A stretch of 64,000 nt of DNA, from contig PXRJ01000032.1 of NCBI GenBank assembly GCA_003021705.1, positions 1-64,000 of the forward strand. The letters are read 5' to 3'. This document shows, one piece after another, positions 1 to 64,000 of this stretch. The DNA is from Halobacteriales archaeon QS_3_64_16 (GTDB lineage Archaea > Halobacteriota > Halobacteria > Halobacteriales > Halococcaceae). Each line of letters opens with the position of its first letter. The first letter of the stretch is position 1. The translations under genes were made by a program, and so were the position numbers. The notes below the pieces were generated by a model that was not told the DNA's origin, made no database searches, and saw nothing but the letters and a program-made list of their open reading frames with translations.

Positions 1-1059
1 CTTCTTGTCTTTGTACTCGGGCATGTTCGTCCGGCCGACGATCACCTGGTCGATGTCCATCCGGGGGTTGTTCTTCGGCTTGATCGTCTGTTCCTGGGTG
101 GCGTGTAAGAAGTCATACAGGAACTCTCGCTGGAGTTTGAGCAGCTCTTCACCACTGAATAACCCTCTGTTGGCGTTACAGAACGCTCCTGAATAGTCGA
201 ACGCTCGCGGGTCGCTCTCGCCGTAGACCGCGATCTTCGAGTAGTTTACATCACCAGTGAGTTCGGTCTCGTCCTGGTTTTTCTTGTCCTTGGGCTCGAA
301 GGTCTCGACGCACTGGCGCTTGTTCTCGTCGGCTAGTAGACGGATGACCTCGACGTGGTTCTCGAGGACGTCCTGGAGGTCGTCGTCGTAGTACTCAAGC
401 AAACGATCGATATAGAACTCGCTGGCGGGATCTAAGGCCTGTTCGTTGCGAATGGTGTAGGGGGCATCCAGATCCTCGTTGATGGCTTCGATAACGCGCC
501 GACGCTGGGCGATCGGCAGGAGGACTAAGGGGTCCTGGTTCATCGGCGACTGGACGACGTCGTCAGCGGGGTCTTGATCGAGGAGGACGTCACAGAGGTT
601 CGTCCACTGGAAGGTGTACATCCGGCCCTCCTCACGCGTGGTATAGTCCTCGAAGTAGTGCCGGAGCTGGCGGTCGAAATCGGACTTACCCGAGCCCACG
701 GGCCCCAAGAAGAGCTTGATGCGCTTCTCGGGGCCTAAGCCACGAGCGCCGGATTTGACTTTGTTGACGAACTCGTGGATGGCTTCGTGGATCTCCCGCC
801 CGTAAAACGTGTTCTCGCCGTCGTGTAAGGGGTCCTCACTGGCGAGGCGGTACTCGACGACCGCGGCTTCTTCGTCGTACTCGGTACCGTAATAATCGAA
901 CATGTCCGCGACGCGCTGGTGAGCGTTCCGAGCGATCGTCGGGTCGCTTGTGACCTGCTTTAGGTACCAGTCGAACGATCGGCTCTGCCTGAGATCGGAT
1001 GGAATCGATGCCTGGTAATCTTGGCTCAGGGCTTCGAGGGATTCGATATTGCTTGTCAT
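1..1059 (-). CDS. prkA: PrkA-type serine protein kinase, C-terminus beyond window
   Basis: The 353 visible residues begin MTSNIESLEALSQDYQ and remain open to the window edge. A P-loop FLGPVGSGKSDFDRQ lies near residues 115-130, followed by the PrkA AAA-type core with the FCNANRGLFSGEELLKLQRE segment near residue 310. PrkA proteins are cytoplasmic serine kinases with an ATPase module, often linked to stress or stationary-phase physiology and to DUF444 and SpoVR neighbours; those would lie outside this window. The start is the first ATG, and upstream sequence in this frame carries no similarity. The kinase-like C-terminal half is not visible. Family assignment is firm; the physiological role is inferred from relatives. 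Confidence 0.93.
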   Translation of the reverse strand, partial: MTSNIESLEALSQDYQASIPSDLRQSRSFDWYLKQVTSDPTIARNAHQRVADMFDYYGTEYDEEAAVVEYRLASEDPLHDGENTFYGREIHEAIHEFVNKVKSGARGLGPEKRIKLFLGPVGSGKSDFDRQLRHYFEDYTTREEGRMYTFQWTNLCDVLLDQDPADDVVQSPMNQDPLVLLPIAQRRRVIEAINEDLDAPYTIRNEQALDPASEFYIDRLLEYYDDDLQDVLENHVEVIRLLADENKRQCVETFEPKDKKNQDETELTGDVNYSKIAVYGESDPRAFDYSGAFCNANRGLFSGEELLKLQREFLYDFLHATQEQTIKPKNNPRMDIDQVIVGRTNMPEYKDKK

Positions 1060-1656
1060 GGTATCACGGATTGGGCTCGTGGGGCTCGACGCCGCGTCGA
1101 GAACCGAACGACCGGGGTTCCGGGTCGAGTCGAATGGGAACAGTTCCCGACCGGATCGGAGCGCAGCCACCCCCTGGATCGTCGGCGATCGGCAGCACTA
1201 TCCACTCTACGGGGACACTGGCGAGCAGCCGCGACGGAACCCCCAGGGCGGGGCTGATTCGGGCTATCGTGTATCATGCTCGCGGGTGTGGTCCCACGGA
1301 CGTAACTACGGGGTCGGCCTCAGGGCGGCGACGGGTCGAGCGCGGGGTGTGGGACGGCGTAGCAGTACGAGTGGACGGAACCACCGATACTATTTACCGT
1401 GTCAGTCCTACACATATATAAACATTGCTACCCTACCACTATTTACTGGGTCGTTTCGGATTGGAAATTACAGGATGGTAGCCCTGTCGGTTCCCGAAGT
1501 GCCGAGCCTCGTGAGCTGCGGTTATATACCCGATCTTGCGCGCGGGGCTCGGCCTCCCGGGAGGGCCGGAGGGGGTCGAACCACGGGAGAACGAGCAGGG
1601 CCGGAGCGGCCGATCGACCGGTCGATACTTCTCGGGGTAGCCCTTCTCGACGGTCG
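1060..1656. other. Gene-poor divergent intergenic region
   Basis: About 600 bases separate the prkA start from the next gene. The overlapping open frames here give arginine- and glycine-rich translations typical of antisense or out-of-frame GC-rich DNA, so I call no gene. An AT-rich patch near 1410-1445 contains TATATAAA (1415-1422), a possible archaeal TATA element. It is far from both flanking starts (about 235 and 355 bases), so a long leader or an unannotated short transcript would be needed. Confidence 0.4.
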
Positions 1657-2049
1657 ATGACCGGATTGGATGGGCTCACGGCGGGCTGGGAGGTCTGGAA
1701 CGAGGAGGACGGAAAGATCGTCCTCGTCTACCGACCGGACGTCTTCGACGGGGGAGCGTTTCCCGCCGCCTGTCTGCCGACGATCTATCTCACTCGAGGT
1801 CGAAGACGGCGGCGGCCCGGCACGAACCCACGTTCGCGTCCGGGCGAACAGTGGTACGTGAGTCTCTTCCTCGAGCCCGAGGTCGAGCGCGACGCCGAAA
1901 CCCGTGACGATCGGGCCGGGGCGATCACCACAGCCAAGGATCTAGCCGATCGGTTCGCACGCGGGGCCCTCGACTATCGATCGCTCTATCAGGTGCCCCG
2001 GGAGGACTACCTCGACCAGCTCGACGAGCTAACCGGACGGAGTGAGTGA
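1657..2049 (+). CDS. Conserved haloarchaeal protein (DUF5820-like)
   Basis: A 130-residue soluble acidic protein. Features are WEVWNEEDGKIVLVYRPDVF near residues 9-28, FPAACLPTIYLTRGRR, EQWYVSLFLEPEVE, and a C-terminal DYRSLYQVPREDYLDQL. The pattern matches a small haloarchaeal-restricted family that I recall as DUF5820, whose function is unknown. I chose ATG 1657 because sequence upstream in this frame is low-complexity and basic, unlike the acidic downstream protein. The gene ends 97 bases before the UPF0179 gene on the same strand, so they may be co-transcribed. Confidence 0.75.
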   Translation: MTGLDGLTAGWEVWNEEDGKIVLVYRPDVFDGGAFPAACLPTIYLTRGRRRRRPGTNPRSRPGEQWYVSLFLEPEVERDAETRDDRAGAITTAKDLADRFARGALDYRSLYQVPREDYLDQLDELTGRSE

Positions 2050-2146
2050 GTTCGCTCGGTGACGCCGTGACGGCTATCGACTATCGGACAGTAAGCGTCG
2101 AGAGTGAGGACGAGAATCTTAACCGGACGGATGGTGGATATCCATT

Positions 2147-2596
2147 ATGTCCAACATCACGCTCATCGGGGCGCGTCTGGCCGACGAAGGTGAGGAATTC
2201 GTCTACCGCGGGGAGGCACCGGGCTGTGAGGGCTGTCCCTACCGGGGGCAGTGCCTCAATCTAAAAGAGGGCGTCCGGTATCGGATCACCGACGTTCGGG
2301 ATACCGGCCCGCTCGAATGCGCGATGCACGATACCGGCGTCACGGCCGTCGAGGTCGAGCCCGCCCCGATGACCGCGAACGTCGCCTCACGGGGTGCGTA
2401 CAAGGGAAGCAAGGGCCGTCTCGAAGGGCCTTGTCCCTACACCGAGTGTCCGAGCCACGCCTACTGCGAACCGGCGGGCGCGGAGTTCGACAGGGAGTAC
2501 CGGATCAGCGAAGTGCAGGGTGAGCCCCCACACGAGCACTGTATGCTCGATCGCGACCTTACACTCGTCGAGTTCGCCCCGCCGATAGAGGAGTGA
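2147..2596 (+). CDS. UPF0179 family protein
   Basis: A 149-residue archaeal protein with two cysteine clusters, CEGCPYRGQC near residues 26-35 and CPYTECPSHAYC near 96-107, plus single cysteines at DTGPLECAMHD and HEHCMLD. Spacing and length match UPF0179, a family widespread in euryarchaea with no established activity. The cysteines suggest zinc or Fe-S binding, which is inference. The ATG is 14 bases after an AT-rich stretch, consistent with a short or leaderless mRNA. Confidence 0.88.
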   Translation: MSNITLIGARLADEGEEFVYRGEAPGCEGCPYRGQCLNLKEGVRYRITDVRDTGPLECAMHDTGVTAVEVEPAPMTANVASRGAYKGSKGRLEGPCPYTECPSHAYCEPAGAEFDREYRISEVQGEPPHEHCMLDRDLTLVEFAPPIEE

Positions 2597-2709
2597 GGTC
2601 GGGGGAGGAGGCCGAGCGACCTCCCGGCGATCGACCGCGCGGCTCCGAAGACGGACGAAACGGAACCTTTCTCCGCGGTCGAGTACTGTCCGCTCGGATG
2701 CGGGGGAAA

Positions 2710-3537
2710 TTACTGGTCGCTGGCGTGTGAGCCGTGTCCGGGCTCGGCAGGCGTCCGGTCGAAGATCCCGATTCGCTCCGCGGCGTAGCCGAACTCTTCC
2801 TGGTAGCCATGTGAGGACAGCAACACCGGGTAGAAGGGCTCGTCGGCGATCAGCTCGCGCTCGCCGGCGGTCGCAAAGACCGTTCCGACGGCTACGCGCT
2901 CGAAGTTCTCGACGAGGACTCCGTAGTCGTCGGCCGGGTCCTTCGGGATGCGCCGCTCGAGCTGGTAGATCGGCACCTCGCGCGTGTTGGGCTCGCCCCT
3001 CGGCAGCGCGCCGACGGCGGTGAGGAACTCATAGATCAGTTCGTAGGCGTTCTCGGCGGCCTCGGTGGAACCCTGGTAACCACACTCGATTTCGATCACG
3101 TCGGCGTAGTCGATGAGCCGGCCCTCGGCGAACCCGCCGACGTCGACGGCCGCCTCGATCGAGAGGTACGGACAGATCGCCGCCGCGATCGGGTCGTCGG
3201 CCTCGATGACGGCGAAGGGGCGGTCGAACGATTGTGTCGAATGCAACGAAAGGACCGTACAGTCCCGTACTTCCCGGAGGAGGTCGTACGCGAGGCGTCG
3301 TTCGTACTCCGGGGCGTCGAGGTCGCCCGGGAAGACGCGATTCAAATCCGCCTCGGTGTAGCGGACGCCCTCTTCGAGCGCGCGCTCGTTCGCGACGATC
3401 AGCTTCACCGGCCGTTCGACCGCTGGCTCTTCTGCTGTCAGGCGTTCGATCGCGCGCATGCCACAGGGTTCGTCGCCGTGGATCGCCGCGACCACCGCCA
3501 GTTCCGGCTCACCGTCGCCCAACCGCTCGACACGCAT
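2710..3537 (-). CDS. Succinylglutamate desuccinylase/aspartoacylase family protein
   Basis: A 275-residue zinc carboxypeptidase-like hydrolase. AAIHGDEPCG near residues 16-25 gives the H-x-x-E zinc pair, and VLSLHSTQS supplies the later zinc histidine; NRVFPGD and IEIECGYQGS match conserved family segments. Members remove acyl groups from amino acids (AstE, AspA), but the haloarchaeal members have no assigned substrate. I chose the ATG at 3537 because translation then begins MRVERLGDGEPELAVV, directly on the fold; the ATG nine codons upstream is possible. It converges with nothing obvious and stands 117 bases from the DUF309 gene on the same strand. Confidence 0.85.
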   Translation of the reverse strand: MRVERLGDGEPELAVVAAIHGDEPCGMRAIERLTAEEPAVERPVKLIVANERALEEGVRYTEADLNRVFPGDLDAPEYERRLAYDLLREVRDCTVLSLHSTQSFDRPFAVIEADDPIAAAICPYLSIEAAVDVGGFAEGRLIDYADVIEIECGYQGSTEAAENAYELIYEFLTAVGALPRGEPNTREVPIYQLERRIPKDPADDYGVLVENFERVAVGTVFATAGERELIADEPFYPVLLSSHGYQEEFGYAAERIGIFDRTPAEPGHGSHASDQ

Positions 3538-3654
3538 TGACGACGGTAGGCCCCCCTGGTTCAAATCGCTTTAGGTGCGTCCCTCGGGAGCGAGAACGGC
3601 GACCGATGGCCGGTAGGCGACGTAGGGTGAGCCTCGAGAGTCGCTTTCGAGGAG

Positions 3655-4137
3655 TTATTCGAGGGCCTCGACGTACTCGAAGTCAGCCTCGTAGGCACTC
3701 GGGCACTCGCCGTCGAGAGGTATTCTCCAGCCTTCGATCTCGGCCGGGTCCTCGAGGGCGGCGGTGAGGACGTTGCGGACCGCTGAGACGTCTACGCCGT
3801 AGAAATCCCGCGGGACATCCGTGAGGTACTGTAGCGCGGTCCGAAAGAGCGAGCGCATCCCAGCGTCGTCTTCGAAGTTGGTATGTTTGTACGCGCCCGC
3901 GGCGACCTGGACCATTCCGTGCAGGAATTTGCTCTCTGTGTTTCCCCGGCCGTAGTTGTACCACTCGTCCTCGAAGCAGTCGTGTGACTCGTGGTAGTGG
4001 CCCGCGTTGTAGAGGCGAACGCCGTGTTCGGTCGCCCGGCGGCAGGTGGCGTGCTCCCAGAGCCGTTCTTCCGAACGCCACCCGGTCGGGTTCCCGAGCG
4101 GCGGGGCGACGCTCGGATCGCGGGTGTGATCGTCCAT
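3655..4137 (-). CDS. DUF309 domain protein
   Basis: A 160-residue protein with the DUF309 signature: [19 protein letters not shown] near residues 43-61, then [16 protein letters not shown] near residues 69-84. The paired H-x-x-x-E helices are the family hallmark; biochemical function is unknown. The C-terminal part is an acidic extension that ends in a Glu-rich tail. It starts at the only in-frame ATG upstream of the conserved region. It is transcribed away from the tRNA-Leu gene. Confidence 0.85.
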
Positions 4138-4282
4138 AGTGGCTCTTTGCTCCCCGCGTTCCTAACAGCACCGACGACAGAGATTCCGACTACGAGGAGG
4201 TCGGCACAGCAGGTCGGGGGCTTACGGCCGCGCTGGTCCGCAACGCTTTATTCGTCCCTGCGCGAAGGTCAGATGCATACGT

Positions 4283-4367
4283 GCGAGGGTAGCCAAGCCT
4301 GGCCAACGGCGACGGACTCAAGATCCGTTCCTGTAGAGGTCCAAGGGTTCAAATCCCTTCCCTCGCA
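4283..4367 (+). tRNA. tRNA-Leu, anticodon CAA
   Basis: The acceptor stem GCGAGGG (4283-4289) pairs with CCCTCGC (4360-4366), with discriminator A at 4367. The T arm AAGGG-TTCAAAT-CCCTT is perfect. The anticodon stem ACGGA/TCCGT encloses CTCAAGA, giving CAA, which decodes TTG. A long variable arm confirms the type II (leucine) class. No intron is seen and CCA is not encoded. A TATA-like GCTTTATTC about 30 bases upstream (near 4244-4252) probably drives it. Confidence 0.96.
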
Positions 4368-4399
4368 CTGCGTGCGTCGAACAGGCGCACGGGTGCACG

Positions 4400-5225
4400 C
4401 AAGACGGAACGTCTTGCCCTCGCAAACTTCCCGTATGAGCCAGCCGAGTAATAGCGACAATAGACATAGGTCTGTCTCTATAGACTTCGTGGGCGAACGC
4501 ATAATTAGACGGTCTAACTATACCTATATTGCTCGTAGTTTCGCTAGTATCAAGCCCGTTCGCTTATCTCGACCGCTGGCTCATTAGTGGGACCAATCAG
4601 CTCAGCTACACAGAGGCTTCCGTTAACGTCGGTAAGTTTAATAGTAACAATTTCGTCTTCTGATGCTCCATGGACGTGTATATCCTTTCCTTGATATTTT
4701 CTTCTCGCAATTGGGTTGCCTGCGTTACTTTCTCTGTCTATCACTACAGAAAAAGAGTCACCAAGGCTAACGTTTATATTTATCTTTTCTTTCTGCTCAC
4801 TCTTACGGTGAGTACGGTTTTCTTGCTCTCATCACTTTTCTGTGGGCCCTTATCGGACTGACTGGTGCCTATATTCCGCTGAGATCGTTCATAGTCTTCA
4901 AAGTTTGTTGCTTTTCCGTCTACAATGATATTGTTGTCACTCGAAGCCCTGTCATAGAACGTACCTTGGCTGTCTCCAACGTTGCCAGGCATTGATTCGC
5001 CCGATTCGTATTGTTCATCCCTTCTGTGCCGGTATCCATAACGGTCTCTGTTATCTTGACCCATGCCACATCTCACATTACCTTACCATGTATAGTTTGC
5101 GTGTAATTTGAGATCGGTTACATTTCTGCACGTAGTGTTGCAACATGCTGTCTTATTTTGGTACAAATTATCGACAGTACAAGCGAGAAGCACCATCGTC
5201 TTATATACGCCTACAAGCAAAGCGA
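4400..5225. other. AT-rich island downstream of tRNA-Leu
   Basis: Base composition drops visibly from the GC-rich background: stretches such as ATAATTAGACGGTCTAACTA and TTTATATTTATCTTTTCTTT fill this block, which sits just 3' of a tRNA gene. That is the classic location for integrated element remnants. It carries one recognisable gene, a frameshifted TRAM-domain protein. I found only an 8-base match (CCCTCGCA, near 4421-4430) to the tRNA 3' end, too short to call an attachment site. Confidence 0.55.
4550..5064 (-). pseudogene. TRAM-domain protein, frameshifted
   Basis: Two adjacent frames look like one gene. The first (from ATG 5064) encodes a charged, disordered region beginning MGQDNRDRYGYRHRRDEQYE and stops at 4780. 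The next frame, with no plausible start of its own, reads INVSLGDSFSVVIDRESNAG, then NPIARRKYQGKDIHVHGA, then EDEIVTIKLTDV, the order of a TRAM beta-barrel. TRAM domains bind RNA. A single-base slip near 4775-4800, in an A-rich tract on the coding strand, would join the two. Codon use is AT-rich, unlike the neighbours, suggesting transfer. Alternatively these are two unrelated short ORFs; the TRAM resemblance makes that less likely. Confidence 0.55.
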
Positions 5226-5483
5226 TCAGTCGGCGGCTTCGACGGCCGTGACCTCCCCAAGAACGTCCCAGCCGTCGTCGCGCTCTTCGGCGATCAGCAG
5301 CGGATCGTCCTCGCCGTCGGTCACCAGCCGGTGGGTAATGTCGTCCGAGACGCCTTCGGCCTGGAAGGCCTCGCCGAAGAACTCCGCGCTGCTTGGTTCG
5401 AAATGGATCGTCTCCCCGCTATCGAGGGTCAGTCGAACCGGCCGCGGCGAGAGATTGTAGAGACGTTTCGCGAGCGTGTTCAT
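5226..5483 (-). CDS. Small conserved haloarchaeal protein
   Basis: An 85-residue acidic soluble protein starting MNTLAKRLYNLSPRPVRLTL. It has a beta-rich pattern with SGETIHFEPSSAEFFGEAF in the middle and ends EVTAVEAAD. GC content and acidity return to the chromosomal norm here, so it marks the end of the AT-rich island. I do not recognise a named family; function is unknown. The ATG is unique and the composition supports a real gene. Confidence 0.65.
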   Translation of the reverse strand: MNTLAKRLYNLSPRPVRLTLDSGETIHFEPSSAEFFGEAFQAEGVSDDITHRLVTDGEDDPLLIAEERDDGWDVLGEVTAVEAAD

Positions 5484-5769
5484 ACCGCCGGAGAGAGTGG
5501 CAGCGACTAAACGGTTCTGTCACGCTGAGTCGTGGTGTCGGGATTTCACTACAGCCACGTCCTCGAAACCCCCCGCGGCTCCTCGATCGGTCCCGGGCGA
5601 CGCAAGCACCACAGGCGAGCGAACGAAGTGAGTGAGCCGAGTAGCACAGCGAGAATCGGACTGTCGAGAGCCGCAGGGGGTTTCCAATCCCATCCACCGC
5701 AGGGAGAGGTGATCGCGGTCGATCCGGCGAAACGGTGGCTCTTTGCATGCAGCGCCGTACCGACCGTCC

Positions 5770-6520
5770 ATGACCAACGGTTCCGAACACGACCGGGCAA
5801 CGGTAGCCGAACGCGCCGCCCGGGCCGGCGGCGCCCTCGCACTCGAATCCTTCCGGGCGGGCATCGCGGTCGAGAAGAAATCGAGCAAGACCGACGTCGT
5901 CACCCAGGCCGATCGCGATGCACAAGAGAAGGTGAGTGCGATCGTCGCCGAGAGTTACTCCGAGGAGCCGATCGTCGGCGAGGAGGGCGACGAACTGAAA
6001 GAAGTTCCCGAGTCGGGGCTAGCGTGGGTGATCGACCCCATCGACGGGACGAACAACTACGTCCGAGGGATCAGGACCTGGGCGACGAGCGTCGCCGCGA
6101 CGAGCGAGGGCGAGCCGATCGCAGCGGCGAACGTCATGCCCGCCCTCGGTGATACCTATCTCGCCGGTCGGGAGCGCGCGACGTTGGGCAGTGACCGCCT
6201 GGCCGGGGACGAGCCGACCCGAGACCTATACTCGCCTCACAAACACGTTGGTACAGGAGTTCGGCGACCTGCGGCGCTTCGGCTGCGCGCAGGCGACCCT
6301 CTCGTTCGTCGCGAGCGGCGCGCTCGATGCCGTGATAACGAACATCGATCCGAACCCCTGGGACACTCTGGCAGGAGTGTGTCTGATCCGGCGGGCCGGC
6401 GGCCGAGTAAGTAAGATCGACGGCGAGCGCTGGAAGGGTTCCGGAGGCTTGGTCGCGTCGAACGGCGAGAACGGGATCCACGAGGCAGCCCTCGACGTCG
6501 CCGACGTGCTTCGGAACTGA
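5770..6520 (+). pseudogene. Inositol monophosphatase family gene, frameshifted with internal deletion
   Basis: The N-terminal part has the substrate and metal motifs of the IMPase/FBPase superfamily: IVGEEGDELKE near residues 67-77 and WVIDPIDGTNNYVRG near residues 87-101. The same frame then runs into nonsense after LAGRERATLGSDRL. The C-terminal half continues one frame over with EFGDLRRFGCAQATLSFVAS and the second metal motif NPWDTLAGVCLIRRAGG, ending at 6520. Family members have roughly 30-40 residues between these two parts that are missing here, so the lesion near 6190-6250 looks like a deletion that shifts frame. Intact enzymes hydrolyse inositol phosphate, NADP or fructose bisphosphate. 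The product is probably inactive. Confidence 0.8.
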
Positions 6521-6616
6521 TCGACCGCCGGTCGGCTCCTGCGATCCCCCCTCACGATCGTGTGTGAGTCCTACAGGACCGGAACCGTCAAACCCGAGCC
6601 GGTTCACGACCGGCAT

Positions 6617-7765
6617 ATGGCGGCCATCGAGGGACGCGTCGATCCCGTTCGAGCCTGGGTCCTCGCGGCGATCGCCGGGACCGTCGCGCTGCTCGGCGGC
6701 GCGCTCGCCTTCCCGCGGGCGGTCTACGATCGGTTCATCTGGCAGTACTTCTGGGGACCGGTACACGCCGACGCGGCCGGTGCCCGGTGTGCAGTCCGTG
6801 CCGGTAGCGACGTCAGACTGCGGGATAGCGCGGACGCCTGTGCGACAGCAGTCTCCCGAGGAGCGATCGTCGCCGAGCCGGGCTATACGGTCGTCTCGGA
6901 GATCGGCTATGCGGTGATACTGCTATTCATGCTTCTGGGGGTGTGGTTCATGCTGCGAGAACTCGACCTCGGGCGCGATCGGGCGTTTTTCTTCGCGCTG
7001 CTGCCGTTCATGTTCTTCGGCGGCGCGCTGCGGGTCGTCGAGGACGCGAACGTCGCGCTCGCGGCGGGGGGCGAATCCGCAATCTCCTACCCGCTCAGTA
7101 CGATCATCATCAGTCCTGTCATCTACTTCACGGTCTTCGCGGTCACGCTCGCGGCCGTTCTGGCGAGCGTCTGGCTCGCACGCGAACAGCGATTCGACGT
7201 TCAGGAGTACAGCCGCCCGCTGCTCTGGGCCGGGATCGCGGTACTTGCGGGCACGATCGTCCTCCTCTTTGCGCTCGCGGTCGGTACCCGGTCCGTAGCG
7301 TTCTACCCACAGATGTCGATCCTCGTCCTGGGGATCACGACCCTCGTCGCCGGGGGCGTCTGGGCCGGCGTGCGTCGTTTCGCCCCGGAGATCACGTACG
7401 GAACAGCAGGCATCGGCTTCGTGATCCTCTGGGGCCATACCTTGGATGGGGTGGCGAACGTCATCGCTTCTGACTGGGCGCAGGCGATCGGCCTACCCTT
7501 CGAGTACAGCGCGAAACACCCGGTTAATCGCTTCATCATCGACGCTACCCAAGGGATCCTCCCACCGTCGCTCACCGCGACTATCGGGACGGCCTGGCCG
7601 TTTCTGCTCGTGAAGATCGTCGCCGCTCTAGCGGTGGTCTGGCTGTTCGACGAGACGATCTTCGAGGAGAGTCCCCGGTATGCTATTCTCCTCCTCGTCG
7701 CGATCCTCGCCGTCGGACTCGGACCAGGGACGCGGGACATGCTTCGAGCGACCTTCGGGATCTAG
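6617..7765 (+). CDS. DUF63 family membrane protein
   Basis: A 382-residue polytopic membrane protein, with about eight or nine hydrophobic helices, the first near residues 12-30. [31 protein letters not shown] and [11 protein letters not shown] are recognisable DUF63 segments. DUF63 proteins are found in archaea and have no known activity. I chose ATG 6617 ([16 protein letters not shown]), just before the first helix, over the more upstream GTG at 6560. Codon use is typical of the region and the gene is intact despite the broken gene immediately upstream. Confidence 0.85.
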
Positions 7766-7994
7766 GAGCGCACCTTTTTGCCAAGGTCCTCGCTCGCTTC
7801 GTCCGTGATTCGAGAGCGTTGCTCTCGCCCGCCATAAAAACGCTTACTCGCGCCTCCGGCGCTCGTTCGCGCGTGCAACAGTGGTCGACAGCACCCCGAT
7901 GCCGGTTGGCGCACAGTCGATCAGCTATGACGCCAAACTCGGACAGCCGTCCCCGTATCGCGGGGCTCAAACGCTGGGAGGGCCGAGATCACGC

Positions 7995-8411
7995 ATGGAC
8001 CGGGCTGTCGTACTGCGGGCTCTCAAAGCCGGAATCGCCGGGACAGCCGTGCTCTCCGTTCTACTCCTGGGACTCGAAGTCCAGACGCGCTCGCGGGTCC
8101 GGGTCGCGGAGGTTGTCGTCGCCTACGTCGGTATCCCGGGCCAACAGTCACTCGCTCTTCTAGTTTTCGTGCTCCTCACCGCCGTCGTCTGGCCCCTCGC
8201 GTTCGTGGCGCTCGAAAGCCGCGATCTGCTGCCGGGCCGGACGCGGACGCGACGCGCAGTGATTTTCGCCCTGGCGCTCGCGCTCGCCTTCGCGATCACC
8301 GGTCGCGGGGATCTGAGCGGACCGGTGCTCGTGTTGTACGGCGCGGCCGTTCTCGGAGCGTACGTCGCCTACGGCCTCACGCTCGCTCGGATGCTCCGAC
8401 CACTGGCTTGA
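7995..8411 (+). CDS. Small four-helix membrane protein (DUF6789-like)
   Basis: A 138-residue protein with four hydrophobic helices. The segment TGRGDLSGPVLVLYGAAVLG near residues 98-117 and the N-terminal LEVQTRSRVRVAEVVVAYVG pattern resemble the haloarchaeal family I recall as DUF6789. Function is unknown. I chose ATG 7995 because upstream in-frame codons encode no helix or conserved feature. The 229-base gap before it contains short inverted repeats rich in GCGAG that look like ordinary haloarchaeal intergenic DNA. Confidence 0.75.
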   Translation: MDRAVVLRALKAGIAGTAVLSVLLLGLEVQTRSRVRVAEVVVAYVGIPGQQSLALLVFVLLTAVVWPLAFVALESRDLLPGRTRTRRAVIFALALALAFAITGRGDLSGPVLVLYGAAVLGAYVAYGLTLARMLRPLA

Positions 8412-8612
8412 ACCGACCGAGTTCGGGCCGGCGGAGTGCTCTTCACCCCTTTCCCATCGGACCCTCGAGAGTGGAACGGCGACACGCGAAGACGGGCGGA
8501 CGAGCGGCTACCCGTACCGGCCGGTGTCGTCGAACCGGAGGATGCTACGAGCGGGCCGCTCGAAACCGCGGGACCGTCACTGGCGATCAAAGGGAAACGG
8601 GAACCGGAGCGC

Positions 8613-9083
8613 TCAGCGAACGACCGTGACGGGTACCGGGGAGCGGCGGACGACCGTCTCCGCAACGCTTCCCAACGGAACCCGCGAGACGAGCGGGCGG
8701 CCGTGAGTGCCCGTGACGACCTGGTCGACGTCGTTTTCGGTGGTGTAGGCCACGATCTGGCGCGCAGGCCGTCCCATACGGACGGTACTCGAACAGGAGA
8801 CGGTCGACTCCGCGGCCCGTTCACAGGCCTCGGCCAGCCGCTCGCGAGCGGCGTCGCGGGCTTTCTCGTACCATTCAGGGGGTAACCCCGGCAGACCGGC
8901 GACACCGGTCGGGGACTGGAAGCCGAGGCGCTCGGGATCGACGTCGAAGGGATCGACCACTGCGAGCAGCGTAAGTGAGACGGCCGACAGGCCGAGTGCG
9001 TATTCGAGTACCTTCTCCGAGTACGGCGAACCATCGAAGGGAACCAGAACGCGGTCGGCCACAGCGAAGACGTAGGTGGGCAT
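8613..9083 (-). CDS. UspA-type universal stress protein
   Basis: A 156-residue single Usp domain. It begins with RVLVPFDGSPYSEKVLEYAL and ends with the ATP-binding signature VTGTHGRPLVSRVPLGSVAE followed by SPVPVTVVR. The G-x2-G-x9-GS pattern of nucleotide-binding Usp proteins is present. These cytoplasmic proteins respond to stress and starvation; haloarchaea carry many paralogues. The ATG at 9083 gives a seven-residue leader; a GTG at 9062 (VADRVLVPF) is an equally sensible start. It is flanked by broken cysS upstream and converges with the small membrane protein gene. Confidence 0.9.
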   Translation of the reverse strand: MPTYVFAVADRVLVPFDGSPYSEKVLEYALGLSAVSLTLLAVVDPFDVDPERLGFQSPTGVAGLPGLPPEWYEKARDAARERLAEACERAAESTVSCSSTVRMGRPARQIVAYTTENDVDQVVTGTHGRPLVSRVPLGSVAETVVRRSPVPVTVVR

Positions 9084-9175
9084 GAACTCGGCCTGTCGCT
9101 CGTTTCTCCGCGGGAAGCGCGGGCGATCGGCGTCTCGCCGGTCAGCGACGGAGCCTTCTTAAGCGAGCATAGAGA

Positions 9176-10712
9176 TCAGTACCGGTATTCCGTGCCCTCC
9201 GTGGTGTCCTCGATCTCGACGCCGACCTCGCGTAGTTCCTCGCGCAGCGCGTCGGCCCGGTCGTACTCGCCAGCCTCTCGGGCGCGCTCGCGGGCGTCGA
9301 GGATCGTCTCGATGAGGGGCTCAGCGATCGAGACGTTGCCCTCTACCGCAGCGCTCGTGCCGAAGGCCAGTCCTAGTACGTCCTCGCCGAAGGTTTCCAG
9401 AGTCTCGATCGCTCGCCTGAGCCCCCGGTAGTCGTATTTATCGTTCCCGTCGAGGTGGCGATTGATGGCACCGGCGAGTGCGAGCAACGCGGCCTGGCCC
9501 TCCCGCGTGTCGAAGTCGTCGTTCAGCGCCGCCGTGAAATCCGTGCGTGCGCCCTCGGTCGCCTCGCGCAGTGCCGGATCCCCCGCTTTCGTCCGGGCGT
9601 CGGGGCCGTCTACCGCCCCGATCGCCCGATCGTAGGCCCGCGAGAGGCGCGCGAAGCGCTCTTCGGACTCTGAAATCGCCTCTTCGCTGTAGGTCTGGGT
9701 GCTATTGTACGCGCCCGCGGTGAGGAAGGTGCGCAGGACGTTCGTGCCGTACTCGCCGATCGCCTCTCCGACGGTGATGAAGTTCCCCAGGCTCGAACTC
9801 ATCTTCTCCTCTGCCGTCTCGAAGAGGTCGGCGTGTAGCCAGTAGCGGACGAACTCGGTACCCGAGGCGGCTTCGCTCTGGGCGATCTCGTTTTCGTGGT
9901 GCGGGAAGACGAGATCACGGCCACCGACGTGGATGTCGATCGTCTCGCCCAGGTGAGTCATGCTCATCGCCGAGCACTCGATATGCCAGCCGGGTCTGCC
10001 CTCACCCCACGGCGACTCGAAGACCTGGCCTGCCGGCGCTCCCTCGGTGCCCGCCTCGGCGGGGTTCTCCACGGAGTTCTCGCTCTCGACGCCCTCGTGG
10101 CGGTGTTCGGCGATCGCTTCCGGCGAGACCCCACCCGATTTCCAGAGCGCGAAGTCCGCCGGGTGGCGTTTCTCTCCGCGCTCCTCGGGGTCGCCCTGGG
10201 TTTCGATCTCCTCGACGCGCTGGTTCGAGAGCTTACCGTACTCGGGAAAAGCGGTGACGTCGAAGTACACTGAACCGTTCGCCTCGTAGGCGTAGCCGCC
10301 CTCGATCAGCGTCTCAATCAGCTCGATTACCTCCGGGACGTGCTCGGAAACCCGCGGATAGACCGTCGCGCGCTCCAGGTTGAGCCCGCGCATCGCCGCA
10401 AGCGTCCGTGCGATGTAGGTTCGGGCGACCTCGCTCTCGCTGTCGCCGAGATCGCTTCGTCCTACTCGTGCGACGATCTTCTCGTTCACGTCGGTCGTTC
10501 ACGTCGGTGAAGTTCTCGACGTGACGAACCTCGTAGCCCAGATACGAGAGCCAGCGGGCCATTACGTCGACGTGGACCCACGAGCGGGCGTGACCGAGGT
10601 GTGGCGGAGCAGAGACCGTTAGACCACAGTAGTACAGCAAAACGTCCTCGGGATCGCGTGGTTCGAACGGTCGCTTCTCGCCGGTCAGCGTGTCGGTCAC
10701 GCACAACGCCAT
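9176..10712 (-). pseudogene. cysS: Cysteinyl-tRNA synthetase gene split by 13-bp tandem duplication
   Basis: The gene starts at ATG 10712 with MALCVTDTLTGEKRPFEPRD and includes the zinc cysteine in LLYYCGLTV and the HIGH-type motif PPHLGHARSWVHVD. The frame breaks in ENFTDVNDR. The rest reads on in another frame from VNEKIVARVG, with zinc ligands in HIECSAMSM and [11 protein letters not shown] and the KMSKS-type loop EEKMSSSLGNF, to 9176. The break coincides exactly with a duplicated 13-mer (10483-10508); removing one copy restores a single reading frame of about 500 residues. CysRS charges tRNA-Cys and is normally required unless another copy or the SepRS/SepCysS route exists. As written, neither half carries both catalytic motifs. 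Confidence 0.92.
10483..10508. repeat. Exact 13-bp tandem duplication inside cysS
   Basis: CGTTCACGTCGGT occurs twice head to tail (10483-10495 and 10496-10508). One copy encodes the expected NFTDVNEK junction of CysRS on the minus strand; the second copy adds 13 bases and shifts the frame by one. Perfect identity suggests a recent event. Confidence 0.97.
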
Positions 10713-10872
10713 CACCGGCTCTCTGTCGGTGAGTACACCTGAACCCATCGGAACCCGGCCCGCCCTGGCTCGATTCAGTCCGACTCAGTCCGACCTGATT
10801 CGACCCGACGCAGCCAACCCGGAGGGCCCAGTCGACCGATTGACCGTACGGCCGAGCGAGGAGCCGAGGATC

Positions 10873-11751
10873 TCAGAGCCGGTCCCGCCCGCCGCTCGTC
10901 TCCTCCCGCCGATCGTAAAAGAGGTACGTGACTCCGAGTACCGCGATCCCGAGGCTCGCGATCCCCAGCAAACCGATGAGCGTCGGCGACCCGGCGACCA
11001 TCGATCCGACTGTGCCCTCGGTGGAATCGCTCGTCCCGGCGGCGTTCGCCCTATCGCCACCCCCGCTCGCGTTACTCGCGTTGCGCGCGTCGTTTTCACT
11101 CCCGTCGCTCCCGTTCGCTACGGAGGCGTTACTTCCGTTCGCTCCAGCGGTCGTCCCGCCGTCGGTCGCGGGCGCGGTCGCGTTCGGGTCGATCTCGTAG
11201 CGGACCTGGACGGGACCGTCGGTCCCGCCACCTGGACCGCTCGCCGAGACCCGCAGGGCGAACGATCGCACGCCCTGGGGGTCCGGAACGGCGATATCGG
11301 TGTTGCTCGTGTTCGCGATCCGGACGACGATCCGATCGCCCGGGCCAATCGCCCGGTAGACCGACTCGAGGCGGACGATCAGCTCCGAGTTCTCCTCGCC
11401 CGTCGAAGCATTCACCGCGCCCAGCGAGACTGATCCGCTCGCGTTCGCCTTCTCGAGGTATATCGCGACGTCCTCGCCGGTGACATTACTGATGTCGCCC
11501 GAGAAATCGCGGTCGGCACCGAAGTCGATCGAGAGCCGCTGGAGACCGTTCCTCACGATCGTATCGTTCTCTTCGGCGATAACAGTAACCGTATACCGTC
11601 CGTCCGCACCCGGTGCCCGCGGGTTCGTGTACGTCGCACCGCTGTCGCCATCGAGCGCGGCCGTCGGTGCCGGCAGCGCCGTTACGACGACGCCGAAGAG
11701 CACGAGGGCGAGCAGCGCCAATCGAGCGAAGGGAGGTCGGTAGGTGTCCAT
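10873..11751 (-). CDS. Secreted, membrane-anchored cell-surface protein
   Basis: A 292-residue protein with an N-terminal signal segment (ARLALLALVLFGVVVTALPA, residues 9-28), an extracellular beta-rich region of about 170 residues, a Ser/Thr/Asn/Gly/Ala-rich linker dense in N-x-S/T sequons, and one C-terminal helix (LIGLLGIASLGIAVLGVTYL) before a short charged tail (RREETSGGRDRL). The architecture is that of a type I surface glycoprotein anchored in the cell membrane and N-glycosylated in the linker. I do not recognise the ectodomain family. An AT-rich promoter-like stretch (AAATATTC) lies just upstream of the start. Confidence 0.75.
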   Translation of the reverse strand: MDTYRPPFARLALLALVLFGVVVTALPAPTAALDGDSGATYTNPRAPGADGRYTVTVIAEENDTIVRNGLQRLSIDFGADRDFSGDISNVTGEDVAIYLEKANASGSVSLGAVNASTGEENSELIVRLESVYRAIGPGDRIVVRIANTSNTDIAVPDPQGVRSFALRVSASGPGGGTDGPVQVRYEIDPNATAPATDGGTTAGANGSNASVANGSDGSENDARNASNASGGGDRANAAGTSDSTEGTVGSMVAGSPTLIGLLGIASLGIAVLGVTYLFYDRREETSGGRDRL

Positions 11752-12010
11752 ACTGGTTCCGAGCCCGATACAAGAATAAATATTCTCTTCGTTGCAGAGG
11801 AATAATACTATGGCGATCGGTCAGGGTCGTGCTACTGAGGGGAGGCGGTCGCCACCGCCGGGCGTAACCGATACCTACTACCGGGCATCGGGCGTTCGAC
11901 AGATCAGTTTGGGAAATCAACGCCCATCGATCGAGTTCCGCCGGCGAACCCGCCCCGATAGGGAGAGTAGCCGACGAGTAGTGAAGAACGTTCGCTCTCC
12001 TAATCGGGAC

Positions 12011-13324
12011 ATGGGTTCAACCGACGATAGCGCGGGCGACGCCGCCGAAGGCATCACTGACGACGCGGACGACACCGGAGAGAGTGCCGGGGAAGACGGT
12101 ATTGCCTCCGCAGCCGACCACAGTGCTGTAGGGGAAAGCACCCATCGGGGCGAGCTGGGGAACGGCGTTGGCGAGATGGAAGCCGAGAGCGACTCGGCGA
12201 CCGACCGGGAGGAGTCCAACGGCGAGGGTCCCGGCCCGTCGATGGCGTCGGGCGCGGAGGCGGAGACGGACGCGGACATCGAGGAGCCAAACACTAGCGG
12301 GACGATGACCGACGAGGAACTCGCCGCGATCGTCGCGGACCTAGAGACCTCGATCACGGTCGTGGGCTGTGGCGGGGCCGGTTCGAACACGGTCACGCGC
12401 ATGAGCAGGGAGGGAATCGAGGGCGCGAAACTTGTCGCGGCGAACACCGACGCCCAGCACCTCGCCGAGCAGGCCCGCGCGGATTCGAAGCTCCTGCTCG
12501 GCCGGCGGCGTGCCGGCGGGCGCGGTGCCGGTGCGGATCCCGACATCGGCGAGGACGCCGCCGAGGAGACCATCGAGGACGTTCTCACAGCCGTTCGCGA
12601 CGAGGACATGGTCTTCGTCACGGCGGGCCTGGGTGGCGGGACCGGGACGGGGGCCGCGCCCGTGATCGCCGAGGCCGCCCGGGATGCCGGCGCGCTTACC
12701 GTCGCGGTCGTCACGATGCCCTTCGCAGCGGAGGGAGCTGAACGCCGGGCGAATGCCGATAGCGGCCTCGAAGCGCTCAGGTCGGTGACCGATACAGTGA
12801 TCGTAGTGCCTAACGACCGTCTGCTCGACGTCGCGAGCGAGATGCCCCTCAGGGAGGCCTTCGAGATCGCCGATCGCGTTCTTGAACGGGGCGTAACAGG
12901 CATGACCGAATTAGTAACGAAACCCGGGCTGGTGAACGTCGACTTCGCGGACGTCCGGACGATCATGGAAGACGGCGGCGTCGCGATGATCGGGCTGGGC
13001 GAGTCCCGGATGAGTAACGGCGATCACTCGATCTGGTCGGCGCTTCGCTCACCCCTCTTAGACGTCGAGTTCGAGGGGGCGAACGCCGCGCTGATCAACG
13101 TCGTCGGTGGCCCGGAAATGACGATCGAACAAGCGGAGGGGATCGTCGAGGAGATCCACGACCGGATCAGCGCCGACGCACGCATTATCTGGGGCGCGTC
13201 GGTCGATCCGTCGCTCGAGGGGACCATCGAGACGATGGTCGTCGTCACCGGAGTCGAGTCCCCCCAGATCTACGGCCAGCGCGGGAGCGAACGCGACGGG
13301 GACGATCTCGACGTCCTGGAGTAA
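12011..13324 (+). CDS. ftsZ1: FtsZ1-type cell division GTPase
   Basis: A 437-residue tubulin-superfamily GTPase. A roughly 97-residue acidic low-complexity N-terminal tail precedes the conserved [10 protein letters not shown] helix. The GTPase core follows: [15 protein letters not shown], the signature [25 protein letters not shown], and the T7 synergy loop [18 protein letters not shown], ending [10 protein letters not shown]. Wording of these motifs, especially GRGAG and [17 protein letters not shown], is FtsZ1-like rather than FtsZ2-like. FtsZ1 assembles at mid-cell with FtsZ2 for division. I chose ATG 12011 because the codons before it give a basic, non-conserved stretch. It could be an additional FtsZ1 paralogue rather than the primary copy, given the long tail. 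Confidence 0.9.
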
Positions 13325-13544
13325 TCTCTCCTAGAAGCGCTCGCCGCCGAAGTTCGAACGCGTCGAACCGGACCGTTGCCCGAACGTCCCGCCGAGAAGC
13401 GACGAACGAAGTAACGAGCAGGTGCTTTTTGACCGTCCGTCGTCATCACGTCTCGAACTGGACGCGAAGCATTGCCATCGATACGATAGCGGTAAGTACC
13501 GTTTACAATGAGGGGACGGTGTTCCGGAGGAAGGGATCAACTGG

Positions 13545-13829
13545 ATGATAGACGCGAGGACCACCCTCCCCAGGAGGGCGCTGACGGCGGCCGACGCGGA
13601 GCGACTACGGGCGCGCGAGGCGACCGAGATGATCGTTCGCCTCGATCCGCCCGAAGCGATGGAACGCCAGGGCGGTGCACACAGAGCCTTGCTCCTGACC
13701 GGCGGGACTCTCTTCGAGCTGGAGTATACCGGCCAGGAGTGGACCCGGCGAGTTCGCAACGAGGATGCCGGGCGAGTCGAGCTACTCGATGCCGTGATGG
13801 CGGACGTCGCCGAGCGACGCGACCCGTGA
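13545..13829 (+). CDS. Small conserved haloarchaeal protein
   Basis: A 94-residue protein starting MIDARTTLPRRALTAADAER. It has a helical N-terminal half and a beta-hairpin-like LLLTGGTLFELEYTGQEWTR segment. Acidic C-terminus, chromosomal codon use and a clean start support coding. I do not recognise the family. It lies between ftsZ1 and a convergent pair of conserved genes, with 51 bases to the convergent stop. Confidence 0.6.
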   Translation: MIDARTTLPRRALTAADAERLRAREATEMIVRLDPPEAMERQGGAHRALLLTGGTLFELEYTGQEWTRRVRNEDAGRVELLDAVMADVAERRDP

Positions 13830-13880
13830 GCGGAGGAGGGAGTTCACGAGCCCACGAACTACGCGGAGCAGTCCGCCCGG

Positions 13881-14402
13881 TCAGCCCGGGATCGCCTCGA
13901 GCACACTCTCGACGAGACGGAGGGCGGTGGGGCCATCGCGACGGGAGACGACGACCACGAGCGCCCGGCCCGCGAACCCCGCAGCCACCGGCGTGATGTC
14001 TTCGACAGCGAGGCGACCGAGTGCTCGGGAGAGAACTCGCCCGTCCACCGCGCCCGTCACGAGGATCGCTGTGCGGGTGCCGGCCCCCGGGACGAGCGCG
14101 TGCTCGCCGACCCGAAGCAGCGGGGTGTCCGTCGTCCCCTTACCTTGCGCCTCGTCGCTCTCGGGGTCGGCTGTGCGCTCGTCGAGTCCGCTTCGCATCG
14201 TCACGCGCGCCTCGCGGGCACTTTCCTCGTAGTCCGGCAGCGCCTCGGCGTACCGGCCGAGCGCGGCGACGACGGCGCCGTGTTCGCCCTCGACATCCAG
14301 AAGGCGGGCAGCGGCAGCGTAGTTCACCACGCCCGCCCGCAGCGCCTCCTGTAAGAACGGGTGGCGACGGATCGCGGCTCTGGTCTCGGCGGCGAGTGTC
14401 AC
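13881..14402 (-). CDS. Conserved haloarchaeal protein, regulator-like (DUF7523-like)
   Basis: A 173-residue protein. The N-terminal helix-turn-helix-like region reads RRHPFLQEALRAGVVNYAAA then RLLDVEGEHGAVVAALGRYA; the C-terminal half has an ACT-like alpha/beta pattern ending RRDGPTALRLVESVLEAIPG. The two halves are joined by an acidic linker. I recall this as the DUF7523 family, often adjacent to the gene upstream (14508-15164). Role unknown; a small regulatory or ligand-sensing protein is a reasonable inference. Confidence 0.7.
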   Translation of the reverse strand: MTLAAETRAAIRRHPFLQEALRAGVVNYAAAARLLDVEGEHGAVVAALGRYAEALPDYEESAREARVTMRSGLDERTADPESDEAQGKGTTDTPLLRVGEHALVPGAGTRTAILVTGAVDGRVLSRALGRLAVEDITPVAAGFAGRALVVVVSRRDGPTALRLVESVLEAIPG

Positions 14403-14507
14403 GGCAGGCTCACGGCCGGACCGAACGTAGGAACGAGGAAAAGTCGATCGCCGACCCGACGCCGCGGTCGGGGTGTATCTGTGGACGAGGCCCGTGGACG
14501 AAGCGGG

Positions 14508-15164
14508 TCAGCGAAGCGAGACGTAGCCGGCGACGAGTGCGCCCGCGAGCACGGCGACCGCGCCGAGCAGTAACAGCGGGCTATCGATCGTCGCGACAGC
14601 GATGATGGCGAGCAGAAGTACGGCGACGCCCAGGGCCGCTGCCGGCGTCCCGATCCCATCGCTATCCCCGAGCGCGCCCGCAGACAGGACGCCCCCCGGC
14701 CCCGAGGGCTCCGGGGATCGCGAAGAACCCGACGACCGCGACGATCCTGATCCGGAGCGCGAACTCGAGCCCAGTCGTGAACGGGACCCCCGGTTCGCCG
14801 GCTTGTCGAGCGCACTATCGACCTCAACCGGCGGTTTGGTCGGCCGGACGGCCCGCAGCGACAGGTCGACGAAACGGGTTTCCGCACCGTAGGCGGCGGC
14901 CAGCTTCAACCGGCCCGAGACCGAGTGCTCGTCGTCGTGGACGGCGACCGGAACCCGTCTGGTGGCCCCGGGCCGGAGGTGGTGGTTGATTGCCTCGACC
15001 GACGCCACCTCCGAGAGGGCGTCGTCGAGGTGGACGTGGACGTGGACGGCCTCGCCGTGATTCGCGAGTTCGATGTCGAACGATCCCGTGGTCTCGAAGC
15101 CATCAGGGGACTCCACGGAGTGGAGGTGAGTGCGGTTGATGGCCACGGCCAGCGTATCGGACAC
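14508..15164 (-). CDS. Conserved haloarchaeal membrane-anchored protein (DUF7524-like)
   Basis: A 218-residue protein. Residues 1-110 form a beta-sandwich-like domain (MSDTLAVAINRTHLHSVESP, NHGEAVHVHVHLDDALSEVA). A Ser/Arg/Gly-rich linker near 125-160 follows, then two hydrophobic helices (AAALGVAVLLLAIIAVATI and LLLLGAVAVLAGALVAGYVS) end the chain. There is no signal peptide, so the N-domain probably faces the cytoplasm. I recall this as DUF7524, a frequent partner of the downstream gene. Function unknown. Confidence 0.7.
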   Translation of the reverse strand: MSDTLAVAINRTHLHSVESPDGFETTGSFDIELANHGEAVHVHVHLDDALSEVASVEAINHHLRPGATRRVPVAVHDDEHSVSGRLKLAAAYGAETRFVDLSLRAVRPTKPPVEVDSALDKPANRGSRSRLGSSSRSGSGSSRSSGSSRSPEPSGPGGVLSAGALGDSDGIGTPAAALGVAVLLLAIIAVATIDSPLLLLGAVAVLAGALVAGYVSLR

Positions 15165-15272
15165 GATAGGGGCCTCGATCGGTCGGTAGAAAAAGTTTCA
15201 GGAACCGTTCGGAAGAACTCGGGCCCGCTCGGTATCGCTTGGAGACGCCCGCAGCCCTCGGGTCGAGAGCGC

Positions 15273-15458
15273 TCAGGCCTCGCGCATGTCCGGCGGCAGG
15301 AGATTCGGAATGCCATCGGCGATCGGGTACTCCTCGCCACACTCCGTACAGACGAGCCGGCCTTCCGTGATCTCCTCGTCGGTGCGCTGGATGGCTTCGA
15401 GTTCGAGGTCGTGTTTATCGAGCGGGCAGCAGACGATCTCCAGTAGCGATTCGTTCAT
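15273..15458 (-). CDS. Trm112-family zinc-binding protein
   Basis: A 61-residue protein, MNESLLEIVCCPLDKHDLEL at the start and RLVCTECGEEYPIADGIPNL in the second half. The CxxD/CxxC arrangement and the EYPIxDGIPxLLP ending are diagnostic of the Trm112/YcaR family. Trm112 is a partner that stabilises and activates methyltransferases acting on tRNA, rRNA and release factor. I chose ATG 15458, immediately before the conserved core, over an upstream start adding nine residues. Confidence 0.88.
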   Translation of the reverse strand: MNESLLEIVCCPLDKHDLELEAIQRTDEEITEGRLVCTECGEEYPIADGIPNLLPPDMREA

Positions 15459-15602
15459 GCATAGGGTAGGAGGGCGACGGGCCAAAAGCGTGCGGATACG
15501 CTCGGTGGCCGGTTCGAGTCGCTGATCGTTCCCGAGGGAGCCAGCCGCCGATCGAACACGTTCGACACAAACCCTATAGTTGATCGACCGACAGAATAAG
15601 TC

Positions 15603-16010
15603 GTGACCGAAACGTCAGCCGATCACAACGACGGTGACGACGCGACCGACGAGGACGGGACGCTCTACGAGCGACTGGGGGGTCGGGACGCCATCGCGAG
15701 CGTCGTCGAGGACTTCTATGATCGGATGCTCGACGACGAGCGCGTCGCGGACTTCTTCGAGGACGTGGACATGGCCCGTCAGCGCGCCCACCAGACCCAG
15801 TTCCTGAGCAGCGTCACCGGTGGCCCGGTCGAGTACAGCGGCGCGGACATGCGCGAAGCCCACGAGGGAATGGGTATCACCGACGAGGACTACGACATCG
15901 TCGGCGGACATCTCGATGCGAGCCTCGCGGACGCCGGCGTCGCGGATACGGACCGGGAAGCAGTCATAGCGGAGGTCGAAGCGCTCCGGGACCCGATCGT
16001 CGGCCGGTAG
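15603..16010 (+). CDS. Truncated haemoglobin (group I)
   Basis: A 135-residue protein with a GTG start and acidic N-tail. LYERLGGRDAIASVVEDFYD near residues 21-40 is the GlbN/group I globin opening, followed by DERVADFFEDVDM and the heme region HQTQFLSSVTGGP. The proximal histidine is probably the one in REAHEGMGITDEDYD. Such globins bind oxygen or nitric oxide in the cytoplasm. An AT-rich CCTATAGTT sits about 30 bases upstream as candidate promoter. Confidence 0.9.
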   Translation: MTETSADHNDGDDATDEDGTLYERLGGRDAIASVVEDFYDRMLDDERVADFFEDVDMARQRAHQTQFLSSVTGGPVEYSGADMREAHEGMGITDEDYDIVGGHLDASLADAGVADTDREAVIAEVEALRDPIVGR

Positions 16011-16056
16011 CTCACGGAAGACGGAAACCTGGCATCGGAGGCCGGGACTCGACGGA

Positions 16057-17469
16057 TCAGTCCGAGTGCTCGAAGGGATCGTCGAGAACGATCGTCTGCT
16101 CGCGGCCGGGGCCGACGCCGACCGCGGCGATCGGGACCTTTACTTCGTCGCTCACGTACTCGAGATACGCGCGGGCGTTCTCGGGGAGGGCTCCATAGCC
16201 CTCCTCGACGACTCGCTCCCAGTCAGCGTCAGGCCAGCCGTCGAACTCCCGATAGACCGGTTCACACCGACTCCAGCGCTCGGTGCGCGCGGGGATCGTT
16301 GCGAGCGATTCGCCAGCCAGGTCGTAGCGCTCACAGACCCGTACCGAGTCGAGTGCGGCGAGGGTATCGACGTGATTGATGGCGAGCCCCGAGAAGGAAC
16401 TGGCGCGGGCGGCGTGGCGCAACATAGGTAAGTCGAGCCAGCCGACGCGCCGGGGCCGCCCGGTGACGGTGCCGTACTCGCCGCCTGCCTCGCGGATCTC
16501 GGTCGCGAGGGCTTCCTCCCGCTCGGCGTCCTCGCCGTCGTCGGTGTCGTCGCGGTCTGCGTTCCCCTCACTGGCCTCGTAGCCGGGGGTCTGGCCCTCG
16601 ACGCCGCCCAGTTCCGTCGGCAGCGGGCCGGTGCCGACCCGGGAGAGATAGGCTTTCACGACGCCGATCGTCTCGCCCTGCCCGACGACGCCGGGACCGA
16701 GGCCCGAACCCACCGAGGCCCCGCCGGCGGTCGGGTTCGAGGAGGTGACGAAGGGGTAGTTCCCGTGATCGATATCGAGGACGGTACCCTGAGCGCCTTC
16801 GAAGAGTATCTCCCCCCCGGCCTCCCGCTCGCGTTCGAGGTAGGCTCCGGCGTTTACCGTCATGTCCTCCTCGCGGAGACGTTCGCCGTACTGTTTGTAG
16901 TCCTCGTAGAGCCGATCGATATCGAAGGACTCGCCGGTCTCGACGCCGAAGACGGATTCGGCGAGCGCGCGTTTCTGCGGGACGACGTACTCCAAGCGAC
17001 CGCGGAGGACCTCGGGATCGAGCAGGTCCCCGATACGGATCCCGCGGCGGCCGGCCTTGTCCTCGTAGGTCGGCCCGATACCCCGTCCGGTAGTGCCGGC
17101 GTCGAGTTCCTTGTCTTCCTTCGCGCGTTCCTCGATACCGTCGAGCGCGCAGTGATAGGGGAAGATGACGTGGGCGCGGCGGGCGACCTTCAGATCGGGA
17201 TCGAGCCCGCGCTCGCGAAGCGCGTCGAGTTCCGAGAGGAGGGTCTCGGGATTCACGACACAGCCGTTCCCGAGAACGCCGACTCTGCCCCGGACCGTGC
17301 CGCTGGGCACGAGCGAGAGCTTGTAGGTATCCTCACCGTCGACGACGGTATGCCCGGCGTTGTCCCCGCCCTGATACCGGACGACGATATCGGCGCTCTC
17401 GCTCCAGCGATCGACGATCCCACCCTTGCCCTCGTCACCCAACTGCGAGCCGACGATCGTCACGACCAT
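16057..17469 (-). CDS. purA: Adenylosuccinate synthetase
   Basis: A 470-residue enzyme of AMP synthesis, converting IMP and aspartate with GTP to adenylosuccinate. It begins MVVTIVGSQLGDEGKGGIVD, the GTP-binding P-loop with catalytic Asp, then GGDNAGHTVV, TTGRGIGPTYEDKA, GAQGTVLDIDHGNYPFVTSS and VTGRPRRVGWLDLP. An acidic insertion of about 30 residues (EGNADRDDTDDGEDAEREEA) precedes GGEYGTVTGRPRR, a haloarchaeal adaptation absent from bacterial PurA. I placed the start at ATG 17469, directly on the fold, rather than nine codons upstream. Confidence 0.96.
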   Translation of the reverse strand: MVVTIVGSQLGDEGKGGIVDRWSESADIVVRYQGGDNAGHTVVDGEDTYKLSLVPSGTVRGRVGVLGNGCVVNPETLLSELDALRERGLDPDLKVARRAHVIFPYHCALDGIEERAKEDKELDAGTTGRGIGPTYEDKAGRRGIRIGDLLDPEVLRGRLEYVVPQKRALAESVFGVETGESFDIDRLYEDYKQYGERLREEDMTVNAGAYLEREREAGGEILFEGAQGTVLDIDHGNYPFVTSSNPTAGGASVGSGLGPGVVGQGETIGVVKAYLSRVGTGPLPTELGGVEGQTPGYEASEGNADRDDTDDGEDAEREEALATEIREAGGEYGTVTGRPRRVGWLDLPMLRHAARASSFSGLAINHVDTLAALDSVRVCERYDLAGESLATIPARTERWSRCEPVYREFDGWPDADWERVVEEGYGALPENARAYLEYVSDEVKVPIAAVGVGPGREQTIVLDDPFEHSD

Positions 17470-17804
17470 ACGGCCGGGTTTCCCCGCCCGGTCCATACCG
17501 ATTACGATCCGCCACCCGGTTCCCGCTCTCGGCGCTTGGAGCCCCTCACCGTCGGTGGTCCCTTTCCATCGTCGCCGCGACCACGACCGTGATCGAACCG
17601 CGACCGCGAACCGGAGCGATCATAGACCGTCGAACGGCCAGAACGGCCGGAGCAACTATATGTGAGTCGAACGGATATGTCGATTGTCGATTCCACGGAC
17701 GGAAGCGAGGGGACTTAAGCGAGGGCGGTTCGGGAGAGATATGCCGGTTTTTGAGCCGCGGAGAGTAACCTTTAAAAACCATCGACCACGAGTTAACAAG
17801 TGCC

Positions 17805-18110
17805 ATGATAGACAGGCTTGAGAAAGAAGTAGACATGCTCGAACGCCATCTAGAAGTTCTCCGGATGGTGATCGACAGCGAGCCGATCGGGATCGTGAAG
17901 ATGTCGAACGAGACCGGCTACCCCCACCACAAGGTCCGCTACTCGCTTCGCGTGCTCGAAGAGGAGACGCTGATCGAGCCCTCTAGTCAGGGTGCGATCA
18001 CGACCGACCGGACCTCCGAATTCGTCGACGAACTCGACGGGAAGGTAGACACCGTTGTCGAGAAACTAGAGGGAATGAAAATCGAGAACGCCGCCGAGAT
18101 CGAGTCCTAA
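17805..18110 (+). CDS. Winged-helix DNA-binding protein
   Basis: A 101-residue protein. MIDRLEKEVDMLERHLEVLR forms an N-terminal coiled helix; KMSNETGYPHHKVRYSLRVL near residues 33-52 is the recognition-helix region, followed by EEETLIEPSSQGAITTDR, a wing. The C-terminus DELDGKVDTVVEKLEGMKIE is a second coiled helix, suggesting a dimer. It is a small haloarchaeal regulator with unknown targets. CCTTTAAAAACC at 17769-17780 is a good TATA element at about -27 from the start. Confidence 0.8.
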   Translation: MIDRLEKEVDMLERHLEVLRMVIDSEPIGIVKMSNETGYPHHKVRYSLRVLEEETLIEPSSQGAITTDRTSEFVDELDGKVDTVVEKLEGMKIENAAEIES

Positions 18111-18252
18111 GAGGGTATCGAGCGCCCCGGGCGTATCGACGGTCGATCGCTGAGGAGCAGCGGCAGCTAGCGCCACCGCCGCCGACGGACAGCCAGCGGT
18201 ACGGCGAAGGTTCGGCAGGCGAGTAGACGGACGCCAGCTTCGGGCTCTAATA

Positions 18253-20139
18253 CTACAGTTCTGGGACCTGAGATGGAAGCTTCCGTCCAGCGCTTCGACG
18301 AGACAGAGGTGATAGCCCTGCCGCCGGGAGCGGTCGACGAAGCTCTTCCGCGAGTCGCGGCTGAGAAAGCCACTGTCGGTTACTTCCGCGGCGGTCTCCA
18401 AGGAGTCGGGCTCGAAGTACCCGCCCGAGATCACAAACGCGCTCGCGAGGGTGCCGGTGGTCTCGTCGACGCGATTGGCGGCGGTGAGCAGGTCGGTGAC
18501 GCGTTCGACCGGCACTGGCGAGGGACTCTCCTCGAGGCATGCGACTAGTAGGGGATCGTCCATTCGATCGCGAAAGACGACATCGAAGCGCTCGGTATCG
18601 CGTCTCGTCTCGCTGTCGGTTACGTATTCGACGTCGATCGTCCCCTGGAGATCCGCCTGGTCGATCGTAGGGATCGCCTCTTCGAGTGCGCCCAGTGCCG
18701 TTACGTCGCCCGTCGCGCGGATCTCGAAGAGGAGCGCGCCGAGCAGCCACTCGACGAAGCGGTACTCAGCGCTCGACTCGAGGAAGTCCTGGAAGTTCGT
18801 GCCGGCGACGCGGGCGTCGGCCGTATCGAGGTCGGTGTGGGGGGCGAGCCAGCGGTTCGCACGCACCGCCGATCGCTCGGCGTCCTCGCCTCCCTCAGCG
18901 CTCGCGAGCGTTGGGGCGCCGAGGGAGTCGTAGCGGACGAGCAGCGTCGCGGCCGCGAGTGCCGTCCCGGGCTCGTATTCGTCCGGTTCAGCCGGCTCGA
19001 CCGGCTCGGCCGGCGGACTCGGTATCAGGTCGGTCGTCGTCCGCGCGGGCAGGACCCGCTCCTGCGGAGAAACCGTTGGTCTCGGGCCGGTCGTCGCGGT
19101 CGGTCGGCCTGTCGTGGGTACCCTGGCGTTCCCGGCCGACGTCGATACCGCCGTCCACACCGGCGACGGGCGGCCCGCGGTTCGTCCCCGACCGGTAGTC
19201 CTCGATCGCCGCTTCGAGCCGAGAGACCTCCGCGCGAAGGCGGTCGCGTTCGGCGAGCGTTCCGGTGACGGTGGCTATCGGGGCCACGATCGAGTTCGTC
19301 GGTAGGTTCTCGGCACCTTCACCCACGAGCGACGCGGAGTCGGCCACTCCTGTCGTGGTTCGTCTTTCGGTTCCGTCGTCGGCCGCGTTCCGGCCGTCGG
19401 AGCCGTTCGCAGCCACCGACGTCGACTCGGTGCCGAACTCAAGGTCGGGTTCGGAGTCGGCGTCGTCGCCGGAATCGAAGGCGGAGTCGGGGCCGAGATC
19501 GGATCGGGAGTCGGCCTCGGAGCTGGACTCAGGGCCGGAATCAGGGATAGCGACGGGATCGAGGGGTACTCCTCGCGTCTCGTAGACCCTCGCGCGCTCG
19601 CGGGCGCGATCGACGGCTTGCCGGTCGGTTCGGACGCCCCGCTCGCGGTTCTCATCTAAGGCTACCGGCGTCGCCTCGCCGTCGTCGTAGACGACGTAAC
19701 ACGCCCTCTGGAGGTCCGTCCCGATGAGTTCGATATAACCTGTGAAGTCGGCGGGGAGCGCTTCCTCGACGGCCGGAAGGGTCCCCTCGGTGTGGAGGTC
19801 GCCCCGCTCCTCGCCGGCGCGTTCGGTCATCGCCCGGAGTAGCACTGGCGCAGGGTCGGGAGCAGCGACAGCACGGCCCTCCCGGCCCTCGAAGGCCTCG
19901 ATGTCGCCGTCGAACACGCCCCGGACCTCGCCATCGACCATCGCGAGCCACGGGTCCGGAGGATCTCCTGCCGCTTCGCGATCGGCTGCGGCCAGGTCGT
20001 CGGCCTCCCCTGGTACCCCCCTCTAGAGGCGGACGATTCCCGTGAGGGAGGCAGCGGCGAGCCGACTCAGCTCCGCGAGTCCGCCCGCGAACGGCCGGGC
20101 GTCGCTCTCGTCGATCGAGGGGACTGTGAGTTCGTTCAT
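18253..20139 (-). pseudogene. DUF7527-like haloarchaeal gene with amber codon and frameshifts
   Basis: Reading starts at ATG 20139 (MNELTVPSIDESDARPFAGG) and hits an in-frame TAG at 20023-20025 right after GIVRL, then continues in the same frame through DPWLAMVDGEVRGVFDGDIE and an acidic middle. Near 18990-19080 the conserved text moves one frame over to EPAEPDEYEPGTALAAATLL, LESSAEYRFVEWLLGALLFE and SRRQGYHLCLVEALDGSFHL. Near 18270 another slip would give the expected ending VPEL at 18253. Homologues, which I recall as DUF7527, are single proteins of about 600 residues with unknown function. Three independent lesions make this a firm pseudogene if the sequence is right. Confidence 0.85.
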
Positions 20140-20290
20140 ACGACATCATCGACGAATTGCGACAAATAGGTTCCGACGGTTATAATCCGTTAACGTACGG
20201 TTTCGAGGGTTTTCGAAACGAATGAGCCGGAGCGGGGTCGCAGGAAGCAAGCGGCACAACACCTTAGACCGGCCCGATCGGACTCCGGGT

Positions 20291-21143
20291 ATGACCGATT
20301 CCGACTGGGGCGAGTGGCTCCCGACGGCGGTCGCCGAGGCCGACCCCGAGGGGGGTCGCGATCTGGTATCTCGGCTGTAATGGCTTCGTGCTCAAAGGAG
20401 ATGAGGGAACGACCCTGTTCGTCGATCCCTATCTCGGGACCGGCGACCCGCCTCGAACGATACGGATGCTCCCGGTGCCCTTCTCGCCGGAGGACATCGT
20501 TGCGGCCGACGCGCTGTTGGCGACCCACGAGCACACCGATCACGTCCACGGCCCGAGCCAGGCCCCGATCCTCGAGTACACCGACGCGGAGTACTTCGCG
20601 CCCGACGATTCGCTCTCAGTCGCGCTCGAGGAAGAGGACTGGCCCGCCGAGTACGACGTCAAGGAGGAGCGATTCACCGAGGTGAGCGAGGGCGAGGACT
20701 TCGAGGTCGGCGAGTTCACCATCCACGTCGAGCACGCCCATGACCCGGACGCGACCCATCCGGTATCCTACGTTATCGAGCACGAGGCGAGGACCTTCTT
20801 CCATGCCGGCGACGCGCGCGCGAGCGAGGCCTTCGAGGACATCGGCGAGGACTACGACCTCGATTGCGGGGCGATCGCCTTCGGCACCGTCGGGCAGCTA
20901 CGCGAGGGCGAGACCGGCGAGCGAAAGCGGACGCGGTGGTACAACGACGAGAACGGGGTCGTCGAGGCGGCGAACCAGCTCCGAGTCGATCGACTCGTCC
21001 CCACCCACTGGGACATGTGGAAGGGTCTCACCGCCGATCCCACCGTCTTGCACCGCCACGCCTCGAGTTTCCCCTACCCGCGCTCGCTCGATGTCCGTGA
21101 GATCGGCGACCGGATCGATCTCGACGATCGCGACCGATCGTGA
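20291..21143 (+). pseudogene. UlaG-like metallo-beta-lactamase-fold hydrolase gene, frameshifted in a G-run
   Basis: From ATG 20291 the frame reads MTDSDWGEWLPTAVAEADPE and then terminates early. Deleting one G from the six-G run at 20350-20355 restores GVAIWYLGCNGFVLKGDEGT and a continuous protein of about 283 residues. Beyond the slip are the metal motif THEHTDHVHGP, HVEHAHDPDATHPVSYVIEH, FHAGDARASEAF and VPTHWDMWKG. The fold resembles UlaG-type metal-dependent hydrolases with unknown substrate. Because the lesion is one base in a homopolymer, sequencing error is a live alternative and the gene may be intact. It is divergent from the DUF7527-like pseudogene. Confidence 0.8.
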
Positions 21144-21251
21144 GCGGTTAGGAGGACTACGACGACCGCGACAGCCGCGACGAGCCACCATCGAGAAGCG
21201 GTCGGCGCGTTTCCCGAACGCTTAGGGCACATACCCGCTAACGGGTAGAGT

Positions 21252-22778
21252 ATGACCACGAGCGGCGAGAACCGGGCGGCGAGAACCGACGGTGGGAGTA
21301 CCGTCCGCCAGTCGGGCATCGAAGCCGGGAAGTCCTACGAGGCGGAGCGCTTTCCGGTGCCGGCGATCTCGCTTACGATCCGGTCGGAGCGCGAGGACCC
21401 AGTAACTGTACGCCTCGCCGACCGGGTGCCCGAGGACGTTTCGATGGACGACGTCGGCTTTCATCCCGAGTACGGCAGCGAGTTCTGGTCGGTCGACGGC
21501 CACACATTGGTCTTCGAGCGCGAACTGGAACCCGAGGAGGAAATCGAGACGGTCTATGGCCTCCGGGGGCCCGAGGCCGACGAGCCGGAGCGATTCCTGG
21601 GCGAGCCGACGATCGAGGCCCTCACCGGCGACGATAACGGCAATGACGATGAGGGCGGCGGTGGCGGAGGGGTTCTCGACGACGTGAACGAACCGCTGGT
21701 TCGGAGCGCGACCTTCGAGGACGATAGCGACGAGGACGCGACAACCGAGGCAGAAGTCGGGACCGACGATCCCGGAGCGATGGTCGCGGGGGCCGCGGCG
21801 CCCACGGACGGTAGCACCGAAAACGAAGCGGACGGGGATAGGGGGACAGCGACCCAGGAAGGAATCATGAACGAGGAAGGCAGACCCGACATCGAGCGAA
21901 TCGAGGAGGAGAACGCGGCGACGAACGCCGAGACCGGTCCCGTGCCCGACGAGGAGGCACCGAACCCGCCTGCCGAATCAGTCGGTTCGGCGAGTAGCGA
22001 CGGTGACGCCAGCGATAGCGATGTCGACGGTGGCGCCGCTGAGGACGTCGATACCGAAAACGGACTCGCCGCGGCGCTGGCGCGGGAGCTACGGGCCGGC
22101 CGGATCGACAGCGAGGATCGGGAAACCCTGCGGGAGGTGCTTGGACCCCGGGACAGCGTTACCGTCCGGATCGATCGCCTCGGGTCCCGGGTCGAGGAAC
22201 TCGCGGCGTATGCCGACGCGCTCGAATCGTTCATCGACGAGAACGGATCGGCCCGGAAGCTGGTTCGCCGGCAGTCCGAACGCATAGACGTGCTCGACGA
22301 GGACATGGAGGGGCTCACCGAGGATGCGGCGAGCAACCGTGCGGACGTCGAGACGATCGAAGGCGAGGTCGAAACGATCGAGGAAGACGTCGAGGCATTC
22401 CAGGACGCGATCGCGGGTCTCGACGAGGACGTAGAGCAGATCGATGGCTACTTCGAGAGCGTCGAGGGGAACTTCGAGGAAGTAGAGGAACGCTTCGAGA
22501 ACCTCGAGAGCCGGCTCGATTCGATCGACGACCGGCTCGACGCGATCGAAGCCACCCAGGAGTCCGATCGCGAGGAGCTACGTGAGGACCTCGAATCGCA
22601 GGTGGACGAGCGAATCGCCGACACCGAACGATCCGTCGAGAGCGTCGCGGCGGACATCGAGGCGCTCGAATCCTGGCGCGCACAGCTCAGTGCCGTCGTC
22701 GGCGGAGCAGGCGAAACGGAAGGGACGGGTGAAGCGAACGACGACGGCGGAACCGGGACCGAAACCGATAGCGAATGA
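21252..22778 (+). CDS. Large acidic coiled-coil protein
   Basis: A 508-residue very acidic protein. Residues 1-125 form a globular domain (VPAISLTIRSEREDPVTVRL, SMDDVGFHPEYGSEFWSVDG, HTLVFERELEPEEEIETVYG). Residues 130-270 are low-complexity Asp/Glu/Gly. From about 275 to 490 there is an uninterrupted heptad-rich coiled coil with repeats such as VETIEGEVETIEEDVEAFQD. There is no signal peptide or membrane segment, so it is cytoplasmic. I do not recognise a named family; a scaffold or SMC-like tether is a guess. The start follows a short AT patch near 21228-21251. Confidence 0.75.
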   Translation: MTTSGENRAARTDGGSTVRQSGIEAGKSYEAERFPVPAISLTIRSEREDPVTVRLADRVPEDVSMDDVGFHPEYGSEFWSVDGHTLVFERELEPEEEIETVYGLRGPEADEPERFLGEPTIEALTGDDNGNDDEGGGGGGVLDDVNEPLVRSATFEDDSDEDATTEAEVGTDDPGAMVAGAAAPTDGSTENEADGDRGTATQEGIMNEEGRPDIERIEEENAATNAETGPVPDEEAPNPPAESVGSASSDGDASDSDVDGGAAEDVDTENGLAAALARELRAGRIDSEDRETLREVLGPRDSVTVRIDRLGSRVEELAAYADALESFIDENGSARKLVRRQSERIDVLDEDMEGLTEDAASNRADVETIEGEVETIEEDVEAFQDAIAGLDEDVEQIDGYFESVEGNFEEVEERFENLESRLDSIDDRLDAIEATQESDREELREDLESQVDERIADTERSVESVAADIEALESWRAQLSAVVGGAGETEGTGEANDDGGTGTETDSE

Positions 22779-23234
22779 AGCTGCCGAACGACCCGCGTTG
22801 AACGCCGAGCGATCCGACCTGCTTCTTTTCGGTGCGATAGACCTGACAGATCCACTCCAGTGCGATACTCCGACTGCGAGACGCCAGTGGTACACGGTGC
22901 CATGATAGACATGATCGATCAATTATATCGTCTAATGGGTACCGAACCGATAAGACCTGTTAATGAATATTAACATGATCTATCATAAAGGTTTTAATCT
23001 CCCGATCGTTCCAGTCGATCGTGGTGATCCAGACGGCGCTGCCGGGCCGATTCCGGTACTCGGTCGTTCGATCCTTTGGCCGAGAAGCGCGCCGTGTGGT
23101 CGCCCGATCGCGACCGTGGTCGCAGCTACGGTCACGGCGACGACGCGGACGACGACCACGATCACTGCTGCGAACCGCCCGGCGACCGGCACGAGAACCG
23201 GTCGGTCGCCCCCGATCGCTGATCTCAACTGACA
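22779..23234. other. Long leader/regulatory region before the glyoxylate shunt
   Basis: About 455 bases without a supported gene. The AT-rich centre (22900-22995) contains ATGATAGACATGATC and, 70 bases on, GATCTATCAT, which are mutual inverted repeats, plus the perfect palindrome listed separately. AGGTTTTAAT near 22989 is TATA-like but lies about 245 bases before the aceA start. The remainder is GC-rich with only out-of-frame, Arg/Thr-rich translations. Confidence 0.5.
22958..22975. promoter_or_regulatory. Perfect inverted repeat upstream of aceA, operator candidate
   Basis: TGTTAAT, four bases, ATTAACA: a perfect seven-base inverted repeat in an AT-rich patch upstream of the acetate/glyoxylate genes. 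Its symmetry and position suggest a dimeric regulator site, but the 260-base distance to aceA leaves the controlled promoter uncertain. Confidence 0.5.
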
Positions 23235-24314
23235 ATGAACGACGCACTCGACGATACGGACGTCGCGACGAAAGACATCGATAACCCCGCCGGCGCTACC
23301 TTCCGGGAGCAACTCGACTCGAATGAGTACGTCTTCGCGCCTGGCATCTACCACGCGCTCGATGGCCGCTTAGCGGAGATGGCCGGCCACGACGCGGTGT
23401 ATATGAGCGGCTATTCGACCGTGCTCGGTCAGTTCGGCTTTCCCGACCTGGAGATGGTCACGATGACCGAGATGGTCGAGAACGCAAAGCGCATGGTCGA
23501 AGCCACCAACCTGCCCGTGGTCGCCGACTGTGATACGGGGTATGGAGGCATTCACAACGTCCAGCGCGCGGTCCGGGAGTACGAGAAAGCCGGCGTCGGC
23601 GCGATCCACATCGAGGACCAGGTCACCCCCAAGCGCTGTGGGCACATCGCGGGCAAGCAGATCATCTCCCGCGAGGACGCAGAAGCTCGCTTCAGCGCCG
23701 CCGTTGACGCCCGCCAGAGCGAGGACACGGTTATCATCGCCCGCACGGACGCCTACGGTTCCGCCAATGGCGACTGGGAGGAACACCTCGCGCGCGGCCG
23801 GCTCTATGCGGACTGTGGGGTCGATCTCGTCTGGCCGGAGATGCCAAATCCCTCCCGCGAGGACGCCGTTGCCTATGCCGAGGAACTCGGCGAGACCCAC
23901 CCCGACCAGAAACTCGCCTTCAACTACTCCTCGAGTTTCGCCTGGTCCGAGCAAGACGATCCGCTCACCTTCGAGGAACTGGGTGAGCTTGGCTACGAGT
24001 ATATCTTCATCACTCTCTATGGGCTGCACTCCGGCGCGCATGCGGTCTACGAGGACATGGAGAACATCGCCAACAATGGCGAGCAGGCCCAGTTCGACCT
24101 TGAGGATCGCTACATCGGCCACCCCACCGAGTCCCACCACGAGCTCTCCTTCGTCGATCGCTACCAGGACATCGAGATGCAGTACGACCCCGAGGCTCGT
24201 GCGCGCATCGAGGGCTCGGAGGGCTTCTCCGAGGACGAACGGGACCTCCAGACCGCAGAAGACGAAGAGGACCCCGACCTGATCGAGAACGCTGCGGAGA
24301 GCGACGACGACTGA
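23235..24314 (+). CDS. aceA: Isocitrate lyase
   Basis: A 359-residue enzyme that splits isocitrate to glyoxylate and succinate, the first step of the glyoxylate shunt. It belongs to the PEP mutase/ICL superfamily: [20 protein letters not shown] (metal-binding DxDTGYG), [18 protein letters not shown] with the catalytic [20 protein letters not shown] and [11 protein letters not shown]. The C-terminal tail is Glu/Asp-rich. Length fits the short haloarchaeal ICLs. The start is the ATG of [16 protein letters not shown]. It precedes an EthD-like gene and malate synthase on the same strand, forming the complete shunt. Confidence 0.95.
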
Positions 24315-24415
24315 TCGCCCGGCCCTGATTCGACCCGCGACGCCAGGACTCGACTTTGATTTCGTTTCTTTCGCCGCTCGCGACCGAGTAGCCCCCGGTA
24401 CCGTCGACTGGCAGG

Positions 24416-24751
24416 GTGTGGCTCGTCGGCCGAGCGGCCGCAGTGTTCGGTCTCAACAGACAGGAGGGTATGGATATCGAGGAGTTCGAGCGCCACTGGC
24501 GCGAGGACCACTCGCCGATCGCCGCCGAGACGCCGGGGTTGAGGAAGTATACCATCTCGATCGCCCACGACCCCGAGGAGAGCCGCTACGATGGGCTCGC
24601 CCAGTTGTACTTCGACTCGGAGGAGGCCCTCGAAGCGGCGATGGACTCCGAAGAACTGGGCGAGGCGGCCGCGGATCTGACGAACTTCGCGGACACCGAC
24701 GACGTTCTCCAGCTCGCCCTCGAAGAGGGCGTCCAGGTCGAAGAGCACTGA
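24416..24751 (+). CDS. EthD-family protein between aceA and aceB
   Basis: A 111-residue ferredoxin-like alpha/beta barrel protein. VFGLNRQEGMDIEEFERHWR, EDHSPIAAETPGLRKYTISI and YDGLAQLYFDSEEALEAAMD follow the EthD/dimeric alpha-beta barrel order. Members act as small lyases, isomerases or accessory proteins; no substrate can be inferred. I accept the GTG start at 24416 because the first beta strand lies upstream of the first ATG (24470). Its position between the two glyoxylate-shunt genes suggests co-expression in acetate metabolism. Confidence 0.8.
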   Translation: MWLVGRAAAVFGLNRQEGMDIEEFERHWREDHSPIAAETPGLRKYTISIAHDPEESRYDGLAQLYFDSEEALEAAMDSEELGEAAADLTNFADTDDVLQLALEEGVQVEEH

Positions 24752-24988
24752 GAACGAGAGCGGAGATCGAAAGGGAAGCGACCGGCGCGCGAGTGAAAGA
24801 GCGCCGAAAAGTAGAATCCGGGAGAGCAGGAAGGGGCGAAGAACCCAGGGAACCGAAGGGAATGAACGGGGATCCGACCGACTAAGGGACTGCTTCACTG
24901 GCGGACGGTCGGCAGCGCGGGGAAATCGATAGCAAAGCGGGCCGATAGCGAAACCTAAAGGACCCTCTCGATCGAGGTAGGCAACGTA

Positions 24989-26308
24989 ATGGCCGAACGC
25001 AAACACGACCAGCGACTCCACGACCGGAAGTTCGTCCGGACGTTTTTCACCTCGCCGACGGCGGTCGAAGGCGAAGAGGACTCCGCGACAATGATCCGCA
25101 GCGCGAGCGGCCTGCGGGGGATGCAAGCACCGGACGTCTGGGTGCCGGACAACGAGGACGCGACCGCCCCCTCGATGCGCGACGAGGGTGCTCGTAATAT
25201 CATCGAAGTCGTCTCGGAAAACGGCGCGGAGTTCCCGGGTGAGATCCACCCGCGGATCGTCTGGTTCCGCGAGGACCCCGAAACCCGCCATCAGGGCTTC
25301 GAGCACATGTTGGAGATCGCCGACCCCAGTAATGGCGCGATCGAGCACATCGACGGCTTCGTTATCCCCGAGGTCGGCGACATCGACGACTGGAAGAAGG
25401 CCGACGAGTTCCTGACCATCGTCGAGAACGAACACGACTTAGAAGAGGGCTCGATCGCCATGTCGGTCATCATCGAAAGCGGTGCGGCCGAACTCGCGAT
25501 GGAAGACCTCCGTACGGAGATGGGCAAGCCGTCGAACAACCTAGAACGCCTGTTCATGCTCGTGATCGGCGAGGTCGATTACACCAAGGACATGCGCGCG
25601 ATCACGCCGACGGGCAACCTGCCCGCCTGGCCGGAGGTCAGGCACAACACCTCCCGGGCGGCGAGCGCCGCCGGGCTGATCTCGGTCGACGGCCCGTATG
25701 ATGACATCCGTGACGTCGAGGGCTATCGCGAACGCATGACCGACAACCAGGCGAGAGGCATGTTGGGGATCTGGTCGCTGACGCCCGGCCAGGTCGTCGA
25801 AGCCAACCGCTCGCCGCTCCCGCCGGAGGAGAGCCGGTGGCGGATCAACGTCGGCGGCCGCACCGTCGATCTAGAAGAGGAAGACGGCGTGCAGGTCTAC
25901 GACGGCTCCCGGATCTCACTGGAGGAGAGCGACGGTAGCTACACCCTCCGAGTCGGCGGCGACGAGCAGGTCCTCGACGAGGACGAACTCCGCGAGGAAC
26001 TGTTGAACGTGGTCGAGTACATTCCGAGCATGGACGACATCGTCGACTCGATGGAGGAGTTCGAGCAAGCGAAGGAGGCCGGCACGGGCGCGATCGCGAT
26101 GGAGCGCTCGGCGACGCTACGTATCGACGGCGCCGAGATCGACGTCAGCAACGACCGGATGTGGGACGAGGCGACCTACCAGGCGGCGATGACGCCGATC
26201 AGTCTCTTCCAGGACGTCTACGGGCACCGCCCGGACCAACACGAGGAACTCGCGGAGATGTATAGCGAGGACGTCGTTTCACGCGCAATGGACGTCGGCG
26301 AGGCCTGA
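24989..26308 (+). CDS. aceB: Malate synthase, haloarchaeal type
   Basis: A 439-residue enzyme that condenses glyoxylate with acetyl-CoA to malate. It is of the short haloarchaeal class: RRTFFTS-like RKFVRTFFTSPTAVEGEEDS, DVWVPDNEDATAPSMRDEGA, EIHPRIVWFREDPETRHQGF, GFVIPEVGDIDDWKKADEFL, then an extra beta-rich C-terminal domain with RINVGGRTVDLEEEDGV. The catalytic Asp and metal Glu/Asp lie in the conserved barrel segments. It completes the shunt with aceA. A start-proximal ACCTAAAGGACC at about -37 is TATA-like. Confidence 0.95.
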   Translation: MAERKHDQRLHDRKFVRTFFTSPTAVEGEEDSATMIRSASGLRGMQAPDVWVPDNEDATAPSMRDEGARNIIEVVSENGAEFPGEIHPRIVWFREDPETRHQGFEHMLEIADPSNGAIEHIDGFVIPEVGDIDDWKKADEFLTIVENEHDLEEGSIAMSVIIESGAAELAMEDLRTEMGKPSNNLERLFMLVIGEVDYTKDMRAITPTGNLPAWPEVRHNTSRAASAAGLISVDGPYDDIRDVEGYRERMTDNQARGMLGIWSLTPGQVVEANRSPLPPEESRWRINVGGRTVDLEEEDGVQVYDGSRISLEESDGSYTLRVGGDEQVLDEDELREELLNVVEYIPSMDDIVDSMEEFEQAKEAGTGAIAMERSATLRIDGAEIDVSNDRMWDEATYQAAMTPISLFQDVYGHRPDQHEELAEMYSEDVVSRAMDVGEA

Positions 26309-26353
26309 TCGGTCAGTCGCTCTCGACTCTTTCCGACGCTCCGAGGGGCTCTA

Positions 26354-26983
26354 TCACGCAGTCGAACGCGTTCCGGCGACGACCGCGTAGAACGGGTCGA
26401 TTCCCGGCTTTTCGCTGACGACCTCGGGTGAGTCGAACCCGCCCGTCCCGCGGGCGTACTCGGCGACCAGTTCGGCACGCTCGCCCATCGTGGCCTCGCG
26501 CCAGGCCCGGATCGCCTTGGTCGGAAAACAGCGGCTCGAGAAGCTTACGATCAGAACGCCGCCGGGTCGGAGAACGCGGGCGATCTCGGCGACAACCGCT
26601 TCGGGATACTGGAGGTACTGGATCGAGACGGCGATCGTAACCGCGTCGAAAGTATCGTCCTCTAGGGGAAGTGTTGCCTCGCGATTGAGGTCCTGGGTGA
26701 AAGAGTCGTCGAGTCGCGGGTTGGCCCTTAGCTCCTCGCTGTTCATCCCGTGGCCGAGGACGCGCTCGAACGCGACGTCTTCGGGGAGGTGGGAGACGTG
26801 GCTGCTCATCAGGTCGAGTACCGTACCACCTGCCGGCAGGTACTCGGCGTACAGATCGGCGAGGCGCTCACGAAAGGCCTTGTCGACGTGCTGGACGAAT
26901 CGCGGCCGGGCGTAGAAGCGAGCGTCGTCCCTCCTGTCGCTCTTTTCCCGATCGGCGGCATCGAGCACTCGTTCGGGGGCCAT
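26354..26983 (-). CDS. Class I SAM-dependent methyltransferase
   Basis: A 209-residue protein with a Rossmann methyltransferase core. GGTVLDLMSSHVSHLPEDVA is motif I in modified form (no GxGxG), DTFDAVTIAVSIQYLQYPEA is motif IV, and ARVLRPGGVLIVSFSSRCFP is motif VI. FPTKAIRAWREATMGERAEL is typical of a haloarchaeal and bacterial family of unknown substrate. I chose ATG 26983 (MAPERVLDAADREKSDRRDD); an ATG seven codons upstream is also in frame. It converges with malate synthase. Confidence 0.82.
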   Translation of the reverse strand: MAPERVLDAADREKSDRRDDARFYARPRFVQHVDKAFRERLADLYAEYLPAGGTVLDLMSSHVSHLPEDVAFERVLGHGMNSEELRANPRLDDSFTQDLNREATLPLEDDTFDAVTIAVSIQYLQYPEAVVAEIARVLRPGGVLIVSFSSRCFPTKAIRAWREATMGERAELVAEYARGTGGFDSPEVVSEKPGIDPFYAVVAGTRSTA

Positions 26984-27123
26984 AGTTATCGGGACGGTCG
27001 CCACGGCCCTGAGGGTGACGCCGCCGGCAGGGCAGTGCCCCGCTCCTCGCGTATCACCGGTGTCGGCCGTCGGTCGTCGATCATCGGTTGTCGATCGTCG
27101 AGTGAAGCGGGCGGGCGAGACGA

Positions 27124-27750
27124 TCAGTGGGAGCGGAGGTCGCCAACGACCAGTAGGTGCCGACTCGCCGTGTAGAGAACGACCGCACTACAGAGCGCAG
27201 TAGTCGCAACCGCGACGACGCTGATGCCCGTCCCGGAGGCCGTGAAAGCACCCCGTGGAGCCTGCTGGACGTATACCCGGACGACCTCGATCCCACCCAG
27301 TCCCAGGAGCGTAAAGCCGTCGGTGAGAACCACGACCGCCCCGCCGGCTCCCAGGCCGAACAGCGAGGTGACCTCCTCCCAGTTGAGCAGCGCCCGGATC
27401 TGGCTCTCGGTGAGACCCGGCTCCAAGCGAAGGCGTGTGTACTCCAGGCAGGCGAGCACCGCGCCGCTCCCGACGAGCAACGCGAGCCCCAACACCCCCA
27501 GTAGCATGATCTGAGGGGAGGCCGTGGTCGGGTCCCCAGCCGGGAACAGCGCTCGCACCTGAGCGGGAAAAGCGGCCGTGATCGGCAAAACGAACGCCAG
27601 TACGACGAGTAGCCCGCTCTGTGCGGCGAGTTTCCGCGGTATCGAGCCGCCGAAGACGTCGGTGCGCTGTACCCGTAGCCGTTCGTAGAGCGAACCGCCG
27701 ACGAGCGCGTCGGTGATCTCGTCCTCGACGCCGTTCCCATTCGGTCCCAT
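27124..27750 (-). CDS. Haloarchaeal integral membrane protein next to bop
   Basis: A 208-residue protein. The cytoplasmic N-terminus MGPNGNGVEDEITDALVGGS and RLRVQRTDVFGGSIPRKLAA precede four hydrophobic helices (near residues 42-60, 78-103, 128-150 and 172-195). No catalytic motif is visible and I do not recognise the family. It lies downstream of bop on the same strand after a 207-base gap, so a link with the purple-membrane genes is positional only. Confidence 0.7.
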   Translation of the reverse strand: MGPNGNGVEDEITDALVGGSLYERLRVQRTDVFGGSIPRKLAAQSGLLVVLAFVLPITAAFPAQVRALFPAGDPTTASPQIMLLGVLGLALLVGSGAVLACLEYTRLRLEPGLTESQIRALLNWEEVTSLFGLGAGGAVVVLTDGFTLLGLGGIEVVRVYVQQAPRGAFTASGTGISVVAVATTALCSAVVLYTASRHLLVVGDLRSH

Positions 27751-27957
27751 CGTGCTTGGGGCATTGGTTCTACCGTGAGCCTATACTCCTGTCGTTGAGC
27801 GACTCGGACAGGTCCGATACCGGACCGGTCGGGCAACCGACGAGCGACGACGCCCCACACGATGAGCGGGCGGCCATCGGAGGGGATCGCGGCGCTCGGA
27901 GGGGGTGTAGTCGGACGATCGACGGGAAAGAACGACCGTTGCCGCGCGGTCGGACGA

Positions 27958-28776
27958 TCAGTCGTCGGCGGTCGCGCCGCCGACCTGGTTCTGTCTCGTG
28001 CCCTGGAGTTCTAAGGTATCCAGGTTCGCGAGCAGGATATACCCGAAGCCGACCTTCGCCGAGAGGTCGAGTACCATGAACCCGGCGGTCTCCCAGAACA
28101 GCGGGATCAGGCCAAGGCCCTCGGTACCGACGATCCACAGTACCGGATAGACTGCCCAGAGGACGATCAGGACGTTCCGGAGTTGACTGAACAGCGAGTT
28201 CGCCGCGCCCGACCGCCGGGAGGCCATCTCCGAAACCTGGCCGACCAGGAAGTAAAGCAATATGACGAGGAAGGCGGTGGAGACGCCCCACCAGATGATC
28301 CGTGCGGTGAGCGGGTCAAGGTTTCCGGGAGCGTTCGAACCGGTCAACGCGGCGAGTACCCCAGTACCGATCATCGCGACGTCGAGGCCGACGAGCGTCG
28401 CGATCGTGTTTCGGTCCGCGCCGACGAGCAACGCGAGGTCGATCAGTAGCAGCGGCGTCGTGAACAGCCAGTCGGCATAGCGTGCCCAGTAGATCGCGTG
28501 GGTCTCCCCGCCCCACTGTACCCCCGTGACGCCGAAGCCGAGCGCCATCGCGAGGTACATCGTGAAGGCGATCGCGGGGATGAAGATCGTGATGACGTAG
28601 TGTTCGATACGCCGCTGATCGGTCTCCCCCCAGCCCATGCCGATGAACGCTAGCATGCCGAGGAACATCCCGGCGGTACCAAGCCACAGCCAGATCGATT
28701 CGCCGCCGACCTCGACGCTTCCTGCCTGCAACACGACCGCGGCCGTGTTGAGTAACGCTGGTAGTGATTGTACCAT
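27958..28776 (-). CDS. bop: Bacteriorhodopsin, light-driven proton pump
   Basis: A 272-residue seven-helix opsin. Helix C reads [20 protein letters not shown], with the proton acceptor Asp102, Thr106 and proton donor Asp113 equivalent to bacteriorhodopsin D85, T89 and D96. Helix G has [14 protein letters not shown] with the retinal lysine Lys241. The proton-release glutamates are also present (Glu219 and Glu229, matching E194 and E204). All residues therefore fit an outward proton pump in the cell membrane. The N-terminal extension [20 protein letters not shown] resembles the processed precursor segment. It is preceded by a bop-type activating sequence and lies downstream of bat. Confidence 0.97.
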
Positions 28777-28814
28777 GCGGTAGAATACATATGCCGGGTG
28801 AGTAAAACGGTCAT

Positions 28815-28829
28815 ACCCGACTAGTTGGG
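28815..28829 (-). promoter_or_regulatory. bop upstream activating sequence (UAS)
   Basis: ACCCGACTAGTTGGG matches the published Halobacterium bop-regulon UAS consensus ACC-C/A-n-ACTAGTT-n-GG at every defined position. It lies 39-53 bases upstream of the bop ATG, the expected distance for a nearly leaderless bop transcript. It is the presumed Bat-responsive element; a TTTTACTC element lies between it and the start as TATA candidate. Confidence 0.88.
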
Positions 28830-28892
28830 TAACCCAAGCTAGTTGAACTCGAGAAGGCGAGCGGAGCCTGGTCGGGGTAAGCACCCTGGTAG

Positions 28893-31037
28893 TCAGCGCT
28901 CGAAGAAGACCGTGGCGAGCTTCCGCTCGGCGGCCCGGAGGTGCTGGTGGAACGTCGAGCGCGAGATGCCCATCGACGCCGCGAGGTCCTCGCCGTCGAC
29001 GAGGCGGGGTTTCTCGAAGAAACCGCTCACGTGTGCCAACCGAAGCGCCGTCAGTTGGCGGTCGGTGAGTCGCTCCTCGACCGCAGTGAGGAATTCGCTT
29101 TCGGTCCGGGCGGGTCGCTCGCGCTCGTGATATTCCACGAGATCGATGCTGCCGTACCGGTCTTCGAGCGCGTCGGCGACCGAGCGGGCGTCGCGCTCCC
29201 GGGGGAGTGTCACACATAACCGACAGGCACCGTCCTCGGCAGTGATGTTACGTATCATCGCCCCCCGATCGGCGAGCACCGAGGCGATGGAGGGTTCGGC
29301 GAGTTCGAACTCGAAGAGGCAGTCGTCCTCGCGTTCGGTGATCGGACTCGCCGCCGCGATCTCCCGGCAGTCCCGCGCGAGGGGCGCGATTCGGTCGGCG
29401 GGCGCGCCCGAGACCCGCACGAAAAACAGGCTTTCCTCGCCTATCTCGAAGGTGAGTTCGAGGACGTCCTCGGCGGCGAGAACGCGTTTGCTCTCCAGAG
29501 CGTCGATCGTCGTCGCAGCGGCGTTACAGAGCGCTTCGAGCACGGCGAGTTCGCGCTCGTCGATCCCTTTACCCGCCTCAGTGTAGACCGAAAGCACTCC
29601 ATAGAGAGTATCCCGAGCGGCGATCGGGATCGCGGCACCGGTACCGACGCCACCGACCGTATCGAAGGCAGCGGACTCCCGACGATCGCGCTCCTCGTCG
29701 CTGTCACGACCCCCGAGCCCGCTTTCGAAGTCGTTCGATCCGTCGCGATCGGTGCTCGGCCTCCCTTCGGGGCGGGCGCTGGGGCTCCGGGCGGTGATCG
29801 GCAGCGCGGGGTCGGTCTCGATTCCGGTTCGGCGCTCCGCGATCGCGGTCCCGAGAGCACTCCCATCGAGGGTCCCGGTCGCGAGGTCGAGGGAAACGCC
29901 CGGTTCGGGGAGGACAGCGGCGAGGGCGCCCACGTTCGCCTCGGCCTTCGCTTCGAGGCTGAGGGTTTCGCCGGTCGGGTCGGGGTCACCGATCCAGGCG
30001 AGGGTGTAGGGTGTGGTGGCGGCGGCGATGCCTTCGACGAGGGCCCGCTCGGCCGCCTCGCGCCTGTCGGCCCGCAGCAGCGCCTCGGTCGTCTCCTGAA
30101 GCAGGCCCTTGATGCGATCAAGCAGGCGATCGAGGCTCGCACGCTCCCTCGCGAGCGTTTCTGCCTTCCGTTTGCCCTCGCGCTCGGCACGCTTGCGGTT
30201 GGTGACGTCGGCCTGGAAGCCGACGTAGTGCGTGAGGGTTCCGTCGCCGTCTCTCAGCGGGGCGATATCGACCTCGTTCCAGAAGGGGGTGCCGTCCTTA
30301 CGATAGTTGATGAGTTCGACCGAGACGGGCCGGTCCTCACGGATCGCCTCGCGCATCTCGGCGATCGCCGCCGGGTCCGAGCGCTCGCCCTGGAGGAAGC
30401 GGCAATTATGCCCGAGTACGGCCTCGCGCGCGTAGCCGGTGATCCGCTCGAAAGCGTCGTTGACGTAGACCAGCGGGTAGTCCGACGCTGTGGCATCGGA
30501 GATAGTGATGCCGACCGGCGCTGCGTCCATCGCACGCTCCTTCAGCCGGAGGGCGTCGGTGACCGGTCCGGCCGTACTCCCTTCCCCGTGTGCGCTAGAT
30601 CTCCCCGCTTCCGTCTCCGTTCTCGCTCTGTCGGCGTCCCTCGCGTCGAGTGCCGCCTCGATCCGACAGTCGAGTGGCTCCTCCTTCGTTCCCTCCCTCT
30701 CATCCCTATCCTCGCACTCGCTTCGGGGAACGTACTCGGTGACGCCCGCACTGATCGCCCTGCCGGCGAGGGCTTCGCTGCCATCCGTAGGCACGAGGAC
30801 GAACGGAAGGTGGGGGTACTCGGCGCGGACGGCACGCAAAAGGCCGAGCCCGTCGATCTCAGGGAGACGATACTCGCTCACGACGGCGTCGACGCGTTCG
30901 CTAGCGAGGCGTCGGAGGCCGGCTTCGGCACTCGGTGCGACGATCAGGCCTCGATCCTCACATCGGAGGACACGGGGGAGATTCGTCCGGTCGGCGACGA
31001 CGAGAACCGACGGCTTCGGGGACTCCGACTCGTGCAT
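28893..31037 (-). CDS. bat: Bacterio-opsin activator Bat, receiver-LOV-GAF-HTH
   Basis: A 714-residue soluble regulator. Residues 10-112 are a receiver-like domain whose phosphoacceptor position is Glu55 ([14 protein letters not shown]). A PAS domain near 165-285 contains [13 protein letters not shown] with Cys212, the flavin-adduct cysteine of LOV photosensors. A GAF-type region spans about 320-510. The bacterio-opsin-activator domain and C-terminal HTH ([40 protein letters not shown]) finish the chain. Bat activates bop, brp and carotenoid genes under low oxygen and light. It lies directly upstream of bop and divergent from the lycopene cyclase gene, so its targets are its neighbours. Confidence 0.93.
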
Positions 31038-31224
31038 AGAGGAGGTACGGTGGGCCCCTACATAATCCTCACCGCTGGCGGACTTGTGCTATGAAGCGAC
31101 ACTGCCATTACTCGGCCGGTCCGAGTGTGAGGGGTATGAGCCGACGAGCGCGATCGCGACCGGAACGGACACGCCGAGGGTCGATCGCGGCCCGTCGACA
31201 GCATTCCGGCGAACGCTCGTTCCC

Positions 31225-32112
31225 ATGAGCACGCTGCTCACGTATGCAGGCTTTCACCTGCTGTTCCTCGTTCCGCCGATCGCGCTACTGATACTGGCGC
31301 TTTCGTTCGCCGATCGGATCGCCCGTCCGCGAGAAGCGATCGCCGGCGTCGTGCTCCTGACGGCGATCGCGACGATCTACACGACGCCCTGGGACAACTA
31401 CCTCATCGCCCGGGGAGTCTGGACCTACGCCGAGGGGACTGTCCTCGCCAGATTGGGGCGAGCGCCGATCGAGGAGTACGCTTTCTTCGTGCTCCAACCG
31501 GTGCTCGCGGGGCTGTGGTTCCTGTGGCTCGGCTACGCGCCCAGTCCCGAGTGTACGGTCGGTGTGCGCGCTCGCCTCCTCGGTGCCGGGGTCTGGCTGG
31601 CCGTCGCGGTGGGCGGGGCGTGGCTGCTCGGCGTTCCGGGGGGGTTGTACCTCGGGGCGATCGCTCTCTGGGCGGCCCCGATCGCCGCTCTCCAGTGGGC
31701 GCTGGGCGGCCCGGTACTCTGGCGGAATCGTCGGCTGCTCGCGCTCTCGGTCGCCGTCCCGACGCTGTATCTGAGTTTTATCGATCGGATCGCCATCGAA
31801 CTCGAGATCTGGCGGCTCTCGCCCGCCCACACGACCGGACTCGATCCCCTCGGACTGCCGATCGAGGAAGGGGTCTTCTTCCTCGTGACGACGACGCTCG
31901 TCGTCCAAGGACTGATACTCTTCCATTGGGTCCTCGAGCGCGTGCGAGCGGGCGGGCGCGCCTATGGCCGTGCGGGGCTGGTACCGATCGAACGGGTGCG
32001 GTCGCCGAGACGGTCGGCGGCTCTGGACAGTTCGACGGAGCAGCCGGGGTCGGGACCGGAGGAAACGAGCGACGGACCCGAGCTCGACCGAAGCGGGCGG
32101 GGCGAGGCGTGA
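31225..32112 (+). CDS. crtY: Lycopene beta-cyclase, CarR/CrtY-type membrane protein
   Basis: A 295-residue membrane protein with about seven helices comprising two fused lycopene-cyclase repeats. Each carries the family hallmark: TTPWDNYLIARGVWTYAEGT with RAPIEEYAFFVLQP in repeat one, and YLSFIDRIAIELEIWRLSPA with GLPIEEGVFFLVTTT in repeat two. It converts lycopene to beta-carotene, the precursor of retinal. I chose ATG 31225 at the first helix; earlier in-frame codons give non-conserved sequence. The stop overlaps the GTG start of brp by four bases, so the pair is translationally coupled. Confidence 0.92.
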   Translation: MSTLLTYAGFHLLFLVPPIALLILALSFADRIARPREAIAGVVLLTAIATIYTTPWDNYLIARGVWTYAEGTVLARLGRAPIEEYAFFVLQPVLAGLWFLWLGYAPSPECTVGVRARLLGAGVWLAVAVGGAWLLGVPGGLYLGAIALWAAPIAALQWALGGPVLWRNRRLLALSVAVPTLYLSFIDRIAIELEIWRLSPAHTTGLDPLGLPIEEGVFFLVTTTLVVQGLILFHWVLERVRAGGRAYGRAGLVPIERVRSPRRSAALDSSTEQPGSGPEETSDGPELDRSGRGEA

Positions 32113-33179
32113 GTACGCGAACGTCGCTCGCCGCCGGAACGGACGGGAAACTCAAGCGAACGATCTTCGCACCCGTCTGGATCGCACTCGCGGTCGCTGC
32201 CCTTCCCTTCGCGCTCGGGCTCTCGGTGCCGCTGTGGGTGCAGTACGTCCCCTTTCTCGCGAGCGTTCTGGTACTCGGTCTCCCTCATGGAGCGGTCGAT
32301 CACCTCGCGGCGGCCCGCCTCGATGGGTCGGGGGCCGGTTCCGAGGGACCGATCGATCGCCCGCTCGCCGCCGTCGGCTCGCTCTACCTGCTGGCCGGCG
32401 GAGCGTACCTGCTGGCCTGGCTTCTCGCGCCGGCAGCGTCGTTCGTTTTCTTCATCGCGCTGACGTGGTTTCACTGGGGCCAGGGCGACCTGTACGTACT
32501 CACCGTGCTCCCCGAGCGGACCCACCTTCGCTCGCCCGCCCAACGCCTGCTCTGTGTGCTCCTCCGTGGCGGCCTACCGATGATCGTCCCCTTGCTCGCC
32601 TTTCCGGCGATCTATCGCGAGATCGCCCGCACAATGATAGAACTGTTCGACCCGGGCGCGATCACGCTACTCGATCCGGTTTTCGCGTTCGGGACGCGTC
32701 TCGCGCTCGGGATCGGGCTCGGGGCGCTGTCGCTCGGGGCGCTCGCACTCGGCTATCGGCGCGCGGAGGGGGCAGTTCAGCGACGAACCTGGCGTCTCGA
32801 TGCCGCCGAGACGGCACTCCTCTGGGGATTTTTCCTTCTCGTCCCGCCGATACTCGCCGTTGGCCTCTATTTCTGTCTGTGGCACTCCCTGCGCCACGTC
32901 GTCCGCGTGATCGCCCTCGGGGAAGAGTCCGATACCGGAATCACCGGAACGAATACTACCGATACCAGCCGATCGGTCGCCCGGGAGTTCGCTCGCTTCG
33001 CCCGCGAGGCCGCGCCGCTCACCGTCAGTGCGCTCGTGATCTTCGCCGGACTCTACCTTTTGGCGCCAGTCACCGATATCCTGGGTCTGATCGCGCTCTA
33101 TCTGGTCCTACTGGCGATACTTACCCTGCCACACGTCCTCGTCGTCACCTGGATGGACGGTAAGCAAGGGATCTGGTAG
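32109..33179 (+). CDS. brp: Brp/Blh beta-carotene 15,15'-dioxygenase
   Basis: A 356-residue polytopic membrane enzyme that cleaves beta-carotene to two retinals, the chromophore of the adjacent bacteriorhodopsin. The iron-binding histidines lie in LGLPHGAVDHLAAAR, ALTWFHWGQGDLYVLT, CLWHSLRHVVRVIAL and LPHVLVVTWMDGKQGIW, the order of Brp/Blh proteins. The GTG start overlaps the crtY stop (GTGA). The gene ends in TAG. Membrane segments number about eight. Confidence 0.94.
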   Translation: MSTRTSLAAGTDGKLKRTIFAPVWIALAVAALPFALGLSVPLWVQYVPFLASVLVLGLPHGAVDHLAAARLDGSGAGSEGPIDRPLAAVGSLYLLAGGAYLLAWLLAPAASFVFFIALTWFHWGQGDLYVLTVLPERTHLRSPAQRLLCVLLRGGLPMIVPLLAFPAIYREIARTMIELFDPGAITLLDPVFAFGTRLALGIGLGALSLGALALGYRRAEGAVQRRTWRLDAAETALLWGFFLLVPPILAVGLYFCLWHSLRHVVRVIALGEESDTGITGTNTTDTSRSVAREFARFAREAAPLTVSALVIFAGLYLLAPVTDILGLIALYLVLLAILTLPHVLVVTWMDGKQGIW

Positions 33180-33223
33180 TCAGATATCACACTTCGTCTC
33201 GTCGCCTCGCGCCACCGAGCAGT

Positions 33224-33529
33224 TCACGCGCCGATGTCGGGATCGGCGGCCAGCTCGTCGAAGCCGGCGAGCCGGTAGGGCCGGGAATCGGTGCAGTCCT
33301 CATTCGCGGCCGCCAGCTCGCCGACCGCGTGGTCGAATCGGTGGTCGAAGGAGTCGTAGGTCTCCGCGGCCGCGAGGTAATCGAGAAAGCCCTCGGCCGT
33401 GAGCTCCTCCTCGTGATCGTCGCGGAACGCGGCGACCCGTTCGGCCGCCGTTCTCGCAGTGGTCGCCTCAGCACCGCGGTCGAGGAACGCGTCGGTCAAC
33501 GTCGCTTCGAGGTCGTCGTCGTCGCTCAT
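33224..33529 (-). CDS. Small acidic haloarchaeal protein
   Basis: A 101-residue all-helical acidic protein starting MSDDDDLEATLTDAFLDRGA, with RVAAFRDDHEEELTAEGFLD and ETYDSFDHRFDHAVGELAAA. There is no signal or membrane helix. I do not recognise a named family, though the pattern looks conserved rather than random. It converges with brp (44 bases) and starts 55 bases after the broken glycosyltransferase gene on the same strand. Confidence 0.65.
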   Translation of the reverse strand: MSDDDDLEATLTDAFLDRGAEATTARTAAERVAAFRDDHEEELTAEGFLDYLAAAETYDSFDHRFDHAVGELAAANEDCTDSRPYRLAGFDELAADPDIGA

Positions 33530-33584
33530 CGTGCGCCGACGTAGGACGGCGGCGTCCATAAGGGATTCTCACGAGCAGAGGCCA

Positions 33585-35418
33585 TCAGGAGGTCGGCTCC
33601 GACAGGGATGTGTCATTCGCCCGCGCCCGATCGCGCACGCGGACGATCAGCACGCCCCGGTTCCGGTAAGCGACCTCGTAGCGCTTCGAGCGCTCGAATT
33701 CGCTCGCCAGTTCGCCCCACTGTGCCGCGGAGAACTCGCTGCGGGCGGTCCAGCTCCGCGAGCCCTCTCGCGGAACGTAGAGGTACGTCGGAGATGCCGA
33801 AGACTTCGGCGACCTCGTGGACGCCCTGGGGAGTGAGGCTGGGGCGGTGGTTTCGACCACCCGTGTGAGACACCGCGCCGTCCGGCACTCGGCGGCCGCC
33901 CGGTAGCGCTCGATCTGCCCCTCGCGTTCGGGCGGCGGGAGCCACTTCGCGCCCCACGGCGAGGCGACCGAACTCCGGTCCGCGAGCAGGGGGAAAACCA
34001 CTCGGCGGCGTCCCCGGCGACCAGAAACGTCGCTTCTCGGGGTGTGTTCCGGCGCGCCCAGCCCATTGCTCGCACGTCCGCGCTATTGACGTAGGCGGGC
34101 AGCGGATTCGAAAGGAGGCGATCGAGCGGGCGCTCGGGGATCGGCTCGTAGTTCGCGGCGTACAACGCCCCCGTCGTCGCTCCATAGAACACGAGTACCG
34201 AGAGCACCGCGCATACAGCGACTCGGTCGTGTCGCCCGGGGTCGAACCAACCCGAGACGCTGGGCGCCGATCTCCGAGTCTACGTCGCTATCGGCGTCGG
34301 CAGCAGCACGGACGTCCGCGTCGGCACCGGTATCAATATCGCCCTCGGCGCTGCCGACGAGCATCGGCAGGAAGCCCTCGAGGAGAAAGGCACTCGCGGG
34401 GAAGGCTCCGATGAACAGCAGGAATCGGGGCTCGGGGTAGACCAGCGCGGTGACGGCGAACCAGCTCACGAGGAAGTACCGTCGCCGCGCGAGGAAGTAA
34501 AGCACCCCTAAGAGGACGAAGACGTGCCAGAGCGCGAGCAGTCGGGTCGCGGGCAGGTACCCGAAGTTCGTCGGGAACCAGAGCGGCCCCTGGCTGATCC
34601 CGAGCCGGGAGCCCGAGGTCCTGGCGAACACCGAAAGGCCGTGCTAGAAGAGAACGGTAAGCCACCACGGCGACGCGAGAGTCGCCCCTCCGAGGGCGAC
34701 GAGCGTGCCGTACGCGAGGCCCCGGAGCGAGCGGTCGCGAGCGAGATAGAAATATAGAGTCCCTGACCCGAACGGCACGGGATAGAGGGGATGGGTCAGG
34801 ACAACCAGGCCGAACAGGATCGTGGTGGGAAACAGCCATCGCCGGCCGTCCGCGAAGATCCGGTAGCCGGTATACAACCCACAGACCGTGAAGAAGAAGG
34901 CAAAGGTGCGGACGACCCCGCCCGCCGAGAGGTGCCAGGTGAGCACGGCGGGGCTGCTCGCGACGATCACGGCCGCGAAGCCGGCCTGCCCGTTCGAGCC
35001 GAGTAGCTCCCGGCCCAGCGCGTAGGTCGGAACCAGGGCGACGATCGTGAGAAGCCCGGGCAGGAAGCGTGCGAGCGCGAGTGGGGAGACCCCGGCGTCG
35101 AGCAGCGCTGCGAGCGAGTAGAAGGCCAGCGGCGGGTACGCGAAGGGAATTCCACCGGGCGTGTAGCCAGCGAGGCGTGTGGGCAAGGCGTAGCCGTTCT
35201 CGGCGAGAGCCTCTGCCATCGCGAGGAAGAGCCCGCCGCCGAGCGCGGGGAACGGGTAGGTGAACGGATACGCGGCGTAGACGACGACGCCGACGGCGAG
35301 TGCGGGACCGAGTGCGAGGAGCGGGCGCGAGGCGACGAGTGACGACGCTGGGGGTGTGGATTTCCCCCCGGGGATCGTGTCCGTCGGCGGTCGAGTCGGT
35401 AGACCTGCCGGCCGGCAT
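33585..35418 (-). pseudogene. Membrane glycosyltransferase-like gene with multiple lesions
   Basis: The intended protein of about 610 residues would be a GT39/STT3-like polytopic enzyme. It starts MPAGRSTDSTADGHDP (35418), then shifts frame in a six-base homopolymer (35364-35369) into SRPLLALGPALAVGVVVYAA and ENGYALPTRLAGYTPGGIPF. An in-frame TAG stands at 34644-34646 after SPWWLTVLF; the frame resumes with HGLSVFARTSGSRLGISQGP. A further slip near 34255 moves to GWFDPGRHDRVAVCAVLSVL, another near 34000 to FPLLADRSSVASPWGAKWLP, and a compensating pair near 33780-33830 surrounds VHEVAEVFGIS. The periplasmic-type C-domain ends at 33585. Five or more lesions mark clear decay. Relatives transfer lipid-linked sugars to the cell surface. 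Confidence 0.85.
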
Positions 35419-35586
35419 GGAACCGATACCTGTCTTCGGTGGACGACGGAGAGACTAAAACGAGCGGATCGGCAGCGGGACGGGATCGACGCTCACGCAC
35501 CCTGTGACGTGGATGCATGGCACGCAACGTGGCAGTGTAAGCCAGAGGACTTTAGCCTACAGCTTCCGTTCTCGGACCGTATCGAT

Positions 35587-36498
35587 ATGTCGAACTCCTC
35601 GCTCACTGCTGGGACGCTCGCGACGCTCGCCGGCTTGGGGCGTGAGGTACGCCCCCAGCAGTGGTACAAACAGGGCGTTCTCCTACTAGGGATCACGTTC
35701 TCGCGCAACCTGCTCGATCCGGGGGCCTGGACGGCCGTGCTGTTCGCGATCGTCGCGTTTACGGCCGTCGCCGGGGCGACCTACGTTATTAATGACATCT
35801 CGGACGTCGAGGCCGATCGGCAGCATCCCGAGAAACGCCACCGTCCGATCGCGAGCGGGCAAGTCCCGATCCCAGTGGCCGCCGCGTTCGGTGCTGCATT
35901 ACTGGTCTTGGGCTTCGCGCTGGCGCTCGCGGTCGGACCACTTCTGGTTGCGGTGCTAGCGACCTATCTCGGCCAGAACCTGCTGTACTCGACGTACATC
36001 AAACACGTCGTTTTCGCGGACGTCATCAGCGTCGCCGTCGGATTCGTGCTCAGAGCAATCGCGGGCGTCGTCGCCATCGACGTCTTCTTGAGCCCCTGGC
36101 TGATCGTCTGTACGTTCCTGTTAGCACTCGTCCTCGCGCTCGGCAAGCGTCGCCACGAACTCGGGGCCTCGAACGATCCACAGCGTAGCAGAGAGACCCT
36201 CGGGTCCTACACCGCCGAAAGCGTCGATCAACTCCTTACAGTGGTGACCGCGACCCTGCTCATGGCCTATGCGCTCTATACGTTCACCGGGGCCGACACG
36301 ACGATGATGCTCACCCTTCCGTTTGCCTTCTTCGGGGTCTTTCGTTACCACCACCTGGTCCACACGACCGAGATTGCCGGCCGGCCGGAGTACCTGCTCA
36401 CTGATCGGCCCTCGATGGTGAACCTCGCGCTCTGGGCGACGACGGCTATCGCGGTGCTGTACGAACTGCCCGGCCTGCTCGTTGGGGGGCTATCGTGA
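35587..36498 (+). CDS. UbiA-family polyprenyl-phosphate phosphoribosyltransferase-like protein
   Basis: A 303-residue membrane protein with about nine helices. REVRPQQWYKQGVLLLGI at the N-terminus and NDISDVEADRQHPEKRHRPI near residues 70-89 match the decaprenyl-phosphate 5-phosphoribosyltransferase branch (N-D-x2-D-x2-x-D-R). The second Asp-rich region is replaced by the branch-typical GKRRHELGASNDPQRSRETL. Such enzymes attach phosphoribose to a polyprenyl phosphate, giving a lipid-linked pentose donor. The gene is divergent from the damaged glycosyltransferase and its stop overlaps the next GTG start by four bases. Confidence 0.86.
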   Translation: MSNSSLTAGTLATLAGLGREVRPQQWYKQGVLLLGITFSRNLLDPGAWTAVLFAIVAFTAVAGATYVINDISDVEADRQHPEKRHRPIASGQVPIPVAAAFGAALLVLGFALALAVGPLLVAVLATYLGQNLLYSTYIKHVVFADVISVAVGFVLRAIAGVVAIDVFLSPWLIVCTFLLALVLALGKRRHELGASNDPQRSRETLGSYTAESVDQLLTVVTATLLMAYALYTFTGADTTMMLTLPFAFFGVFRYHHLVHTTEIAGRPEYLLTDRPSMVNLALWATTAIAVLYELPGLLVGGLS

Positions 36499-37196
36499 AC
36501 GCGATCACGGGAAGCGAGGCCGGCCGAAACGAGGGGGGGAGTACGGATCACGCTCGCCGGTACGACCTGCAGGTCCATACCGACGCCTCGCCCTGTTCGG
36601 CCGCCACGCCCGCACAGGTCGCCCGCGCCGCCAGTGAAGCGAACCTGGATGGGATCGCGATCACGAACCACGACACCACCGAGGGGATACGGGAAGTTCG
36701 TCGGGCCGCTTCGGGACTGAGCGAGGGGATCGACGTCATCAGTGGCGTCGAGGTGACGACTACCCAGGGTCATCTCCTCGCGCTCAACGTCGCGAAGCCA
36801 CCCCCACAAGCCGATCCCCTAACCGTTATCGAGAACATCCACGAGCAGGGCGGTCTCGCAGTGCTCTCCCATCCCTTCGATCGGTTCCGGCAGGTCTACG
36901 ACCGGGATCTCGAGGCAATCGCCGCCGCGATCGACGGGATCGAGACCCGCAACTCCCGCTGTGTCCGCCCCCGGTACAACAGGGCAGCAGAAGCTTTCGC
37001 TGCCCGGCACGGTCTCGCCGAAACCGGCGGGAGCGACGGACACTTCCCGCGGGAGGTCGGCCGCGCAGCTACGGAATGTCGGGGGGACGTACTGGACTCG
37101 ATCCGAGCGGGCGAGACCCGTGTGGTCGGCCGCGGCGGCTATCTCTCCGGACACGTCGCGACGAAAGTACACCAGGTCCGCGGGCTCTTGGGATGA
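36495..37196 (+). CDS. PHP-domain phosphoesterase
   Basis: A 233-residue metal hydrolase of the PHP superfamily. DLQVHTDASPCSAATPAQVA near residues 24-43 gives the first H-x-H-x-D-like motif, ITNHDTTEGI the second, ISGVEVTT the third, LSHPFDRFRQ the fourth, and GGSDGHFPREVGRA the last. Relatives hydrolyse phosphoesters; substrate unknown. GTG 36495 overlaps the UbiA stop, so the two are likely co-translated. Possible roles include trimming the phosphate from the phosphoribosyl lipid, which is inference only. Confidence 0.85.
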   Translation: MNAITGSEAGRNEGGSTDHARRYDLQVHTDASPCSAATPAQVARAASEANLDGIAITNHDTTEGIREVRRAASGLSEGIDVISGVEVTTTQGHLLALNVAKPPPQADPLTVIENIHEQGGLAVLSHPFDRFRQVYDRDLEAIAAAIDGIETRNSRCVRPRYNRAAEAFAARHGLAETGGSDGHFPREVGRAATECRGDVLDSIRAGETRVVGRGGYLSGHVATKVHQVRGLLG

Positions 37197-37314
37197 TCCG
37201 ACCCGGTCGCGCCGGACTGACGACACAGCTCACCGGCGGCTGGCACCAGCGATTCGCAGTGACGCGGCACTGGCAGCCAGACAAACGTCCGCAGCGACGA
37301 CGAGAGCGACCACG

Positions 37315-38328
37315 ATGAGCGAACACGACCGTACCGACAGCACCGATACGACGGCCCGATCGATCGGGAACCTCCGGCGCGGTGGACGTCTGTTGCGCGA
37401 TCACGGGCTGTGGCTGACCGCCGTGCTTTCAGTCGGGGTCTTTCTCGCGTTGTTCCTACTGGGCGATGCGAGTCGGGTCGCCGGGGCAATCACCACGGTC
37501 GATTCGAGTACACTAGTTGGCGTCTTCGCGCTCGTCTCGCTGGGGTATCTGATCCGCTTCGGGAAGTGGGTCTACTATCTGCGGGAACTCGGGATCGACG
37601 TGCCCCTCCGATCGAACGCGCTGACCTTCTTCTCGGGATTGATGCTCGTGGTCACGCCCGGGAAGGTAGGAGAAGTCTGGAAAGCGTGGTTCCTGCGGGA
37701 TATCGAGGGAGTGCCGGTCAGTCCGACGACCGCCGTCGTCGGTGCCGAGCGGGTCACCGACCTGCTCGCACTCACCGGACTGGCAGCACTCGGCGTGTTG
37801 CTCTACGACCGGTCGGCGACGCTGCTCGCGATAGTGGTAATAGGCTTTCTCGGCGGATTGGCGCTGCTACAGTGGCGGCGCGTCTGTCTGGCGTTGATCG
37901 AACGCTCGCGGTCCCTACCCGTAATCGGCGGCTACGCCGAGGGAATCGAGAGTTTCTATGAAGGGGCTTACGCGCTCTTTCGGCCCCGACCGCTCGTCGT
38001 AGCGACGGCGATCAGCCTGCTCGCCTGGGGCTTAGAGGGGGTTGCTCTCTGGCTCGTCCTCGATAGTCTGGCGAGCGGGGCGAGCGTCCTCGAAGGACTG
38101 TTCGTCTTCGGGCTGGGATCGGTCGTCGGCGCGCTGAGCCTCCTCCCAGGGGGACTCGCCGCCACCGAGGCGAGCATGGTCGGGGCACTGCTCGCGCTCG
38201 GCTTTTCGAGCTCGATCGCAGCCGCGGCGACGCTCGTGATACGCGTCGGGACGCTATGGTACGGTGCGCTCGTCGGTCTAGCGGTCTTCGGGTTCTATCG
38301 GTTCGCCTCGCGGGACGAGAAACAGTAG
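37315..38328 (+). CDS. Lysylphosphatidylglycerol synthase TM-like (UPF0104) membrane protein
   Basis: A 337-residue protein with eight or nine helices after a short charged N-terminus. FFSGLMLVVTPGKVGEVWKA near residues 103-122 and LSLLPGGLAATEASMVGALL near residues 273-292 are the two conserved half-sites of the UPF0104/AglD-type family, with the G-K-x-G-E and P-G-G-x-x-x-x-E signatures. Relatives move or modify lipid-linked substrates, including AglD-type glycosylation proteins. Its place after UbiA and PHP genes suggests a surface-glycan lipid pathway. Confidence 0.84.
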   Translation: MSEHDRTDSTDTTARSIGNLRRGGRLLRDHGLWLTAVLSVGVFLALFLLGDASRVAGAITTVDSSTLVGVFALVSLGYLIRFGKWVYYLRELGIDVPLRSNALTFFSGLMLVVTPGKVGEVWKAWFLRDIEGVPVSPTTAVVGAERVTDLLALTGLAALGVLLYDRSATLLAIVVIGFLGGLALLQWRRVCLALIERSRSLPVIGGYAEGIESFYEGAYALFRPRPLVVATAISLLAWGLEGVALWLVLDSLASGASVLEGLFVFGLGSVVGALSLLPGGLAATEASMVGALLALGFSSSIAAAATLVIRVGTLWYGALVGLAVFGFYRFASRDEKQ

Positions 38329-38394
38329 ACGGAAACGAGCGCGTACGTCGCGTGCAGTGTGGCCCCCGAGTAGGAAGGGGACCGGGGGGCCAGG

Positions 38395-39549
38395 TTAGGT
38401 GGTGGCGATTCCAGGAGGGGCCGGGCGGTCGGCAGCGGGCTCGGTCGAGAACCCCGCAGGCATCGAGCGAGTACTCCTCGAGGCCTGAGCCTGCTCGTAG
38501 TCGACGAAACGAACCTGGACGGTGACCGGCCGGTTGGCAGCGCTGCTGATGCGATCACGAAGCAGGTTCGCTAGTAGTGGGTACTCTACTTCGGCGGTGC
38601 GGCCAACAGTGACCGTCACCGTCGACTGGCCGCCGACATTAAAGACATCGCCGGTGTAGGAGGTGCTGACACCCATGAGTTCGAGCGTCTCGTAGGTGTC
38701 GCTATCGAGAGTGGTCTGGACTTCGCTGTTGACCGACTGCTGGAAGGTGAGGTACTGGTAGGTCCCGAAGGTCGCCAGCGCGAGGGCAAGGACGAACACC
38801 ACGATAGCGAGTACGTACGCGCCGGTACGGGCGCTGAGCGTGAACTGCTCGCGGGCCCCCGCGATGATCGAGGAGCGATAGCCGAGCGCGACCAGCCCGA
38901 CGTAGGTAGTGAGGTTGATCGTGACGACGTTCATCACCAAGAGGACGATCGCCGCCGCGACCGCGATGCCGGTGATCGCCGTGGGGAGATCAGTCGCGAG
39001 CGCGAGGGCGCCGACCGCACTGGCGGCGATCGCGATCGCCAGTGCGAGCAGGCTCGGCGTGATGAACGAGGCTACCTGATCGAGCCTGGTGATCGCGAGC
39101 GACGGCGGGACGAAAGAGGTACTCCGAGCGAGGAGGCTCACCCCGGTCGCGCCGAGAAGCGCAACGAGGACGACGGTCGCCGAACTGAGAAGGAGACCGG
39201 CGACCGCGACGACCGCACTCAACGCGGCGAAGGCGACGTAGGTCCGCCGATCGGGCGTGAGGTCCTCGGCGCGTTCGCGCAGGCTCGAGTTGTCGATCCC
39301 GGGTCCCTCGTCGGGACCTTCGACGTACTGGTCGTCGAGGTCCGAAAGGCTCAGATCAGCATCGGCAGCGACGTCCCCGTCGGCGATGACCGCGTGGCTC
39401 TCCTTTGAGAGCCCGATGTCGTAGAGCTCGTCGAGGACGGGCTCTGCGCCCCCCTGGGGGACTGGGACGTACAATACAGTGGCGTCCCGCGGTGGGGTCT
39501 CGTCGGTTTGGAGACGGGTCGCCCCCATCTCGTCCAATCTGTCGGTCAC
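38395..39549 (-). CDS. DUF389 membrane protein, N-terminus probably damaged
   Basis: A 384-residue protein: a cytoplasmic ferredoxin-like N-domain (MTDRLDEMGATRLQTDETPP, PVPQGGAEPVLDELYDIGL), then six helices with LLARSTSFVPPSLAITRLDQ and VVTINLTTYVGLVALGYRSS, the DUF389 core. Function unknown. The normal first strand is encoded upstream in frame: LLQILVPRDRLVP. It is preceded by GTG-TAA at 39594-39589, so codon 2 is a stop where relatives would read GTG-CAA or similar. As written, translation would begin at GTG 39549 and lose the first strand. Confidence 0.78.
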   Translation of the reverse strand: MTDRLDEMGATRLQTDETPPRDATVLYVPVPQGGAEPVLDELYDIGLSKESHAVIADGDVAADADLSLSDLDDQYVEGPDEGPGIDNSSLRERAEDLTPDRRTYVAFAALSAVVAVAGLLLSSATVVLVALLGATGVSLLARSTSFVPPSLAITRLDQVASFITPSLLALAIAIAASAVGALALATDLPTAITGIAVAAAIVLLVMNVVTINLTTYVGLVALGYRSSIIAGAREQFTLSARTGAYVLAIVVFVLALALATFGTYQYLTFQQSVNSEVQTTLDSDTYETLELMGVSTSYTGDVFNVGGQSTVTVTVGRTAEVEYPLLANLLRDRISSAANRPVTVQVRFVDYEQAQASRSTRSMPAGFSTEPAADRPAPPGIATT

Positions 39550-39777
39550 CGGGACGAGCCGATCGCGCGGAACCAGTATCTGAAGCAGTTACACTACCCG
39601 TTCTGTGCAAGTGACCTCCATTACGCTTCTGGCATCGCGGTACGAGCCGAGAAGAAAGGAGAGAGATGTTGCGGAAGCGATCGACGGTTGCCGGCGCGTA
39701 TCAGGCGTGAGGAAGCGCCAACGCGTCCCAGCGGAGAAGCGAGGTGTGCGATAGGTCCCGTGGTCGGCGAGCGAGCC

Positions 39778-40920
39778 TTACGGAAGGGAGAACTCGATGG
39801 CTGCGCCCTGCCCGAAGCCGACGCACTCGGTCGCGATGCCCCGGTCTCCGTCCCGCTTTTGGAGTTCGTGGATCAAGGTGACCGGGATGCGCGCGCCGGT
39901 TGCGCCGAGGGGATGGCCGATCGCGATCGCGCCGCCGTTCACATTGTAGCTCTCGTCGTCGACGCCCAGCTGCTGCTGGCAGTACAGACACTGGCTCGCA
40001 AAGGCCTCGTTGAGATCGACCAGATCGTACTCGTCGATGTTCCGGTTCGCGCGGTCGAGCAGGCCCTCGACTGCTGGGATCGGGCCGACGCCCATCTCGC
40101 GGGGATCGACGCCCGCGACGTTGTGGTTGCCGACCTCCGCGAGTTCTTCGAGCCCGTGCTCGTCGGCGAAGTCCCGACTCGTGATCAGCGTCATCGACGC
40201 CCCATCGGAGATCTGGGAGGCATTTCCTGGAGTTACCGTCCCGTCGTCCTTGAAGATCGTCGGCAAGTCACCTAACTGGTCCTGGGAGGTGTCCCGCCGG
40301 ATGCCCTCGTCTTCCTCGACCGTTCCGTCGGGGGTGTCGATCGGGACGATCTCCTCGTCGAAGCGACCCGAATCAGTGGCTTCGGCGGCGCGCTCGTGGC
40401 TTCGAAGGGCAAATTCGTCCTGGGCGTCCCGGCTGATGTCGTAGTTCTCGGCAACGGTCTCGGCGGTCATGCCCATTCGCAACTGGTCCTGGTCGTAGAT
40501 CTCGTCGATCCGGGGATGAATGGTATCCGCGCCGGCGTCGGGGAACGGTACTCTGGTCATGCTCTCGACGCCACCAGCGAGGATCGCGTCGCGCTGGCCG
40601 ACCTGGATCGCGTTGGCGGCACTCATCATCGCCTGCGCTGAGGAAGCACACCAGCGATTGATCGACGTTCCTGGCACTGTTTCGCCCAGATCCGAAAGGA
40701 GAGTGACGATGCGGGCGATATTGTTGTCCTGTTCGTTGCGCTGCTGGGCACAGCCGAGCATGAAGTCATCGACCGCCTCGCCCGAGAGCCCGGTCTCGGT
40801 GAGTACCTCGTCGACGAGCGGAACGGTGAGGTCCTCTGGTCTGACATCCTCGTAGACGCCGCCGTTCTTGCCTTGAGGAGTGCGAAGCGCTTGGACGACC
40901 ACCGGTGTCGTGTCTACCAT
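39778..40920 (-). CDS. Acetyl-CoA C-acyltransferase (thiolase)
   Basis: A 380-residue degradative/biosynthetic thiolase. The nucleophile lies in INRWCASSAQAMMSAA (Cys near residue 90), and the C-terminal catalytic motifs are DLNEAFASQCLYCQQQ, GGAIAIGHPLGATGAR and ECVGFGQGAA. It reversibly condenses or cleaves acyl-CoA in fatty-acid or acetoacetyl-CoA metabolism. The start MVDTTPVVVQALRTPQGKNG is standard. It is divergent from a second, SCP-x-type thiolase across a 223-base promoter region. Confidence 0.94.
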   Translation of the reverse strand: MVDTTPVVVQALRTPQGKNGGVYEDVRPEDLTVPLVDEVLTETGLSGEAVDDFMLGCAQQRNEQDNNIARIVTLLSDLGETVPGTSINRWCASSAQAMMSAANAIQVGQRDAILAGGVESMTRVPFPDAGADTIHPRIDEIYDQDQLRMGMTAETVAENYDISRDAQDEFALRSHERAAEATDSGRFDEEIVPIDTPDGTVEEDEGIRRDTSQDQLGDLPTIFKDDGTVTPGNASQISDGASMTLITSRDFADEHGLEELAEVGNHNVAGVDPREMGVGPIPAVEGLLDRANRNIDEYDLVDLNEAFASQCLYCQQQLGVDDESYNVNGGAIAIGHPLGATGARIPVTLIHELQKRDGDRGIATECVGFGQGAAIEFSLP

Positions 40921-41143
40921 AGCTGCCCCTATCGTTGCTCACCGTCTTAAACCCACCTGCGCGATTTCCGATAGGTACGACGACGGCAGTACGAAGGATG
41001 AGAACGGTCCCTGACGGGTTTTGCCGATGGAATGGGCACACCCGGAGAGCGATCGGGTCGACGGTTCGCCTGCAGCCCCAAACGTAAAGAGGGTCTGTGC
41101 CGACCGAAACAGAAGACGCGGTACGAGGTCGTACGAACGAAGC

Positions 41144-42292
41144 ATGACGGTCTGTATCATCGGCGCGTCGATGACCGAGTTCGGTCGGCGCGACGCCTGG
41201 ATCCGGGGGCTGCTCGCCGAGGCGGGCAGCGACTGCCTCGACAGTTCGGAAGTGGCACCCGAGGCGGTCGAGCACCTACTGGTCTCGAACATGGCCAGCG
41301 GCGAGTTCGAGGGCCAGACGGGGATCATGAACGCCCTCGCGCACGACTTGGGTCTCCACCCGGCCTACGCCGAGCGGGTCGATCAGACGAGCGCGTCGGG
41401 CGGCGCAGGGGTCTATAGCGCCTGGCAGTCGATCGCGAGCGGGGCGAGCGAGATGACGCTGTTGGTAGGTGGGGAGCGAATGACCCATCGCAGTACCGCC
41501 GAAGCGACCGACGTGATCGCCTCGATCACCCATCCGGTCGAGTACAAACACGGGCTGACGCTGCCGAGTTTCGCCGGTCTCACGGCTCGACGATACTTGC
41601 ATCAGTACGACGCGCCCCGCGAGAGCCTTGCCCGTGTCGCAGTGAAGAACCACGCGAACGGAACGGACAACCCCCACGCTCAGTTCAGGAAAGAGATTAC
41701 GATCGAGGAGGCCATGGAGAGCCCGATCGTCGCCGATCCGCTTAGACTGTATGACTTCTGTCCGATCACGGATGGGAGTGCGGCCTTGCTCTTCTGCTCG
41801 GAGGAAGTAGCGAAGTCCTATACCGACGAGTATGTCCGGATCGCGGGGGTCAGTGGAGCGACCGACACCCACGTGGTCCACGAGCGGGACGACCCGACGA
41901 CGATGGGCGGCGTACGCGAGAGCAGCAAGCAGGCCTACGAGCGAAGCGGCTACGACCCCGACGATGTCGACATCGCCGAGCTACACGATATGTTCACGAT
42001 CCTCGAGTTCCTCCAGTTCGAGGACTTGGGGTTCGCCGAGAAGGGCCGTGCCTGGAAGGCGATCGAAGATGGACGGACCGAACGCGACGGCGACCTCCCG
42101 GTAAACACCTCTGGCGGGCTGAAATCCAAGGGCCACCCGCTGGGGGCGAGTGGCGTCGCACAGGTCTACGAACTCGTGCAGCAGCTGCTCGGAGCCGCCG
42201 GCCCACGTCAGGTCGGCGCGGAGGTGGGACTGGCGTGTAACGTCGGCGGTTTCGGTAACTGCGTGACGACGACGATAGTAGAGGGCCCCTAA
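41144..42292 (+). CDS. SCP-x/thiolase-domain protein with Ser at the nucleophile position
   Basis: A 382-residue thiolase-superfamily protein. VDQTSASGGAGVYSAWQS near residues 79-96 aligns with the thiolase C-A-S-G nucleophile, but Ser83 replaces cysteine. Later motifs are AELHDMFTILEFLQFEDL, KGHPLGASGVAQVYELVQ and CNVGGFGNC. Archaeal proteins of this class pair with DUF35 zinc-ribbon partners, and that partner gene overlaps the stop by one base. The missing cysteine means ordinary Claisen thiolysis is doubtful; a scaffold or altered chemistry is inferred. Confidence 0.87.
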   Translation: MTVCIIGASMTEFGRRDAWIRGLLAEAGSDCLDSSEVAPEAVEHLLVSNMASGEFEGQTGIMNALAHDLGLHPAYAERVDQTSASGGAGVYSAWQSIASGASEMTLLVGGERMTHRSTAEATDVIASITHPVEYKHGLTLPSFAGLTARRYLHQYDAPRESLARVAVKNHANGTDNPHAQFRKEITIEEAMESPIVADPLRLYDFCPITDGSAALLFCSEEVAKSYTDEYVRIAGVSGATDTHVVHERDDPTTMGGVRESSKQAYERSGYDPDDVDIAELHDMFTILEFLQFEDLGFAEKGRAWKAIEDGRTERDGDLPVNTSGGLKSKGHPLGASGVAQVYELVQQLLGAAGPRQVGAEVGLACNVGGFGNCVTTTIVEGP

Positions 42293-42690
42293 TGCTCGAA
42301 GCTATCCGGTGTCCGAACGGCCACGTCCACCAGCCGCCTCATCCACGATGTCCCGACTGCGGTGAGCGTCCTACCGATCGGGTCGATCTCGCCGACCGGA
42401 TCGGAACGATCGTGACCTGGACGAGCGCAACGGCGACGCCGCCGGGCGTCCGCGAACCCAACTCTCTGGCGATCGTCGAGTTCGACCTCGGCACGTCCGA
42501 GGTAGTCACGACCGAGAACGAAGGGAGCGAGGGCGGCACAGTACGAACGATCGGCGGACTCACTACCCGTGAGATCGCGATCGGCGATCGCGTGCGGCCG
42601 GTCTACGTCGAGGAACTCCGGGACCCCGAGGCGGGGATCCGCGAACCGACGAGCCAGGACTGGAGTGGCTACCGCTTCGAACCGATCTGA
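42292..42690 (+). CDS. DUF35 Zn-ribbon/OB-fold protein, thiolase partner
   Basis: A 132-residue protein. The N-terminal zinc ribbon is CPNGHVHQPPHPRCPDCGER (residues 7-26); the OB-fold follows (IGTIVTWTSATATPPGVREP, SLAIVEFDLG, IAIGDRVRPVYVEEL). DUF35 proteins bind thiolases or HMG-CoA synthase and bridge acyl-CoA channels. ATG overlaps the previous stop (TAATG), showing tight coupling with the SCP-x thiolase. Confidence 0.88.
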   Translation: MLEAIRCPNGHVHQPPHPRCPDCGERPTDRVDLADRIGTIVTWTSATATPPGVREPNSLAIVEFDLGTSEVVTTENEGSEGGTVRTIGGLTTREIAIGDRVRPVYVEELRDPEAGIREPTSQDWSGYRFEPI

Positions 42691-42839
42691 GCGAGTACCT
42701 GCACGGAGCGCAACCGTGATCGGCGAGCTATCGGCGCCGAGGAGACGAGTCCGAAGAGTTAATTTCTCCCTACACTCGTTCATATATAGATTCTATCCGC
42801 CGAAATATTTATGCAACCCCGTCTCGTAGCGGGTATGAG

Positions 42840-43538
42840 ATGCCTACCGACGGGGATATGGGCGCATCGGAGACAGCGCTGTTCGCGCAGGCGCTCTCGG
42901 CGCTCAAACGGAGGGGATCGAACGTGCTCGTGGTCGGGGAGGGCCGCGACTGCTCGCAGCTCGACGCGTGTCGGCGGCTGTTGGGCGATGCGACCGCCGG
43001 ACCTCGCCATCGAATACTCGTCTCCACGGCGGAGGGGATCGACATCGACAGGCGGCTACCCACCGAGGAGCCCCGATCGGGATCGATCACGCTCGTCGAT
43101 CGGGCGATCAAGACCCGGAGTGCGACCGCGGCGGAATCGCCGTCGACGAGTTCGATCGGGTCGGTCTCGACGAAACTCGTCGAAGACGGAGAACTCGGAT
43201 CGCTCGGCGAAGCGACCGCCGAAGCGATCGCTACGGTCGAGGCCGAAGGGCCGCTCGCACCCGCCGAACTACGTGTGTGTGTCGACTTGTTGACACCGCT
43301 ACTCGACGAACACGACGAACAGGACGTCTCGGAGTTCCTCAGGACGCTCGGCGAGGAGATCCGGCGGGTGAACGCCATGGGCCACGTCCACCTCCCGGTC
43401 GAGTACGGAAGCGAGCCGGTCGAGACGCTCGCGCCGGCGTTCGACGCGGTCGTCGAACTACGCGTCAGCGGCGAGGAGTCCGAACAGCGCTGGCACCTCC
43501 AGGACGAGGGGATCACGACCGACTGGCTCACACTGTAG
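42840..43538 (+). CDS. Haloarchaeal DUF7504-like protein
   Basis: A 232-residue acidic protein. SNVLVVGEGRDCSQLDACRR is an N-terminal beta-alpha unit without a P-loop; HRILVSTAEGIDIDRRL and GSITLVDRAIKTRSATAA follow; the second half reads PAELRVCVDLLTPLLDEHDE, GHVHLPVEYGSEPVETL and VVELRVSGEESEQRWHLQDE. The layout resembles a RecA-like fold family that I recall as DUF7504, with unknown function in haloarchaea. CGAAATATTTATGC about 33 bases upstream is a strong TATA element. Confidence 0.72.
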   Translation: MPTDGDMGASETALFAQALSALKRRGSNVLVVGEGRDCSQLDACRRLLGDATAGPRHRILVSTAEGIDIDRRLPTEEPRSGSITLVDRAIKTRSATAAESPSTSSIGSVSTKLVEDGELGSLGEATAEAIATVEAEGPLAPAELRVCVDLLTPLLDEHDEQDVSEFLRTLGEEIRRVNAMGHVHLPVEYGSEPVETLAPAFDAVVELRVSGEESEQRWHLQDEGITTDWLTL

Positions 43539-43679
43539 GTCCCGCACTATAGCGTCGCTCGCGGTCGCGCTCGAAACCCTACTCGCTCGTCGATCTCCCG
43601 ATCATTAGACCGTTCGACCCGCAAGCGCCGCAACTGCCTCCTCGAGCGGTCCGTTAGGCCGACCAAAACCCTTTTAGAA

Positions 43680-43693
43680 TTAGGATTGCCTAA
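43680..43693. promoter_or_regulatory. Inverted repeat resembling a DtxR-type iron box
   Basis: TTAGG-ATTG-CCTAA, a perfect five-base inverted repeat, lies 9-22 bases upstream of the small gene at 43702, immediately after its TATA-like CTTTTAGA. Sites of this half-sequence are typical of DtxR/IdeR-family metal regulators. The position over the transcription start would allow repression. Confidence 0.55.
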
Positions 43694-43701
43694 CGATGGG
43701 T

Positions 43702-43875
43702 ATGCCAGCAGCTCCTTCGCAGGACGTCGAAACCGGTCCTGTGGACCCAGCCACCGATCCGGAGCGGGCCCCCGTTTCCGCCCACCGTACCAATCCCGAA
43801 CGGATGGTATTCGTCGAGAACGGCAACTCGGATGGATGGATCGCGACCGACCTCGCGATCGAATTAGAGCGATAG
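43702..43875 (+). CDS. 57-residue conserved haloarchaeal protein (DUF7331-like)
   Basis: A short gene encoding MPAAPSQDVETGPVDPATDP, ERAPVSAHRTNPERMVFVEN and GNSDGWIATDLAIELER. The RTNPERxVFVExGNxDxWIA pattern is one I associate with a small haloarchaeal family (DUF7331). It is too short for standard calling but has a TATA element, an operator-like palindrome and a clean TAG stop. Function unknown. It converges with dpsA. Confidence 0.68.
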   Translation: MPAAPSQDVETGPVDPATDPERAPVSAHRTNPERMVFVENGNSDGWIATDLAIELER

Positions 43876-44023
43876 AACTGCACTAGCGAGCTATCGATCG
43901 TTCTATTGCTGAGTAGAGGCTCGTTACTAATCAGTCTCAGTTCGACGAGACAAGGGCTATCGAGTCGTCGCTGACAGTGGTCAGCCGCCAATAGCAAAAA
44001 GGATCGCGGACGTACCGGCCAGC

Positions 44024-44593
44024 TCAGTTCGCAGTGTGAGTCGCTTCCTCGAGAACCAGCGTGTCGTCTTCAAGGTAGTGCCCGAAGTGATGGGCGTCCT
44101 CTTCGAGCTGGACGAGTTGCTGGTTGAGCAGTTCGGCGGTGCCGTGATCGCCGAGGTTGCGCGCGAGTTCGATGTGTTCACGCGTCGTCTCGATGAGGTC
44201 ACCGTAGGCCTCGAGGTCGTTCGAGAGCATCGTCCGCACGTCGTAGATGTCCTCGCCCTCAAAATCGACGATACTCGCTTCTTCCTGGTTCGCCGGGCCC
44301 GAGATCGGAACGCCGCCCAAGGCGGTGATGTGCTCGGCGACTGCGTCGGCAGCCTCCTCGATGTGGTCGTAGGCCTCCTCCAAGAACAGGTGTAGGTCGC
44401 GGAACTCCGCGCCCTCGACGTCCCAGTGGTGTTTCTTGAGCTGGTGGTAGACGACGTACTGGGTCGCCAGATCCGTGTTGAGGGCATCGACGATCTGTTC
44501 GGCTTTGTCGCTGTCGAGACGAACCGGGTTCTCGTCTTCGACCGTGCCGGCCTCCTGGCGAACGTTCGTCTCGCTGGTATGTGCTTCGCTCAT
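44024..44593 (-). CDS. dpsA: DpsA, ferritin-like iron-storage/DNA-protection protein
   Basis: A 189-residue Dps-family four-helix protein forming a dodecamer that oxidises and stores iron and protects DNA from peroxide. TQYVVYHQLKKHHWDVEGAE near residues 43-62 and FRDLHLFLEEAYDHIEEAAD supply the inter-subunit ferroxidase His, His, Asp and Glu. The start is the ATG of MSEAHTSETNVRQEAG, with AAGGAG six to eleven bases upstream as a ribosome-binding site and GGTTTAAGG further up as TATA. Iron-linked control is suggested by the iron-box-like palindrome at 43680, though that palindrome faces the other gene. Confidence 0.93.
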   Translation of the reverse strand: MSEAHTSETNVRQEAGTVEDENPVRLDSDKAEQIVDALNTDLATQYVVYHQLKKHHWDVEGAEFRDLHLFLEEAYDHIEEAADAVAEHITALGGVPISGPANQEEASIVDFEGEDIYDVRTMLSNDLEAYGDLIETTREHIELARNLGDHGTAELLNQQLVQLEEDAHHFGHYLEDDTLVLEEATHTAN

Positions 44594-44930
44594 CTCACTC
44601 CTTGCTACGGGCGGTGTCGCCTTAAACCTTGCTGTACGGAAACATCGTTTTTCGATCCGCCAAAACATCTTTTCGAGAGAGGTCGTAGCGCGAGCGGATC
44701 TTCGGGACGCTCAACTCTGCGATTCCGACCGGCCGGCCGCTGCCCGGCCGGCGGTGATAGGCGTCACCGGTATGTATCGGATCTGCGAAATTATAGAGTT
44801 TCCCAGCATCGGTCGGGACGGGGCCCGGAAACTCCTCGGCGTCAAGGAAGTGAAGCGAGGAGGAACAGGAGAGAGCGGCCCGCCTATAGGTATCGATCGC
44901 GGTATCGGACGATCTCGATTGAACGAGAAC
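44594..44930. other. Intergenic region upstream of dpsA
   Basis: 337 bases between dpsA and the bifunctional-nuclease gene. The dpsA promoter (GGTTTAAGG and ribosome-binding site on the minus strand) occupies the first 60 bases. A GC-rich hairpin (GACCGGCCGGCCGC) lies near 44728. An open frame starting MYRICEIIEFPSIGRDG (44772, plus strand) runs into the antisense of the next gene; I see no support for it. Confidence 0.5.
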
Positions 44931-45440
44931 TTACCAGCGGTCGGCCTCGTCGTCGAGCTGGTGCATATCGAGTTCGCCCGGCGGGTAGGCGGCCTCGTCG
45001 AGCACGGGATCGGAGACGGTGATTGGGCAGTCGACCCGCAGCGCGAGGGCGATCCCATCGGAGGGCCGGGCGTCGAAGACCAGATCCCGGCGCTTGCCGT
45101 CGCGGTACTGCTCGGCGTCTACCTTCGCATAAAAAGTGCCATCGGCTAGGTCGTCGATGCGGATTCCGTCGATCGCGCCGCCGAACTCCGCGACCATATC
45201 GACCAGCAGGTCGTGCGTGAGGGGTCGATCGAAGGGCTTGCCTCGGAGCGCGAGTTGCATCGAACGGGCCTGGTCGGTGCTGACGAAAATAGGTAATAGC
45301 TCCCCACGTGCCTCGACGATGACCGCGGGGATGCCCTGTCCTCGTTCTCGACCACTGCTTCCGTCCTCCTCCTCGACGCTGATACCGATACCTTTCACCG
45401 TGGCCTCGTGACCCACGGTTTCGTTGCGGTCACCATCCAT
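44931..45440 (-). CDS. Bifunctional nuclease (DUF151) family protein
   Basis: A 169-residue protein. Near residues 40-60 it has IVEARGELLPIFVSTDQARS, then THDLLVDMVAEFGGAIDGIR, FYAKVDAEQYRDGKRRDLVF and ARPSDGIALALRVDCPITVS. The ARPSDAIALA-type motif is diagnostic of DUF151, whose plant and bacterial relatives have RNase and DNase activities. Start MDGDRNETVG at ATG 45440. It is divergent from the YbaK gene. Confidence 0.9.
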   Translation of the reverse strand: MDGDRNETVGHEATVKGIGISVEEEDGSSGRERGQGIPAVIVEARGELLPIFVSTDQARSMQLALRGKPFDRPLTHDLLVDMVAEFGGAIDGIRIDDLADGTFYAKVDAEQYRDGKRRDLVFDARPSDGIALALRVDCPITVSDPVLDEAAYPPGELDMHQLDDEADRW

Positions 45441-45570
45441 ACCGCGAAGTAGTATCGCAGGGGGAAAAGAGCCTATGGTGCAAGGGGTCCGGGTAGAGGA
45501 CCACTGGACCGACGTCGCGGAGAGAGACTGAGAGGGAGAAGTTTTGCCGGACGGACGCGAGAACCGAGGC

Positions 45571-46068
45571 ATGCATCCACGAGCCGCCGAGTTCAAGGCC
45601 CGCGTCGAAGCCGAATACGACCTCGCGATCGAGATCCGGGAGTTCCCCGGGGGAGCCGAGAGCGCCGCCGACGCCGCAAGGGCGATCGGCTGTGAACCCG
45701 CGCGGATCGCGAGTTCGCTCGTCTTCCGAGCGTCCGGGATCGTGGTCGCGGTCGCGAGCGGCGCTACGAGGATGAGCGAGGCGAAACTCACGGCCGCTCG
45801 TGGCGTGTCTGAGGATGAGGTCGGGATGGCCAGTCCCGAGTCGGTCAGGGAGACCATAGGGTGGTCGATCGGCGGCGTCCCGCCCTTTGCTCACGACCGG
45901 GAGGAGCCGGTGTACGTAGACGAGACTCTCGAGGAGTTCGCAGAGGTCTGGGCCGCTGCCGGCACTCCACAGGCGGTCTTCCCAATCGCCCCCGCGGACA
46001 TCCGGGTACTGGCCGGCGCGGAGAGCATCGAGGTGGCCGAGAGCCCCACCGACGGCGAGAGCAGCTGA
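45571..46068 (+). CDS. YbaK/EbsC-family aminoacyl-tRNA deacylase
   Basis: A 165-residue editing-domain protein. DAARAIGCEPARIASSLVFR near residues 33-52 and EDEVGMASPESVRETIGWSI then GGVPPFAHD are the YbaK fold signatures, with the GGVPP loop near the active site. Such proteins hydrolyse mischarged tRNA, typically Cys- or Ala-tRNA-Pro. ATG 45571 (MHPRAAEFKARVEAEYDL) is preferred to the start nine codons upstream. Its function gains interest from the broken cysS gene in the same window. Confidence 0.85.
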   Translation: MHPRAAEFKARVEAEYDLAIEIREFPGGAESAADAARAIGCEPARIASSLVFRASGIVVAVASGATRMSEAKLTAARGVSEDEVGMASPESVRETIGWSIGGVPPFAHDREEPVYVDETLEEFAEVWAAAGTPQAVFPIAPADIRVLAGAESIEVAESPTDGESS

Positions 46069-46265
46069 GAACCGGCGGTCTCGGCACCGAAGACGAGTCG
46101 GAACGCTCCGTCCCGTCTCCTCCGCCGTGGCGTCGAAAGCGAGTGTTTCAGTCACATACGTGATCGATGATTCGATTACATCTAAATGTTACTATAACGT
46201 AGCTATGCTGATAGTAGCGTAGTACCGTGGGGATTAATTATGCCGGAGTGCTGTCGTAGCATGTC

Positions 46266-47657
46266 ATGGCACGACAAACGGGACGGCGACGGTTTCTCGA
46301 ACTGAGCGGCACGGTACTGGGCGGGATCGCGGTCGGGACGACGGTGACGGCGGCTGAACGCACCGATCGGTTCATCGTCGAAACCAAGGGCGGGCGCACG
46401 CCGGAGGACGTAGAGGTCGTCCACGAGATGTCGGGCGTCGGGTTCGTCGTGGTCGAGGGCAGCGAGTCAGAACTGAAACGCTCGAAGGCCGTGAAGGGGT
46501 ACGCGCCGGACATCGAGATCCAGCTCGACGAGCCTGAGGTCAACGACGACGCGCCGGCAGCCGAGGAGTCGAGTCCAGAGGACGAACCGCTCTACCCGTT
46601 GCAGTGGGACAAGCAGAGTCAGAACATACCCGAAGCCCACGACGTGACTCAAGGCGAGGGAACGCGGGTAGCAATCATCGACTCCGGAGTTTTCGCTGAC
46701 CATCCGGATCTCGACGTAAACCGCGATCTCTCGCGGAACTTCACCGACGACAATGAAGGTGCGGGCGTGCCGGCGGGGGACGACCACGGTACCCACGTCG
46801 CGGGTATCGCTGGGGCGTTAGATAACGGAAGAGGGGTTGTCGGGACCGCGCCCGAGACGGACTTGGTCGACTGCCGCGTCTTCTCGTACGGTCCTGGTGC
46901 ATCGTTCGCCGACATCCTCGCCGCGATCGTCTACAGCGCGAACATCGAGGCCGACGCCGCGAACCTCTCGTTGGGTGCCTATCCCATTTCCCGGAAGGGC
47001 AACGGCCAGTTCTACGGCAAGGTGCTCAACAGCACGATGACGTACGCGAACAGGGAAGGGACGCTGTTGACCATCGCGGCGGGGAACGACTCCGCGGACC
47101 TCCAACACGACAAGAACCTCATCAGTCTGCCGAACGAAGGGGCACAGGCGTGTTCCGTCGCCGCGACGGGACCGATCGGGTTCCAGTGGAACGACGAGGC
47201 ATTCGGCGACATCGACGAGCCACCCGAGAGCCCGGCGTTCTACACCAACTACGGGACGAATGCGGTCACGGTTGCCGCTCCCGGTGGCGACGCGTACCTG
47301 CCGGCGATCGGCGTCAACGAGAACGACGACGGCGAGGACGACTACAATTGGTTCTATGACCTCGTGCTCAACACGACCGCGGACGTAAACTTCGAAACCG
47401 AGGACATTGATGACGACGATGACAAAGAACCGATCGACTACCTCGGAGCTGAGCCGACCTACGGGTGGAAGGCAGGCACCTCGATGGCTGCTCCGCAGGT
47501 CGCCGGTGCGGCTGCGCTCGTCAAATCCGAAAACCCCGAGTACAACGCAAACCAGATCGAATCGGTCCTAAAACGCACTGCAGAGGTACCCGAGGACTAC
47601 GACAAAGCGTACTACGGCGCGGGAGTCATCGACCCGGCCGAAGCCGTCCGCGACTGA
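46266..47657 (+). CDS. Secreted subtilisin-like serine protease (halolysin-like)
   Basis: A 463-residue protease. The N-terminus ARQTGRRRFLELSGTVLGGI is a twin-arginine signal, followed by a propeptide with I9-like inhibitor features up to about residue 100. The catalytic domain has Asp in VAIIDSGVFADHPDLD, His in DDHGTHVAGIAGAL and Ser in AGTSMAAPQVAGAAALV. It is exported folded through Tat and digests extracellular protein. It lacks the C-terminal extension of classic halolysins. An ATTAATTATG element lies about 30 bases upstream of the start. Confidence 0.93.
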   Translation: MARQTGRRRFLELSGTVLGGIAVGTTVTAAERTDRFIVETKGGRTPEDVEVVHEMSGVGFVVVEGSESELKRSKAVKGYAPDIEIQLDEPEVNDDAPAAEESSPEDEPLYPLQWDKQSQNIPEAHDVTQGEGTRVAIIDSGVFADHPDLDVNRDLSRNFTDDNEGAGVPAGDDHGTHVAGIAGALDNGRGVVGTAPETDLVDCRVFSYGPGASFADILAAIVYSANIEADAANLSLGAYPISRKGNGQFYGKVLNSTMTYANREGTLLTIAAGNDSADLQHDKNLISLPNEGAQACSVAATGPIGFQWNDEAFGDIDEPPESPAFYTNYGTNAVTVAAPGGDAYLPAIGVNENDDGEDDYNWFYDLVLNTTADVNFETEDIDDDDDKEPIDYLGAEPTYGWKAGTSMAAPQVAGAAALVKSENPEYNANQIESVLKRTAEVPEDYDKAYYGAGVIDPAEAVRD

Positions 47658-47737
47658 GACGACGAGTCGGCGACCGATAACCGCGCGTCGCTGCTCGTTC
47701 GATGGTGCGTTTTCGTCCGTACAGTGGGTCGATGTTC

Positions 47738-48196
47738 CTATGCATACTGCTCGATCAGGTCCGCAAGTATCGCCTCGTCCTGTACGCCGAGCAGCCGTTC
47801 GACCGGCTCGCCATCGGCGAAGACGAGCAGCGTCGGGACGCTCCGGACGGAGCACTGCTGTGCTAAGTCGGGGTTCGCGTCGATGTCGATCGTTGCGACC
47901 GCGCCCGGCGAGTCGGCCGCGACGCGCTCTACTATCGGTTCGAGCATCTGACAGGGACCACACCACGTCGCCGAGAAGTCCGCGAGCACGATGTCGTACT
48001 CTTCAAGCAGGGATCGGAACGAGTCCTCGTCTTCGATGGCGACCGGCTCCGTCGGCGGCCGCGATTCCTCACCGCCCGGCACCTCGCCGCTTCCTGCGGG
48101 GCTCGTGGCCGACGAATCGGCACCGCTTTGCAGTCGGTCGAGCTTTCGCTTCCGGATCGCATCGAGGCCGTCGGCCGCATCCGTTCGCTCGCTCAT
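47738..48196 (-). CDS. trxA: Thioredoxin with charged N-terminal extension
   Basis: A 152-residue protein. Residues 1-55 are a disordered acidic extension (MSERTDAADGLDAIRKRKLD). The thioredoxin fold follows, with VLADFSATWCGPCQMLEP carrying the redox WCGPC and SVRSVPTLLVFADGEPVERL carrying the cis-proline. It is a cytoplasmic disulfide reductase. ATG 48202 would add two residues; I prefer 48196. Confidence 0.93.
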   Translation of the reverse strand: MSERTDAADGLDAIRKRKLDRLQSGADSSATSPAGSGEVPGGEESRPPTEPVAIEDEDSFRSLLEEYDIVLADFSATWCGPCQMLEPIVERVAADSPGAVATIDIDANPDLAQQCSVRSVPTLLVFADGEPVERLLGVQDEAILADLIEQYA

Positions 48197-48350
48197 ACCC
48201 ATATAGTATTGCTCTCAGGGCCCTAAGCGCTTCGTCCGCGTCGATGCGATCCCTACAACCGTACGCCGTCCGGTCACAACGGATCGACCCGAGATGATAG
48301 CGGGCCAGCGGAAGGTTAAAGACCGCATCGCGGCGAGCAACGGTAACGAG

Positions 48351-48608
48351 ATGCTCGCAGTACCGCTCCAGCTGATCGATCAGTTCCTCATCGACTACAA
48401 CGTCGGCCAGGCGTTACTGGTGGTGTTCGTCCTCTCGATACTCGCCGTACTACCGCTGAAATCCCAGCGACTGGTCGCACTCGTCGTCGTCGTCTTCGGG
48501 TTGGTCTTCCTGATTACTCCCTCGAGCCTCCAGCCGACGGCCTTTCTCTTCTTAGGGCTCGGATTGATACTCGTCGGACCGATGCTCTACATCACCGCCA
48601 GCCGCTGA
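48351..48608 (+). CDS. Small haloarchaeal membrane protein
   Basis: An 85-residue protein with three hydrophobic helices, MLAVPLQLIDQFLIDYNVGQ then LLVVFVLSILAVLPLKS, LVALVVVVFGLVFLITPSSL and AFLFLGLGLILVGPMLYITA. I chose ATG 48351 because the 19 codons upstream are polar and non-conserved. Family unrecognised; function unknown. It is divergent from the thioredoxin gene. Confidence 0.68.
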   Translation: MLAVPLQLIDQFLIDYNVGQALLVVFVLSILAVLPLKSQRLVALVVVVFGLVFLITPSSLQPTAFLFLGLGLILVGPMLYITASR

Positions 48609-48723
48609 CCGACCGAGGCCAACACGAGCGCTACCCGACGGGTTCGGCGATCGTATCGACGATCCGATACGATCGGGGTAGACACTAAGCGCCGAAAAAG
48701 GACTACGGCATTTCCTATGGTGG

Positions 48724-48996
48724 TCAATCGAGGTACTGGGCCTCCCACTCGCGGCGCGCTTCGATCTCGCGACGACCGCGCCGGGTGAGCGTGTAGTAGT
48801 TGGTCCGTCTGTCTCGCTGGCCCTTCTCGACGAGGCCCTTGTCGACGAGCGTATCGAGGTTCGGGTACAACCGACCGTGGTGGATCTCCTTCTCGTAGTA
48901 CTCCTCGAGTTCCTCTTTGATCGCTAGACCGTGTGGTTCCTCTCTCCCCGCGATCGTGTACAACAGGTCGCGCTGGAACCCCGTCAGATCGTACAT
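48724..48996 (-). CDS. PadR-family transcriptional regulator
   Basis: A 90-residue winged-helix protein. MYDLTGFQRDLLYTIAGREE opens the domain; LAIKEELEEYYEKEIHHGRL contains the recognition helix and PNLDTLVDKGLVEKGQRDRR then TNYYTLTRRGRREIEARREW the wing. This short PadR type is abundant in haloarchaea. I prefer ATG 48996 to one twelve codons upstream. Targets unknown. Confidence 0.9.
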   Translation of the reverse strand: MYDLTGFQRDLLYTIAGREEPHGLAIKEELEEYYEKEIHHGRLYPNLDTLVDKGLVEKGQRDRRTNYYTLTRRGRREIEARREWEAQYLD

Positions 48997-49407
48997 TGGT
49001 GCCCTCGATACGATGATACTATACGAATACAAATAAGTTTGCCGCCCTGTCGGCGAGTTGGACTATCGATCCGACCGACGAGCACGGCGACAGGGCAACG
49101 AGGCCGCGATTTACGGTCCACTGGAGGTGGTAGTCAATCCGACGTGATGGTCGGTTGGGTGGTACCTATGAGGGGGAGTATACACAGCAACGGCGAATCG
49201 GTCGGTCAGCGAACCGGGAAACTTGTCACTCTCTGTCGAAGTAATGTTCGAACGAAAGCGGACGACGCAGGAGAAAAGCCCGCGTCGATCGCTTGCCGCC
49301 CTGAATTGGTCCCCGCTGACGCTTCGGCCCTCCAAGCGAAGCGTCGTTTTTACGCAGGCCACACGGACACTTAAACTTGCCGCATGTCGAAGTGCTGCGG
49401 ACGTGCC
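48997..49407. other. Intergenic region downstream of PadR gene start
   Basis: About 410 bases. It includes the PadR promoter on the minus strand (AATAAGTTTGC at 49028-49038 on the plus strand, giving AAACTTATT). No convincing gene: the only frame of note (minus, 49362-49111) is a Ser/Arg-rich 83-residue translation without conserved features. ACTTAAACTTG near 49370 is AT-rich and could be a promoter or convergent terminator. Confidence 0.4.
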
Positions 49408-49554
49408 TCAGATGTGTTCCTCTTCGAGGACCCATCCGAGCGCCCGGCGGTAGTGGGTAAAGAGTTTCCTGACACCCTCGTGGCGCATGTCCTCGTCGTC
49501 CAGTTCCTCACAGAGAAACTCGTATTGCTCGCGAATCTCCGCTTCGTCGCGCAT
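49408..49554 (-). CDS. 48-residue haloarchaeal protein
   Basis: A small acidic helical protein: MRDEAEIREQYEFLCEELDD then EDMRHEGVRKLFTHYRRALG and WVLEEEHI. The helical periodicity and single cysteine are consistent with a small conserved regulatory protein. The start is placed at ATG 49554; a start 14 codons upstream is unlikely because those codons are basic and non-helical. Family unknown. Confidence 0.6.
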   Translation of the reverse strand: MRDEAEIREQYEFLCEELDDEDMRHEGVRKLFTHYRRALGWVLEEEHI

Positions 49555-49713
49555 ACCCCTGGTAGACCCTGGGCGATGAAAAATACCCGCCTGCATCGAA
49601 GCCGAAAATCCGACCGATCGGTCCTCGCGACTTCCAACCCACTGCCACTGGCGACCGGGAGGGTCTCAACGAGCGTCCGGGGAGTTAACTCCGACCCGCG
49701 TTCAATAAGAGGT

Positions 49714-50427
49714 ATGCGAATCCGCGGCGAACGCGAGTGTTGGGACTGTGGGCGGCAGTGGTCGTACTACGAGACCGGCAGCGTCTCCTGTCCGGACTGT
49801 GGCAGCATCGGGAGCACCGGCCTCGGCGATCGAGAGCGCCACACCGCCGATCCGGTCGAACTAGATCTGAGCCCGGCACGGCAGCTCGCAGGCCAAGAGC
49901 GCTGGGAAGCCGCACTCGAGGAAGCGATCGAGCGCTGTGGGGAGTACGTCCGCCGGCAGGGCTTCCTTCGCGGGGGTGAGTTGCTCGCCTTCGAGGATAC
50001 CTACCTCGCGGCGGCGGAACTGCGCGCCGTTGCCCGCCAGCAGCAACGGGACCTCCGGGTGGGCGACGACGAGGAGATCTACCTGCTTGCTCTTCTCCGG
50101 GGTGCGGACATCGGCGAGCGACCCTCGCCGGGAGAAGTACCCGCTACCGAAGCCATGCGGAGTGCTCGCGCGCTCGCGTACGCGAAAGCGATCAAGGAGT
50201 ATCGCAGCGAGGTCAGCGCGTACCTCGGCGATCACCCCAACCCGGAAGCGGCAAGCGTACTCGGTACCGTCGCCGAACACGTCAAACGCGTCCAGGCACT
50301 CGACGGCGACGTCGACCTGCGGACGATCGAGGCCCTCGTCGACGCTACCAAAGGGGTCGGTCGGGCGATCCGCGAGGACAATGAGGGAGCGCTTGCGGCC
50401 GCGCGCGATCGGCTCGGCCGCCTCTGA
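49714..50427 (+). CDS. Haloarchaeal zinc-ribbon protein (DUF7117-like)
   Basis: A 237-residue protein. The zinc ribbon MRIRGERECWDCGRQWSYYE with SVSCPDCGSIGSTG occupies the first 40 residues. The remainder is all helical (ALEEAIERCGEYVRRQGFLR, LAFEDTYLAAAELRAVARQQ, EYRSEVSAYLGDHPNPEAAS). I recall this as DUF7117. Function unknown; the helical domain could bind nucleic acid or protein. It converges with the Nudix gene. Confidence 0.78.
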   Translation: MRIRGERECWDCGRQWSYYETGSVSCPDCGSIGSTGLGDRERHTADPVELDLSPARQLAGQERWEAALEEAIERCGEYVRRQGFLRGGELLAFEDTYLAAAELRAVARQQQRDLRVGDDEEIYLLALLRGADIGERPSPGEVPATEAMRSARALAYAKAIKEYRSEVSAYLGDHPNPEAASVLGTVAEHVKRVQALDGDVDLRTIEALVDATKGVGRAIREDNEGALAAARDRLGRL

Positions 50428-50491
50428 CCGGTCCCCTTGCTATCGCCCCGCCGTCGGTCGTGACTCCGATCGGGCGGGGTGTCCCGACCAG

Positions 50492-51028
50492 CTACTCGAC
50501 TACGGACTGGAAGAGATCGACGACGAGTTTGCGATCGAACGTGTTCTCGGGGATCTCACTTACCCACGCGACGGTCTCGATTCCCTCGCCGTCGAGTCCT
50601 GGTTCGGAGCTCGTCGTCGGGTCGGCTGTTGTCGCGAGGAAGGTCGCGAAGCGAAAGTCGAAGCGGTTCGCCGGCTCCGCCTCGTCTACGAACGTCTGGG
50701 TGGTGATCGCCGCGAGTCCCTCGATATCGGCATCGACGCCGGTCTCCTCGCGTAGCTCCCGACGTGCTCCTTCCTCGGGTGTCTCGCCCGCTTCGAGGAT
50801 CCCGCCGGGGAGCAGCCACTCTTCACCCTCGCAAACCAGGAGGACGGCATCGTCGTGGTAGCAGAAGGCACCGACGCCCCACTCCTCGGCCTCCGCTTCG
50901 AGCGTCGTCCAGCGCTCTGACTCGAAGGCGATTGTGTTCGCCCGGCGGCACACGCCGTCGTACCGAGAAGCGAGGTCCTCGGGCGCGAGCGACGAGGGTA
51001 GCGATGGGAACGAGGACGGTCCGCTCAC
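50492..51028 (-). CDS. Nudix hydrolase
   Basis: A 178-residue protein with the Nudix box GGILEAGETPEEGARRELRE followed by ETGVDA, near residues 76-101, giving the REUXEEXGU metal-binding signature. Such enzymes cleave nucleoside-diphosphate-X bonds for housekeeping. Substrate cannot be read from sequence. Its stop is four bases from the folD stop side; it lies just downstream of folD on the same strand. Confidence 0.9.
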   Translation of the reverse strand: MSGPSSFPSLPSSLAPEDLASRYDGVCRRANTIAFESERWTTLEAEAEEWGVGAFCYHDDAVLLVCEGEEWLLPGGILEAGETPEEGARRELREETGVDADIEGLAAITTQTFVDEAEPANRFDFRFATFLATTADPTTSSEPGLDGEGIETVAWVSEIPENTFDRKLVVDLFQSVVE

Positions 51029-51032
51029 GGTC

Positions 51033-51926
51033 TCACGGCAGATCGACCGCGACGTCTTCCTGCTGGCTCGCGGCTTTCACCGTATTGTAGAGTAACATCG
51101 TTCGGGTCATGGGGCCGACTCCACCGGGTACAGGGGTGATCGCGCTCGCTTTCTCGGCCGCGCCCTCGTATTCGACGTCGCCGACCAGTTCATAGCCCTT
51201 CTCGGTGTCGGCCTCGACCCGGTTGACCCCGACGTCGATCACGATGGCCCCCTCCGAGAGCATCGAACTATCGACGAACTCGGGCACCCCGACCGCGGCG
51301 ACTACGATATCGGCTCCCCGCGTCTTCTCGTCTATATTCTCGGTTCGGGAGTGACAGACCGTCACCGTGGCGTTTCCGCCTTGGGCTTTCTGCAGGAGGA
51401 GATTGGCGAGTGGCTTCCCGACGATCGAAGAGCGGCCGACGATCGTCACGTCCTTGCCCTCGGGATTGACCTCTCTCGCGGCGAGTAACTTCTGAACGCC
51501 GTGGGGGGTGCAGGGTTTGAATCGGGGGTTGCCGGCGACGAGCCGGCCGACGTTCTCGGGGTGGAAGCCATCGACGTCTTTCGCCGGGTCGATGCGGCGA
51601 AGCACCTCGCGGTAGTCGATCTGTTCGGGCACCGGGTCCTGGACGAGATAGCCGTGGATCTCCGGATCGGCGTTCAGGTCTTCGATGACATCATAGAGCT
51701 CCCCGGGCGGGGCGTCGGCGTCCAGCGCGACGTGAACACCGTTCAGCCCCATCTCCTCGCAGTCGCGCTGTTTCATCGAGACGTAAGTCTCGCTCGCCGG
51801 GTCCTCGCCGACCAGAACGGTCGCCAATCCGGGGACCACACCCGCCTCACTGAAGGTATCGACACACGCCGAGAGGCCCTCTCGAACCGACTCGGCGATC
51901 GCGTTCCCGTTGATCACATCGGTCAT
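51033..51926 (-). CDS. folD: FolD, methylene-THF dehydrogenase/cyclohydrolase
   Basis: A 297-residue bifunctional enzyme interconverting methylene- and formyl-tetrahydrofolate. VGEDPASETYVSMKQRDCEE near residues 38-57 holds the catalytic Lys; VQDPVPEQIDYREVLRRIDP, KDVDGFHPENVGRL, IVGRSSIVGKPLANLLLQKA and ITPVPGGVGPMTRTMLLYNT are signature segments. I chose ATG 51926 directly before DVINGNAIAESV. It sits downstream of glyA on the same strand, coupling serine and one-carbon metabolism. Confidence 0.96.
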   Translation of the reverse strand: MTDVINGNAIAESVREGLSACVDTFSEAGVVPGLATVLVGEDPASETYVSMKQRDCEEMGLNGVHVALDADAPPGELYDVIEDLNADPEIHGYLVQDPVPEQIDYREVLRRIDPAKDVDGFHPENVGRLVAGNPRFKPCTPHGVQKLLAAREVNPEGKDVTIVGRSSIVGKPLANLLLQKAQGGNATVTVCHSRTENIDEKTRGADIVVAAVGVPEFVDSSMLSEGAIVIDVGVNRVEADTEKGYELVGDVEYEGAAEKASAITPVPGGVGPMTRTMLLYNTVKAASQQEDVAVDLP

Positions 51927-52025
51927 GGTTCGAGGGCTGGGTCGGCGCGATCGATAGTCCGAATCGGTGTCGACGGCGGCCAAGCGGAATCAGTAGTTCT
52001 CATATGTGAATCACCAGCCTCGGAA

Positions 52026-53273
52026 TCACTCGTAGATCGGGTGCTGTTCGCACAGCCGGTCGACCGTCTCCGATACGTCGCCCCGTACGTCGGCGTTCTC
52101 CGGATCGTCGACGATCCGAGCAATCAACTCGCCGACCTCACTGCAGGCTTCGGTATCGAAGCCCCTGGTGGTGAGCGCGGCGGTCCCGGCCCTGATACCG
52201 CTCGGGTTGAAGGGCGAGCGGGTCTCTCCGGGCACCGTGTTCTTGTTGAGGACGATGCCGGCGTCCTCGAGCGCGCTTTCGACATCGCCGCCGGTGGTCT
52301 CGGGGTGTGAGTCCCGGAGATCACAGAGTACGAGATGGGTGTCGGTCCCGCCGGAGACGAGGCTCAGGCCCTCGGCTTCGAGCGCCTCGCCCAGTGCGCG
52401 GGCGTTCTCGACGACGCGGGCAGCGTAGTCCTCGAACTCGGGTTCTAAGGCTTCGGCGAAGCCAACGGCCTTTCCCGCGATGTTGTGCATAAGCGGGCCG
52501 CCCTGGCTCCCCGGGAAGACCGCCGCGTCGATCGCGTCGGCATGCTCTTCGCTACTCATGATGATTCCGCCCCGGCCTGCCCGGATGGTCTTGTGGGTCG
52601 AGCCGGTGACGAAGTCGGCGACCCCGACCGGCGAGGGATGGACCCCCGCGGCGACGAGGCCGGTGATGTGGGCGATATCGGCGAGGTGGTAGGCACCGAC
52701 GCTATCGGCGCTCTCCTGGACGCGCTCGAAGTCGACCGCACGCGGATAGGCAGAGTAGCCCGAGACGACGATATCGGGATCGAACTCCTCGGCAGTCTCC
52801 CGGAGGTCGTCGTAATCGATGTAGCCAGTCTCAGGATCGACCTCGTAATGGGCGACGTCGTAGAATTTGCCCGCGAAGTTCGCCGGATGACCATGGGAAA
52901 GGTGCCCGCCGTGAGCGAGATCGAGCGAGAGGATTCTACCGCCCGGCTCGAGCATCGCGAAGTACACTCCCATGTTCGCCTGCGTGCCGGAGTGGGGCTG
53001 GACGTTGACGTGCTCGGCATCCCAGAGTTCCTTCGCGCGGGAGACAGCGAGGCGCTCGATCTCGTCGGCGTACTCACAGCCGGCGTAGTAGCGCTCGCCG
53101 GGGTAGCCCTCGGCGTACTTGTTTGTCAGCGCCGAGCCCTGTGCTTCGAGAACGGCTTCGCTCGCGTGATTTTCACTGGCGATCATCGAGAGAGTGTCCT
53201 GCTGGCGACCTACCTCCTCAGCGAGGGCATCGGCCACGATGGGATCGACCCCCCGGATGTGTTCGTGCTCCAT
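52026..53273 (-). CDS. glyA: Serine hydroxymethyltransferase
   Basis: A 415-residue PLP enzyme transferring the serine hydroxymethyl group to tetrahydrofolate. SMIASENHASEAVLEAQGS, YAEGYPGERYYAGCEYADEI, NVQPHSGTQANMGVYFAML, AHGGHLSHG and the PLP lysine in TGSTHKTIRAGRGGIIMS are all present. The start is the ATG at 53273, close to the fold; codons upstream in frame are non-conserved. It forms a one-carbon unit with folD downstream. Confidence 0.96.
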   Translation of the reverse strand: MEHEHIRGVDPIVADALAEEVGRQQDTLSMIASENHASEAVLEAQGSALTNKYAEGYPGERYYAGCEYADEIERLAVSRAKELWDAEHVNVQPHSGTQANMGVYFAMLEPGGRILSLDLAHGGHLSHGHPANFAGKFYDVAHYEVDPETGYIDYDDLRETAEEFDPDIVVSGYSAYPRAVDFERVQESADSVGAYHLADIAHITGLVAAGVHPSPVGVADFVTGSTHKTIRAGRGGIIMSSEEHADAIDAAVFPGSQGGPLMHNIAGKAVGFAEALEPEFEDYAARVVENARALGEALEAEGLSLVSGGTDTHLVLCDLRDSHPETTGGDVESALEDAGIVLNKNTVPGETRSPFNPSGIRAGTAALTTRGFDTEACSEVGELIARIVDDPENADVRGDVSETVDRLCEQHPIYE

Positions 53274-53450
53274 ATAGAAACGAAGGTCTCGGCGGGCATA
53301 AGTCACTACCTGTCTCTTCTCGTCTCGGATGTGAGGACCTCCCGAAGCCACGATAGCCTACTGGCCGGACGGCCCTCAGTGTCGAGACGGCCGAGGTAAT
53401 TTTCACGACAGCGCAAGATATAGGATCGTGGAGGAACACTACGAATATAG

Positions 53451-55520
53451 ATGGTCGAGTGGGTCGCGTCGGGAGCCGGTCGGCGGGCGCTCGACGGCGA
53501 GCGAACGATCGCTCTCGACGCGCCGGAGTGGTACGACGGGGACGAGCGAAGCAGCCTGGGTTCGGAGAGCGGGGCGATTACCGGGACGGTCGCGGGGCTC
53601 ACGGTACCGACGCCCGTCGTACTCGAAACGGCGGCAGGCCGGCGCGTTCACAGCAGTGATGCCGCGCCGATCGACCTCCCGTCGGGTGAGTACGAGCTCT
53701 CCGTTCCCGCACTTCGGTTCGACGGGGCCACACGAGTGGACGACCCAACGGCAAACGCGATCGGAGAACGCCCAGTCGCACGAGAGCTATCCGACGGAAC
53801 CGGACGGTGCCGATCCCTCCGGTTCAGCGGTCCGGCACGGATACAAGAGAAAAACGGGACGCTCTCGGCATGCTTTCTCGAACGAACGCCGATCGCGATC
53901 GGTTGTCGACGTGAACGGCCTGACGCCGAGCCGATCGTCGTCCCGAAGACGCCCGCCGGGATCGCAACGGCGATCACACACGCTGCGAGCGCCCACCGGT
54001 CGATCGGCCCGGATCGATCGCACCCAGCACTCAGGGATCACCCACCGCTGATCGAGTTCGGCGAAACAACAGAAATCCCCGATACCGTTCGCGCTGGGAC
54101 CCCCGAGACTGGTCTCCGGCTCTCGATGCCCGACTCGATCGCGACGCTACTGGTCGCAGCGCCGCTAGCGTACTACCTCGGAGCGACCGTCGAGGTCGAC
54201 GATCGGGAGTGGCCGGTGCTCTCGGAACCGGGCGGGTTCGAGCGGCGCTTCCGGTCGATGCCGGCGTTCCATCACGACGTCGCAGCGATGCTACGACGGG
54301 TCTTTTTGCTCGACTCGCTCACGCGGACGATCGACCCTGGCGAGGTGACTGCCGCCGGCGGGTCGGCTCTCGATCGCCTCGATATCCGTCCGGGCGAGCT
54401 CGTCGATGCCACGCCGACCGAGCGCCTGGAGCGGTACTGCGAGGTTCCTTCCTCACGGCTCAGGCCCGAACTCCCGGAGTGGCACCTCTCGACGTATGTC
54501 GAGCCCACCATCGAGAACGCCCGGAGCCTACCCTATCTACTCGAGGACCTCAGCCTCCTCTACTTGCCCACCGCCTCGGAACTCGACGGGAAGGGATTGC
54601 TTCGCCGATCGCTCGACGACTTCTACCGGGCGGAGGACATCGCATCGGTCGATCGCCTCGAACCGGAGCTACACGCCGGGCGCGCCCACGGGTGGCTCGC
54701 GCCGGGGACGCCGATCGACGTGTTCAAGAGTTCACCGAGTGCCTACGAACACCGCCTGATCTACGGCGATCGGGACCCTGAGATGAGCGGCGAACACGAT
54801 CGGGTCGCGGAGATCTACCGCGAGGGGGCGGTCGACTTGCCGGCGAACGTAACGGTCGAGACAGATCTGAGTAAACGCGAACTCGCGGCGGTCTTCGAGG
54901 CACCGAACGATTTCGTACACTTCATCGGCCACTGTGATACCGGTGGACTGTGCTGTCCGGATGGGAGTTTTTCTACTTCCTCGCTCGATGAATGTCGAAC
55001 ACGGACCTTCTTCCTGAACGCATGTGGCTCCTACCAGGAAGGACTCGGGCTAATCGAGGCCGGCAGCGTCGCCGGTGCGGTGACTCTTACTGCCGTGTTG
55101 AACGATCACGCCGCGACCGTCGGCACGGCCTTCGCACGCTTGTTGATCTACGGGTTCGACATCGAGCGGGCGATCCAGCTCGCCAGACGACGGATAATGA
55201 TGGGCAAGGACTACGCCGTCGTCGGCGACGGGACCCACGCGCTGACGAACGCGGGCCGTTATCCCCCGACAGTGATGTGGCTTCAGGAATGCGAAGGGAC
55301 CTTCCGGGCGACCTACGAGGTCGCCAGTACGAGCACAACCGGCGGCACCTACCGACCGCCCGTCGCCGAGGACGACCGCACGTATCTACAGGGCGTGAAC
55401 GCCGACATCGAACTCGCGCGCGCTGAGCTGCTGTCCGTGCTCCGGGGCTCGCCGCTCCCGGTGATCTACGACGGGGATTTCCACTGGTCGACCGAGCTCG
55501 CCGACCGTCTGGATAGCTGA
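53451..55520 (+). CDS. CHAT-like caspase-fold protease candidate
   Basis: A 689-residue haloarchaeal protein. The C-terminal part has the CHAT (caspase-clan) dyad: His494 in DFVHFIGHCDTGGLCC and Cys525 in TFFLNACGSYQEGLGL, followed by GSVAGAVTLTAVLNDHAATV and IERAIQLARRRIMMGKDYAV as in CHAT folds. Residues 1-430 are a large N-terminal region (ITGTVAGLTVPTPVVLETAA at the start; AFHHDVAAMLRRVFLLDSLT and LSTYVEPTIENARSLPYLLE later) that I do not recognise. CHAT proteases cleave partner proteins in regulatory or defence settings. TbsP is the next gene on this strand. Catalytic role is inferred from motif order. Confidence 0.8.
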   Translation: MVEWVASGAGRRALDGERTIALDAPEWYDGDERSSLGSESGAITGTVAGLTVPTPVVLETAAGRRVHSSDAAPIDLPSGEYELSVPALRFDGATRVDDPTANAIGERPVARELSDGTGRCRSLRFSGPARIQEKNGTLSACFLERTPIAIGCRRERPDAEPIVVPKTPAGIATAITHAASAHRSIGPDRSHPALRDHPPLIEFGETTEIPDTVRAGTPETGLRLSMPDSIATLLVAAPLAYYLGATVEVDDREWPVLSEPGGFERRFRSMPAFHHDVAAMLRRVFLLDSLTRTIDPGEVTAAGGSALDRLDIRPGELVDATPTERLERYCEVPSSRLRPELPEWHLSTYVEPTIENARSLPYLLEDLSLLYLPTASELDGKGLLRRSLDDFYRAEDIASVDRLEPELHAGRAHGWLAPGTPIDVFKSSPSAYEHRLIYGDRDPEMSGEHDRVAEIYREGAVDLPANVTVETDLSKRELAAVFEAPNDFVHFIGHCDTGGLCCPDGSFSTSSLDECRTRTFFLNACGSYQEGLGLIEAGSVAGAVTLTAVLNDHAATVGTAFARLLIYGFDIERAIQLARRRIMMGKDYAVVGDGTHALTNAGRYPPTVMWLQECEGTFRATYEVASTSTTGGTYRPPVAEDDRTYLQGVNADIELARAELLSVLRGSPLPVIYDGDFHWSTELADRLDS

Positions 55521-55705
55521 ATAGCGACGACGCTTGGTCCTAGCCGGGCTCGCGTAAAAGGAACGATCCCTTCGAACGGAGCGAACGATCGATTCGGCCA
55601 GCCTTAACGTAGCATTTATCACTCGAATCCTGCTTTAATGAGCGATTTAAGCCCCGATTATGCGATAAAATTAAATATGCTAACCCCGTTTAGACGATCG
55701 GAATC

Positions 55706-56521
55706 ATGACCCCAAATATGATCGAAAGAAACGTCGCCGACGTGCTTCGGGCGGCGCTTACGGACGCGTCGGGCGGCGTGCTCGCCGTTCATCCGTCGGC
55801 GGAGGCGATCGAGGAACTGATCGAGGTGCTGACCGAATTAGAAAAGGGGGCCCCGGTCAGACTGCTCGCACCGGAGAGCGTTCTCAAGGAGGTCACGGAC
55901 GATTTCATCCTCGCGAGTACGGCAGCCGACCGGATCGAGGAAGGCGTCCTCGAGTTACGCGTCGCCGAGGAGCCGCCGACGAACTCCCTGCTCATCACCG
56001 AGGGGGCGATCACCGCGGTCGTCGACGCCGGCGATCGGGTCGCCGGCCTCACGACAGAGGAGGAAGCGTTCGTCGGCAGCGCCAACGAACGGTACGAGGG
56101 GCTCTGGGCCGAGGCCAGTGACTTTTCGCTGCGGACGCCGCCGATCTCACGCGTCCGACAGACGCTCGTGGACGATCTGGGTTCCGGCATCGAGTCGGAC
56201 TTCGACGGGGTGCTTGCCTCTCTCGAGACCGCTCGTGGCGACGGCGATGGGCTCGACGAGGTGACGATCAGCTTACTCGTCGCCGCGAAGAACGAGGCGC
56301 TGCTGTACGACATCAGCAAGTGGGGCGAGGACGTCGGGATCGCCTCGAAGGCAACCTTCAGCCGCACGAAGACGAAACTCGAGGACATGGGGCTTCTCGA
56401 CACCGAGAAGGTCCCGATCGACGTCGGCCGACCCCGCTTGCGATTGATGCTGGGGGACGATCGCCTCCGGGACGCGGATACCGACCAGCTCGCGAGCGTC
56501 GCCCAGACGATCCTCACCTGA
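55706..56521 (+). CDS. tbsP: TbsP-like transcriptional regulator (DUF5821)
   Basis: A 271-residue protein. An N-terminal sensor-like alpha/beta region (RNVADVLRAALTDASGGVLA, VHPSAEAIEELIEVLTELEK) is followed by a beta-rich middle and a C-terminal winged helix: YDISKWGEDVGIASKATFSR, TKTKLEDMGLLDTEKVPIDV. This is the DUF5821/TbsP family, known in Haloferax as a regulator working with TrmB on gluconeogenic genes. The AT-rich promoter block upstream includes TAAAATTAAATATGC near 55665-55680. Confidence 0.85.
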   Translation: MTPNMIERNVADVLRAALTDASGGVLAVHPSAEAIEELIEVLTELEKGAPVRLLAPESVLKEVTDDFILASTAADRIEEGVLELRVAEEPPTNSLLITEGAITAVVDAGDRVAGLTTEEEAFVGSANERYEGLWAEASDFSLRTPPISRVRQTLVDDLGSGIESDFDGVLASLETARGDGDGLDEVTISLLVAAKNEALLYDISKWGEDVGIASKATFSRTKTKLEDMGLLDTEKVPIDVGRPRLRLMLGDDRLRDADTDQLASVAQTILT

Positions 56522-56578
56522 TCGGTGTCGCCGACCGGGCGGCCGGAGTCGAAAAAACGGGCAGCAGCGACGGTTCCC

Positions 56579-56592
56579 GGTCTCGCGAGACC
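56579..56592. promoter_or_regulatory. Perfect 14-bp palindrome in intergenic region
   Basis: GGTCTCGCGAGACC is fully self-complementary and lies 58 bases after the tbsP stop and 170 bases before the next gene. It could be a regulator site or a hairpin acting as transcript end. No T-tract follows, so a terminator is less likely. Confidence 0.4.
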
Positions 56593-56761
56593 GTGCGTCG
56601 TCCGGACGAAACTATCGACCGAGGATTATCTCATACCGGTAGCGAAATCGGTCGTTTGACTGTTCTTCGCCGAAGTTCGGCAACTCACTTGATAGAACCC
56701 GAAGAACCGACGAGGGGAGCGTAACCAGGTGACTTATTCACGATAGACCAGTAGCGTCGGC

Positions 56762-57325
56762 ATGGCAGACGCGGACGAGGGCGTCGTCTCCGGGATAGCA
56801 CAGCGCGGTCGGAACCTACTGGCCGACGAAGTCATTGGGCTCATCGAACGCCGGGATACCACGGAGGACCCCGGCGTTCCTCGCGAGACCCTCGATGCCT
56901 ACGCCGACGCGCTCGCGGAACGACCGAACTTCGACGTCGACCCCGAGCAGTTCTCCGGGGCGATCGACGAGCGCCTCACCGACGCGGAGAACTGGGCGGG
57001 CACCGACACGCTGTACGATCTCGACGGTCGGATAAGTGCCTACCCGCCGGCGTGGCACGAGGAACTCGGCGGCTCGACGGACGTCGAAGCCTATCTCACG
57101 CTCGTCGAAGAAGCGAGTACGGACAGTGGAGAGGAGAGCCTGGACACCGGGACGGGCGAGGGCGTATCGGAAGAGTGGCTGCTCGATGCAGTAACCACTG
57201 TCGGGCGAGTCAAGCGCGACGAAGCTAAGGAAGCCCTCGAAGCCGCACGATCGGAGGGGCAGATCGACGAAGGGCCCGATCAACACCCCGGCGCGGGCGT
57301 GCGAATCGCCGAGAGGGACGAATGA
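56762..57325 (+). CDS. Haloarchaeal protein upstream of the YcaO gene
   Basis: A 187-residue acidic helical protein beginning MADADEGVVSGIAQRGRNLL. It has LDAYADALAERPNFDVDPEQ, WAGTDTLYDLDGRISAYPPA and a C-terminal winged-helix-like EEWLLDAVTTVGRVKRDEAK then EALEAARSEGQIDEGPD. I do not recognise a named family. It is 28 bases before the E1-like/YcaO gene and is probably co-transcribed, which suggests a partner function. Confidence 0.7.
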   Translation: MADADEGVVSGIAQRGRNLLADEVIGLIERRDTTEDPGVPRETLDAYADALAERPNFDVDPEQFSGAIDERLTDAENWAGTDTLYDLDGRISAYPPAWHEELGGSTDVEAYLTLVEEASTDSGEESLDTGTGEGVSEEWLLDAVTTVGRVKRDEAKEALEAARSEGQIDEGPDQHPGAGVRIAERDE

Positions 57326-57353
57326 GTACCACTACTCGAATCGGCGAAGAACG

Positions 57354-59047
57354 ATGAGCGTCGGGATCGTGGGGGCGGGACCCGCGACCGAGAGCGTCGC
57401 GACGGTACTCGGCGACGAAGAGATCGACACCGAGACCATCGAACCGGAAGCAGTCTCCGACGTCGATCTCGCGGTCGTCGTCGATAGCGTCGGGGCGTCG
57501 GGGTTCGATGCTGCGAACGAGGCAGCGCTTGCGGCCACGGACAGCGAGTGGATCGGCGTCGAACTCGGCGGGATCGGCGGGCACGCTCTCGAGGGCGTCG
57601 AGGCGGCGGTCACGGGGTTCGGCCCGGATACGGGCTGTTTCGAGTGTCTCGGTGCCCGGGTGGCGGCGAACGCCGATCCAGGAGGACGAAGAGGAGAGAC
57701 CGGCGGTGCCAGGAGTGACGGGATCGCCGAGTCGGGGTCATCGAGCGGCGTCAAGAGCGCGACCGCCCGCCTCGCGGGCACGATCGCCGGCCGGAAAGCC
57801 CTGCGAACACTCGCGGGCGCGTCGGTCGCTGGGGTGATCGAACTTCCCTACGCGGAGCGAGGGCTGCTCGCGGTACCGAACTGTTGGTGTTGCCCGGAGA
57901 GCGATCGAGGAAGTCGGTTCGGCAGCCTCGATCGGAACGACGAGGGTCGGGAACTAGAGGAGTCACTCGCTCGTGCCGAACGGGCGCTCGATCCCCGGCT
58001 CGGAGTCGTGAGCGAGATCGGGGAAGCCGCTTCGTTCCCGGTGCCGTACTACCTCGCGCGCCTGGGCGATACGACTTCCTTCAGCGACGCGCAGGCGACG
58101 CCACAGGCCGCAGGCGTCGCCGCTGACTGGAACGCGGCGTTCATGAAAGCGATCGGCGAAGGGCTCGAACGTTACTGTGCTGGCGTCTACCGGACCGAGG
58201 ACCTCATGAGAGCGAGGCCGGGCGATCTCGATCGGGCGATCGCTCCTTCGGAGTTCGTCCAACCGGACAGTGACAGCGACCCGGACGAACCGATCCGGTG
58301 GGTCACAGGTGAGACGCTCGCGAGCGGTTCGGAAGTACTGGTTCCGGCGACCGCCGCGCTCTTCCCACCACCTCAAGGACGCTTTCGGCCGGCGATCACG
58401 ACGGGTCTCGGGCTCGGGAACTCGGGCACCGAGGCGCTGCTGTCGGGGCTGTACGAGACCATCGAGCGGGACGCGACGATGCTCGGGTGGTACTCGACGT
58501 TCGAGCCATTAGGTCTCGACGTCGAGAGCGAACGGTTCAGGACGCTCGAGGGACGTGCCCGAGCGGTAGGGCTCTCGGCGACGGCACTGCTCGTGACCCA
58601 GGACGTAGACGTCCCCGTCCTGACGGTTGCACTCCACCGCGAGGGCGAGTGGCCGCGTTTTGCGGTCGGGTCGGACGCCGATCTCGACGCAGCACGGGCG
58701 GCCGAGTCCGCACTCGCCGAAGCGCTCCAGAACTGGATCGAACTCAGGGGGAGCTTCTCGATGTCGATCGCACGATCTCAGCCGGAAGCGTCGGGACTGA
58801 TGTCTCCGGCCGCGAGGAACTCGAGACCGTGCTCGATCGTCTCACCAGAGCAAGCCTCGGTTCCTATGGCGTTCGTCTCACGACGCGGGACATCGAGGAA
58901 CTCGGATTCGAAGCCGTCCGGGTACTCGTTCCCGCAGCACAGCCGCTGTTCACCGGCGAGCCCTTCTTCGGCGAGCGGGCACGCACTGTACCCGAGGGTT
59001 CGGGATTCGCACCGCGACTCGATCGCGATCCCCATCCCTATCCGTGA
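57354..59047 (+). pseudogene. E1-like/YcaO cyclodehydratase gene, frameshifted with internal deletion
   Basis: The N-terminal 200 residues form an E1-like domain (MSVGIVGAGPATESVATVLG) with zinc cysteines in GCFECLGARV and NCWCCPE. The YcaO domain follows: AAFMKAIGEGLERYCAGVYR, GLGLGNSGTEALLSGLYETI and ERDATMLGWYSTF. After LAEALQNWIELR the frame fails; the conserved end continues one frame over (RTISAGSVGTDVSGREELET) and finishes RLDRDPHPYP at 59047. That PHPYP end is the PxPxP motif essential in azoline-forming YcaO enzymes. About 20-28 residues expected at the junction (58750-58770) are missing. Intact homologues would ATP-dependently cyclise Cys/Ser/Thr in peptides or act on another amide; no precursor gene is seen nearby. 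Confidence 0.82.
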
Positions 59048-59149
59048 ATCGGATTCGACCGTTGCCGGGGGTCATCCGAGCCGGTTTCGACTCGTCGTAG
59101 CAGCTTTAATACGTCGTTAAAAGCGGGACGAGAGTCGGTTGCCAAGCGG

Positions 59150-59944
59150 TCAGTGGCCCTCGAACTCCGGATTACGCTTCTCTTCGAAGGCCGCGACCCC
59201 TTCGCGGTGATCGCGGGTCTCGAAGACCGCGGTCTGGGCGGCAGCTTCGTCGGCGATCGCTCCGTCCAGGGAGCCCCCCAGGCCTTGATCGAGCATGCGT
59301 TTCGAAGCACGCAGCGCGACCGTCGGACCCGTTGCGATCTCCTCGGTGAGTTCCTCGGCGCGCTCGTCGAACTCCTCGGCAGGGAAGACGCGATTGAATA
59401 GTCCCAGATCCGCAGCGCGATCGGCGTCGAGCAACTCGCCGGTGAAGACGAGTTCCTTCGCGGTGTTGAGGCCGACGAGACGCGGGAGCAGGTAGGAAGT
59501 TCCGGAATCGACCGCGAGGCCGACCTGTCGGAAGCCGAAGCCGATCCGAGAGGCATCACTTGCGATCGGGATGTCACAGGCGATCGCGAGGTTCGCTCCC
59601 GCGCCGAAGGCCGGACCGTCTACTTTTGCGACCGTCGGCAACTGGCAGCCCGCGACGCGGGAAATCGCACGGCCTGTCGTTTGGACCATCAGTCGCTCGG
59701 CGTCCGCTAGGCTCAGGTCTCCCTCTAGACGTTCGGTCATCGAGTTGATATTTCCACCCGCACAGAAGGCCTCGTCGCTCCCTTCGAGCACGACACACCG
59801 GGCGTCGCTCCCTTCGATCTCCTCGATGGCGTCGACGATCCCGGCTGAGACCTCGCGGGCCAGTGCGTTGCGGATCTCCGGGCGATTCAACGTGATCGTC
59901 GCGACACCCTCGTCGATATCGAGTAGCACCGGATCGTCGGTCAT
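59150..59944 (-). CDS. Enoyl-CoA hydratase/isomerase family protein
   Basis: A 264-residue crotonase-fold enzyme. GSDEAFCAGGNINSMTERL near residues 54-72 and VDGPAFGAGANLAIACDIPI near 108-127 form the oxyanion hole; GFRQVGLAVDSGTSYLLPRL and LVFTGELLDADRAADLGLFN are typical. It hydrates or isomerises acyl-CoA in fatty-acid degradation. It lies downstream of an acyl-CoA synthetase on the same strand with a 111-base gap, forming a beta-oxidation unit. Confidence 0.93.
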   Translation of the reverse strand: MTDDPVLLDIDEGVATITLNRPEIRNALAREVSAGIVDAIEEIEGSDARCVVLEGSDEAFCAGGNINSMTERLEGDLSLADAERLMVQTTGRAISRVAGCQLPTVAKVDGPAFGAGANLAIACDIPIASDASRIGFGFRQVGLAVDSGTSYLLPRLVGLNTAKELVFTGELLDADRAADLGLFNRVFPAEEFDERAEELTEEIATGPTVALRASKRMLDQGLGGSLDGAIADEAAAQTAVFETRDHREGVAAFEEKRNPEFEGH

Positions 59945-60055
59945 AGGAACCCCGTTCGACGCCTCGGTACTTCAGTGTACGTGCGAAAGACTTCGGTGGC
60001 GATCTACGGGACAGTATCGGGACGAACAGATCGATACCATCGCGTGACCGGTCTC

Positions 60056-61645
60056 CTATTGATCGCTCGCTTGTTGATTCTCGGCGAGTTCGAATTTTTG
60101 TACTTTACCGGTGGTCGTCCGGGGGAGTTCCTCGCGGAACTCGACCTTGCGGGGATGTTTGTACTCCGCGAGATTCGACAGACAGTACTCCTTGATTGCC
60201 TCGGCGCTCACCTCGCTGTCGGGCACGGGAACGATGAAGGCTTTTATCGTCTCGTTGCGCCGCTCGTCGGGGATGCCCACGACCGCAGCGTCGGCGATCG
60301 CTTCGTGTTCGTAGAGTAGCTCCTCTACCTCGCGGGGATAGACGTTGTACCCACCGGTGACGATGACGTGTTTCTCCCGATCGACGACGTAGAAAAAGTT
60401 CTCCTCGTCCCAATAGCCGACGTCGCCGGTGTGGAACCAGCGCTTACCTTCGTGTTCGGTGAAGACCTCCTCGTTCGCCTCCGGGCGGTCGTGATAGCCT
60501 TTCATGACGTTCGGGCCAGAGATCACGAGTTCGCCGGTGATCGTATCGAGATCGGCCGTCTCCTCGTCGATCGGTCCGCGCTCGACGCGTTCGACCGGTT
60601 CGAAGTCCTCGGTGACGATCATCGCTTCGACGCCCTCGATCGGCTGCCCGATACTGCCGGGCCGACGGTGGCCGGGCGAGTTGGCATGGCTCACCGGGCT
60701 GGTCTCGGTGAGGCCATAGCCCTCGTAGAGTTCGATGCCATACAGCTCCTCGAAGCCCTCCATCACCGCCGCCGGGAGGCTATCGCCCCCGGAGTTCGCG
60801 AAGCGGATGCTCGAGAGGTCGAACTCCGCGGCATTGGGCTGGTTGAGCACGTCGTTGAACATCGCGGGCACGCCGTGCATCACGGTCAGTTCCTCGCGTT
60901 CGATCAACGAGAGCGCCTCCTGGGCGTCCCAGGTCGGCAACGGGTAGAAGCTACCGCCCTCGAAGAGCACGGCGACCATCGTGATCGTCATGCCATAGAT
61001 GTGAAACAAGGGCAAGACCCCGAGGAACTTATCGCTCTCTTTAACGCCGCCGTCCATCAGCGAAGCACTGGCCCGGGCGTCCCACGCGACGTTGTGATGG
61101 GTGAGGAGCACGCCCTTCGGTTGGCCGGTGGTACCGGAGGTGTAGGGCTGGATCGCCACGTCGTCGTCCGCTCGAGAAACGACCGGGGTCTCCTCCTCAG
61201 CGAGAAACGCCTCGAAGGGGGTGACGGCCTCGCTGGTATCGCTCTCACTATCCTCTCCCCCGACGCTCACGACCCGGGTGAGGTGGGTATCGTCCATCAC
61301 GGCCTCGACCCGGGGGAGGAGATCGGCGAGGGAAACGGCGACGCTCGCCTCGCTGTCGGCGAGTAGGTGAGAGATCTCGCGAGCCTTGTACTGAGGATTC
61401 ATCGGCACGACGACCCCACCAGCTCGGAGCACCCCGTGGAAGGCCGTGAGGAACTGTGGGACGTTCGGCAAGTACAGTGCGACCCGATCGCCGGGTTCGA
61501 TGCCAGCATCGGCGAGGGCCGCGGCGAAGCGGCCCGTTCGCGACCAGAACTCCTCGTAGGTTATCTCCTGCCCGTTCGCGGCGACCGCCGTCGCGTCGGG
61601 ATGCTCTTCTGCGGTGGTCTCGATGTCGGCGACGAGGTTCGTCAC
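60056..61645 (-). CDS. fadD: Long-chain acyl-CoA synthetase, AMP-forming
   Basis: A 529-residue ANL-superfamily ligase. P-loop-like IQPYTSGTTGQPKGVLLTHH near residues 170-189, PLFHIYGMTITMVAVLFEGG, YEGYGLTETSPVSHANSPGH, HTGDVGYWDEENFFYVVDRE and the hinge region KHVIVTGGYNVYPREVEELL are all present, and the catalytic lysine is in PRTTTGKVQKFEL. It activates fatty acids to acyl-CoA for the adjacent hydratase pathway. The start is the ATG of MTNLVADIETTAEEHP. Confidence 0.95.
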   Translation of the reverse strand: MTNLVADIETTAEEHPDATAVAANGQEITYEEFWSRTGRFAAALADAGIEPGDRVALYLPNVPQFLTAFHGVLRAGGVVVPMNPQYKAREISHLLADSEASVAVSLADLLPRVEAVMDDTHLTRVVSVGGEDSESDTSEAVTPFEAFLAEEETPVVSRADDDVAIQPYTSGTTGQPKGVLLTHHNVAWDARASASLMDGGVKESDKFLGVLPLFHIYGMTITMVAVLFEGGSFYPLPTWDAQEALSLIEREELTVMHGVPAMFNDVLNQPNAAEFDLSSIRFANSGGDSLPAAVMEGFEELYGIELYEGYGLTETSPVSHANSPGHRRPGSIGQPIEGVEAMIVTEDFEPVERVERGPIDEETADLDTITGELVISGPNVMKGYHDRPEANEEVFTEHEGKRWFHTGDVGYWDEENFFYVVDREKHVIVTGGYNVYPREVEELLYEHEAIADAAVVGIPDERRNETIKAFIVPVPDSEVSAEAIKEYCLSNLAEYKHPRKVEFREELPRTTTGKVQKFELAENQQASDQ

Positions 61646-62006
61646 GATCGTTCGATACCGGGATGTGCCGGCAGGTAAAGATTGCCATGTGGTGTGGGGT
61701 CGGTGCTCGAATAGATCACCGACGAGTGCTGAGGACGGTGATCGCGACAGGAGGACGCCCAGTCGGGAGTCGGAATCCGTCGGTTCGGCCGTCTTCCGAC
61801 GCTGGCGCTGGAGCCCCCGAGCGGACGGTACGAACCGAGACCGATCGGCGACCCCACCTGCTGAACGGGTGAGTGCGGTCGGGTGAAGCGACCGGCGGGG
61901 CTAATAGTTATGTGTCTCCCCCGATATCGTGGAGAGTATCGGTACCGAAACCCACGGTCTCCGGACGGTGGCGGGAGTGACCGATGGGCTTCACCGAACC
62001 ACAACG
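61646..62006. other. Divergent regulatory region before the ABC operon
   Basis: 361 bases between the acyl-CoA synthetase start and the solute-binding protein gene. GGGCTAATAGTTATGTG near 61898-61914 holds the best TATA-like element, about 95 bases before the downstream ATG. Frames here are Arg/Pro-rich with no conserved sequence, so no gene is called. Confidence 0.45.
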
Positions 62007-63357
62007 ATGACACCACAGGACACGACCGACGACGGCACGGACGACGAGACGGACGGAACGGGACGAACGAACCGGCCGAAGACGAGGCGACGGGACTTCC
62101 TCGCGGCCACGGGCGCGGGCGTCGGCGCGTTCGGGCTGGCCGGCTGTGTCGGTAACCTCGGCGGGCCCGGAGGCGGCGGTGGCGGTGGTGGCGGCGGTGA
62201 CGGCCCGATCAAGGTCGGCCACCTTGCGCCGGTGCAACTCGACATGGGGAAGGGATCGATGCGAAGCGCCCGCCTCGCCGTCGAGGAGATCAATAGTAAT
62301 GGCGGCATCATGGACCGAGACGTCGAGCTGGTCGAAGGCGACACCCAGGCCAGTCCCTCGCAGGCGAGCAACCTGGTGAACGAGATGGTGAACCAGGACA
62401 ACGTCAGCATGATCAGCGGGACCTTTGCTTCGGAGGTCACGCTCGGGATCCTCGATCGGGTCGGCAACACCGGCGTGCCTCTCCTCGATACCGGGTCGGC
62501 CTCGCCCCGGATCACCCAGGAATACCCGGCACAGGACTACGAGACGTTCAAGAACGTCTTCCGGGTAGGACCGGTGAACTCGAACTTCCAGGCCGACCTG
62601 CTGGCGGATTACGGCAAGTTCCTCTCTGATACCCACGGGTGGAATTCCTTTGCGGTCGTCGTTGAGGACGCCGAGTGGACCAAACCCATGACCCAGCGGA
62701 CCGGACAGCGCATGGAAGCGGAACACGGACTGGAGGTGACGATGACCCAGCGGATCGCACCGGACACCTCCGATTTCGCGCCCGTCCTCGACTCGATCGC
62801 GAACTCGGGGGCCGACGCCCATATCAAGGCCATCTCACACATCACCGGGACCGCGATGCTCTCCTCGTGGGGATCGAACGACTACCCCTTCGGCGAGGAA
62901 GGCATCAACGTCGCCTCGATGTCGCCCCAATACTGGGGTGACACCAACGGAGGGTGTCTCTACGAGACGACCTCCGAGACCGGCGCGGCCGGTGTGGCCC
63001 CTATCACCGAAAAGACCGTGCCGTTCGCGAAGCAGTACGAGGAAAAACACGCCGAGTCGCGGCCCACCGCGCCGATGTACATGGGATTTGGCACCTACGA
63101 CGCCATGTACGTCTACAAGAACGCCGTCGAGGCCGCGGGGACGGCGAACTACCAGGAGAACCTCGATACGATCGTCGCCGAGCTCGAGGGAACTGATTAC
63201 ACGGGAACGTCAGGGCTTCCCGGTGGTACAGTGGCAAGAGGAAGGATCGGGCGGTGAGGAAGAGTTCGATCCGGTTTCCGGACCCGGCAGGAAAGTCGCC
63301 GTCTGGCCCGAGGAGTTCGCGACCGGCAAGCACGTCGCCCCGCCGTGGATGGGCTGA
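62007..63357 (+). pseudogene. livK: LivK-type ABC substrate-binding lipoprotein gene, frameshifted with deletion
   Basis: The N-terminus carries a twin-arginine lipoprotein signal: RRRDFLAATGAG then FGLAGC, the lipobox cysteine near residue 50. The mature part matches periplasmic-binding type I proteins of branched-chain amino-acid importers: IKVGHLAPVQLDMGKGSMRS, LAVEEINSNGGIMDRDVELV and TFASEVTLGILDRVGNTGVP. After ELEGTDYTGTSGLPGG the frame fails; a plausible native end, FPVVQWQEEGSGGEEEFDPV and VWPEEFATGKHVAPPWMG, lies one frame over, ending at 63357. The usual 20-30 residues between are missing. The adjacent livH-like permease suggests the transporter would be nonfunctional unless another binding protein serves it. 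Confidence 0.82.
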
Positions 63358-63461
63358 GCCGGCCTCACACGAACCAACACAACCGATATGTATGATACTG
63401 CATTCGTGCAGACGAACCGGACGGCATCGTCGGGAATCGCGACGGAAACGGAGACCAGCGG

Positions 63462-64000
63462 ATGGTAAACGTAACGACGATACTGGTCACGGGTGCGATG
63501 ATCAGTTCCGTCTACGCGCTGATAGCGATCGGCTTTACGCTCGTGTATGGGATGCGTGGCGTACTCAACCTCGCGCACGGAGCGTTGCTCATGATCGGCG
63601 CGTACGCCTACCTGGCGTCGAACGCCCTGTTGCCGAACGTCGGGGCCTTCGTCGTCGGCGTCGTCGTCGCCGCGCTCGCCTCGCTCGTGCTCTATCTCGG
63701 GTTGGTACGATACATCGAGGAGGACGTGGTGACGACGATCCTCGTGACCGTCGTCGTCGCGTTGATCGTCCAGCAACTGCTGGTCGTTCAGTTCTCGCTC
63801 GCACCGCGCTCGCTGAGCCCGCTTTTGGGGGGAGGATTCGAACTCGCGGGCACCCAGGTCAGAACCCAGCAGGCACTCGCCTTCGTCTTCTCTTGGCTCG
63901 CCATCGGATCGCTGGGGCTGTTCGTAACTCGCACCGAGACCGGCCAGGCGGTGCTCGCGACCTCGATGACCGAAAAGGGCGCGACGCTGACGGGCGTGAA
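63462..64000 (+). CDS. livH: LivH-type ABC permease, partial at window end
   Basis: The 179 visible residues begin MVNVTTILVTGAMISSVYAL and remain open to the last base. Five or more helices are seen, with FTLVYGMRGVLNLAHGALLM near residues 29-48, the LivH signature in which the NLAHG segment follows helix one. TILVTVVVALIVQQLLVVQF continues the fold. It is the inner-membrane channel subunit of a branched-chain-amino-acid-type importer. It follows the binding-protein gene by 104 bases; remaining subunits lie beyond the window. Confidence 0.92.
   Translation, partial: MVNVTTILVTGAMISSVYALIAIGFTLVYGMRGVLNLAHGALLMIGAYAYLASNALLPNVGAFVVGVVVAALASLVLYLGLVRYIEEDVVTTILVTVVVALIVQQLLVVQFSLAPRSLSPLLGGGFELAGTQVRTQQALAFVFSWLAIGSLGLFVTRTETGQAVLATSMTEKGATLTGV

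Follow-up and report, generated by a model that had tools for sequence, protein, structure and literature searches.

CHAT proteases (PF12770), which include Csx29 of the TPR-CHAT Craspase and the SAVED-CHAT protein, carry a clan CD core in which a catalytic His is followed by a catalytic Cys, and this core is common to the haloarchaeal family described here. In one bacterial precedent, Csx29 cleaves Csx30 so that the inhibition of the sigma factor CASP-sigma is relieved (PMC10028731), and in another SAVED-CHAT initiates a proteolytic cascade (PMC11229360). In haloarchaea, high caspase-like activity has been reported for Haloferax volcanii, where the responsible proteins were not identified; the activity was caspase-specific and was seen in Pyrococcus and Sulfolobus as well (PMC3615174). 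Our literature search retrieved no published description of a haloarchaeal CHAT family. CHAT calls already exist for single members, since the plasmid copies, mostly annotated as "hypothetical protein", include one "CHAT domain-containing protein" and one "caspase family protein".

The haloarchaeal proteins follow the CHAT pattern in their C-terminal half and differ from Csx29 and SAVED-CHAT by a distinct N-terminal region and by their pairing with a winged-helix regulator of the TbsP type. Neither a SAVED nor a TPR domain was detected with Pfam in the window protein or in its orthologue L041, and PADLOC gave no defence-system match for 29 members, the locus neighbours being glyA and tbsP. Encoded beside a transcription regulator, the haloarchaeal CHAT protein can be likened to Csx29, which acts on a sigma-factor inhibitor (PMC10028731). 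An earlier note, made from the DNA sequence alone, had stated that no such role was known next to a gluconeogenic regulator; the next gene is indeed that regulator, TbsP, but bacterial CHAT proteins do act on inhibitors of transcription factors (PMC10028731). TbsP has been characterised in Haloferax volcanii (Hackley et al. 2024, as cited in PMC11834397).

The CHAT gene and its neighbours

The window analysed is a stretch of 64,000 nt from Halobacteriales archaeon QS_3_64_16 (contig PXRJ01000032.1, positions 1 to 64,000). On its plus strand, an ORF with an ATG start and a TGA stop (53451..55520) encodes the 689-residue protein announced by the note, and the codons of the two proposed catalytic residues are located at 54930..54932 (His494) and 55023..55025 (Cys525). 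High third-position GC and a pI of 4.9, both of haloarchaeal character, together with full-length haloarchaeal homologues and the invariant His and Cys, indicate that this is no chance frame. The N-terminal region (ca. residues 1-400; 53451..54650) is unassigned, as the note had it, with no Pfam match and a negative hhalign comparison to CHAT; in AF2 models it comprises a beta-rich part, a well-folded alpha/beta part (ca. 160-290) and a helical part. It is followed by the CHAT, or clan CD caspase-like, core (ca. residues 430-600; 54738..55250) and by a C-terminal alpha/beta tail delineated with AF2 (ca. residues 601-689; 55251..55517), in which G631, G648 and W679 are conserved.

The downstream gene (55706..56521, plus strand, 271 aa) has its ATG exactly 185 bases past the CHAT stop, the distance given in the note. 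Its identification as the transcriptional regulator gene tbsP is firm, the product being a certified equivalog (NCBIfam NF047393, 406.7 bits for a cut-off of 300) that matches both Pfam TbsP domains, TbsP_N and HTH_TbsP_C (PF19138 and PF23336; DUF5821 in current records). Farther 3', a YcaO gene (57354-59120) seems to be frame-shifted: its Pfam match covers the 325-position profile only up to position 234, and longer frames occur in its relatives. The presence of ycaO downstream of tbsP is limited to part of the genomes.

Evidence for a CHAT domain

The window sequence alone merely hints at CHAT, with a Pfam match (E 0.065, 13.1 bits) under the gathering score of 24. Most family members also score under this cut-off, which is exceeded by L041 (24.7 bits), G040 (34.1 bits) and G035. 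The identity is therefore settled at the level of the family, by profiles, fold and conservation. When the C-terminal half of the family was compared by hhalign with 12 bona fide archaeal CHAT proteins, a match with a probability of 97.2% (E 3.8e-11) was obtained in which the catalytic His and Cys of the two sides coincide; the probability was 96.6% with only the paralogues and 0.1% with the N-terminal half, used as a control. H494 and C525 are invariant in 94/94 aligned haloarchaeal members, 20 of which are distant paralogues.

The fold was predicted with AF2 for L041, a Haloarcula amylovorans orthologue with an intact core, from an input alignment of 59 sequences. Its core displays the canonical clan CD order beta-alpha-beta-alpha-beta(H)...beta(C)-alpha, with pLDDT of 70-93 over most of its length, and places His and Cys directly past two adjacent strands (489-495 and 520-526). 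In a Foldseek search of the PDB, the best match of this model was the SAVED-CHAT filament (8tl0, E 8.9e-7), followed by separase, gingipain R and procaspase-3 (E 2e-5 to 8e-4). These clan CD families (C50, C25 and C14, the last represented by caspase-3) have the same catalytic order as the haloarchaeal family; gingipain R and separase are Arg-directed. Past the core, the separase and gingipain alignments to L041 have a high rmsd, and phmmer and profile searches of the PDB sequences found no clan CD match, so that nothing among the solved structures is matched at the sequence level.

The note's CHAT assignment is thus upheld by the hhalign result, the L041 fold and the dyad. The comparison with CHAT and separase folds that it suggested was informative for L041, which matches both SAVED-CHAT and separase, the model of the window sequence being poor. 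A fold unrelated to the caspase clan, or a His/Cys pair not conserved in orthologues, would have spoken against the assignment; the L041 fold belongs to the caspase clan and the pair is conserved. Profiles and the predicted fold together indicate that the haloarchaeal family consists of real CHAT (clan CD) domain proteins, and its members are predicted cysteine endopeptidases.

A core strand is missing from the window copy

Protein alignment, and DNA alignment to L002, L071, L001 and L072, revealed a deletion that the note had missed: the 11 residues bearing strand beta-1 of the caspase fold are absent from the window copy, which corresponds in the DNA to an in-frame gap of 33 nt (site at ca. 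54778..54779, plus strand). Each of the 93 other members retains this strand, the closest relative (83-85% identity) among them. When the window sequence was modelled with AF2 (56 orthologues), the core was poor, with pLDDT below 50 at residues 517-604, and the model had no PDB match. The missing strand is a likely reason for this poor model, and the intact orthologue was modelled instead.

Since the in-frame deletion takes out the first strand of the core, the allele found here may be dead or altered. We give an even chance to the view that it is decaying or inactive, its core being unable to fold without beta-1 even though His494 and Cys525 persist. The occurrence of beta-1 in 93/93 other members and the folding of the intact orthologue, as opposed to the window sequence, point in this direction; on the other hand, the reading frame is intact, the remaining protein is well conserved, and the fragmented state of the assembly (70 contigs, 79% complete) makes a misassembly at a short repeat possible. 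The weaker model may also stem in part from the different query and alignment, as the two predictions differ in both. This question concerns the allele alone and is compatible with all the functional explanations considered below; statements on function apply to the family, and the window allele may be inactive.

Distribution of the family

CHAT family matches occur in 132 of the 146 sampled haloarchaeal genomes, and homologues of the window gene were collected from 69 named-genome loci. A tree of 104 members separates two deep clades, clade A being linked to tbsP and clade B forming the second. Among genomes with multiple copies, one (G040; L194) has three clade-B CHAT genes in tandem, and another (G139; L177-L189) shows a large parallel expansion, with 13 CHAT and 16 TbsP-family matches in a single haloarchaeal genome.

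Beyond Haloarchaea, homologues (ca. E 1e-80 or better) were found in four genomes of family f18 of the same phylum (L247-L250), near a gene resembling DnaG primase. His and Cys are kept in three of the four; the other has R494 and D525, a substitution that would make it a natural pseudo-enzyme. No relative of the CHAT family was found on viral contigs.

Pairing of CHAT with tbsP

The note had proposed to look for conservation of the CHAT-tbsP pair across haloarchaea. In a whole-genome survey, at least 86 genomes out of 140 had a CHAT gene immediately before a collinear tbsP, less than 2 kb away, and tbsP accompanies the CHAT gene in 65/69 named-genome loci. The synteny of glyA is about equally conserved (67/69), so part of the CHAT-tbsP linkage may be inherited gene order, and conserved order alone is no proof of function.

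Stronger evidence for a tie between the two genes comes from pairs that have re-formed elsewhere. In genus g2, which belongs to the same family as the window genome, a clade-B CHAT gene lies directly upstream of tbsP. G139 has four CHAT-to-TbsP pairs for ca. 0.03 expected by chance, a figure that we estimated from the numbers of genes and the size of the genome; the four CHAT genes concerned group together in the tree, and a single pair may have been duplicated. The Halobaculum salinum plasmid NZ_CP058580 carries a head-to-head arrangement in which 135 bp separate a TbsP-family gene from a CHAT gene, and looser pairs occur in genus g9 (near-divergent) and in G040. The pairing of CHAT with TbsP genes is thus conserved and has been repeatedly re-formed.

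The regulator is more widespread than the pair, tbsP being kept in 144 of 146 genomes and in many of them without a neighbouring CHAT. This includes the genus assigned to Haloferax (g25), in which tbsP has no adjacent CHAT among the matches listed; the gluconeogenic role of TbsP was established in Haloferax. TbsP can therefore work without an adjacent CHAT.

In 66/70 loci, the last 150 bp before tbsP contain the same 8-mer, AAAATTAA. In the window it is located at 55667..55674 (plus strand), ca. 31 bp before the tbsP ATG, where it is likely to be the tbsP core promoter. The regions upstream of CHAT and of tbsP were compared for operator-like motifs and have neither a palindrome nor a k-mer in common. 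As tbsP seems to own its promoter-like element, which is conserved, and as the two upstream regions have no such motif in common, strict co-transcription is unlikely and the two genes probably do not form a simple single operon. In TbsP itself, the segment between the two domains has a conserved LRTPP; nothing ties this motif to CHAT and it is not claimed as a conserved cleavage site.

Other partners of the family

Most clade-B copies lie away from tbsP. In ca. 20 clade-B loci (L204, L199, L134, L135, L207, L127, L130, L141, L237, L240 and others), a DUF7504 gene (PF24336) occurs immediately upstream on the same strand, with gaps mostly below 160 nt. The DUF7504 profile is weakly KaiC-like: E is only ca. 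0.1, yet nearly all of its top PDB matches are KaiC. The operon-like arrangement makes DUF7504 a second candidate partner system of CHAT.

Genus g25 was assigned to Haloferax because two of its genomes have 86-88% DNA identity to a Haloferax alexandrinus plasmid. Each of its five genomes has one CHAT match (L134, L135, L199, L200, L204), and the neighbourhood is DUF7504-CHAT-HalX-TrmB in 5/5, which places a sugar regulator of the TrmB family two genes away from CHAT. The term "stand-alone", applied by the note to the window protein, is misleading in this light, given that tbsP is the next gene in clade A and that many paralogues have DUF7504 directly upstream. As a whole, the note read the CHAT domain and its gene neighbourhood correctly and gave an incomplete picture of the partners.

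Proposed role and alternatives

The reading that we favour, with slightly less than even confidence, is that a latent CHAT endopeptidase is coupled to the adjacent TbsP-type regulator and cuts either TbsP or a controller of TbsP output. The gene belongs to clade A, the TbsP-linked branch of a haloarchaeal family of predicted CHAT cysteine peptidases. Its product starts with a large N-terminal region that probably has a sensing or regulatory function, followed by the protease core with His494 and Cys525 and then by the short alpha/beta tail. In orthologues, the protease would stay latent until a signal or a partner acts on the N-terminal region; once released, it would cut TbsP, or a protein controlling TbsP output, and transcription would change. 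Proteolytic activity, latency and a target in TbsP or its regulon are all putative here. A protease-regulator module of this kind fits a CHAT gene that has stayed next to a single type of DNA-binding regulator and has repeatedly joined it anew. Counted against it are the loss of the dyad in one of four non-haloarchaeal homologues, the window allele without beta-1, the many tbsP genes without a CHAT neighbour, the tbsP promoter, the glyA synteny and the clade-B copies located elsewhere.

In the main rival explanation, TbsP would control the transcription of CHAT, and CHAT would act on unrelated substrates, as in stress proteolysis, and not on TbsP. Regulators often adjoin the genes under their control, the head-to-head pairs of the Halobaculum plasmid and of genus g9 have the classic divergent arrangement, and other CHAT paralogues have HalX response regulators, TrmB regulators and histidine kinases as neighbours. 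A common palindrome or k-mer is nevertheless missing from the CHAT and tbsP upstream regions, and the collinear order, CHAT first and tbsP downstream, dominates. We hold this explanation to be less likely than the favoured one. It is also conceivable, albeit improbable, that the glyA-CHAT-tbsP order is ancestral and simply inherited, CHAT and TbsP being functionally unrelated. Such passive inheritance agrees with a glyA neighbourhood about as conserved as that of tbsP and with the many genomes having tbsP and no CHAT. One inherited gene order cannot, however, explain the pairs re-formed at other loci and in the other CHAT clade (g2, the four of G139, possibly duplicates, the Halobaculum plasmid, g9 and G040).

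Implications

The two-partner pattern, in which clade A goes with TbsP and much of clade B with DUF7504, suggests partner-gated CHAT modules outside CRISPR and defence. The family also supplies candidate genes for the caspase-like activity of Haloferax (PMC3615174), the genus assigned to Haloferax having a single candidate CHAT gene per genome. Caution is required in linking CHAT to this activity because of its caspase specificity and its occurrence in archaea outside this survey of the family. That caspase-like proteases throughout the class would cut TbsP-type regulators, with DUF7504 serving other signalling outputs, and would explain part of this activity is a speculative extension to which we attach little probability. 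With its genetic tie to a regulator of central carbon metabolism, this caspase-fold family, present in nearly all sampled haloarchaea, is a concrete candidate with which protease control of archaeal transcription can be tested.
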